A stretch of 32,936 nucleotides of DNA from a virus, in IMG/VR virus record IMGVR_UViG_3300032516_005602, positions 1 to 32,936 of that record. One strand, written 5' to 3'. Within the stretch, counting starts at the first letter, position 1; each line of letters starts with the position of its first letter. This document shows, piece after piece, positions 1-32,936 of this stretch. The notes beneath the pieces are model-generated. The model did no database searches, was not told the origin of the DNA, and was given only the letters and a program-made list of their open reading frames with translations. Both the position numbers and the translations under genes were made by a program.

Positions 1-28
1 ATGTGACCAGTACAATGTAACTAGAGTG

Positions 29-37
29 TGATATTAT
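29..37 (+). promoter_or_regulatory. Possible extended -10 promoter element
   Basis: TG-A-TATTAT at 29-37 resembles an extended -10 box, and the expected transcription start would lie about at the ATG at 44. No Shine-Dalgarno sequence is seen before that ATG. The 43 bases before the first gene hold no other recognisable signal. This is a weak call because the window starts here and the upstream context is missing. Confidence 0.3.
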
Positions 38-43
38 TTGTAT

Positions 44-1051
44 ATGTCTGGTTATCTCATCTTTGGTGGTACTGGTTCGCTTGGAAAAAAATTAATTGAA
101 CGCCTATTACCGCGTTCGCCAATACATGTTTATTCTCGAGACGAAGCAAAACATTGGACAATCAAAAATGAAATTGGTTCAAATTCCAATTTACATTTTC
201 ATGTTGGTGACATTCGTGATAAACAAAGAATTGTAAATACACTTCGACAAGTTGTACCTGAAAATATCATTATTGCTGCTGCACTCAAACAAGTTGATAC
301 ATGTGAACTAAGTCCAAGTGAAAGCATATTAACAAATCTGTCAGGAACACAAAATATTATTGATGCCATTAATGAAGATCCACGTTGTGTTAAAAAAGTT
401 TTATTTGTTAGCACCGACAAAGCATGCGCCCCGGTAAATGTGTATGGAATGTGTAAAGCCATTTCAGAAAGAATGGTCACTAGTCAAGCTAGAACAGGTC
501 ATCGTCATATTTCTTATCTTGCGACTCGTTATGGAAATGTCCTTGAATCTCGAGGAAGCATAATTCCATTGTTTAAATATCAGGCTGAAAATACCAATCA
601 ACTCACTGTAACAGATCTAAATATGACACGATTTGTAATGACACTCGATGATAGTGTTGATTTGATTATGAATGCTTTCAATAAAGGAAATTCTGGAGAA
701 ACATGGATTCCGAAAATTCCAGCAATGAGAATTGGTGATTTAGCTGAATTGTTTTCTGAAAGATATAACAAGTCAATAAAATTAATTGGACTTCGACCAG
801 GCGAAAAAATGCACGAAGACTTGATCAATGAATCTGAATCATTTCGAACACGTCAAATTGATAATCATTACGTCATAGGTCCAGCTTATGAACCAGGTTA
901 TTCTGCAAAATTTATTTATACCAGTGCAGATGATGTTATGTCAAAACAACAACTAAAAGATCACTTGACAAAACTTGGAATTTTTGACATGTCTTTAGAG
1001 AAATTTCAAGGTCTTAAGATTGATGAAATTATGACAAATAGGAAAGACTAA
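44..1051 (+). CDS. pseB: PseB-like UDP-GlcNAc 4,6-dehydratase (NAD(P)-dependent extended SDR)
   Basis: This is an extended short-chain dehydrogenase of the PseB/FlaA1/CapD-like family, which converts UDP-GlcNAc to a 4-keto-6-deoxy-hexosamine, the first step to pseudaminic acid and related sugars. Visible features are the nucleotide-binding GGTGSLG near residues 8-14, STDKA at about 123-127, the catalytic YGMCK (Tyr134, Lys138), RYGNVLESRGS at about 162-172 and RPGEKMHE near the C-terminal third, all in family order. The 335-residue length is normal for PseB. I chose the ATG at 44; a TTG two codons earlier is possible. The next gene starts one base after the stop, so the two are surely cotranscribed. 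The dehydratase family is secure. Exact stereochemistry (PseB against CapE/FlaA1 relatives) is not. Confidence 0.9.
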   Translation: MSGYLIFGGTGSLGKKLIERLLPRSPIHVYSRDEAKHWTIKNEIGSNSNLHFHVGDIRDKQRIVNTLRQVVPENIIIAAALKQVDTCELSPSESILTNLSGTQNIIDAINEDPRCVKKVLFVSTDKACAPVNVYGMCKAISERMVTSQARTGHRHISYLATRYGNVLESRGSIIPLFKYQAENTNQLTVTDLNMTRFVMTLDDSVDLIMNAFNKGNSGETWIPKIPAMRIGDLAELFSERYNKSIKLIGLRPGEKMHEDLINESESFRTRQIDNHYVIGPAYEPGYSAKFIYTSADDVMSKQQLKDHLTKLGIFDMSLEKFQGLKIDEIMTNRKD

Positions 1052-1052
1052 A

Positions 1053-2195
1053 ATGTATCCTCTTTTTAAAGTACATACTCCCGAAGGTGCCTTAGGCAAC
1101 ATCAAAGAAGTGCTTGAATCAGGTTTTATTAATGAAGGTGTTCAAGTTACTCAACTTACACAACAACTTCAAAAAATCTTAAATAGCGATAAGCTAATTT
1201 TAACAAATAGCTGTACGTCAGCATTGACGTTGGCACTAAAACTTGCTGATGTTACATGTCATTCACGTGTTCTTACAACGCCAATGACATGTGTTGCAAC
1301 AAATACTCCCATAATCAATCTTTGCTCTCACATTACATGGGCTGATATTGATCCAATTTCTGGAATGATTTCTGTTGACGACGTTGATAAAAAACTTAGC
1401 GAATTTATGCATAGCATAAAAGCAATCATGGCAGTTGCATGGGCAGGAACTCCTCCTGATCTTGAAGGTCTTCGTGATGTTGCAAATAAACATGGAGTTC
1501 CACTAATACTTGATGCTGCTCATGCTTTTGGTGCAACGTATAAAGGACGCCCAATACATGAGTTTGCAGATTATACGTGTTATAGTTTTCAAGCAATCAA
1601 ACATTTCACAACTGGCGATGGTGGTGCATTGATTTGTAGTAATGCTGATAAACATGCACGTTCAAAATCACTTAAGTGGTTTGGTCTAGATAGAGATAAA
1701 GCCAAAGATGACAATGGAAATTGGAAAGGTCAACAATGGGATGTTGACATAAGTGAGGCAGGATTCAAGTTCAATATGAACAACATTTCTGCTGCTGTTG
1801 GCTTAGCACAAATTGATCATATTGACATGATTTTGAAAGCCCATAGAAAAAATGCTGAACTATATGATGAATACTTCAAAACACACACCATGGTAAAACA
1901 TTCGAGTCGCCCAGATGATTGTGAATCAAGTTTTTGGGTTTATACGATGCTCGTACAAGACAATTCAAAGCTTTCACGTGATCAACTTTTGAAGGCACTT
2001 AACGCCGAAGGAATAATGGCGGGTGTTGTTCATATTCCAAATGACGATTACACTGCGTTTGATGAATATAAAACTGACTTACCAGGTGTTCGTGATTTTT
2101 CATCTCGTCAATTTTCATTACCTTGTGGCTGGTGGCTGAAACAGAGTGATATTAAACATATTGCTGATCGTGTTAAGGAGCTAACAAATGAGTGA
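1053..2195 (+). CDS. pseC: PseC-like DegT/DnrJ/EryC1 aminotransferase
   Basis: This is a PLP-dependent sugar aminotransferase that would aminate the 4-keto sugar made by the upstream dehydratase, giving a UDP-4-amino-4,6-dideoxy hexosamine. The fold-type I signature is clear: TNSCTSALTLAL at about 51-62 (phosphate binding), DAAHAFG at 154-160 with the Asp that holds the PLP nitrogen, and SFQAIKHFTTGDGG with the Schiff-base lysine at 183. The 380 residues match the family length. The gene follows its dehydratase partner by one base and overlaps the next gene by 8 bases. PseB and PseC as neighbours is the usual order in pseudaminic acid loci. PseF, PseG and PseI homologues are not in the window, so the final sugar is unknown. 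Confidence 0.88.
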   Translation: MYPLFKVHTPEGALGNIKEVLESGFINEGVQVTQLTQQLQKILNSDKLILTNSCTSALTLALKLADVTCHSRVLTTPMTCVATNTPIINLCSHITWADIDPISGMISVDDVDKKLSEFMHSIKAIMAVAWAGTPPDLEGLRDVANKHGVPLILDAAHAFGATYKGRPIHEFADYTCYSFQAIKHFTTGDGGALICSNADKHARSKSLKWFGLDRDKAKDDNGNWKGQQWDVDISEAGFKFNMNNISAAVGLAQIDHIDMILKAHRKNAELYDEYFKTHTMVKHSSRPDDCESSFWVYTMLVQDNSKLSRDQLLKALNAEGIMAGVVHIPNDDYTAFDEYKTDLPGVRDFSSRQFSLPCGWWLKQSDIKHIADRVKELTNE

Positions 2196-2925
2196 TAAAC
2201 ACATAGTTGTTACGGGAGCAAACGGTGGAATAGGTCATCAATTGGTTGATCACTTGATTAGTGATGGTTATCGTAACATCACATGTCAATATAGAAAAAA
2301 TAATGATAATATCAAAAAAGTGTTTGAAAAACACGATCTTTCATTTGAAAAACATTGTTATGAAGCCGATTTAACAGATGAACAACAAGTTGAAGACTTT
2401 CATCTTAAGAGTTTAAGTGCACGTGGAAATACGTGGGGATTAATCAATCTTGTTGGCGTTTCTTCAAATGCAATGAGTTGGAAAATATCAACTCATGATT
2501 TCATACGAGTGATGGATGCGAATGTCTTAACTACATTTTTAACCTGTCGTGCGTTTTCACAAACTATGCGTGAACAAAAAGGTGGAAGGATCATCAATAC
2601 ATCTAGTATTGTTGCATATGCAGGAACAATAGGCGCCGCACATTATTGTGCAGCAAAAGCTGCAGTAGTTGGTTACACCAAAGCACTATCATTAGAACTA
2701 GCAAACAAAAACATAACAGCAAATATTTTGGCACTTGGTTATTTCAACGCAGGAATGATAAGTGATCTATCACCGGAAATACAACAAAGTGTTATTGATA
2801 AAACGCCACTTAAGCGTTTTGGAAATGTTAGTGAAATCTCTGGTCATGTGAAATTATTGTTAAGCAACGAAAGTTCATTTACGACAGGTCAAGTTTTTCA
2901 TATTAATGGTGGTTGTTATCTGTAA
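2188..2925 (+). CDS. SDR-family oxidoreductase (FabG/PtmA-like)
   Basis: This is a classical short-chain dehydrogenase/reductase of 245 residues. It has the cofactor motif TGANGGIG at 9-16, the structural Asn112, a catalytic serine in TSS at 138-140 and YCAAK (Tyr153, Lys157), followed by a Rossmann C-terminus ending in a typical GQVFHINGG. It starts inside the preceding gene with a good ribosome site (AAGGAG, 2175-2180) and shares one base with the next start codon (TAATG). SDRs of this kind occur in sugar loci (for example PtmA in legionaminic acid regions), so oxidation or reduction of the sugar made by the neighbours is likely. The substrate cannot be read from the sequence. Confidence 0.85.
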   Translation: MSDKHIVVTGANGGIGHQLVDHLISDGYRNITCQYRKNNDNIKKVFEKHDLSFEKHCYEADLTDEQQVEDFHLKSLSARGNTWGLINLVGVSSNAMSWKISTHDFIRVMDANVLTTFLTCRAFSQTMREQKGGRIINTSSIVAYAGTIGAAHYCAAKAAVVGYTKALSLELANKNITANILALGYFNAGMISDLSPEIQQSVIDKTPLKRFGNVSEISGHVKLLLSNESSFTTGQVFHINGGCYL

Positions 2926-3839
2926 TGAACAATTTTCAGTTTAGACAACTTAATTTATTGAATGAAATAGAGCCGCTTAAGCAATTTCATAATCGATTGT
3001 TTAAAAGCACAGATGCATCATCTGAGTGGCTTTTGTGGTATTGTACCATTCACGGAAAAGACAAACATGCTAGAGTTTATGGTGTATGGGATGATTCTCG
3101 ATTGGTTGGTATTTGGTGTGTAGAACCTAAAATATTTCAACATGGAGGAATAAAGATTAAAGTTGGAAGGTGTTTTTCTGTTGGAATTGATGATGATTAT
3201 CGTCGACGTAATTTATTTGTTGAATTAAGTAAATTTGCAATCCAAAAAGAAATAGATCTAGGTGAATTTGACTACATCTTTGGATTTCCACAAATAGGAC
3301 GATCTATTGTTAATGCACATATAAAAGCTGGATGGTATCACGTACAAAACATCCAGATGTATAGCAACAAAACAAAACCCGTTGAACCAACTTCACTTAA
3401 AGACGTCAACACGAGTAGTTTAATTGAGTACTTGCCTTTGTCGATGAACAATTCATTTATTGAAACTATTGATTATAAAAATACAAGATGGTTTAAACAT
3501 CCAGATTTACTTTATGTGTGTTTAAAACGATATGAAAGTTGTGTGATCGTCAAACCATATAATAACGTGTGTCATATCTTAGATCTTTATGGAATATCAT
3601 GTAATGTAAAAATTATTCTTAATGCACTAAGAATGTTGGCTCATAGACATAAATGGCAAGAATTAACAATCTGGAATGCTGACAATGAGCGTTATCATAA
3701 TGATATAATTGCATGTGATTTTGTTCCTGGCGCAACCAATGGATCGTCGGTTTCAATGTTAGCAGTTAACATTAATCGCTCAGAAAATATCAAATTTGAT
3801 TCCTGTCATATTCAGATGGGAATTGAAGAAATTTATTAA
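2925..3839 (+). CDS. Putative GNAT-type acetyltransferase
   Basis: The 304-residue protein begins at the ATG of a TAATG overlap; an in-frame TTG four codons earlier is less likely. Its first half looks like a diverged GNAT fold: strands around GVWDDSRLVGIWCVE, then IDDDYRRRNLFVELSKFA, which sits where the acetyl-CoA loop (R/Q-x-x-G-x-G/A) normally lies but lacks the canonical glycines, then IVNAHIKAGW, a typical GNAT beta5-alpha4 segment. The second half has no motif I recognise. In context it may acylate the amino sugar made by the PseB/PseC pair or a glycan. The family call is moderate and the substrate is unknown. Confidence 0.55.
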   Translation: MNNFQFRQLNLLNEIEPLKQFHNRLFKSTDASSEWLLWYCTIHGKDKHARVYGVWDDSRLVGIWCVEPKIFQHGGIKIKVGRCFSVGIDDDYRRRNLFVELSKFAIQKEIDLGEFDYIFGFPQIGRSIVNAHIKAGWYHVQNIQMYSNKTKPVEPTSLKDVNTSSLIEYLPLSMNNSFIETIDYKNTRWFKHPDLLYVCLKRYESCVIVKPYNNVCHILDLYGISCNVKIILNALRMLAHRHKWQELTIWNADNERYHNDIIACDFVPGATNGSSVSMLAVNINRSENIKFDSCHIQMGIEEIY

Positions 3840-3847
3840 CAGTTTCA

Positions 3848-4387
3848 ATGACACCATTATTTGTTCCAACTAACATGTGTTTACGACCGATCGAACCCAC
3901 AGATCATAGTTTTCTTGTTGAACTTCATAATGATCCAGAGGTATTAAAAAATCTGACAAATCACATACCAATCACAATGGAACAACATTTGTCGTGGTTC
4001 AACAACACGTCACAAGATTCAAAACAACTACGCATGATGTTTTGTGTTGATGATCGTCCAACAGGATTTACAAAATTCTATAACATCGATACCGCAAACA
4101 AAAATTGTGTATTAGGTGCTGATTTACATAAAAATTGGCGTGGTGTTGGTTTAGCAAAGTATATGTGGACGTTAATGTTGAAAGAATGTTTTGATGTTCG
4201 CAAATTGCATCGTGTAAGTTTAACAACTGCTTCATATAATGCGATTGCAATTAATGTTTATAATAATCTTGGATTTTGTAAAGAAGGATTTTTGATTGAT
4301 TCGTTATTTCGTGATGAAAAATATCATCATCAAATATGCATGTACATGTTACGTGAAATGTGGGAAAGTCCAACGTTATGGAAATAA
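3848..4387 (+). CDS. GNAT N-acetyltransferase (RimJ/RimL/PseH-like)
   Basis: A compact GNAT acetyltransferase of 179 residues. The opening LRPIEPTDHSFLVELHNDPEV is the classic RimJ/RimL-type start, HKNWRGVGLAKYMW carries the R-G-x-G-x-A acetyl-CoA loop, and the N-x-Y-N-N-L-G-F-x-x-E-G run is the usual C-terminal segment. Its position behind a PseB/PseC pair matches PseH, which N-acetylates the 4-amino group of the PseC product. It starts eight bases after the previous stop and overlaps the next gene. The family is secure. The PseH role is inferred from context. Confidence 0.82.
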   Translation: MTPLFVPTNMCLRPIEPTDHSFLVELHNDPEVLKNLTNHIPITMEQHLSWFNNTSQDSKQLRMMFCVDDRPTGFTKFYNIDTANKNCVLGADLHKNWRGVGLAKYMWTLMLKECFDVRKLHRVSLTTASYNAIAINVYNNLGFCKEGFLIDSLFRDEKYHHQICMYMLREMWESPTLWK

Positions 4388-5106
4388 CACCTAAGATCTT
4401 TGTTGGTACAATGTATTGTCGAGAAGGCGATTTTATTGATTGTTGTCATGCAATTAACAAACAAACTAGTGTAATCATTACACATCATATTATCAAAGAT
4501 ATGCCTGAAAAAGAAGCACACAATGAATTGTGGTCTGCCTGGCGTGCAGCAAAACAAGATCATGACATGTTTGTCAAGATAGATGCTGATACTGTCTTGA
4601 CAAACAACGAGATCTTGTCTGAATTTTGGAACGTCATGCAAAATAACGTTCGAGTGACAGGAATCCAAGCACCGTTATTAGATTACTTCACAGATGGTTA
4701 CATCAATGGTCTAAATTGCTTCAGTCCCAAAGTTGTCTTTCAAGATACGACTGATGGATTATTTTGTGATCGTCGCGTTGACATAAATCATGACATGATT
4801 ATAAAAGCAACTGATGTACCACAATCACTCAAACCAGCAGGTTATCACTGTTATAAAGCAACGTCCGAACAAGCATTTCATTTTGGTCTTCATAGGGCTT
4901 TAAAAAATCAGCACGACATAATGTCACTAGTACGTGAAGCATGGACGAGAAACAAAGATCGAATACGTGGAATGGCATTGATTGGCTCTTCAATAATCAC
5001 ACAATTTCGTGAAGGAGGGTTCAATTACGTTGATGAACAATTTCAAACTGCATTTAACACTAGCACAAACAATTATGATGAATTGATCACAAAGTTTGAA
5101 CAATGA
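4378..5106 (+). CDS. GT-A-type glycosyltransferase
   Basis: This 242-residue protein starts at the ATG overlapping the previous gene by 10 bases, behind a GGGAAAG ribosome site; a GTG at 4360 is an alternative start. An N-terminal beta-strand (KIFVGTMYCREGDF) is followed by FVKIDADTVLT, in which Asp69-Ala-Asp71 forms the DxD metal and nucleotide-sugar motif of GT-A enzymes. The length equals one catalytic domain with no membrane segment, so it is probably soluble. It shares ATGA with the next gene, a second glycosyltransferase candidate. Donor and acceptor are unknown. Confidence 0.7.
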   Translation: MEITPKIFVGTMYCREGDFIDCCHAINKQTSVIITHHIIKDMPEKEAHNELWSAWRAAKQDHDMFVKIDADTVLTNNEILSEFWNVMQNNVRVTGIQAPLLDYFTDGYINGLNCFSPKVVFQDTTDGLFCDRRVDINHDMIIKATDVPQSLKPAGYHCYKATSEQAFHFGLHRALKNQHDIMSLVREAWTRNKDRIRGMALIGSSIITQFREGGFNYVDEQFQTAFNTSTNNYDELITKFEQ

Positions 5107-6035
5107 AAAAAGTCATTCAAATTATCGACTCGTACGAGTATGTTAACACAAATTGTTTTCAACATCAATTATTGAAGAAAGTAAAGAATAATTTTGAGCA
5201 TACATTACTTCAATTGCATGATTTACCAATTTCATTACCAGATGATGTTACAATTTTTTGTACAGTAAAAATACGTAACGTTTATAAACATATCGATAAA
5301 ATTGCTAATGTTTTAAAGCATAAAAATGTCTTAATATACGATCAAGATCCATGGGAATCATTCATAGATACAGCAACGTATCCTAATGGATATAAAAATC
5401 TTATCAATAAGTTACCTCATGCTGAGTTCATCAATGCTTCAAAATGGTGGTCTAAGTTTGTAAATGATCAGGGAATGAAATCACATTTTTGTAGAATGTG
5501 GGTTTTACCAGAATATTGCACATCTGGAAATGCTTTCGAAAACAGAGAACAAGGATTATGTTTTAGGGGATCTGTTCATCAAGATCGAAAATATGGCATC
5601 ATAACGATGTCAAATTTAGGTTGTCCAATAAGAGTAATTCCAGGCACATCAGATTATAGCGCGTGGTTATCATGGCTACAAACGCAACGAGCATTTTTTT
5701 ACGATGAGTTACCGTCCTGGTCAATCAATGGAATTGTTGGTTCAAAACACGTTCAAAAACCAAAAAACGTTGAAATCATTTCACAAGGTTGTTTCATATT
5801 TCACGACGCCACATGTAAAAGCGAAGATGAAAGTTATGAACTCACAAATGTACCATGTGACATTGTATTTGAGTCTTACGAACATTGCGTTGAATTATAC
5901 AATGAATTCATCAAGAAACCGAATGGATTAATGAATGAAATGATTAATGAGTCTGTCGATAAAATCAAAAAAATCGATGGTTGGAATGATGTCATAAAAG
6001 TTATAACGTCCCATACTCCACATGTGTACATGTGA
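5103..6035 (+). CDS. Putative GT-B-like glycosyltransferase
   Basis: The protein has 310 residues and starts in an ATGA overlap. It begins with a Rossmann-like strand (KKVIQIIDSYEY), has the phrase VLIYDQDPWE near the middle of the N-terminal half, and near residues 222-235 has VEIISQGCFIFHD, which resembles the E-x-x-x-x-G-x-x-x-x segment of GT4-type donor sites. These are weak individually but fit a GT-B glycosyltransferase, and the gene sits at the end of a sugar cassette. It is shorter than typical two-domain GT4 enzymes (about 360-400), so a diverged or reduced form is likely. Confidence 0.5.
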   Translation: MKKVIQIIDSYEYVNTNCFQHQLLKKVKNNFEHTLLQLHDLPISLPDDVTIFCTVKIRNVYKHIDKIANVLKHKNVLIYDQDPWESFIDTATYPNGYKNLINKLPHAEFINASKWWSKFVNDQGMKSHFCRMWVLPEYCTSGNAFENREQGLCFRGSVHQDRKYGIITMSNLGCPIRVIPGTSDYSAWLSWLQTQRAFFYDELPSWSINGIVGSKHVQKPKNVEIISQGCFIFHDATCKSEDESYELTNVPCDIVFESYEHCVELYNEFIKKPNGLMNEMINESVDKIKKIDGWNDVIKVITSHTPHVYM

Positions 6036-6040
6036 GATTT

Positions 6041-6048
6041 TATAAATA
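6041..6048 (+). promoter_or_regulatory. T4-type late promoter (TATAAATA)
   Basis: An exact TATAAATA octamer, the T4 late promoter consensus, sits in the 23-base gap before the dehydrogenase at 6059. With T4 spacing the transcript would begin only a few bases before the ATG, and no Shine-Dalgarno sequence is visible. A gp55-like sigma factor that could use it is encoded at 14330-15100. Confidence 0.6.
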
Positions 6049-6058
6049 AGATTAATAG

Positions 6059-7009
6059 ATGAAATCAATTGCGGTCATCGGACAAGGTTTTGTTGGAGGA
6101 TCTATCACCACGGTTTTTGCAGAACATGGGATCGACGTTTACACATACGATAGACTAGGAATAGTAGCCTCCGGCGGGAAAAAATCTGTCATCTTGGCTG
6201 AAGATCATCTACCTGTCAGACCCGTCAAATCGATCACCGATCTTGTGAATTGTTGTCAACACCCCAATATTGCAAAACAGTTTTCTGGGATCTATTTTGT
6301 CTGCGTTCCTACTCCAATGTATGAAGACGGGTCTGCTGACACGTCAATCGTAGAAAGCGTTCTCAAAGAGCTATCGAACGTGCCCGGTGAAAGGATTGCA
6401 GTCATCAAGTCGACCATTCCTCCCGGGTCGACAGAAAAATGGAACAAGCAATTTGCAAATACCGGTCTTAGGATCGTGTTTAACCCAGAATTTCTTCGTG
6501 AAGCAACTGCACTTGACGATATGAGGAACCAAACTCGAATTATCTTGGGCGGTCCTCGCCCATATATCAATAAAGTCAAACAACTCTTTGAATCTGTATT
6601 TCAGAACGTACCGATCATTAAGACGTCAAGTACGACAGCCGAAATGGTCAAGTACTTTATTAATGTTCAATTAGCAACTCGCGTTGTGTTAAGCTGTGAG
6701 TTTTGGCAACTTTGTAACGCACTTGACAACAAAGGATTCAATATTGATTTTGATAAAGTTATAGAATATGCAAAATATGACTCACGACTTGGTGGTTCAC
6801 ACATGAACGTTCCAGGTCAAGATGGCATACTAGGTGCTCGTGGACACTGTTTTCCAAAAGATCTAGCAGCAATTATTGCGATATCAAAAAATTTGGAATT
6901 AAATGCAAGCTTAATGCAAGCGGTTCAAACAAAAAACTTGGAACTAGTGCCGCCAGAGCACAGAGACTGGGAAAAGATGATCGGTCGTGCAGTCACAAAA
7001 AAGTCATAA
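6059..7009 (+). CDS. Shortened UDP-glucose/GDP-mannose dehydrogenase family protein
   Basis: An NAD+-dependent nucleotide-sugar 6-dehydrogenase. Visible are the Rossmann loop GQGFVGG (8-14), VCVPTP (81-86), STIPPGST (118-125), NPEFLREA (142-149), the conserved Lys198 in MVKYFIN and GHCFPKD with the catalytic Cys264. The enzyme would oxidise a UDP-hexose to the uronic acid. At 316 residues it stops soon after the catalytic domain, whereas the family is usually 390-450 and carries a third UDP-binding domain. That domain is essentially missing, so activity or partner use may differ. The first 420 bases are about 45% G+C by hand count, richer than most neighbours. There is no obvious ribosome site; see the late promoter just upstream. 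Confidence 0.85.
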   Translation: MKSIAVIGQGFVGGSITTVFAEHGIDVYTYDRLGIVASGGKKSVILAEDHLPVRPVKSITDLVNCCQHPNIAKQFSGIYFVCVPTPMYEDGSADTSIVESVLKELSNVPGERIAVIKSTIPPGSTEKWNKQFANTGLRIVFNPEFLREATALDDMRNQTRIILGGPRPYINKVKQLFESVFQNVPIIKTSSTTAEMVKYFINVQLATRVVLSCEFWQLCNALDNKGFNIDFDKVIEYAKYDSRLGGSHMNVPGQDGILGARGHCFPKDLAAIIAISKNLELNASLMQAVQTKNLELVPPEHRDWEKMIGRAVTKKS

Positions 7010-7015
7010 TAAGAG

Positions 7016-7044
7016 TGTACATGTTGTCTTAAACGTAATATTCT
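7016..7044 (+). promoter_or_regulatory. Candidate sigma70-like promoter for the NAD+ genes
   Basis: TGTACA (7016-7021, four of six matches to TTGACA) and TATTCT (7039-7044) are separated by 17 bases, in the only gap before the NAD+ salvage genes. This is a plausible early or middle promoter but a weak match. Confidence 0.3.
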
Positions 7045-7047
7045 ATA

Positions 7048-7099
7048 AGCAGATGGCAATGCCGCTGTCCCAACGCTAATCCCAGATAGGGATTGTTGG
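7048..7099 (+). ncRNA. Structured 5' leader with two successive bulged hairpins
   Basis: Hairpin A (7048-7066) pairs AGC with GCT and GGC with GCC around an AAT loop, with AGAT bulged on the 5' side. Hairpin B (7070-7099) pairs CCAAC with GTTGG and AATCCC with GGGATT around an AGATA loop, with GCT bulged on the 5' side. No T-run follows, so this is not a standard terminator. The ribosome site ACGGAGAG (7107-7114) lies just downstream. It may be a stabilising or regulatory leader; I cannot match it to a known riboswitch. Confidence 0.45.
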
Positions 7100-7120
7100 A
7101 ATTCTTACGGAGAGTATATC

Positions 7121-8152
7121 ATGAATGAATTTGGCGTTTACATAGGCAGGTTTCAACCTTTTACTAATGCACATGAAGAAGCTGTGCGTTTTGCACTTTC
7201 TAAGGTCAATAATCTCATTATTGTTCTTGGTTCTGCTTCTCAAGCTCGTACAATTAAAAATCCTTGGTCAAGCCAAGAACGAATCGCAATGATTCGAGCG
7301 TGTTTGTCACCAGCAGAAAATATTCGTGTTGAATTCATTGAAGCAAAAGACTATTTGTATAATGATAATTTGTGGATCACAGCCGTTCAAACGAAGATTG
7401 AAGCGTTAACAAACGGGTCAAAAAATGTTATTTTGATTGGTCATCGTAAAGACAAGTCTAGTTTTTACTTGAATCTATTTCCACAATGGGAATTCATTGA
7501 AACTGGTGACTATGCTAAACATCTTGATGCATCATATGTTCGACGCCTTTATTTCGAAAAGGATTTGCTAGACGTCAAACGCTTTGTTCCAAGTCCAGTT
7601 TTTAATGTGCTTAAATCGAGCATGATGAAAGATGATGTAACTCCTCAAAAAGAGTTCAATGAACTTCAAGAAGAATATCATCACATCCTGAATTACAGAA
7701 AATTGTGGGAGACTTCACCATTTCCCCCGACGTTTGTGACCGTTGATGCAGTCGTAATCAAAAGTGGACATATTCTTGTTGTTCGTCGTCGAGCAACTCC
7801 GGGTAAAGGACTATTTGCACTTCCAGGTGGGTTTCTTAACCAAGACGAACAAGTTAAAGACGGTGCAATACGAGAACTCAAAGAAGAAACTGCTATCAAA
7901 CTAACGAAGGACGAACTTCTAACTGCACTACGAGACAAAGAAGTATTTGATCACCCGGGACGTTCACTTCGAGGTCGAACAATTACACATGCATTTTGTT
8001 TCGATCTTGGACATGGACCTCTTCCAAAAGTAAAAGGCGAAGACGATGCTGATAAGGCATGGTGGATGCCACTACGAGATGTTTTTGCCAACGAAGAAAA
8101 GTTCTTCGAAGATCATTTTCACATTATCAATTTTTTTGCTTCAAAATTCTGA
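7121..8152 (+). CDS. nadM: Bifunctional NMN adenylyltransferase / Nudix hydrolase (NadM-Nudix, NatV-like)
   Basis: A fusion of two domains, 343 residues, matching the known NadM-Nudix architecture of bacteria and of Vibrio phage KVP40 NatV. The N-terminal nucleotidyltransferase (about 1-170) has GRFQPFTNAH at 9-18 (the GxFxPxHxGH signature) and would join NMN and ATP to form NAD+. The C-terminal Nudix domain has its box at 237-259: GFLNQDE, then REL, then KEE, matching Gx5Ex7REUxEE, with Ala where the last Gly is usual. That domain probably hydrolyses ADP-ribose or a related nucleotide. The start has a strong ACGGAGAG site. NadV follows 52 bases later, giving a complete two-step route from nicotinamide. 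Confidence 0.92.
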   Translation: MNEFGVYIGRFQPFTNAHEEAVRFALSKVNNLIIVLGSASQARTIKNPWSSQERIAMIRACLSPAENIRVEFIEAKDYLYNDNLWITAVQTKIEALTNGSKNVILIGHRKDKSSFYLNLFPQWEFIETGDYAKHLDASYVRRLYFEKDLLDVKRFVPSPVFNVLKSSMMKDDVTPQKEFNELQEEYHHILNYRKLWETSPFPPTFVTVDAVVIKSGHILVVRRRATPGKGLFALPGGFLNQDEQVKDGAIRELKEETAIKLTKDELLTALRDKEVFDHPGRSLRGRTITHAFCFDLGHGPLPKVKGEDDADKAWWMPLRDVFANEEKFFEDHFHIINFFASKF

Positions 8153-8160
8153 AACGTAAA

Positions 8161-8179
8161 ATCCTCTAGAGAAGAGGAT
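8161..8179 (+). other. Intercistronic RNA hairpin
   Basis: ATCCTCT and AGAGGAT form a perfect 7-bp stem around an AGAGA loop, between the stop of nadM and the ribosome site (ACGGAGAG) of nadV. No T-run follows, so it is not a classical terminator. It could be a processing or stability element that sets the ratio of the two enzymes. Confidence 0.5.
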
Positions 8180-8204
8180 CGATAACAAACATACGGAGAG
8201 TATC

Positions 8205-9638
8205 ATGAAAAATATAGAAATAAAACCAGATCTAGTCCTCAATAACATTAACGACACTGATTCGTACAAGTTTAGTCACTGGATGCAATATCCAAAAGGA
8301 ATGAACCTGATGTTCAGTTACCTTGAATCTCGAGGTGGTGAATTCGATACTTGTACGCTATTCGGTCTACAGGTCATCATTCACAAGCATATTGCAAAGA
8401 AATTCTCGCTTATTGATATTAATGAAGCACAGCGTGATGCTGATTTGCATGGTGAACCCTTCAATCGTGAAGGGTTCTTGCATATTCTCAACAAATACGA
8501 TGGTCACATGCCTGTTAGAATTCGTGCAATTCCTGAAGGTCTCATCGTGCCAGTAAAAAACGCAATCATGACAATTGAGATTATTAACGATCCAGAATGC
8601 TTTTGGATTACTAACTGGTTAGAAACTAAATTGTCCCGCGTTTGGTACCCTTCGACAATTGCAATCATGAGTCGTGAAGTAAAAAAGACGTGGAAACAAT
8701 ACCTTGAACTATCGTCTGATAATCCAGACGCTGAAATTGGGTTTAAACACCATGATTTTGGTGCTCGAGGAGTTACGTCTCAAGAACAAGCGATGTTTGG
8801 TGGTGCTGCTCACTTGCTAAGCTTTCTTGGTTCTGACTCACTCGCTGGAATTAAGTGTGCAAATTACTACTACGATGAACAGATGTCAGGTTTTTCTATT
8901 CCTGCAACTGAACATTCGACAATGACAGTTTGGGGTCGTGATGGCGAATATGCCGCACTCAAAAATTGGGTTCAAAAGACGCTTGTTGAACGTATTGTTC
9001 CTGTAGGTGTACCAAAACTTTCTGCTTGTGTTGGAGACAGTTACGATATCTACAAGTTCGTTGAGATGATTTGTAGTCAAGAAATTCAGGAAATGATCGT
9101 AAGTTCTGGTGGCACGCTGATTGTACGACCAGATTCTGGTGATCCTAGTGAGGTGCTCCCGAAGATGTTTGCAATTTTCGAAAAGCATGGCCTCGTTACC
9201 AAGAACTCGAAAAATTTCAAGATTCTTCAACCTCATCTACGTATCATTTGGGGTGATGGTATTAATCGGCGGTCGATGAAGGATATTTTGAAACTCGTGA
9301 CGGATCTTGGTTGGAGTGCATCGAATATTGCATTTGGCTCGGGTGGTGGTCTATTACAGGATGTTAATCGTGACACGCAGAAATTTGCGTTTAAGTGTTC
9401 GTATGCTCAAATTAATGGAGAAGGTATCGATGTTAGAAAAGATCCAATTACTGATCCTAGAAAGAAAAGCAAAGCTGGAAGGCTTGATTTGATCAAGACT
9501 TCAAACGGTTACCAGACAATTTGTCTAAATGATGACGTAATTGCTCATCCAGATAGTGTTATGGTAACAGTGTTTAATTGTGGTAAAATTACCAACAATA
9601 CGACGTTTGCTGAATGCAGGGAGAGAATGACAATTTAA
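8205..9638 (+). CDS. nadV: Nicotinamide phosphoribosyltransferase (NadV/NAMPT)
   Basis: This enzyme joins nicotinamide and PRPP to form NMN, the substrate of the upstream NadM domain. The 477-residue protein shows the NAMPT signatures in order: NDTDSYKFSHWMQYP near 16-30, FGARGVTSQEQA near 185-197, the catalytic His237 in PATEHSTM, VGDSYDIYKF, RPDSGDPSEVL (the phosphoribosyl-binding region) and a Gly-rich FGSGGGLLQDVNRDTQ late in the protein. Length is normal for the family. A strong ACGGAGAG ribosome site, a near copy of the one before nadM, lies upstream. The pair forms the phage NAD+ reconstitution pathway called NARP2. Identification is secure. Confidence 0.95.
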   Translation: MKNIEIKPDLVLNNINDTDSYKFSHWMQYPKGMNLMFSYLESRGGEFDTCTLFGLQVIIHKHIAKKFSLIDINEAQRDADLHGEPFNREGFLHILNKYDGHMPVRIRAIPEGLIVPVKNAIMTIEIINDPECFWITNWLETKLSRVWYPSTIAIMSREVKKTWKQYLELSSDNPDAEIGFKHHDFGARGVTSQEQAMFGGAAHLLSFLGSDSLAGIKCANYYYDEQMSGFSIPATEHSTMTVWGRDGEYAALKNWVQKTLVERIVPVGVPKLSACVGDSYDIYKFVEMICSQEIQEMIVSSGGTLIVRPDSGDPSEVLPKMFAIFEKHGLVTKNSKNFKILQPHLRIIWGDGINRRSMKDILKLVTDLGWSASNIAFGSGGGLLQDVNRDTQKFAFKCSYAQINGEGIDVRKDPITDPRKKSKAGRLDLIKTSNGYQTICLNDDVIAHPDSVMVTVFNCGKITNNTTFAECRERMTI

Positions 9639-9735
9639 TAATTGACGATTTTTACCTGTACATGTTCTCAAACTATGATTAATTAGTAATATGCTTAAAG
9701 GTATTGTAACAGACACGTAGGTACGAGCCCGAGGG

Positions 9736-9790
9736 CCTCCTAAAATGTCGACTCTAAACAAGTTCGACTATTAATAAACATTTTAGGAGG
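9736..9790 (+). promoter_or_regulatory. Hairpin sequestering the ribosome-binding site, with late-promoter-like element in its loop
   Basis: CCTCCTAAAATGT (9736-9748) and ACATTTTAGGAGG (9778-9790) are perfect 13-base complements separated by 29 bases. The 3' arm contains the Shine-Dalgarno core GGAGG (9786-9790), five bases before the ATG at 9796. A read-through RNA would hide the ribosome site. TTAATAAA (9771-9778), similar to the T4 late box, lies in the loop; a transcript begun from it would lack the 5' arm and leave the site free. T4 gene e uses this arrangement. The rest of the 157-base gap (9639-9735) is AT-rich with no gene. Confidence 0.7.
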
Positions 9791-9795
9791 TTATC

Positions 9796-10149
9796 ATGAA
9801 TATAGAGTTACAAGTTTTACGTGCAAAAATTATAGGATTTCAGTCTGTTGGTATTTCAATAAAGAATCAAATCAGCAAATCTGCTGGTTTGAAACGCGAT
9901 AAATTGTGGCAACGAAAAAGAGCACTTGGGTGTTATAATAGAGAACACCTAATTGCTTATGGTTTACTACGTGGTGTTCCATACGAAAAGATCGAAAATA
10001 AGTGCGCAAAATACAACAAGCCAAACGTCGACAAAATTTACGTGTTGATAAAACAACACGGCGGGTGGAAAGCTCAAGAACTCACACCCGAAAAAATGCT
10101 AGCATTGTTAAGCCCACCAAAAGCCCTCGAAAAAAACGAGGAAAAATGA
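9796..10149 (+). CDS. Small basic protein of unknown function
   Basis: The 117-residue protein is not recognised. It is rich in Lys and Arg, with a cluster around KRDKLWQRKRALG (about 34-46), then NREHLIAYGLLRGVPYEKIE, which reads as helix-turn-helix-like or at least compact helical structure. There is no signal peptide or membrane segment. It has a near-perfect TAGGAGG ribosome site that is locked in a 13-bp hairpin, so its translation is probably switched. Its stop overlaps the start region of the peptidyl-tRNA hydrolase and two CUA tRNAs follow, so an RNA- or ribosome-related role is a reasonable guess. Only the context supports that. Confidence 0.8.
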   Translation: MNIELQVLRAKIIGFQSVGISIKNQISKSAGLKRDKLWQRKRALGCYNREHLIAYGLLRGVPYEKIENKCAKYNKPNVDKIYVLIKQHGGWKAQELTPEKMLALLSPPKALEKNEEK

Positions 10150-10151
10150 CG

Positions 10152-10496
10152 ATGGCTACTATAAAAACGGGTGATAAGCTTTTTCTGGTGACACGTCGAG
10201 ACATCTCGGCTGGTTATCAAGCAGTACAATCATGCCATGCAATCAGACAATTTACCGCCGAGCATCCAGAAGTTGATGTTGAGTGGTTTCAAAAATCAAA
10301 TTATCTTGCGTTACTCTCTGTAGAAAACGAAGTTGAATTGATGAAATTAATCACTAAAGCACATGACTTTGGTCTTCGTTGGTCAGCATTTAGAGAACCA
10401 GATGTTGGTGGTGCAATTACTGCAATTGCAATTGAACCAAATTCTAAAACAATTGAAATGTGTAAACACCTACCGTTGGCTTTAAAAGAAATGTAA
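10152..10496 (+). CDS. pth2: Peptidyl-tRNA hydrolase, PTH2 family
   Basis: Pth2 enzymes cleave the peptide from peptidyl-tRNAs that drop off ribosomes. The 114-residue protein shows the family pattern: KLFLVTRRDISAGYQAVQSCHA (matching the K/R-x-x-A-Q-C-x-H-A helix), a middle strand YLALLSVENEVEL, then FREPDVGGAITAIAIEP, matching the C-terminal D-x-G-x-T-x-I-x-x-x-P strand pair, with Gly in place of the usual Arg/Thr. Length is typical. I chose the ATG at 10152 because the GAGGA site (10138-10142) is then well spaced; the ATG at 10146, overlapping the previous stop, is an alternative. It lies directly before two tRNA genes, which fits a role in tRNA recycling. Confidence 0.78.
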   Translation: MATIKTGDKLFLVTRRDISAGYQAVQSCHAIRQFTAEHPEVDVEWFQKSNYLALLSVENEVELMKLITKAHDFGLRWSAFREPDVGGAITAIAIEPNSKTIEMCKHLPLALKEM

Positions 10497-10510
10497 CGAT
10501 AAGTGTTCAT

Positions 10511-10584
10511 GTCCTCGTAGCTCAGTGATAGAGCAACGGATTCTAAAGCCGATTTGGTCGAGGGTTCAATTCCCTCCGAGGACA
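10511..10584 (+). tRNA. tRNA with CUA anticodon (amber suppressor type), irregular anticodon arm
   Basis: The acceptor stem GTCCTCG/CGAGGAC is a perfect 7-bp pair with discriminator A (10584). The D stem is GCTC/GAGC and the T arm is GAGGG-TTCAATT-CCCTC. The anticodon loop TTCTAAA (10541-10547) gives CUA at 10543-10545, which reads UAG. The anticodon stem ACGGA/GCCGA has only three canonical pairs, with A-A and A-G at its ends, and the variable region is 7 bases. An alternative fold has AACGG/CCG(A)TT around a 9-base loop. No encoded CCA. The acylated amino acid is unknown. Confidence 0.75.
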
Positions 10585-10591
10585 CAAATAT

Positions 10592-10675
10592 CGCTCAAAA
10601 GCTCAAAGGCAGAGCAGCGGTTTCTAGAACCGTCCGAAAGGTAAAGGGTTGTGGGTTCGACTCCCACTTGGGCGG
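10592..10675 (+). tRNA. tRNA with CUA anticodon (amber suppressor type), class II, serine-like
   Basis: The acceptor stem CGCTCAA/TTGGGCG has six Watson-Crick pairs and one G-U. The D stem is GCTC/GAGC. The anticodon stem GCGGT/ACCGT encloses TTCTAGA (10622-10628), giving CUA at 10624-10626. A 17-base variable region (10634-10650, containing CCGAAAGG) and the T arm GTGGG-TTCGACT-CCCAC complete an 84-base class II tRNA. The long variable arm with discriminator G (10675) is the tRNA-Ser pattern (Leu and Tyr use A73), so serine insertion at UAG is the best guess. It lies 7 bases after the first tRNA. Confidence 0.82.
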
Positions 10676-10701
10676 CAATAATGGTGTCTAATACAAGTTG
10701 A

Positions 10702-10721
10702 ACTACTCATAGATTAGTAGT
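10702..10721 (+). other. Small hairpin between the tRNAs and the nuclease gene
   Basis: ACTACT and AGTAGT pair as a 6-bp stem around the 8-base loop CATAGATT in the 57-base gap after the second tRNA. No T-run follows. It may be a tRNA processing aid or fortuitous. Confidence 0.3.
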
Positions 10722-10732
10722 ATCTTGATTAG

Positions 10733-11542
10733 ATGTCAGAACAAAAATTTACAAACCTTCCAACGGGAAAACCTCATATAAGTTTCAGTGAACTTAGAGA
10801 TTGGAAGGAATGTTCCTGGCGTCACAAGCTAAAGTACATCAATAAATTGGTCGAAGACAAACCTGGTCCATTAATGGATTTTGGAACAGCATGCCATGCG
10901 GCTTGCGAAAAGTTCTTAAAATCTAGGATCATGGATTCAAGCATTGCAAAGAACATGCTAGCCCAATTGTGGGAAAAAAACGCAGCATTTGAAGGTTACA
11001 CACCTGAAGCACTTCCTCAATTTTTTGCTGAGCTCGATTTGATTTTGTCAGAAGTTCCAAAATTTATGGATGAAACATTCCCAAATTGGGAGTACGTTGA
11101 TGCTGAGCATATGTTATACGAACAGATTGAAGGCCATGACCATGCATTTAAAGGATTTATTGATGGTGTCATTGCTGTTACTGATGCAAAAAATAAAAAA
11201 TTGATCTGGTTATTGGATTGGAAAACTACGTCTCGTGGTTGGTGGCGTGAAAAGAGAACTGATGAACTTGTAAAGACACAACTCATCCTTTATAAAAACT
11301 TTTGGTCAAAGAAAATCGGTGTTGATCCAAAAGATGTACGATGTGGGTTTATCTTACTAAAAAGATCCGCAAAAAAAGAACAACATTGTGAACTATTTGC
11401 ATTGTCAGTTGGAGATGTAACAACCGGTCGATCGTTAAAGGTTGTCAATAATATGTTGACGAGTATTAAACGAGGAATTGCAATCAAGAATCGATCGTCA
11501 TGTACATATTGCAATTATTTTAACACACCACACTGTGTGTGA
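10733..11542 (+). CDS. PD-(D/E)XK nuclease with Cas4/AddB-like Fe-S cysteines
   Basis: The 269-residue protein has the layout of RecB/Cas4-type exonucleases: SFSELRDWKECSWRHKLKY (17-35), FGTACHAACEKF (near 51-62), the metal-binding Asp144 in FIDGVI, Asp162-Trp-Lys164 in LLDWKTT (the D/E-x-K core) and QLILYKNF (motif QxxxY). Cys27 near the start and Cys257, Cys260 and Cys268 at the very end match the four-cysteine cluster-binding pattern of Cas4 and AddB, so a 4Fe-4S cluster is likely. No cas1, cas2 or helicase is adjacent, so it is probably a stand-alone phage recombination or degradation nuclease. The ATG has no clear ribosome site; TAG codons directly before it exclude an upstream extension under the standard code. 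Confidence 0.85.
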   Translation: MSEQKFTNLPTGKPHISFSELRDWKECSWRHKLKYINKLVEDKPGPLMDFGTACHAACEKFLKSRIMDSSIAKNMLAQLWEKNAAFEGYTPEALPQFFAELDLILSEVPKFMDETFPNWEYVDAEHMLYEQIEGHDHAFKGFIDGVIAVTDAKNKKLIWLLDWKTTSRGWWREKRTDELVKTQLILYKNFWSKKIGVDPKDVRCGFILLKRSAKKEQHCELFALSVGDVTTGRSLKVVNNMLTSIKRGIAIKNRSSCTYCNYFNTPHCV

Positions 11543-11571
11543 GTTAACATGAGCTACACCATATAGTACCA

Positions 11572-11579
11572 TTAATAAA
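11572..11579 (+). promoter_or_regulatory. Late-promoter-like element (TTAATAAA)
   Basis: TTAATAAA lies in the 50-base gap before the glycosyltransferase at 11593, inside the 10-mer ATTAATAAAC that also occurs at 9770-9779 in the hairpin loop. No Shine-Dalgarno sequence lies between it and the ATG. It is two bases off the T4 late consensus, so this is tentative. Confidence 0.35.
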
Positions 11580-11592
11580 CAAACCTACTACA

Positions 11593-12852
11593 ATGACAAA
11601 AAAATCAAAAATTTTGATGCTTTGTGATCATCCATTATCAACATCAGGTGTTGGTCAACAAGCAAGATGGTTAATAACAGAACTGACAAACACAGGAAAA
11701 TATTCATTTCTTGTGTTTGGTGGTGCAGTCAAACATGACAATTATGATAACATCACAGTTAATCCTGATTTTATCATAAAACCAACAAATGGTTTTGGTG
11801 ATAAAACAATATTGCGTCAGGTTCTAGCACAAGAAAAACCTGATGCAATATTGTTATTTACAGACCCACGATTTTTCTTATGGGTCTGGGAAATGGAAGA
11901 TGAAATACATCAAGTTTGTCCAATTACATACAATCATTTGTGGGATAACCCACCATGGCCAGAATTCAATCGAGTTTTGTATGACTCAACAGATCTTGTA
12001 AATTGTATTAATTGGCCAACATATGAAATGGTACATCAACGATTTCCTGAAAGAACAAATTACATTCCACATGCAGTACCAAAAAATGTATTCTTTCCAT
12101 TACCAGAAAAAGATACACAGCAATTACGTAAGAACATCTTAGGAACAAATAGAGCAGATCATTTCATTGCATTATTTGTTGGACGTAATGCTCGTAGAAA
12201 ACTACCAAGCGATATCATTCTTTCGTTTAAGAAATTTTTAGATGATCTTGAAATAAAGCATGGACATAGAAAAGCCACATTAGTAATGCATTGTGATCCA
12301 ATGGATCCTGAAGGTCCGAACTTGCATCATGTTTTAGATTTGGTTAACATGAAAGAAAATGTCGTCTTCTCAAAAGAAAGAATTGGATTTCCAGAAATTA
12401 ATTCTCTTTATAATATTTGTGATGTTTTGGTGAATTTTTCATTGAATGAAGGATTTGGTGTACCAGCACTAGAAGCAAAAATGTGTGAAAAACCAATTAT
12501 TGCAATCAAAACAGGGGGTTTAACACGTCAAGTTGAAGATCATGAAACTGGATTTCAATATGGTGTTGCAATAGAACCTGAGGTTAGAATGCTTGTTGGT
12601 AACCAACAAGTTCCATACATTTACGAAGATTGCGCATCACATAAAACGTTGTCAGAAGCATTTATGAAGATGTATGATGTTGGTCCTGAAAAACGAAAAG
12701 AGATAGGAAAGCTTGCTCGTGAACATGCAATGAAAAATTATGATTTAGAATCTGTAAAAAATGAGTGGGATCGTACGCTGACACAGACAATTAACTCATG
12801 GAAACAAAAAGAATTACCGAATAATAAACGTTGGAGTTGCACAGAGATTTAA
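11593..12852 (+). CDS. GT4-like glycosyltransferase (GT-B fold)
   Basis: A two-domain retaining glycosyltransferase of 419 residues. The N-terminal domain starts KILMLCDHPLSTSGVGQQAR, with the glycine-rich acceptor-side loop typical of GT4. The C-terminal domain has a FVGRNARRKLP strand and loop near 195, then NEGFGVPALEAKMC near 285-300, the E-x-F-G-x-x-x-x-E motif that binds the nucleotide sugar, followed by PIIAIKTGG. It starts a second glycosyltransferase group, one base before the next gene. Donor sugar and acceptor are unknown. DNA, virion protein and cell-surface glycan are all possible acceptors. Confidence 0.88.
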   Translation: MTKKSKILMLCDHPLSTSGVGQQARWLITELTNTGKYSFLVFGGAVKHDNYDNITVNPDFIIKPTNGFGDKTILRQVLAQEKPDAILLFTDPRFFLWVWEMEDEIHQVCPITYNHLWDNPPWPEFNRVLYDSTDLVNCINWPTYEMVHQRFPERTNYIPHAVPKNVFFPLPEKDTQQLRKNILGTNRADHFIALFVGRNARRKLPSDIILSFKKFLDDLEIKHGHRKATLVMHCDPMDPEGPNLHHVLDLVNMKENVVFSKERIGFPEINSLYNICDVLVNFSLNEGFGVPALEAKMCEKPIIAIKTGGLTRQVEDHETGFQYGVAIEPEVRMLVGNQQVPYIYEDCASHKTLSEAFMKMYDVGPEKRKEIGKLAREHAMKNYDLESVKNEWDRTLTQTINSWKQKELPNNKRWSCTEI

Positions 12853-12853
12853 A

Positions 12854-14026
12854 ATGACAATCAAAAAAGTAGTTTTAAGAGGTCCAATTCTAACACAATC
12901 AGGTTATGGTGTGCATTGTCGTCAGGTTGCAAAATGGTTGATGCAACGACCAGACGTTGATTTAAAAATTATAGCTACACCATGGGGATCTACACCATGG
13001 CATGTAAATAGTGAATCATGTAATGGTTTCATTAACGAAATTATGAAACGTACTATATCACCAAATAATGTTAATGCTGACATATCATTTCAATTACAAC
13101 TTCCAAATGAATGGACACCAAATCTCGTGCTTGGAAAAAACATTGGTTTAACAGCTGCCGTTGAAACAGACATATGTTCACCCTTATGGGCCCAAGCATG
13201 CAATACAATGGATGCAGTAGTTGTACCATCACAACATGCAAAACAATGTCTCACTAACTCTGGTACAATTGTAAAGCCATTGTACGTTATACCAGAGGCG
13301 TATAATGAAGCTATTACAACCGTGGATTCACAAACAGATTTATTTAATTTCAAAACGTCATTCAATTTTTTGTTATTTGGTCAACTTACTGGAAACAATC
13401 CAAACAATGATAGAAAGAACATGTTTAATACCGTCAAATGGATTTGTGAATCATTTAAAGATGATCCAGATGTTGGTATTGTGATTAAAACAAATCTTGG
13501 AACAAATTCAAAGATCGATCGTAATATTGTCACAAGTATGTTGAAAACACTTTTAACCGAAGTAAGAAAAAGTCAATATCCAAAAGTTTATTTGTTACAT
13601 GGTGATATGGACGATGAAACAGTTGCGTCATTATATAAAAATAAACAAATAAAGGCTCTTATTGCTTTAACACGTGGTGAAGGATTTGGATTACCAATAC
13701 TTGAAGCAGCCGCTAGTGGCTTACCAATCGTTGCAACTGGATGGTCTGGACATTTAGATTATCTTAAACTTGGAAAGTTTATCAACATTTATTACCAACT
13801 TGACGAGGTACATAAGTCGAGAATTGATGGAAATATCTTTATAAAAGGTGCAAGGTGGGCGAATGCATCTGAAGAAGATTTCAAAAAGCGAATTACAAAA
13901 TTTAGAACAAATAATACAATCCCATTTGAATGGGCAGCTGATTTACAAAAGAAAATCGTTGAATCATATAGCATCGAAGCTGTGTGTAAGTTATATGATT
14001 CATCATTAGGTGAATTATTCACATGA
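12854..14026 (+). CDS. GT4-like glycosyltransferase (GT-B fold)
   Basis: This 390-residue protein resembles its upstream neighbour in plan. It opens with VVLRGPILTQSGYGVHCRQ, a glycine-containing N-terminal loop. The middle has FNFLLFGQLTGNNPNNDRKN, like the FVGR strand of GT4 enzymes. At about 274-290 it has RGEGFGLPILEAAASG, followed by PIVATGWSGHLDYL, the donor-binding E-G-F-G-x-x-x-x-E motif. The two may be an ancient duplication or a sequential pair that adds two sugars. Its stop overlaps the next start (ATGA). The family is secure and the substrate is unknown. Confidence 0.87.
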   Translation: MTIKKVVLRGPILTQSGYGVHCRQVAKWLMQRPDVDLKIIATPWGSTPWHVNSESCNGFINEIMKRTISPNNVNADISFQLQLPNEWTPNLVLGKNIGLTAAVETDICSPLWAQACNTMDAVVVPSQHAKQCLTNSGTIVKPLYVIPEAYNEAITTVDSQTDLFNFKTSFNFLLFGQLTGNNPNNDRKNMFNTVKWICESFKDDPDVGIVIKTNLGTNSKIDRNIVTSMLKTLLTEVRKSQYPKVYLLHGDMDDETVASLYKNKQIKALIALTRGEGFGLPILEAAASGLPIVATGWSGHLDYLKLGKFINIYYQLDEVHKSRIDGNIFIKGARWANASEEDFKKRITKFRTNNTIPFEWAADLQKKIVESYSIEAVCKLYDSSLGELFT

Positions 14027-14352
14027 TTTTCTTTTTGATTTTTTTGTTTTTAACTTTTACAATTGTCGTATCTGCGTTATTGTTCATTAGTGTTCGTCGA
14101 AATTTACAATATTCTGAAAAACTCGAAGAACTAGGTGATCAGATAGATGAATCACTTGATATCTTAGATGGTTGTTATCAACGCATAGCCAAAGCAGCAT
14201 TAACACCAGTATTGTCAGATGAACCAATTGTTAAACAATTAATATCAGACATAAAACGAACACGTGATGCCGTCCTGTTAATTGCAAACAAGATCGTTAT
14301 CTTTGATACTACTGATGAAAATAAAAACGATGACAACACCCAAAGTTATTAA
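14023..14352 (+). CDS. Small membrane-anchored protein of unknown function
   Basis: The 109-residue protein has one strongly hydrophobic N-terminal segment (about 2-22, IFFLIFLFLTFTIVVSALLF), followed by RR and a long charged helical region (YSEKLEELGDQIDESLDIL) likely to form a coiled coil. The Arg pair after the membrane segment suggests N-out/C-in topology by the positive-inside rule. It overlaps the glycosyltransferase by 4 bases and the sigma factor start by 23 bases. A spanin-like protein is conceivable from the outline, but the expected partner is absent. Confidence 0.7.
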   Translation: MIFFLIFLFLTFTIVVSALLFISVRRNLQYSEKLEELGDQIDESLDILDGCYQRIAKAALTPVLSDEPIVKQLISDIKRTRDAVLLIANKIVIFDTTDENKNDDNTQSY

Positions 14353-15100
14353 ATTAAAGCGTACTAGGCAGCAAAAACCATTGACCCCTGAAGCAGAAAA
14401 AGCTCGTCAGGATCGAATGTATTTTAATGCCAAAACACAAGCTGCAATTGTTGCTTACCAGCAAGCAAAGGATGATAGAAAAGAGCGTGAAAGATTATAT
14501 GTGTCTGAGATAATGCCAGCTTATGAAAAACTAGTTGAAAATCTAATCAACATTCATAAGTTTACAAGTTTACATGACACATATATTGAACTTAAAAATG
14601 ATTGTGTAAACTTTTTGTTTGAAACGATTGGAAAATTTGATGGAAATCGTGGAACAAATGCATTTTCATATTTTAACGTTGTTGCTAAAAATTGGTTAAT
14701 CATAAAAACTAAGCAGAAATCATTACGAATCAAACGAAGTGTAAGTCTAGATGATCCTGATTCATTAACAGCAAATGAAAATAGGATAATAGAAGAACAT
14801 TGCACAGTGCAGTCACAAGAAACTGTTTTAGAACAAGAAAATTCTGCACAAGGTGTTGTTAGTTTATTGTACGAAATAAGAACAAAAGTAAAATCTGAAA
14901 ATGAACTAGCATGTATCAATTCAATCATCACCATTTTTGAAAACATTGATGATATAGACTTGTTGAATAAATCGGCTTTGTTACTTTATATGCGTGAACT
15001 TAGCGGACTTACTCCAAAACAATTGACGACCAGTATGCAAAATATCAAAAAACAATACAAAAAATTCAAGATTGATCCCAAATTTAAACTAATGATTTAA
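14330..15100 (+). CDS. T4 gp55-like late sigma factor
   Basis: A 256-residue basic helical protein. Residues 103-130 (FDGNRGTNAFSYFN, then VVAKNWLI and a Lys-rich run) match the sigma70 region 2 pattern F-D-x-x-R-G-x-x-F-x-x-Y, in the form seen in late sigma factors of T4-like phages. The C-terminal part (ELSGLTPKQLTTSMQNIKK) could contact the -35 side or the coactivator. It would direct host RNA polymerase to TATAAATA-type late promoters, one of which occurs at 6041. I chose the ATG at 14330, which overlaps the membrane-protein gene; upstream in-frame starts at 14282 and 14315 have no better ribosome site. It lies just before the virion genes that it would transcribe. Confidence 0.72.
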   Translation: MTTPKVIKLKRTRQQKPLTPEAEKARQDRMYFNAKTQAAIVAYQQAKDDRKERERLYVSEIMPAYEKLVENLINIHKFTSLHDTYIELKNDCVNFLFETIGKFDGNRGTNAFSYFNVVAKNWLIIKTKQKSLRIKRSVSLDDPDSLTANENRIIEEHCTVQSQETVLEQENSAQGVVSLLYEIRTKVKSENELACINSIITIFENIDDIDLLNKSALLLYMRELSGLTPKQLTTSMQNIKKQYKKFKIDPKFKLMI

Positions 15101-15110
15101 GAGTTAATAA

Positions 15111-15479
15111 ATGAGCGAAGATTTAGGAATAGCAATAATATCAGAATCTCAGGTCGAAAAACGCCTACAAGATTTTAGCGATCTGTTAAAAAACATTGAA
15201 AGTCTTGACGATAAAAAACGGCAACTTTGGAAAGAAATCTATGAAAATGCAATAACAGATAGACAAAATTGTTACGTAATGTTTATGCAATTGTTTAAAA
15301 TAATTGATTCAAAAAGTACGGAATATGCCGTTCACGGAAAAACATTAACTGCTTGTATTGAACGAATGAGTAAGGCAAATGACCAACTAATCAAACTTGC
15401 AGAGTTAATAGCTAAGGCTGACTCAAACAGTGTACCAATAGATCCAGATGATATGTTTGATCGTATTAAAGGTCGTTAA
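15111..15479 (+). CDS. Helical protein of unknown function downstream of the late sigma factor
   Basis: The 122-residue protein is acidic at the N-terminus and almost entirely helical in pattern (QVEKRLQDFSDLLKNIESL, then ERMSKANDQLIKLAELIAK). There is no membrane segment, signal peptide or catalytic motif. It is ten bases behind the sigma factor and is probably cotranscribed. Size and position would suit a gp33-like late coactivator or a small terminase subunit, but no motif supports either, so both remain guesses. Confidence 0.75.
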   Translation: MSEDLGIAIISESQVEKRLQDFSDLLKNIESLDDKKRQLWKEIYENAITDRQNCYVMFMQLFKIIDSKSTEYAVHGKTLTACIERMSKANDQLIKLAELIAKADSNSVPIDPDDMFDRIKGR

Positions 15480-15499
15480 TTACGCCCCATGGTGTAATT
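15478..15499 (+). terminator. Hairpin overlapping the stop codon, possible weak terminator or processing site
   Basis: AATTACGCC and GGTGTAATT form a 9-bp stem (one G-U) with loop CCAT, starting in the TAA stop of the preceding gene and ending just before the ribosome site of the spike gene. Only a short TTT follows, so termination would be weak. It may mark the border between regulatory and virion genes. Confidence 0.4.
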
Positions 15500-15517
15500 T
15501 CAAAGAGGTAATTCACC

Positions 15518-17080
15518 GTGACTAATGGAAATCAATATTCAAAATTAGACAAGCATTTCGCTGAAGGCAATGCGGGCCGCATTTTACGTGATCGTTCACA
15601 ATATGAACATGGAACAAAATCTGACCTGCCAATCTTTTACAGGTTTGTTGTGTTGGAAACGATCTTTGATCCAACGATCATTGATTCAAATAAAATCTCA
15701 TACTTTCAACATACATTAGGTGTTATAAACATACATTTTGCGGCGGCACTTCCTCGAAATACAATCATTGCTCGACGTGTGATAGATGGTCATGGTTCAT
15801 CTGTTTCTCAACCGATGTTTCTTTTTCCATTTTTTCCACACAATATGTCGTTTCCATGCAAACCTGGTGAACATGTATGGGTGATGTTCGAAAATCCATC
15901 AGGTACTAAAAATGATCTTGGTTACTGGATGTGTAGAATCGTTGAACCCGGTTTCGTTGAAGACGTTAATCACACACACTCCCCACGAGGAAATGATGGT
16001 AGTTTTGTTCCAGGAATCAAAGATTTGTTTGATGGTACTGATGATGCAAAATATGAATTCCGTAATGGTCAAGGTTCTACTTTAGAAGATAAATCAAGGA
16101 TAACAATCGCTGAAACGGCAACAATTCCTGGTGATGAAGATTCATATGAAAAATTAAGAACAGAAACTGATGGCGGAAAATTATCAGTATACGAAGCAGT
16201 TCCAAGATATAGAAAACGTCCAGAAGATACTGTTTTTGAGGGAAATAACAATACGTTAATTGTATTGGGAACAGATAGAACCGGAGCCGTAGCAGTATAT
16301 AAAAAAGATGATAATGGTGTGCAAGTTGTTGACACATTTCCATCAAAAGACGATCAAAAACCAGGCGCTGGAGCAATGGATTTTGTCGTGGGTCGAGGAC
16401 AAACAGATAAAACGCTTGGAAAAGAAATTGATAGCACGACAATTGCAGGTGCATCATCTGGAACAAAAGAACTAGCGAAAGCTGCAAAAGATCTGGTTGA
16501 AAATGAAGGTGATCCAGACTTTATTAATGATCGTAGTAGAATATACATTGCACAACGCACAAAACCTGATACTAATTTTGGAATCGACACATTCAATTCC
16601 GGACCAAAAGTTAGTACTGGAAAGGTTCAAGGAAAGAGTTCTAGAGAAAATGTCGAAGATAGTAAGTTAAACGATGGAAATGGTGATGGTGCGATTGTTA
16701 TCAAATCTGATAAGTTACGTTTAATAGCAAGATCTGATGTTGAGATTTTAGTCACCGGAATCTTAAAAAGAGACGAAAAAGGAAGGATCATTGGAAATGA
16801 TGACACAAGTGGATATGCTGCTTTGATTATAAAAGCCAATGGTGATATTATCTTTAAGCCGTCAAAACATGGTTATATTAAATTAGGTGGAGATGATGCT
16901 ACGTTGCCTATTGTATGTGGAGATATGCCTGCTGTTACAGCCGATGGGATTGTATCAGGTGCTCCATTAATTACAACAATGGGTGGTCAATTTGCTGGTG
17001 CAACAACATCAGGAAATGATAATAAGGGAGCATTGGCGCCTGGACAGGCAAAATTTGCGTCAAAGATATTGTGCAAATGA
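15518..17080 (+). CDS. gp5-like baseplate spike/hub protein (OB-fold, no lysozyme domain)
   Basis: A 520-residue virion protein starting at GTG, with a good AGAGG site (15504-15508); no ATG is as well placed. Residues 75-145 (PRNTIIARRVIDG, MFLFPFFPHNM, GEHVWVMFENP, YWMCRIVEP) match the OB-fold of tail spikes and hubs such as T4 gp5. Near 390-412 AIVIKSDKLRLIARSDVEI matches the strand before the beta-helix needle of gp5/VgrG proteins. The C-terminus is Gly/Ala rich. No glycoside hydrolase motif is seen, unlike T4 gp5, and cell-wall cleavage appears to be the job of the next gene. The baseplate call is strong. The hub versus spike role is less certain. Confidence 0.75.
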   Translation: MTNGNQYSKLDKHFAEGNAGRILRDRSQYEHGTKSDLPIFYRFVVLETIFDPTIIDSNKISYFQHTLGVINIHFAAALPRNTIIARRVIDGHGSSVSQPMFLFPFFPHNMSFPCKPGEHVWVMFENPSGTKNDLGYWMCRIVEPGFVEDVNHTHSPRGNDGSFVPGIKDLFDGTDDAKYEFRNGQGSTLEDKSRITIAETATIPGDEDSYEKLRTETDGGKLSVYEAVPRYRKRPEDTVFEGNNNTLIVLGTDRTGAVAVYKKDDNGVQVVDTFPSKDDQKPGAGAMDFVVGRGQTDKTLGKEIDSTTIAGASSGTKELAKAAKDLVENEGDPDFINDRSRIYIAQRTKPDTNFGIDTFNSGPKVSTGKVQGKSSRENVEDSKLNDGNGDGAIVIKSDKLRLIARSDVEILVTGILKRDEKGRIIGNDDTSGYAALIIKANGDIIFKPSKHGYIKLGGDDATLPIVCGDMPAVTADGIVSGAPLITTMGGQFAGATTSGNDNKGALAPGQAKFASKILCK

Positions 17081-17119
17081 TGTGTCAATGAATATAATAA
17101 CTTATGATGAAAGCATAAC

Positions 17120-18820
17120 ATGACTGATGGTTGCATAACACACGCAGGTATCCTAACACCAGGCGATGATAAACAGCTTACGATCAAAGCAAAGCAGAAG
17201 TTCATCAAAGATATAAAAGATGAACTTATGTTTGGAACGGAAGGCATATCATCATTATTTCCATGTGGTGATCCAGTTCAAGCAAATCCATTTGCAGGTC
17301 AACTAGATCTTGAAAATGAAAAGAAGTTTCCTGAATTTCACAAAAATGTCCTGGGAACGTATCTAGAAATAGCAATCAAATTAGATCTTGAATCTGATTT
17401 TAAAATTTTACCAATATGTGATCCAATAGCGATTGGATTTAAGTTAGGTGTAAAAATCAAGAAACCAAAATTCCCAGATGGATTTATTGCATTTTTAATT
17501 CCAAATCCTCCGTTATTGGCATTAAAAATGAAGAAGATGCCACCTCCAAAATTAATTGCACAATTTCCAAGTCTTATAACGATACCTCCCAAATTACCAA
17601 TTCCACCAATTCCAAACATAAAATTTCCAGATTTTGATGCATTATTAGATTTTAAATTTGCATTTTGGAATCCTTTAGTATTTCCTTCATTTTTTGGTGA
17701 ACTAGTACTTAATCTTCCTGGCTTATTGTTGAAGCTTCCAAACATACCAGATTTATTTGCAGAACTATGTAAACTAGCACAAAAAGCAAAACTTGTGGGA
17801 GGTCCAAAGGCAGGAACTGAAGAACAAAGTATCGTAATGATCGTTGCTCAAAAAGTGTTGCTTAAAAAAGTCGTAGAAATGGTTTTCATTTTGGCAGTGG
17901 GAACAACAATTGGATCTGCTTCTGCGGGAATAACAGGTGGAATTGGATCAGTATTAGGTTATGATCCACCTCCAGATGATTCAACAGAAGAACCAGTATC
18001 AGTTCGTGATACAATTGTTTCATATGCAAATGATTGTATTGATTTTGCATGGGGTCCAACAGATAAACGAGACGAGTATGCACAAAAATTATTATATGTT
18101 GAATATGGAGATGGAAATCCGGCAGATCCATCAAGTGCTCATTCAGATAAACGTGCAATAGGAAAACAATTAACCATTGCAAAATTAGAGGAAGCATCAT
18201 CTTGTGGTCTTTTGGCCCGAGCTTGTTTATTCTCTGGTGGTGCTAGTTATGTGTTAAATAACAAAGTTGACACTAGCAAACAAAATCCAAATGTCACATT
18301 GTATTATGATTTTTTCCAAGACAGATATGAAGAAGGTAAAGCTATATCAAGTATCATTAAAGCAGCATATGCAAAAAGTGCCACATATAATGATCAAGGT
18401 GAACACATAAAAAACGACCTACCTCCTCTTAAAAAAGGTGATGTTATTATCATCTATAATCCAAGTAAAGCTGGCAATGAACATGTAATGGTCGTTGTTG
18501 AGGATTATAAAGTTGGCAGTTTTGAACTTGTTACAGTTGAAGGTGGACAGATTGATAAGTCAAACAAAAATCGACCAACTGCAATCAAAAAGAAAACGTA
18601 TAGTAATTCTGGAACAAATCCAAAATTAGTCATACGTGTTCAAAGTGGATCAAATAATGTTTTAATTGGAGGACGAAAGATCTTGACATTAATTGACAGT
18701 GAGAAGCTATGTACTGATGATACAGGAACAAATATGTCAATTAGTAATGTATCTACAGAATATCGTGATGTTGCTGATGGAAATGACGATACAAATCCAA
18801 GTCAAGAGATTGGAGTTTGA
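17120..18820 (+). CDS. Baseplate protein with C-terminal NlpC/P60 (C40)-like peptidase domain
   Basis: The 566-residue protein has three parts. Residues 1-120 are of no known family. Residues about 130-215 are very Pro-rich and hydrophobic (PPKLPIPPIPNIKFPDF), followed by a hydrophobic alanine/glycine stretch near 250-280. Residues 295-520 look like a C40-type cysteine peptidase: Cys362 in SSCGLLARACL as nucleophile, GDVIIIYNP (435-448 region) and His455 in NEHVMVVVEDY, then a typical VTVEGGQ strand. It would cut peptidoglycan cross-links during DNA entry. The Pro-rich part might thread through the spike or membrane. It follows the lysozyme-less spike gene. Confidence 0.7.
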   Translation: MTDGCITHAGILTPGDDKQLTIKAKQKFIKDIKDELMFGTEGISSLFPCGDPVQANPFAGQLDLENEKKFPEFHKNVLGTYLEIAIKLDLESDFKILPICDPIAIGFKLGVKIKKPKFPDGFIAFLIPNPPLLALKMKKMPPPKLIAQFPSLITIPPKLPIPPIPNIKFPDFDALLDFKFAFWNPLVFPSFFGELVLNLPGLLLKLPNIPDLFAELCKLAQKAKLVGGPKAGTEEQSIVMIVAQKVLLKKVVEMVFILAVGTTIGSASAGITGGIGSVLGYDPPPDDSTEEPVSVRDTIVSYANDCIDFAWGPTDKRDEYAQKLLYVEYGDGNPADPSSAHSDKRAIGKQLTIAKLEEASSCGLLARACLFSGGASYVLNNKVDTSKQNPNVTLYYDFFQDRYEEGKAISSIIKAAYAKSATYNDQGEHIKNDLPPLKKGDVIIIYNPSKAGNEHVMVVVEDYKVGSFELVTVEGGQIDKSNKNRPTAIKKKTYSNSGTNPKLVIRVQSGSNNVLIGGRKILTLIDSEKLCTDDTGTNMSISNVSTEYRDVADGNDDTNPSQEIGV

Positions 18821-18823
18821 TGA

Positions 18824-19291
18824 ATGGGTTCATATAGTTTCAAAAGTTCAGGTAAAACAACAGAACAACAATTAGTTGAACTTGTTACAAACTCTCCCGT
18901 TCCAATAGGAATCAAAACGCCTTTAAGACTCGGAACAGAAGAGGGAATATTTGGTATGCATTATAGTCTACCAGATCAAATACATGATAATCTTAGAAAT
19001 TTGCTATTAACAAATTGGGGTGAACACTTAGGAATTTATGATTTTGGAGCTAACTTGCGTCCATTAATGTCGGACTTTACGACTCAAGATGATTTTGATG
19101 CACAAACAGTAGAACGAATCAATAAAGCAGTTGGGCGATGGTTACCATTTGTTAGCCTTGAAGACTTCATTTCAAATGTTGATAGAACAGAAAATAAAAA
19201 TACTGTTGTTATTAATATAACAGTAACGTATACTATTCCTGCATTAAACACAGGGAAACGCGCATTACAGGTTATGTTGTACGCAATGTGA
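18824..19291 (+). CDS. Baseplate wedge protein gp25-like (GPW/gp25 family)
   Basis: The 155-residue protein is of the T4 gp25/P2 W family, the wedge component that nucleates sheath assembly. It shows NLRNLLLTNWGEHLGIYDFG (about 57-76), followed by the A-x-L-R-P-L segment and QTVERINKAVGRWLPFV, the conserved helices of this family. A ribosome-like GGAG (18812-18815) precedes the ATG, three bases after the previous stop. The next gene is the gp6/J homologue, as in T4-like and P2-like baseplate operons. Confidence 0.9.
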   Translation: MGSYSFKSSGKTTEQQLVELVTNSPVPIGIKTPLRLGTEEGIFGMHYSLPDQIHDNLRNLLLTNWGEHLGIYDFGANLRPLMSDFTTQDDFDAQTVERINKAVGRWLPFVSLEDFISNVDRTENKNTVVINITVTYTIPALNTGKRALQVMLYAM

Positions 19292-19313
19292 TATTTAGTA
19301 TTGGAAATTTTAA

Positions 19314-21158
19314 ATGGCACTTAAACGTGATGATCTAAAGGCTGTTCGTCAAAGACAATATCTTGCAAAAGATTTTGATAGCCTCCGCGCTCAATTATTA
19401 GAATACGCTCGTCTATATTATCCAGATAAAATAGCTGATTTTTCTGAATCATCTGTTGGAGGATTATTATTAGACTTTGCTGCATATACCGGTGACGTTC
19501 TATCGTTTTATTTGGATCATCAATATTCAGAATTAAATCCAGAGACAGCAGTTGAAACGCCAAATATAGAACGAGCATTACGAAATGCACTGGTTCCAAT
19601 CGTTGGAACTGCACCATCACTTGTTCCAATAACTGTATTCGTACAAGTTCCAGCTGAAAATGTTAATAACACAATAGGTCCTGCCATTTCAGCACTTCCA
19701 ACAATTCAAGCCAGTAGCATTTTTAATGCTGATAATGGCACAGATTTCATTCTGCTTGAAGATATTGATTTCAATAAAAAATTGTCATCTGGTCAATATA
19801 TGTTTGAAGTAAAAGTTGGACAAAAATCACCTAAAGGTTCACCACTCACGTATATCATAACGTTATCTGGTTTATGCATTTCTGGAAAAGAAAAATCAGA
19901 AAGCATTTCTATTGGAAAAGACTTTGTGCCTTTTAGAAAAGTTATGTTAAGCAACGCGAACGTTTCTGACATAGTCTCTGTTTATGATGGATTTGGAAAT
20001 ATTTATTATCAAGTCGCATCACTTGACAATGACGTTGTTTATCGAAATGTTTTGAATACAGCAAAAGACAATGCAATAGTAAAAGATTCAATTAAGATTG
20101 TTCCTGCACCATTCAGATATACATCAAACGTTGATCTAGCAACTAGACGAACTACGTTAACATTTGGCAGTGGAAATGCAAACACACTAGAAGATGACAT
20201 AATACCCGATCCTTCAGATTTTGCAATATCATTTCCTTATTCAAAAACGTTTTCTAGGATCGCAATAAATCCACAACAACTTCTACAAACAAAAACACTT
20301 GGTACAGCTGCAACTGACACCACATTAACGATAACGTATCGTCATGGAGGTGGTCTCAACAATAACGTATCAAAAGATTCAATAAGAACTATTAAAACAT
20401 TAAAAATATTCTTTCCAGGAAATCCATCAGCTGCACTCGCAGCAAATGTTAAAGGTAATATTGAAGTTACCAATCGAATTGATGCATCAGGTGGTGAAGA
20501 TGCACCAACAGCAGATGATTTAAAGGCATTAATTCCATCTATTAAAAATTCACAAGAACGAATTGTTACACGAGAAGATTTGCTTTCTAGGGTTTATACA
20601 TTACCTTCAAATTTTGGTCGAGTGTTTAGAGCATCTGTGGGTTCAAACCCAAATAATCCATTGGCAACACAGTTATTCATTGTGTCAAGAAATCAAGATT
20701 TAAAACTAATAATATCACCAGATACATTAAAACAAAATCTCAAAACATATCTTAATCCTTATAGAATGATATCTGATGCAATTGATGTTCTTGATGCAAG
20801 AATCTTAAATCTGACTGTTAATTTTAGTATTTTAATTGATCCTGCATTAAATCGTAGTACAGTATTATTGTCGATATTGACAAAGTTACAAACGTTTTTT
20901 GACGTTAAAAACTTTCACATAGATCAACCAATCATTATGTCTGATGTTGTTAACACAATTTTTACTGTCCCTGGCATTATTTCTGTAAATGATTTAAAGT
21001 TTAACAACATTGTAGGAACGGTTAACAATAGAATATACAGCGACGAAACATTTGACGTTTCTGCTAACACACGTCAAGGCATAATTTTTCCGCCATTGGG
21101 ATCAATATTTGAGATTAGATATCCGGAGTATGACGTAATAGGAAAGGCTGTGGCATAA
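19314..21158 (+). CDS. Baseplate wedge protein gp6-like (gpJ family)
   Basis: The 614-residue protein matches the T4 gp6/P2 gpJ wedge family, close to T4 gp6 in length (about 660). The N-terminal region (KDFDSLRAQLLEYARLYYPDK, then SSVGGLLLDFAAYTGDVLSFYLDH) is the family hallmark. NPETAVETPNIERALRNAL follows, and a late TREDLLSRVYTLP segment is also typical. It would join wedges around the hub. It follows gp25 and shares one base with the next gene (TAATG), so it belongs to the same transcript. Confidence 0.9.
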   Translation: MALKRDDLKAVRQRQYLAKDFDSLRAQLLEYARLYYPDKIADFSESSVGGLLLDFAAYTGDVLSFYLDHQYSELNPETAVETPNIERALRNALVPIVGTAPSLVPITVFVQVPAENVNNTIGPAISALPTIQASSIFNADNGTDFILLEDIDFNKKLSSGQYMFEVKVGQKSPKGSPLTYIITLSGLCISGKEKSESISIGKDFVPFRKVMLSNANVSDIVSVYDGFGNIYYQVASLDNDVVYRNVLNTAKDNAIVKDSIKIVPAPFRYTSNVDLATRRTTLTFGSGNANTLEDDIIPDPSDFAISFPYSKTFSRIAINPQQLLQTKTLGTAATDTTLTITYRHGGGLNNNVSKDSIRTIKTLKIFFPGNPSAALAANVKGNIEVTNRIDASGGEDAPTADDLKALIPSIKNSQERIVTREDLLSRVYTLPSNFGRVFRASVGSNPNNPLATQLFIVSRNQDLKLIISPDTLKQNLKTYLNPYRMISDAIDVLDARILNLTVNFSILIDPALNRSTVLLSILTKLQTFFDVKNFHIDQPIIMSDVVNTIFTVPGIISVNDLKFNNIVGTVNNRIYSDETFDVSANTRQGIIFPPLGSIFEIRYPEYDVIGKAVA

Positions 21159-22666
21159 TGTACCGCACACTGAAACCAAAAAAAGATGCGTACATCACAG
21201 ATCGCGTTGTCAAAGACGTAAGATCACATACAGCAAACGTTGGTGCTGCAGGTAGTCTTGATTTATTTAAGTTGTATGGTACAACCCTTTCTGGAACTTA
21301 TCCAAATATAGAATTATCACGTTTACTAATACAATTTGAACTACAACCACTTCGTGATCTTGTCTTAGCGGGAAAAATTGATATTACAAATCCTAGTTTT
21401 GCATGTACTTTAAAGCTATTTGACGTATATGGTGGTCAACCAAATCCATCAAATTTTACCGCAACAGTTTTTCCATTATCTAGATCATTTGATGAAGGTC
21501 TAGGTCGTGACGTAGTGTTTTACGCTGATAAAGATTCATGTAATTTCTTAACTAGCTCACTTGTCGGAGGAGCTTGGTTAGCTTCGGGTTGTAACCTAGG
21601 AGGAGGCCTTCCAGCCGCCCTTGATTTTATCACGGCATCTGCTGTTGGAGTTTCTGTAGGTGGCAGTCAATTATTTATTACAGGTGAAGAGAACCTTGAA
21701 GTTGATGTGACAACCGCTATTTCGGCAACGTTAACAGGACAAATACCTGATCAAGGATTTAGAATTGCTCTTGAACAATCAATAGAAAATAACAATCGAT
21801 CGTATTTTGTCAAGCGTTTTGCATCTAGAACAGCATTTAATGAAGACAAACATCCACGTTTAATTGTCAGATACGATGATTCAATTCAAGATGATAGTCA
21901 ATCATTATTTCTTGATTCACAAAGTTTTCTATTTTTATACAACTACGTTAGAGCTGCTTCTTCAAACATTACGAGTGGATCTTCGTTAACACAAATTACG
22001 GGCTCAAATAGTTTAATTCTAAAGCTATCAACTGAAATTTCAGGAGGTACATACGAATTTATCTTTACTGGATCACAACATTCTAGTGGTAGAAATCCTA
22101 CAACGGGAATTTACTCAGCATCTGTTTATATTCCATCAACAAATTCAATAATTGTTTCAAAATTGCAACAATCAAGTTCAATAAAATTTAAACCAATCTG
22201 GGGATCATTAGATGGAACTACAACGTATCTCTCTGGGGCAGCAATAAGTTGTTTCCCACCGCAACGTGGAGCACAATCTATTGATCCTAGAAAATTTGTA
22301 ATAAGTGTATTTGGAATTCAAGATTCACATCCAACAGATGATTCACCCGTTGTAAGGGCCCATATTTTTGATTTTACTACACCGTTTTTCCAAGCGGCGC
22401 GATTACCAGTTGAACTACCAGGTGTGACTATAAGAGATGTTCATTATCAAGTTCGTGATGTTATCACCAATGTTATCGCAGTTCCGTTTGACACAATAAA
22501 AAATTCAACTCGATTATCGAGTGATGCTTCTGGCATGTATTTCAAATTAGACATGATTAGTCTGACAAAAGATAGAACGTACGTGATCGATATTTTAATT
22601 GTCACTGGCAATGATAGACAAGTTCACAAAAACGTTTCAAAATCTTTCAGGGTAACAGATTTGTAA
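21158..22666 (+). CDS. Virion protein with DNRLRE-like domain
   Basis: A 502-residue, beta-rich protein. The first half (YRTLKPKKDAYITDR, then LSRLLIQFEL, LFDVYGGQPN, FPLSRSFDEGLGRDVVFY and late FASRTAFNEDKHPRLIVRY) matches the DNRLRE pattern, a beta-sandwich found in secreted and phage structural proteins. The second half is also strand-rich and ends YVIDILIVTGNDRQ. It lies between gp6 and the gp7-like protein, so it is probably a baseplate or fibre-attachment component. There is no transmembrane segment or enzyme motif. The exact T4 counterpart is unclear. Confidence 0.65.
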   Translation: MYRTLKPKKDAYITDRVVKDVRSHTANVGAAGSLDLFKLYGTTLSGTYPNIELSRLLIQFELQPLRDLVLAGKIDITNPSFACTLKLFDVYGGQPNPSNFTATVFPLSRSFDEGLGRDVVFYADKDSCNFLTSSLVGGAWLASGCNLGGGLPAALDFITASAVGVSVGGSQLFITGEENLEVDVTTAISATLTGQIPDQGFRIALEQSIENNNRSYFVKRFASRTAFNEDKHPRLIVRYDDSIQDDSQSLFLDSQSFLFLYNYVRAASSNITSGSSLTQITGSNSLILKLSTEISGGTYEFIFTGSQHSSGRNPTTGIYSASVYIPSTNSIIVSKLQQSSSIKFKPIWGSLDGTTTYLSGAAISCFPPQRGAQSIDPRKFVISVFGIQDSHPTDDSPVVRAHIFDFTTPFFQAARLPVELPGVTIRDVHYQVRDVITNVIAVPFDTIKNSTRLSSDASGMYFKLDMISLTKDRTYVIDILIVTGNDRQVHKNVSKSFRVTDL

Positions 22667-22694
22667 TTACAATACGTAGATTCTGAGAGGAAAA

Positions 22695-25600
22695 ATGGCA
22701 ACAAAGCCATCACCATACACACCTTCATTTTTAAGATCAGCCGTAGAGGGAAACAGACCAATACAGTTGACATTTAGTGATGTTAAAGATACGAATATTG
22801 CTAGTACCGGATCTTTCATTTATGAAAGATCTGATGCTCCATTAAAATCTACACAACAATTAAATGTCGACTGGTCAAAGTTTGAAAACCACACGTTTTT
22901 TATGTCAGCTGAAGCAAAAGTTAATTTAGCATTCGAACAAATAATTAACGGATTTCCATTTGATGGCTCACGTCGAGAAGTTGAAACATTTTTTGAAAAA
23001 TTGACAGGATATGATCGATATATTTTTGATCAATTTCCAAAATTTCATGGCCAATTATCTTTTACAGGTACGAAGCCTGGCGAAACGTCATTATCATCTG
23101 GCACATACATTGTCGTTAATGATGCTGCAGGCGCACTATATCCAGAATTAGCAAAATCACCCACTGGCGTGTCTGTGTTAAATCCTTCGAATGGATCGTC
23201 TTTAAGCATTGAAATGCAATTGTTCATACCATCTATTTCAACGCTTGGCGTACAAACAGTATGTCAAAAATTGAATGTTACAAATCAAAGAACAGAAGCC
23301 ATTTTTGATAGTCCAAGTGTGACCGCTGGTGATGTTGGATATTCTCTTTATTTAATGCCAACATCTTCGATTGATATTGTAGAAGCAAGATTTAGCGTTG
23401 TTTCAGGTTCATTTTCATTAACAGTTCCAGCGACGCTAAAAAAGGGACAATTTAATCATATATGTGTTACACTAAGTCGTGAAACGACTACACCTTATTT
23501 GCAATTTTTTATCGATGGTGAGTCGGTAGCAATTAGTAAATCACGTTATGCTTTTGATGATATGAAAATTGATTCTTCAGCATTCATAATAGCCAGTGGA
23601 ACAAGATGTATACTAGGAACAACTGTAATAACACCAACACAAACGATGTCTGGGACTATTGATGAATTTCGAGTATTTCATTCAATTCGAACGTCAGAAC
23701 AACAAAAATCATTTGCCGCGAAACCAATATTTGCCACGCCTGAATTAAAACTATATTATAAGTTCAATGAACCTCCTCCTCCATTAACAACATTGACTAG
23801 TGATTCTGCAAATTCTATCGTGATAGATAGTTCAGGAAATGCACTACATTCAAACATCGTTAACTTTTTTTCATATAGTGGAACGTTATTACGTCAAGAT
23901 GCAAGTGCGGATCCATTAAGCAAGGTAATCTTTGAAAAAGAAGAAACAGTTCCTGTGCTTTTTCCAGCTCATCCTGACATTATTTCATTAAACACGGAAT
24001 TATTAACTAGCGCATCATTATACGATCAATCAAATCCAAATTTGATAACCCGATTAATTCCTCAACATTATTTGTTAGAAGGAACATTATTTGATGGATT
24101 TAGCGAACCTGAAGGTCAAGGTGGCGATCCATATAGTGGAACAGGAATTCCTGGTCAAGGTAAACTTGGAAACGTGCAATTGATGTTATCAATGTTATAC
24201 ATTTGGGCACGATTCTTTGATGAAATGAAATTATATGTTGATGCATTTAGTTCATTAACAACTGTTGATTATGACACTAATACAAGTATGCCAAACAACT
24301 TCTTAAGAAGTTTGATCGAACAATACGGATTTCATTTACCAGGCTTATTTGATAGCGCAACAATTGAACAATATACTTTGGCAGAAAATATAGATCCTGA
24401 AATTAGTACAAGTGAAACACCTTTAAAACACGTTCAAAATGAACTAATGCGTAGAATTCTAATTAATCTTCCTAATGTATTACGTTCAAAAGGTACTCAA
24501 CATAGCATTAAGGCATTTCTTAGAGCCGTCGGAATCGACCCAGAAAATAGTTTAAGATTACGTGAATATGGTGGTCCAACAACCCAACAATTGTCATTCT
24601 CTCGTGAAACAAAACGAGATGTTGCAACGATGGTTAGATTTGTTACATCATCATTAGCGATATCACCATATCTTTCTGCTTCACGTTACGAACCAGGGTT
24701 TCCTACAACCCAAGGATCTTTCGTTCAACAAAAATTATATCCGCCAAATGGCATTTCTAATTTCGTTGACGATGGTCTTTTAACGTCAGGATCTTGGACG
24801 GTAGAAACAATAGTGAGATACACACCCGTTGATACCAAGGCAATGACAAGCACTACCCAAAGCCTTTTAAGACTTTGTGTTGCCTCAGTTTCTTCGCCAG
24901 AAGATAAAAATCCTCTTTTGGCAACTAATCATTATCCTGTATTTAACGTATTAGCAATTTCATCATCAATTAGTCCAAAATTGATCATGTATGCAAGACC
25001 AGGTTACTCATCTTCTAGTACATCAAGTTTACTAACAATGTCTGTTGATATGCCAAATCCTGGTATTTTTGATGGAAATCATTGGAATGTTTCTTTTGGA
25101 GTTGAACGTAATGATACAATAGATTCTAGAGTATCATCTTCATATTTCTTAAGAATTGCTAGACAAGACAATGGTGATATTGATTACTACAAAACAAAAA
25201 CAGCATTTTTCGAAGAAGCCCGCGCAGGTGTTTCAGGTGAAATTAATATATTAAGAAATTCAATATTTAATACTGTTAAGAGTTTTATAGCAATTGGAGA
25301 AAATCAACCTAAGATTACATCATCAATCTCACCATCTGGATCATTCTTAAATCAAACAAGTGTTGTACCAAGTGAAGCTCGTGTTACAGCATTTACTGGA
25401 TTGCAATCGAATTTAAGGTTTTGGTCAAAAGCGTTAACAGAAACAGAGTGGCGTGAACACATACGTAATTACAAATCAACGGGAGTTGAGGATCCTTCAG
25501 TTCATTACAATTACGTTACAAATGCATCAGGATCATTTGAAAAATTACGTTTAAACTCATTGGTTAAACAAGAAACAAGAACAGCTACTGGTACAAGTGG

Positions 25601-26273
25601 TAGCATTACATTCATTGATGCCAGTGAAAATGGATTTCACTTAACAGGTAGTGGGTATCCAATAGATACAACTAACGTTATTGGCGATATTTTTATCTAT
25701 TCTTATCTGTCACCACATTTTGATGAAGCAGTTTCTGATGAAAAAATACGAATTAGAAGTTTTAGTAATCAAGATTTAGTAGATGTTACACCTTGGGCGG
25801 GCGTTGCTCCAGTGTATGAGATAGTTAAAAGTGAGCGACCAACTGATGATGTTAGATTTTCTATCGATTTTTCATTAATCGATACATTAAATCGTGATAT
25901 AGTGACATTGTTTTCAACGTTCGATGCTATTGATAATGTATTGGGTTCACCAGAGTTAATATTTTCACCAGATTATCCTGATTTAGAAAAACTACGAAAC
26001 GTTTACTTCAATAGAATCAAAGAAAAACTTAATTTTAAAGCATTCATTGATTTTTATCGATGGTTTGATACATCAATAGGAACCTTTATTAAACAACTTA
26101 TTCCTAGAAAAACTAATTTTAAAGGAACAAACTTCATTATTGAATCACATATGTTAGAACGACACAAGCTAGAATATTTCTCTAATGAAATTTACTTAGG
26201 TGAAGCAGATAGAAATAGAATCAAAGACGTATTGTTGTTACAACTCATCTCAGGCATTATTAGGAAATATTGA
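22695..26273 (+). CDS. Large baseplate wedge protein, gp7/I-like, with LamG-type domains
   Basis: A 1192-residue protein with a strong ribosome site (GAGAGGA). From about residue 170 to 370 it resembles a LamG/concanavalin-like sandwich (IEMQLFIPS, SGTIDEFRVFHSIRTSEQQ and LYYKFNEPPP). A second such module lies at about 680-920, ending FWSKALTETEWREH. Between them, about 500-650, RRILINLPNVLRSKGTQHSI and SLRLREYGG match the tail protein I/gp7-type region. The C-terminus (VYFNRIKEKLNFKAFIDFYRW, then IPRKTNFKGTNFIIE) is like other T4-type wedge proteins. It may combine a wedge scaffold with carbohydrate-binding modules. Confidence 0.65.
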   Translation: MATKPSPYTPSFLRSAVEGNRPIQLTFSDVKDTNIASTGSFIYERSDAPLKSTQQLNVDWSKFENHTFFMSAEAKVNLAFEQIINGFPFDGSRREVETFFEKLTGYDRYIFDQFPKFHGQLSFTGTKPGETSLSSGTYIVVNDAAGALYPELAKSPTGVSVLNPSNGSSLSIEMQLFIPSISTLGVQTVCQKLNVTNQRTEAIFDSPSVTAGDVGYSLYLMPTSSIDIVEARFSVVSGSFSLTVPATLKKGQFNHICVTLSRETTTPYLQFFIDGESVAISKSRYAFDDMKIDSSAFIIASGTRCILGTTVITPTQTMSGTIDEFRVFHSIRTSEQQKSFAAKPIFATPELKLYYKFNEPPPPLTTLTSDSANSIVIDSSGNALHSNIVNFFSYSGTLLRQDASADPLSKVIFEKEETVPVLFPAHPDIISLNTELLTSASLYDQSNPNLITRLIPQHYLLEGTLFDGFSEPEGQGGDPYSGTGIPGQGKLGNVQLMLSMLYIWARFFDEMKLYVDAFSSLTTVDYDTNTSMPNNFLRSLIEQYGFHLPGLFDSATIEQYTLAENIDPEISTSETPLKHVQNELMRRILINLPNVLRSKGTQHSIKAFLRAVGIDPENSLRLREYGGPTTQQLSFSRETKRDVATMVRFVTSSLAISPYLSASRYEPGFPTTQGSFVQQKLYPPNGISNFVDDGLLTSGSWTVETIVRYTPVDTKAMTSTTQSLLRLCVASVSSPEDKNPLLATNHYPVFNVLAISSSISPKLIMYARPGYSSSSTSSLLTMSVDMPNPGIFDGNHWNVSFGVERNDTIDSRVSSSYFLRIARQDNGDIDYYKTKTAFFEEARAGVSGEINILRNSIFNTVKSFIAIGENQPKITSSISPSGSFLNQTSVVPSEARVTAFTGLQSNLRFWSKALTETEWREHIRNYKSTGVEDPSVHYNYVTNASGSFEKLRLNSLVKQETRTATGTSGSITFIDASENGFHLTGSGYPIDTTNVIGDIFIYSYLSPHFDEAVSDEKIRIRSFSNQDLVDVTPWAGVAPVYEIVKSERPTDDVRFSIDFSLIDTLNRDIVTLFSTFDAIDNVLGSPELIFSPDYPDLEKLRNVYFNRIKEKLNFKAFIDFYRWFDTSIGTFIKQLIPRKTNFKGTNFIIESHMLERHKLEYFSNEIYLGEADRNRIKDVLLLQLISGIIRKY

Positions 26274-27124
26274 TGGCAACACTAGATTTTTTTCGAAATA
26301 CACATATCGATAACACAACATTTTTTGATGAAGGTCCTCGAGTCCCGAATGCAAAACCTCTTACATCAGGTATTAATACGGGCAGCATTGATACGTTTGC
26401 AATTGATGGATTTCGACAAGGTGTTGAAATCACACACCAAAAATATTTTGATGTGGGGTACGTAAAAATACATGCCGGTGAGCCAGGTCACAGATTAAGA
26501 GCAAATACGTTTGGTATGGTAAACAACATTCGAAATGTGCAACCATTTTTTAAAGACGCTGATTATTTTGATCCTGTTTCATATATTAAGGCCCAAGCAA
26601 TAAACTCATTATCAATTAGTTTTCCAATCATTACTAGTAATGATGATGAAATTGAAAATCGTTCGTTTAATGGTATTATAGAACCATTTACAATTAGGGC
26701 CCGCGTATCATTTTTTAGTAGAGAAGCACCATTTGAATCACATGAAGTAAAAGGTGCATTAATGAATGGTAATACAAATCAAGCATGGGAATCAGATCAA
26801 ATATTGACCGTTGATCGTTATGATTTAACACAAAAAGTTTTTTATCTTGATATGGTTGATGTACATCAAGGACGAACTCCCATGAATGGATTTTTCAGTT
26901 CTAAAAAAGCAACTCTTTTACCATTTGTTGATGAAAGATTAATACGTGATACAAAAAGCACATCTGTTTATGCAACAGACATGTCTGCGGCAATGAGTTT
27001 AATGTCAGGCTCAACTGGAAACTATATTAGTATAGGATACCGATCAGGAGCTGCAGGAAAAGATTATGATAACAACATGTCAATAGGTACAGATTCAATA
27101 GCTTTCGGAGGAATGGTTTACTAA
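26273..27124 (+). CDS. Virion structural protein of unknown fold
   Basis: The 283-residue protein starts at the ATG of a TGATG overlap with the previous gene, behind TAGGAAA; a TTG one codon earlier is unlikely. It is beta-rich and non-repetitive, with a tract of small residues near the end (SLMSGSTGNYISIGYRSGAAGKD). No recognised domain. It is set between the gp7-like protein and a very large structural protein, so it is most likely a baseplate periphery component. Confidence 0.7.
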   Translation: MATLDFFRNTHIDNTTFFDEGPRVPNAKPLTSGINTGSIDTFAIDGFRQGVEITHQKYFDVGYVKIHAGEPGHRLRANTFGMVNNIRNVQPFFKDADYFDPVSYIKAQAINSLSISFPIITSNDDEIENRSFNGIIEPFTIRARVSFFSREAPFESHEVKGALMNGNTNQAWESDQILTVDRYDLTQKVFYLDMVDVHQGRTPMNGFFSSKKATLLPFVDERLIRDTKSTSVYATDMSAAMSLMSGSTGNYISIGYRSGAAGKDYDNNMSIGTDSIAFGGMVY

Positions 27125-27125
27125 T

Positions 27126-30100
27126 ATGCCTGCAACACCAAAAGCACTACGGGCGGCTCCTGCAAGAACGTTTGAAAATTATATCTTGACGTATGTGTCA
27201 TCAAATAATATTAATTTATCAAACGTGCCAGAAAGTAAATTTGTACCCGCACCAGAAGGAGCTGGTGTTCCTTATGCTGACGATCAAATTAGTACTAATC
27301 CAATACCAATTGGATTTGACTTTTTGTTTGATGGAATCACATATAAATCATTTGCAGTCTGCACAAATGGATGGATGGCTCTTGTTGATCCAGTATTGGG
27401 TACATTTAATTCTATTGAAGTTATGGATGCCGGCGGCGGTGCTGCATTACAAAATGAACGTATTCTACCAACGTTCACAAGTAATGCAGTAGTATTAGCA
27501 CCTTGGTTTGATGATTTAAGAAACTTAGCCGATGATCCAAATCAAGTTAGTAGCACAGTTACTGGTATAGAACGATATTCAAAAGGATTTCAATCAAAAC
27601 CAATATCAATAAATAAAACAAGAAATGTTCTTAGATATGCAAATGACAACTCATCCCAAGGTCGAAAGTTAATTGTTAGGTGGTCATCACTTAGCAATTA
27701 TTTGACTGCAAATGCTGTCATTCATTTTGAAGTTATAATTTCTGAAAATGGAACAATAGAATTTAGATATAAACCAAAACAAAAAAGGATTGATTCAACA
27801 ACAACTGAAGGTGCCACGATAGGCATCTTTATGCCAAATGGAACAAATCGATTTCGTGATTTTTCATATGGTTTAGGTTATCGTGACTATAATAGAACTC
27901 AATACAAGTACGGAGGTGTAATCTATTCTGCAAATTATCTTGACACAGATCCGGTAACGCTAATATCAGCATCGTATTCAGTAAATTTAAATCCAGTTAA
28001 TCATTGGCCGGGACATGATAGCGGCGGAGCAGCTTTTATTTTTACACCACCAAAAAATAGAAGAAAAATTCTTATCAAAAATGAACAAAGAATAATTGAT
28101 TCACAGATAACATATCCAGAAATATTAAGAACAGGAAATCGTTCTTCGACAAATAAATCAGTTTTATTTGATGATCGTCGTACATTGATATTTTCTACTG
28201 TCGGAGTTAGTGGTTCCTCTGGATCTGTTGTAAATTATCCTTCGAAACTAAATAGATTTTATGGTGGAACAGAACCTGGTATAACATCAAGACAAGATCT
28301 TTTTGCTGGCGATTTTGAAATAACTGCAAGCGTTTCAAAAGGTGTTTCTGATCAGTTTGTTACAAATCGATTTCCACAATTTATCACACCATTTTCTGAA
28401 GATAAATTGTACGAAAATGATCCCACTGCAACGAGTGATTTCTTTACAAGTGGATCTAAAATAGAGCTGTTTGGATTAGCTCTTAAACAACCATTAAAAT
28501 CAAAAACACACATTAAATTCTCACTTCCGGTTGAATTTAATGTGTCAATGCCAGGCAATACGTCAAGCATCTATTATTACAATATAAATGCCGCTAGCTG
28601 GAACATACCTGAAAATTCTTCATATTCTACAGAGAATAACTTCGTTGTTGCTGGTACAACAAAAGGCGATCTTGCAGTACCAGATGCCGATATTCAAGAT
28701 TACGACTCACGTATTACAGAAGACTTTAGAGGATTTGGTGCTATTGGAAACTTTATATGTTCTGGTTCAGTAAACAGGTATGGCGTTTCAGCAAAACAAA
28801 CTGATATTTTAATTAACTCACCTTACACCGTAAATAACATTTACGATGCAATGGGAAAAGTTTATGACAAAACAATTACCAATAATGAAGATTATAGAGC
28901 ATCATCAAATGAAACATTTAATATTCCAATTAAGCAACCATTTTTGATTGAACGTGCTGTAATTGAAATTCCCGTAGCATTTGGTGATGGGTGGTTTAAA
29001 GATAAAACAAAATGTTTTGAACCATATCGTACATCATTTGTTGAAAATACAACATTTGATTTTGGCGGACCATCACTTACTATTGCTTTATTTAATCAAT
29101 TTAATTTTGGATCAAAATCATCAAGACGTGATCTGATATTAACGGGCACAATCACCCATACATTTGATAATAGTTCTAATTTAACACTGTCAAACAATCC
29201 ACCAGACGATACTACGTTTCTTTTATTGCCCGTTGGTTCAAAGGCATATGGTGCAAATCCAAGTGCTATTATAACGCCAGCATCATCGTCAACAAGAGGT
29301 TATAATTTTACAGGATCTGTTGTTGTCAAAACAGAGGCACAATCATCAAATGGTGTGATGGCACGGTATGTATTTAATGGTAGTACAGATCAAGCATTAC
29401 TTGATCTTCTTAATGCAAAAGAACTAGAATTAACAGACAAAGATAATGGTATAGGTTTTATACAATCTATTAGAATTTTGTCTATTAATAATTTTGGTCG
29501 GGCTTCTACGGGCTTTGATCCTTCAGGACGTTCAATATTTGGAAAAGAACTTATATCATCTGACAAAGTTTCAATTAAACAACGAACTGCAAATCCTTTT
29601 TATCTCACTGGGGCACTTGGTGCATTAACAGTTGATAACAGAACTGCAGTATTTAATAGTCTTGGGTTACAACAATTCAATCAAGTATTAGATTCAACTG
29701 ATAATTTTAAAGCATATGCTGTTCTTCCACTTGAGGGAACTTTAGCATCACCTTATCTAGTGTATCCTGGTGATCAATTAACATTAGCAATTGCAAAAAC
29801 ACGTCCAACACTTTATGCTAATACTACATGGGCAGCTGGAAATGGTTCTCTTTGGACGTTTAGTTCAGGAAACATAAAACATGACGTTCAACTAATCACA
29901 GGATCAATTAATATAACGTTTTATGGTAGTCTAATAAAAGAAGGTTCCGAATATCACGATCCACTAAATCAAGAGATTGGTTCTGTTGCCGTCCACGAAA
30001 TAGCAGTTGGTGGCGAACCTGTATTAGATCAATTTGACTGTGAATATAAAGAACAATATGTGTCAGGAACATATGATAGTTTTATCGCTGGTGATATGAT

Positions 30101-31301
30101 CAGTAGTGTCAATTATTTTGGAACAAAAGTATTTGTCACTGGTACATTTTTGGGGTTCAATAAGGGATATCAAATTGCTAGTACCGGTACACGAGGACGA
30201 TTGTTCAGTAAGAATAATGCAAGAACAGAAACAACTGTCCCAGGCACCACATCATTTGATTACAACACATCACTTTCATATGCTCTTCAACCTTTCTTTG
30301 AAAAAGCTGGAACAGTAAGAGTATCACAACATACAGATAGCATTGAACGTTATTGGGATTCTGTGATGCCTTCAATTTCTGAATGTTTTGCCTCAGATGG
30401 TAAAGGTATTACAGTGTTTGATGAAGTACTTTTACCATTGTATGTGCCTACTAGTACTGTTAACACTTTGAATACAGGATTTATGTTTTTTGTAAAAAAT
30501 CAACTTGATCTTCCTTTTTATAATCATATATGGTCATGGGCATATCCCTTTGAACCAAGATATTCAAAAGTTGCTCGTGAAAAAAATATGAATAAATCGT
30601 TCATTGCAAAGTTCGCGTGTCAATCAGATTTATCTATTTTATCAATTGAACCACAACCACTTCAAGGATTTTTCTTTGGACCTATACAACAACGTAGTAC
30701 ATCTTCTGATGCCGTTTTACGTCTGTCACTTATTTCAGATGTAAATATAAAAGGTGTAGCACTTCCTTATATTACGTCATCAGCCGGTTCTTCCGATACA
30801 ATGAAAGCATTGTATGGATTTGGAGATGATAACAATGTATTTACTGATCTCACCGGTTCACAAGGTACATTTGGTATCAATAATTTTCCAACATTCCGCG
30901 CAAAAGATGATTATGCCATTGCTGCTTTTGGATCAACGTTTCATACTCGATACAATGTAGGTCCTATTATTCGTGGTTGGAAATATGGTGTATATAGTGG
31001 TTTACCTGCATTCAACAAATCATATTTTAGACTTAGTCATTATGGTCAATTCCGCGACATGTTAGAACAAAGACATTACACAAAATTTTACAATGAAGAA
31101 AAATCACAATCATCACAAGGTTGTGTTACAATTAGATTTGTTGATGCATTAGGAAAAACAACAAATCCAGAAAGAACGTGGTCACAAAATTTAAGTCTTG
31201 AGGCGACGTCTTCTGTTCCATACTTTGATGGCGAAGTTCGAAATAGAAGTACAGTTGATTTAAATGTATTGAATTCACATATCATAACACTCGGTCCGTA
31301 A
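27126..31301 (+). CDS. Very large virion protein (1391 aa), beta-rich, possible fibre or baseplate component
   Basis: The largest gene in the window. The N-terminal 250 residues have a beta-sandwich pattern (PIPIGFDFLFDGITYKSFAV, CTNGWMALVDP, VLAPWFDDLR and VIHFEVIISENGTIEFRY) that resembles nidogen-like modules of adhesins. The rest is strand-rich with aromatic repeats of no recognised family. There is no membrane segment. It starts one base after the previous stop and stops one base before the fibre gene. It may be a baseplate-fibre adaptor or long fibre shaft. Function is unknown beyond a virion role. Confidence 0.65.
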   Translation: MPATPKALRAAPARTFENYILTYVSSNNINLSNVPESKFVPAPEGAGVPYADDQISTNPIPIGFDFLFDGITYKSFAVCTNGWMALVDPVLGTFNSIEVMDAGGGAALQNERILPTFTSNAVVLAPWFDDLRNLADDPNQVSSTVTGIERYSKGFQSKPISINKTRNVLRYANDNSSQGRKLIVRWSSLSNYLTANAVIHFEVIISENGTIEFRYKPKQKRIDSTTTEGATIGIFMPNGTNRFRDFSYGLGYRDYNRTQYKYGGVIYSANYLDTDPVTLISASYSVNLNPVNHWPGHDSGGAAFIFTPPKNRRKILIKNEQRIIDSQITYPEILRTGNRSSTNKSVLFDDRRTLIFSTVGVSGSSGSVVNYPSKLNRFYGGTEPGITSRQDLFAGDFEITASVSKGVSDQFVTNRFPQFITPFSEDKLYENDPTATSDFFTSGSKIELFGLALKQPLKSKTHIKFSLPVEFNVSMPGNTSSIYYYNINAASWNIPENSSYSTENNFVVAGTTKGDLAVPDADIQDYDSRITEDFRGFGAIGNFICSGSVNRYGVSAKQTDILINSPYTVNNIYDAMGKVYDKTITNNEDYRASSNETFNIPIKQPFLIERAVIEIPVAFGDGWFKDKTKCFEPYRTSFVENTTFDFGGPSLTIALFNQFNFGSKSSRRDLILTGTITHTFDNSSNLTLSNNPPDDTTFLLLPVGSKAYGANPSAIITPASSSTRGYNFTGSVVVKTEAQSSNGVMARYVFNGSTDQALLDLLNAKELELTDKDNGIGFIQSIRILSINNFGRASTGFDPSGRSIFGKELISSDKVSIKQRTANPFYLTGALGALTVDNRTAVFNSLGLQQFNQVLDSTDNFKAYAVLPLEGTLASPYLVYPGDQLTLAIAKTRPTLYANTTWAAGNGSLWTFSSGNIKHDVQLITGSINITFYGSLIKEGSEYHDPLNQEIGSVAVHEIAVGGEPVLDQFDCEYKEQYVSGTYDSFIAGDMISSVNYFGTKVFVTGTFLGFNKGYQIASTGTRGRLFSKNNARTETTVPGTTSFDYNTSLSYALQPFFEKAGTVRVSQHTDSIERYWDSVMPSISECFASDGKGITVFDEVLLPLYVPTSTVNTLNTGFMFFVKNQLDLPFYNHIWSWAYPFEPRYSKVAREKNMNKSFIAKFACQSDLSILSIEPQPLQGFFFGPIQQRSTSSDAVLRLSLISDVNIKGVALPYITSSAGSSDTMKALYGFGDDNNVFTDLTGSQGTFGINNFPTFRAKDDYAIAAFGSTFHTRYNVGPIIRGWKYGVYSGLPAFNKSYFRLSHYGQFRDMLEQRHYTKFYNEEKSQSSQGCVTIRFVDALGKTTNPERTWSQNLSLEATSSVPYFDGEVRNRSTVDLNVLNSHIITLGP

Positions 31302-31302
31302 A

Positions 31303-32649
31303 ATGGTAACGACAAGCGATACAAAACTATCGTTCTTTGTGTTTTCTCAAAATACAAACACTGGAAAGATTACAAAGGTTGCAATCCCAGCAGATACTCA
31401 AATAGGTCTTGCTGGAAATCCTGCATCATTGGATCTTTTTGGAAGACTTTCATTATCGGTTTTTAATGCCGAAGCTGGTCCACGAACACGAACCTTTCAA
31501 ATAAAAAACGAACATACAGTTGTTTCTGTAAATGTTGCTAATTCTGCGGGATTGTCGTCTATTGATGTTTATTTGCCTCAGTACTCACAAAATGGACAAC
31601 TTCATATCATAAAGGACAACACAGGAACTGCTGGTACTGTTACAATTAATGTATATCCTATAGGTAAAACTCTTATAGATGGTGTATCTAGCAAAACGAT
31701 CACAACTGCTTATGGCTCAATGCTTGTTTATTGGAATAATGATCACTGGTCAGTATTCCAATCATCAGGTGGAGGTGGAGGTGGTGGCCCTGCAACACAA
31801 TTAATTGAAACAAGCGGGCCCACAACATTAACAATAGCAGGTATTGCTGATGGTGAATTTTTCAAAAGATCTGGAACAACAGTCATAGGAGCTGCTTCAC
31901 CTGGAACGTCTGGTCCTGCCGGAGGCGATCTTACTGGTACGTATCCAAATCCAACGGTTGCAAAAATCAAAGCCACGACGATAACCACGGCTGGAGGTGC
32001 ATTAACAACTGGAAAAGTGCTGCGTGTTACAGGTGTAGCAACTGCTGATTGGGGTGCTATTGATCTAGCGAACACAAGTGCTGTAACTGGAGAATTACCA
32101 ATAACAAATATCGCTCCAGGAACAAACGATCAGGTAATGGTTACCAATGGAGGTGTTACTAGTTGGGGACAAGTAAATCTAGCGAGCACGAGTGCTGTAA
32201 CAGGATCATTATCTTTAGTGAATATCAAATCTGGCTCAAATAATCAAGTCTTGGTTATGTCAGGAAGCACTGTTATTTGGGGAACTGACTATGTTCCCGG
32301 TTTCATTTATACTATGGCAGGTGACTTCAACACAGGATTTACTGAGTATCAAAGAATGGCATCATGGTTAATTGATGCAACAAATCTAACAGGATCGAAT
32401 TTGACTCTAACTGCATTATTAGAAACAACAAATATTACCGCACAGGCCCAATTTCAGTTGTTCAATGTGTCACTCAACACATCTGTAGCGACATTGTCAA
32501 GTTCAGCATTGACAGCAGAAAAACAATTTACTACACTTACCGTTCCTGCAAGTCTACCCGCGGCAGAATATATATATGAAATAAGGCTTAAAGCCGGATT
32601 ACCTGGATATCGTGTTACCTGTACATACGCCAGTCTAAAAAAGAATTAA
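31303..32649 (+). CDS. Tail fibre protein with 38-residue repeats and GGDLTGTYPNPT motif
   Basis: The 448-residue protein has a head domain (1-150), a Gly linker of seven glycines near 156-163 and the motif GGDLTGTYPNPT at 207-218, widely seen in phage tail fibres and collars. Then follow two 38-residue repeats, starting at Trp250 and Trp288, each of the form W-G-x-(I/V)-x-L-A-x-T-S-A-V-T-G-(E/S)-L, with a third partial one at Trp326. The C-terminal 110 residues form a separate domain that probably binds the receptor or closes the trimer. It would mediate host contact; the C-terminal part is the likely host-range determinant. Confidence 0.78.
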   Translation: MVTTSDTKLSFFVFSQNTNTGKITKVAIPADTQIGLAGNPASLDLFGRLSLSVFNAEAGPRTRTFQIKNEHTVVSVNVANSAGLSSIDVYLPQYSQNGQLHIIKDNTGTAGTVTINVYPIGKTLIDGVSSKTITTAYGSMLVYWNNDHWSVFQSSGGGGGGGPATQLIETSGPTTLTIAGIADGEFFKRSGTTVIGAASPGTSGPAGGDLTGTYPNPTVAKIKATTITTAGGALTTGKVLRVTGVATADWGAIDLANTSAVTGELPITNIAPGTNDQVMVTNGGVTSWGQVNLASTSAVTGSLSLVNIKSGSNNQVLVMSGSTVIWGTDYVPGFIYTMAGDFNTGFTEYQRMASWLIDATNLTGSNLTLTALLETTNITAQAQFQLFNVSLNTSVATLSSSALTAEKQFTTLTVPASLPAAEYIYEIRLKAGLPGYRVTCTYASLKKN

Positions 32650-32652
32650 ACA

Positions 32653-32936
32653 ATGGCATTACCAACATTAGTAAGAACGTGGCAATTTGCGCCAAATAAC
32701 CTTTTGGCAAGTACTGGGACTGCCGTCGGCGATTCACGTCAGACACTTAGAGCCATAAAAGATATGATGAGTGGAAGTGGCATTGGTACCTGGACAGACA
32801 GTTCAGGAGGAGCAATTACACCAACAGGTAGTTGGACGGTAATAGCCTCAAGTAATAGCGTTACGACTAGTATTGGTACTGACCTATGGGCCGCAGATTC
32901 GAATTTAGTATTTAATAGTGGCGCCAGCGCTCATAG
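32653..32936 (+). CDS. Partial virion or tail fibre protein, cut by the window edge
   Basis: An ATG at 32653, three bases after the fibre stop, opens a frame that runs to the end of the window (94 codons, no stop). It begins MALPTLVRTWQFAPNNLL and is rich in Ser, Thr and Gly (TDSSGGAITPTGSWTVIASS), like phage tail and fibre proteins. It is too short here to place in a family. Confidence 0.65.
   Translation, partial: MALPTLVRTWQFAPNNLLASTGTAVGDSRQTLRAIKDMMSGSGIGTWTDSSGGAITPTGSWTVIASSNSVTTSIGTDLWAADSNLVFNSGASAH

What the first reader, a model, noticed from the sequence alone, without database searches (positions are those of the whole stretch)
10511..10675. Two tandem amber-suppressor (CUA) tRNAs, and no TAG stop in the window
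Both tRNA-like genes have CTA in the anticodon position (10543-10545 and 10624-10626), read from cloverleaf folds with good acceptor, D and T arms. Of the 27 complete genes, 16 end in TAA, 11 in TGA and none in TAG. TAG is often the rarest stop in AT-rich phages, so absence alone is weak, but it agrees with the tRNAs. Suppressor tRNAs of CUA type are known in phages that reassign TAG in late genes. No gene here, including structural genes up to 1391 codons, contains an in-frame TAG, so recoding could apply elsewhere in the genome or act as stop-codon read-through.
Basis: partly seen in the sequence, partly recalled or inferred. Interest (0 to 1): 0.85.

Follow-up and report, generated by a model that had tools for sequence, protein, structure and literature searches.

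The report
Phage stop-codon tRNAs beside peptidyl-tRNA hydrolase
This phage carries two transfer RNAs that read a stop codon next to a gene for an enzyme that frees unfinished proteins from tRNAs, and the same pairing recurs across many unrelated phages, which suggests a shared phage tool acting where protein synthesis ends.

Summary
In detail: two tandem tRNAs at 10511-10584 and 10592-10675, both with anticodon CUA, and stops of 16 TAA, 11 TGA, 0 TAG. The suggested TAG recoding is not supported. A 309-kb relative with the same CUA pair ends 16 of 192 conserved genes in TAG, and homologues of the window's genes hold no in-frame stop away from their ends.

Relatives keep stop-reading tRNAs at this exact locus, but the anticodon changes: CUA in the window and three other lineages, an 8-base loop best read as UCA in the rest.

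The gene just upstream encodes peptidyl-tRNA hydrolase 2 (PTH2). Across IMG/VR, PTH2 lies within 3 kb of 40 of 118 CUA tRNAs, always on the same strand, against 1 of 118 tRNA-Trp controls. In reverse, 26 of 27 loci found through PTH2 alone hold a stop tRNA nearby (9 of 10 outside this clade). Phage CUA tRNAs also have weakened anticodon stems, a feature known to favour readthrough.

Best reading: a stop-tRNA/PTH2 module acting at termination. The module is well supported; mechanism and targets are inferred. I found no published report of the pairing in the library searched.

The parts
10511..10584 (+). tRNA 1, anticodon CUA at 10543-10545; weak anticodon stem (27-43 A.A, 31-39 A.G); discriminator A73; no encoded CCA
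   Evidence: ARAGORN, Rfam 59.2 bits, stem count
10592..10675 (+). tRNA 2, anticodon CUA at 10624-10626; full 5-pair anticodon stem; long variable region; discriminator G73; no encoded CCA
   Evidence: ARAGORN, Rfam 50.9 bits, stem count
10146..10496 (+). PTH2-type peptidyl-tRNA hydrolase gene, ending 14 bases before tRNA 1
   Evidence: Pfam PF01981, 32.7 bits against a cut-off of 23; PHROG hits; linkage to stop tRNAs
9796..10149 (+). conserved neighbour of unknown function (117 aa)
   Evidence: no family hit; kept beside PTH2 in relatives
10733..11542 (+). PD-(D/E)XK nuclease gene, conserved downstream neighbour; probably not part of the function
   Evidence: Pfam PF12705; synteny; not used to find the non-clade PTH2 loci

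Best explanation
The two CUA tRNAs and the adjacent PTH2 gene form a phage module that acts at translation termination. The tRNAs, tuned by weakened anticodon stems, compete with release factors at UAG (UGA in sister lineages), so that some ribosomes read past the stop or falter there. PTH2 hydrolyses the peptidyl-tRNAs that fall off and so recycles tRNA. The code itself is not reassigned. Shown here: the tRNAs, their conservation at one locus, the change of anticodon, the statistical linkage to PTH2, the weakened stems, and normal use of the cognate stop in relatives. Inferred: charging, suppression in the cell, co-operation with PTH2, and which messages matter.
For: Synteny of PTH2 and stop tRNA in all relatives that span the locus. 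PTH2 within 3 kb of 40/118 CUA loci, all on the same strand, against 1/118 tRNA-Trp controls; 13/38 against 1/26 on contigs of 60 kb or more. CUA is the tRNA nearest PTH2 in 11/15 multi-tRNA loci, expected 2.4. Reverse test: 26/27 PTH2 loci have a stop tRNA, 9/10 outside this clade; background 3 stop tRNAs among 940. Annotated phages reached through PTH2: Myrna, HyRo, ScoobyDoobyDoo, two huge phages with CUA and one with UUA. Weakened anticodon stems: 50/103 CUA fully paired against 310/402 sense tRNAs, p=4e-8; an unpaired 27-43 with a CUA anticodon raises UAG readthrough (PMC13092985). Pair members differ at the discriminator base, so precise amino-acid coding is unlikely to be the point.
Against: No target gene found. 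Stop usage and back-up stops in relatives show no sign of readthrough pressure. The UCA reading of the 8-base loops is inferred. Two huge phages have PTH2 with no stop tRNA nearby, and in XacN1, RAS14, Phosso and Atu_ph07 PTH2 is present but the stop tRNA is not known to be adjacent. No expression or charging data. Scans stopped at 120 rows and hold near-duplicates.
Confidence: 0.55

Rival explanations
1. The phage reassigns TAG to an amino acid, genome-wide or in late genes outside the window, as in code 15 phages.
For: CUA tRNAs and 0/27 TAG stops. Some PTH2-plus-CUA phages are recoded: LR756501 has in-frame TAG in PTH2.
Against: G001 with the same pair uses TAG as a normal stop in 16/192 genes; the window's structural genes and their homologues have no in-frame TAG; coding density does not rise with TAG as sense; the two tRNAs have different discriminators.
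Confidence: 0.08
2. Programmed readthrough of one or a few specific phage genes, giving C-terminal extensions.
For: Conserved stop-reading tRNAs without general recoding; XacN1 authors considered the same (PMC5852040).
Against: No conserved gene with TAG in CUA phages and TGA in UCA phages at the same site was found; the one clean in-frame TAG (G001 SpoT-like) sits in a gene that also has a frameshift. The search was not exhaustive (timed out, output was cut).
Confidence: 0.15
3. The stop tRNAs are decoys or spares against host tRNA-cutting defences or tRNA loss, with a stop anticodon chosen so that they do not misread sense codons.
For: Odd loops, weak stems and no visible coding role; a stop anticodon would be the least harmful choice. 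Inference only.
Against: Does not explain the specific tie to PTH2, nor the excess of mismatches at exactly the two stem ends known to affect decoding.
Confidence: 0.1
4. The PTH2 linkage is a by-product: tRNA-rich jumbo phages carry both, or the tRNAs are decaying relics.
For: Carriers are often jumbo phages with dozens of tRNAs; weak stems could mean decay.
Against: Same strand in 40/40; CUA nearest PTH2 in 11/15; reverse test 26/27; some loci hold no tRNA but the stop tRNAs; stop anticodons persist while the rest of the tRNA diverges.
Confidence: 0.06

Closest known systems
Tandem tRNA-Sup pair of Xanthomonas phage XacN1 (AP018399; PMC5852040)
   Same: Two adjacent CUA tRNAs, first A73, second G73 with a GCUUUCG acceptor arm; the same double mismatch at 27-43 and 31-39; standard code; authors found no target.
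   Different: Not the same phage group by the baseplate search; located in the tRNA-bearing terminal repeat; PTH2 is encoded but far from the pair. Common descent of the pairs was not tested.
Single suppressor tRNAs in jumbo phages RsoM2USA (CUA; PMC8504454) and Atu_ph07 (UCA; PMC6102473)
   Same: Stop-anticodon tRNA in a standard-code jumbo phage; Atu_ph07 also encodes peptidyl-tRNA hydrolases.
   Different: Single tRNAs; no link with PTH2 was proposed by the authors in the passages read.
Suppressor tRNAs of recoded phages (code 15, crAss-like and Lak phages)
   Same: CUA tRNA; PTH2 hits also occur in Prevotella phages.
   Different: There TAG is sense in many genes; here TAG is a normal stop in relatives. 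Theta ribozymes accompany many of those tRNAs (PMC10879173); none was found here by Rfam.
tRNAs with a 4-pair anticodon stem that read stop codons (PMC13092985)
   Same: Unpairing at the ends of the anticodon stem linked to stop readthrough.
   Different: Those are tRNA-Trp(CCA) reading UGA by near-cognate pairing; these have cognate stop anticodons and are not tRNA-Trp-like.

Membership tests
Stop-anticodon (suppressor) tRNA | tRNA fold with an anticodon complementary to a stop codon | tested here: met
   ARAGORN and Rfam for both genes
Stop-anticodon (suppressor) tRNA | aminoacylated and active in suppression | not testable with these tools
   needs charging assays and reporters
Code 15 (TAG-sense) phage | in-frame TAG in genes and a clear gain in coding density with TAG as sense | tested here: not met
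   window density 0.964 to 0.966; no in-frame TAG away from gene ends in homologues
Code 15 (TAG-sense) phage | TAG not used as a stop | tested here: inconclusive
   0/27 in the window fragment but 16/192 in the relative G001
PTH2 (PF01981) | match over the curated Pfam score | tested here: met
   32.7 bits against 23; the NCBIfam equivalogue cut-offs are not reached
PTH2 (PF01981) | peptidyl-tRNA hydrolase activity | not testable with these tools
   needs an enzyme assay or complementation of pth(ts)
XacN1-type tandem pair | two adjacent stop-anticodon tRNAs with different discriminator bases | tested here: met
   window A73 and G73; XacN1 the same. Common descent was not tested
Opal (UCA) reading in the relatives | 7-base anticodon loop with U33 and UCA at 34-36 | tested here: inconclusive
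   loops have 8 bases; only the UCA register keeps U33 in all 22; UUC or four-base reading is not excluded

The most novel reading that the evidence does not exclude
The stop tRNA and PTH2 act together as a two-part, tRNA-based substitute for a release factor: the tRNA enters at the stop codon and takes the peptide, its weak anticodon arm favours drop-off, and PTH2 frees the peptide. Stop codons would stay stops, the amino acid added would not matter, and UAG, UGA or UAA versions could be swapped.
Probability: 0.14. Interest if true: 0.95.

Novelty: new variant of a known kind. Interest (0 to 1): 0.76.

Why it matters
Suppressor tRNAs in standard-code phages have been noted one genome at a time, with no target or partner found. 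Tying them to PTH2, an enzyme type found in all four archaeal but none of the ten bacterial control genomes, gives a concrete partner and a testable function. The pairing occurs in cultured mycobacteriophages, so it can be tested by gene deletion. It would add a way for phages to act on host termination without changing the code, and it warns that a stop-anticodon tRNA alone does not show recoding.

Tried and rejected
(1) Readthrough target: all-against-all tblastn gave one clean in-frame stop, TAG in G001's SpoT-like gene; set aside because the gene also has a frameshift and the CUA relative L163 has CAG there. (2) Conserved extensions after cognate stops: what I saw looks like overlapping or abutting downstream genes, but the output was cut; a wider search timed out. 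(3) Back-up stops after cognate stops: no enrichment. (4) Phage aminoacyl-tRNA synthetases of the Gln/Glu, Trp/Tyr and Ser/Thr/Pro types: none in five relatives. (5) Amino-acid identity from tRNA bodies: unresolved, closest on average to the phages' own Arg tRNAs. (6) Relatives in bacterial genomes through the nuclease gene: none. (7) Erwinia phage Kaldavass tRNA-Glu as a UCA-type relative: an ordinary Glu tRNA by its sequence. (8) A PTH2 alignment too diverse to search with was replaced by a narrower one.

Full report
What is there. ARAGORN and Rfam both find two tRNA genes on the + strand, 10511-10584 and 10592-10675, each with anticodon CTA at the stated bases. The window is a 32,936-base IMG/VR fragment with no larger genome held. 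Its 27 complete genes end in 16 TAA, 11 TGA and no TAG. Reading TAG as sense leaves coding density unchanged (0.964 to 0.966), and upstream frames behind a TAG are short.

Recoding is not supported. I collected relatives through the baseplate protein and read several nearly whole, including records of 309, 340 and 369 kb. G001 (309 kb) has the same tandem CUA pair and ends 16 of 192 homology-supported genes in TAG, like its UCA relative G003 (22 of 227). The UCA relatives use TGA for most stops. Homologues of the window's genes carry no in-frame stop away from their ends. The zero count in the window is not strong evidence, given the small number of genes.

A conserved locus whose anticodon changes. 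In the relatives that span it, the order NMNAT/Nudix, NAMPT, unknown gene, PTH2, (SpoT-like), stop tRNA(s), PD-(D/E)XK nuclease, two glycosyltransferases, sigma-like gene is kept. CUA occurs in the window, G001, L163 and L172-L174; the others have an 8-base loop N-Y-U-U-C-A-A-N, best read as UCA because only that register keeps U33 in every case. On a tree of four neighbouring proteins the CUA lineages are paraphyletic and mostly branch early, so UCA is probably derived, once or twice. Both members of a pair carry the same type of stop anticodon, but their acceptor ends differ (usually A73 in the first and G73 in the second). That argues against coding for one amino acid.

Weak anticodon stems. 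In an IMG/VR scan that did not constrain the anticodon stem, 103 distinct CUA tRNAs had a fully paired stem in 50 cases, against 310 of 402 sense tRNAs in the same loci (p=4e-8). The excess lies at the ends of the stem: 27-43 unpaired in 29% against 14%, and 31-39 in 27% against 6%; both unpaired in 8 against 0. Window tRNA 1 and both XacN1 tRNAs have exactly this double mismatch. A recent paper ties an unpaired 27-43, combined with a CUA anticodon, to stronger UAG readthrough (PMC13092985). Tandem CUA pairs also occur in seven of these loci, two of them with identical tRNAs.

PTH2 is the partner. The gene ending 14 bases before tRNA 1 is PTH2 (PF01981). A PTH2 model built only from the window clade matches within 3 kb of 40 of 118 CUA loci, all 40 on the same strand as the tRNA, against 1 of 118 loci with the matched tRNA-Trp pattern. 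Restricted to contigs of 60 kb or more, among those whose lengths were listed, it is 13 of 38 against 1 of 26. Where several tRNAs are present, the CUA one is nearest PTH2 in 11 of 15 loci, expected 2.4. In reverse, 27 loci fetched by PTH2 protein alone include 26 with a stop tRNA on the same strand within about 3.4 kb, 9 of 10 outside the window clade, one of them UUA; the background is 3 stop tRNAs among 940. Of the annotated phage records reached through PTH2, Myrna, HyRo, ScoobyDoobyDoo, a 462-kb phage, a 485-kb phage (UUA) and the 735-kb LR756501 (tandem CUA; in-frame TAG in PTH2, so recoded) have a stop tRNA nearby, while two huge phages do not. The PTH2-linked CUA loci look mostly standard-code: 72 of 533 simple ORFs end in TAG and only 3 of 35 loci gain more than 10% coding by reading TAG.

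How it probably works. Stop tRNAs compete with release factors; readthrough can leave ribosomes without a stop codon and stalled, and PTH-type enzymes free peptidyl-tRNA that drops off (PMC8012679). Pairing the two in one module fits this. A bolder reading is that tRNA and PTH2 together release peptides without a release factor. The present data do not separate the two. Charging, expression, suppression and targets are untested. Three large relatives also encode a short RF1-like release factor, a further sign that these phages act on termination.

Novelty and limits. Single or paired suppressor tRNAs in standard-code jumbo phages are known (XacN1, RsoM2USA, Atu_ph07). I found no report of their pairing with PTH2 in the library, but many journals are not held. 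The IMG/VR scans stopped at 120 rows and contain near-duplicates, so p-values are nominal; the strand, nearest-tRNA and reverse tests do not depend on genome size in the same way.

Noticed in passing
L237:1456-2271, L238:1453-2040, L239:1456-2076, minus strand (relatives G001, G003, G002): Short RF1-like release factors (about 200-270 aa, RF-1 domain plus only the end of PCRF, GGQ and a PPT tripeptide at the RF1 PxT position) in three large relatives.
   Followed up: partly
G001:228191-228780 (in L013): SpoT-like HD gene just upstream of the CUA pair with an in-frame TAG at a conserved Gln site and a frameshift near its end; probably a decayed gene or sequencing error.
   Followed up: partly
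G001:288775-288850 and G004:76570-76661: UUA (ochre) tRNAs in the main tRNA clusters of two relatives, in addition to the CUA or UCA tRNAs.
   Followed up: no
L507:4466-4537 (Myrna) and L508:4614-4687 (HyRo): CUA tRNAs just downstream of PTH2 in cultured mycobacteriophages, annotated as tRNA-Ser in Myrna and not annotated in HyRo.
   Followed up: partly
L510 (735-kb phage LR756501), 3971-4330 and 6421-6574: PTH2 gene with two in-frame TAG codons and a tandem CUA tRNA pair about 2 kb downstream, so the module also occurs in recoded phages.
   Followed up: partly
Atu_ph07, XacN1, RAS14, Phosso: Four cultured jumbo phages with stop tRNAs each hold two or three PTH2-family matches (PF01981); among the control genomes only archaea match.
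   Followed up: partly
window 38-7009: By sequence, a surface-sugar gene block (sugar dehydratase, aminotransferase, acetyltransferase and UDP-glucose-dehydrogenase-like genes); no family search was run on it.
   Followed up: no
window 7121-9638: NAD salvage genes (nucleotidyltransferase/Nudix fusion and a nicotinamide phosphoribosyltransferase), conserved upstream of PTH2 in relatives.
   Followed up: partly
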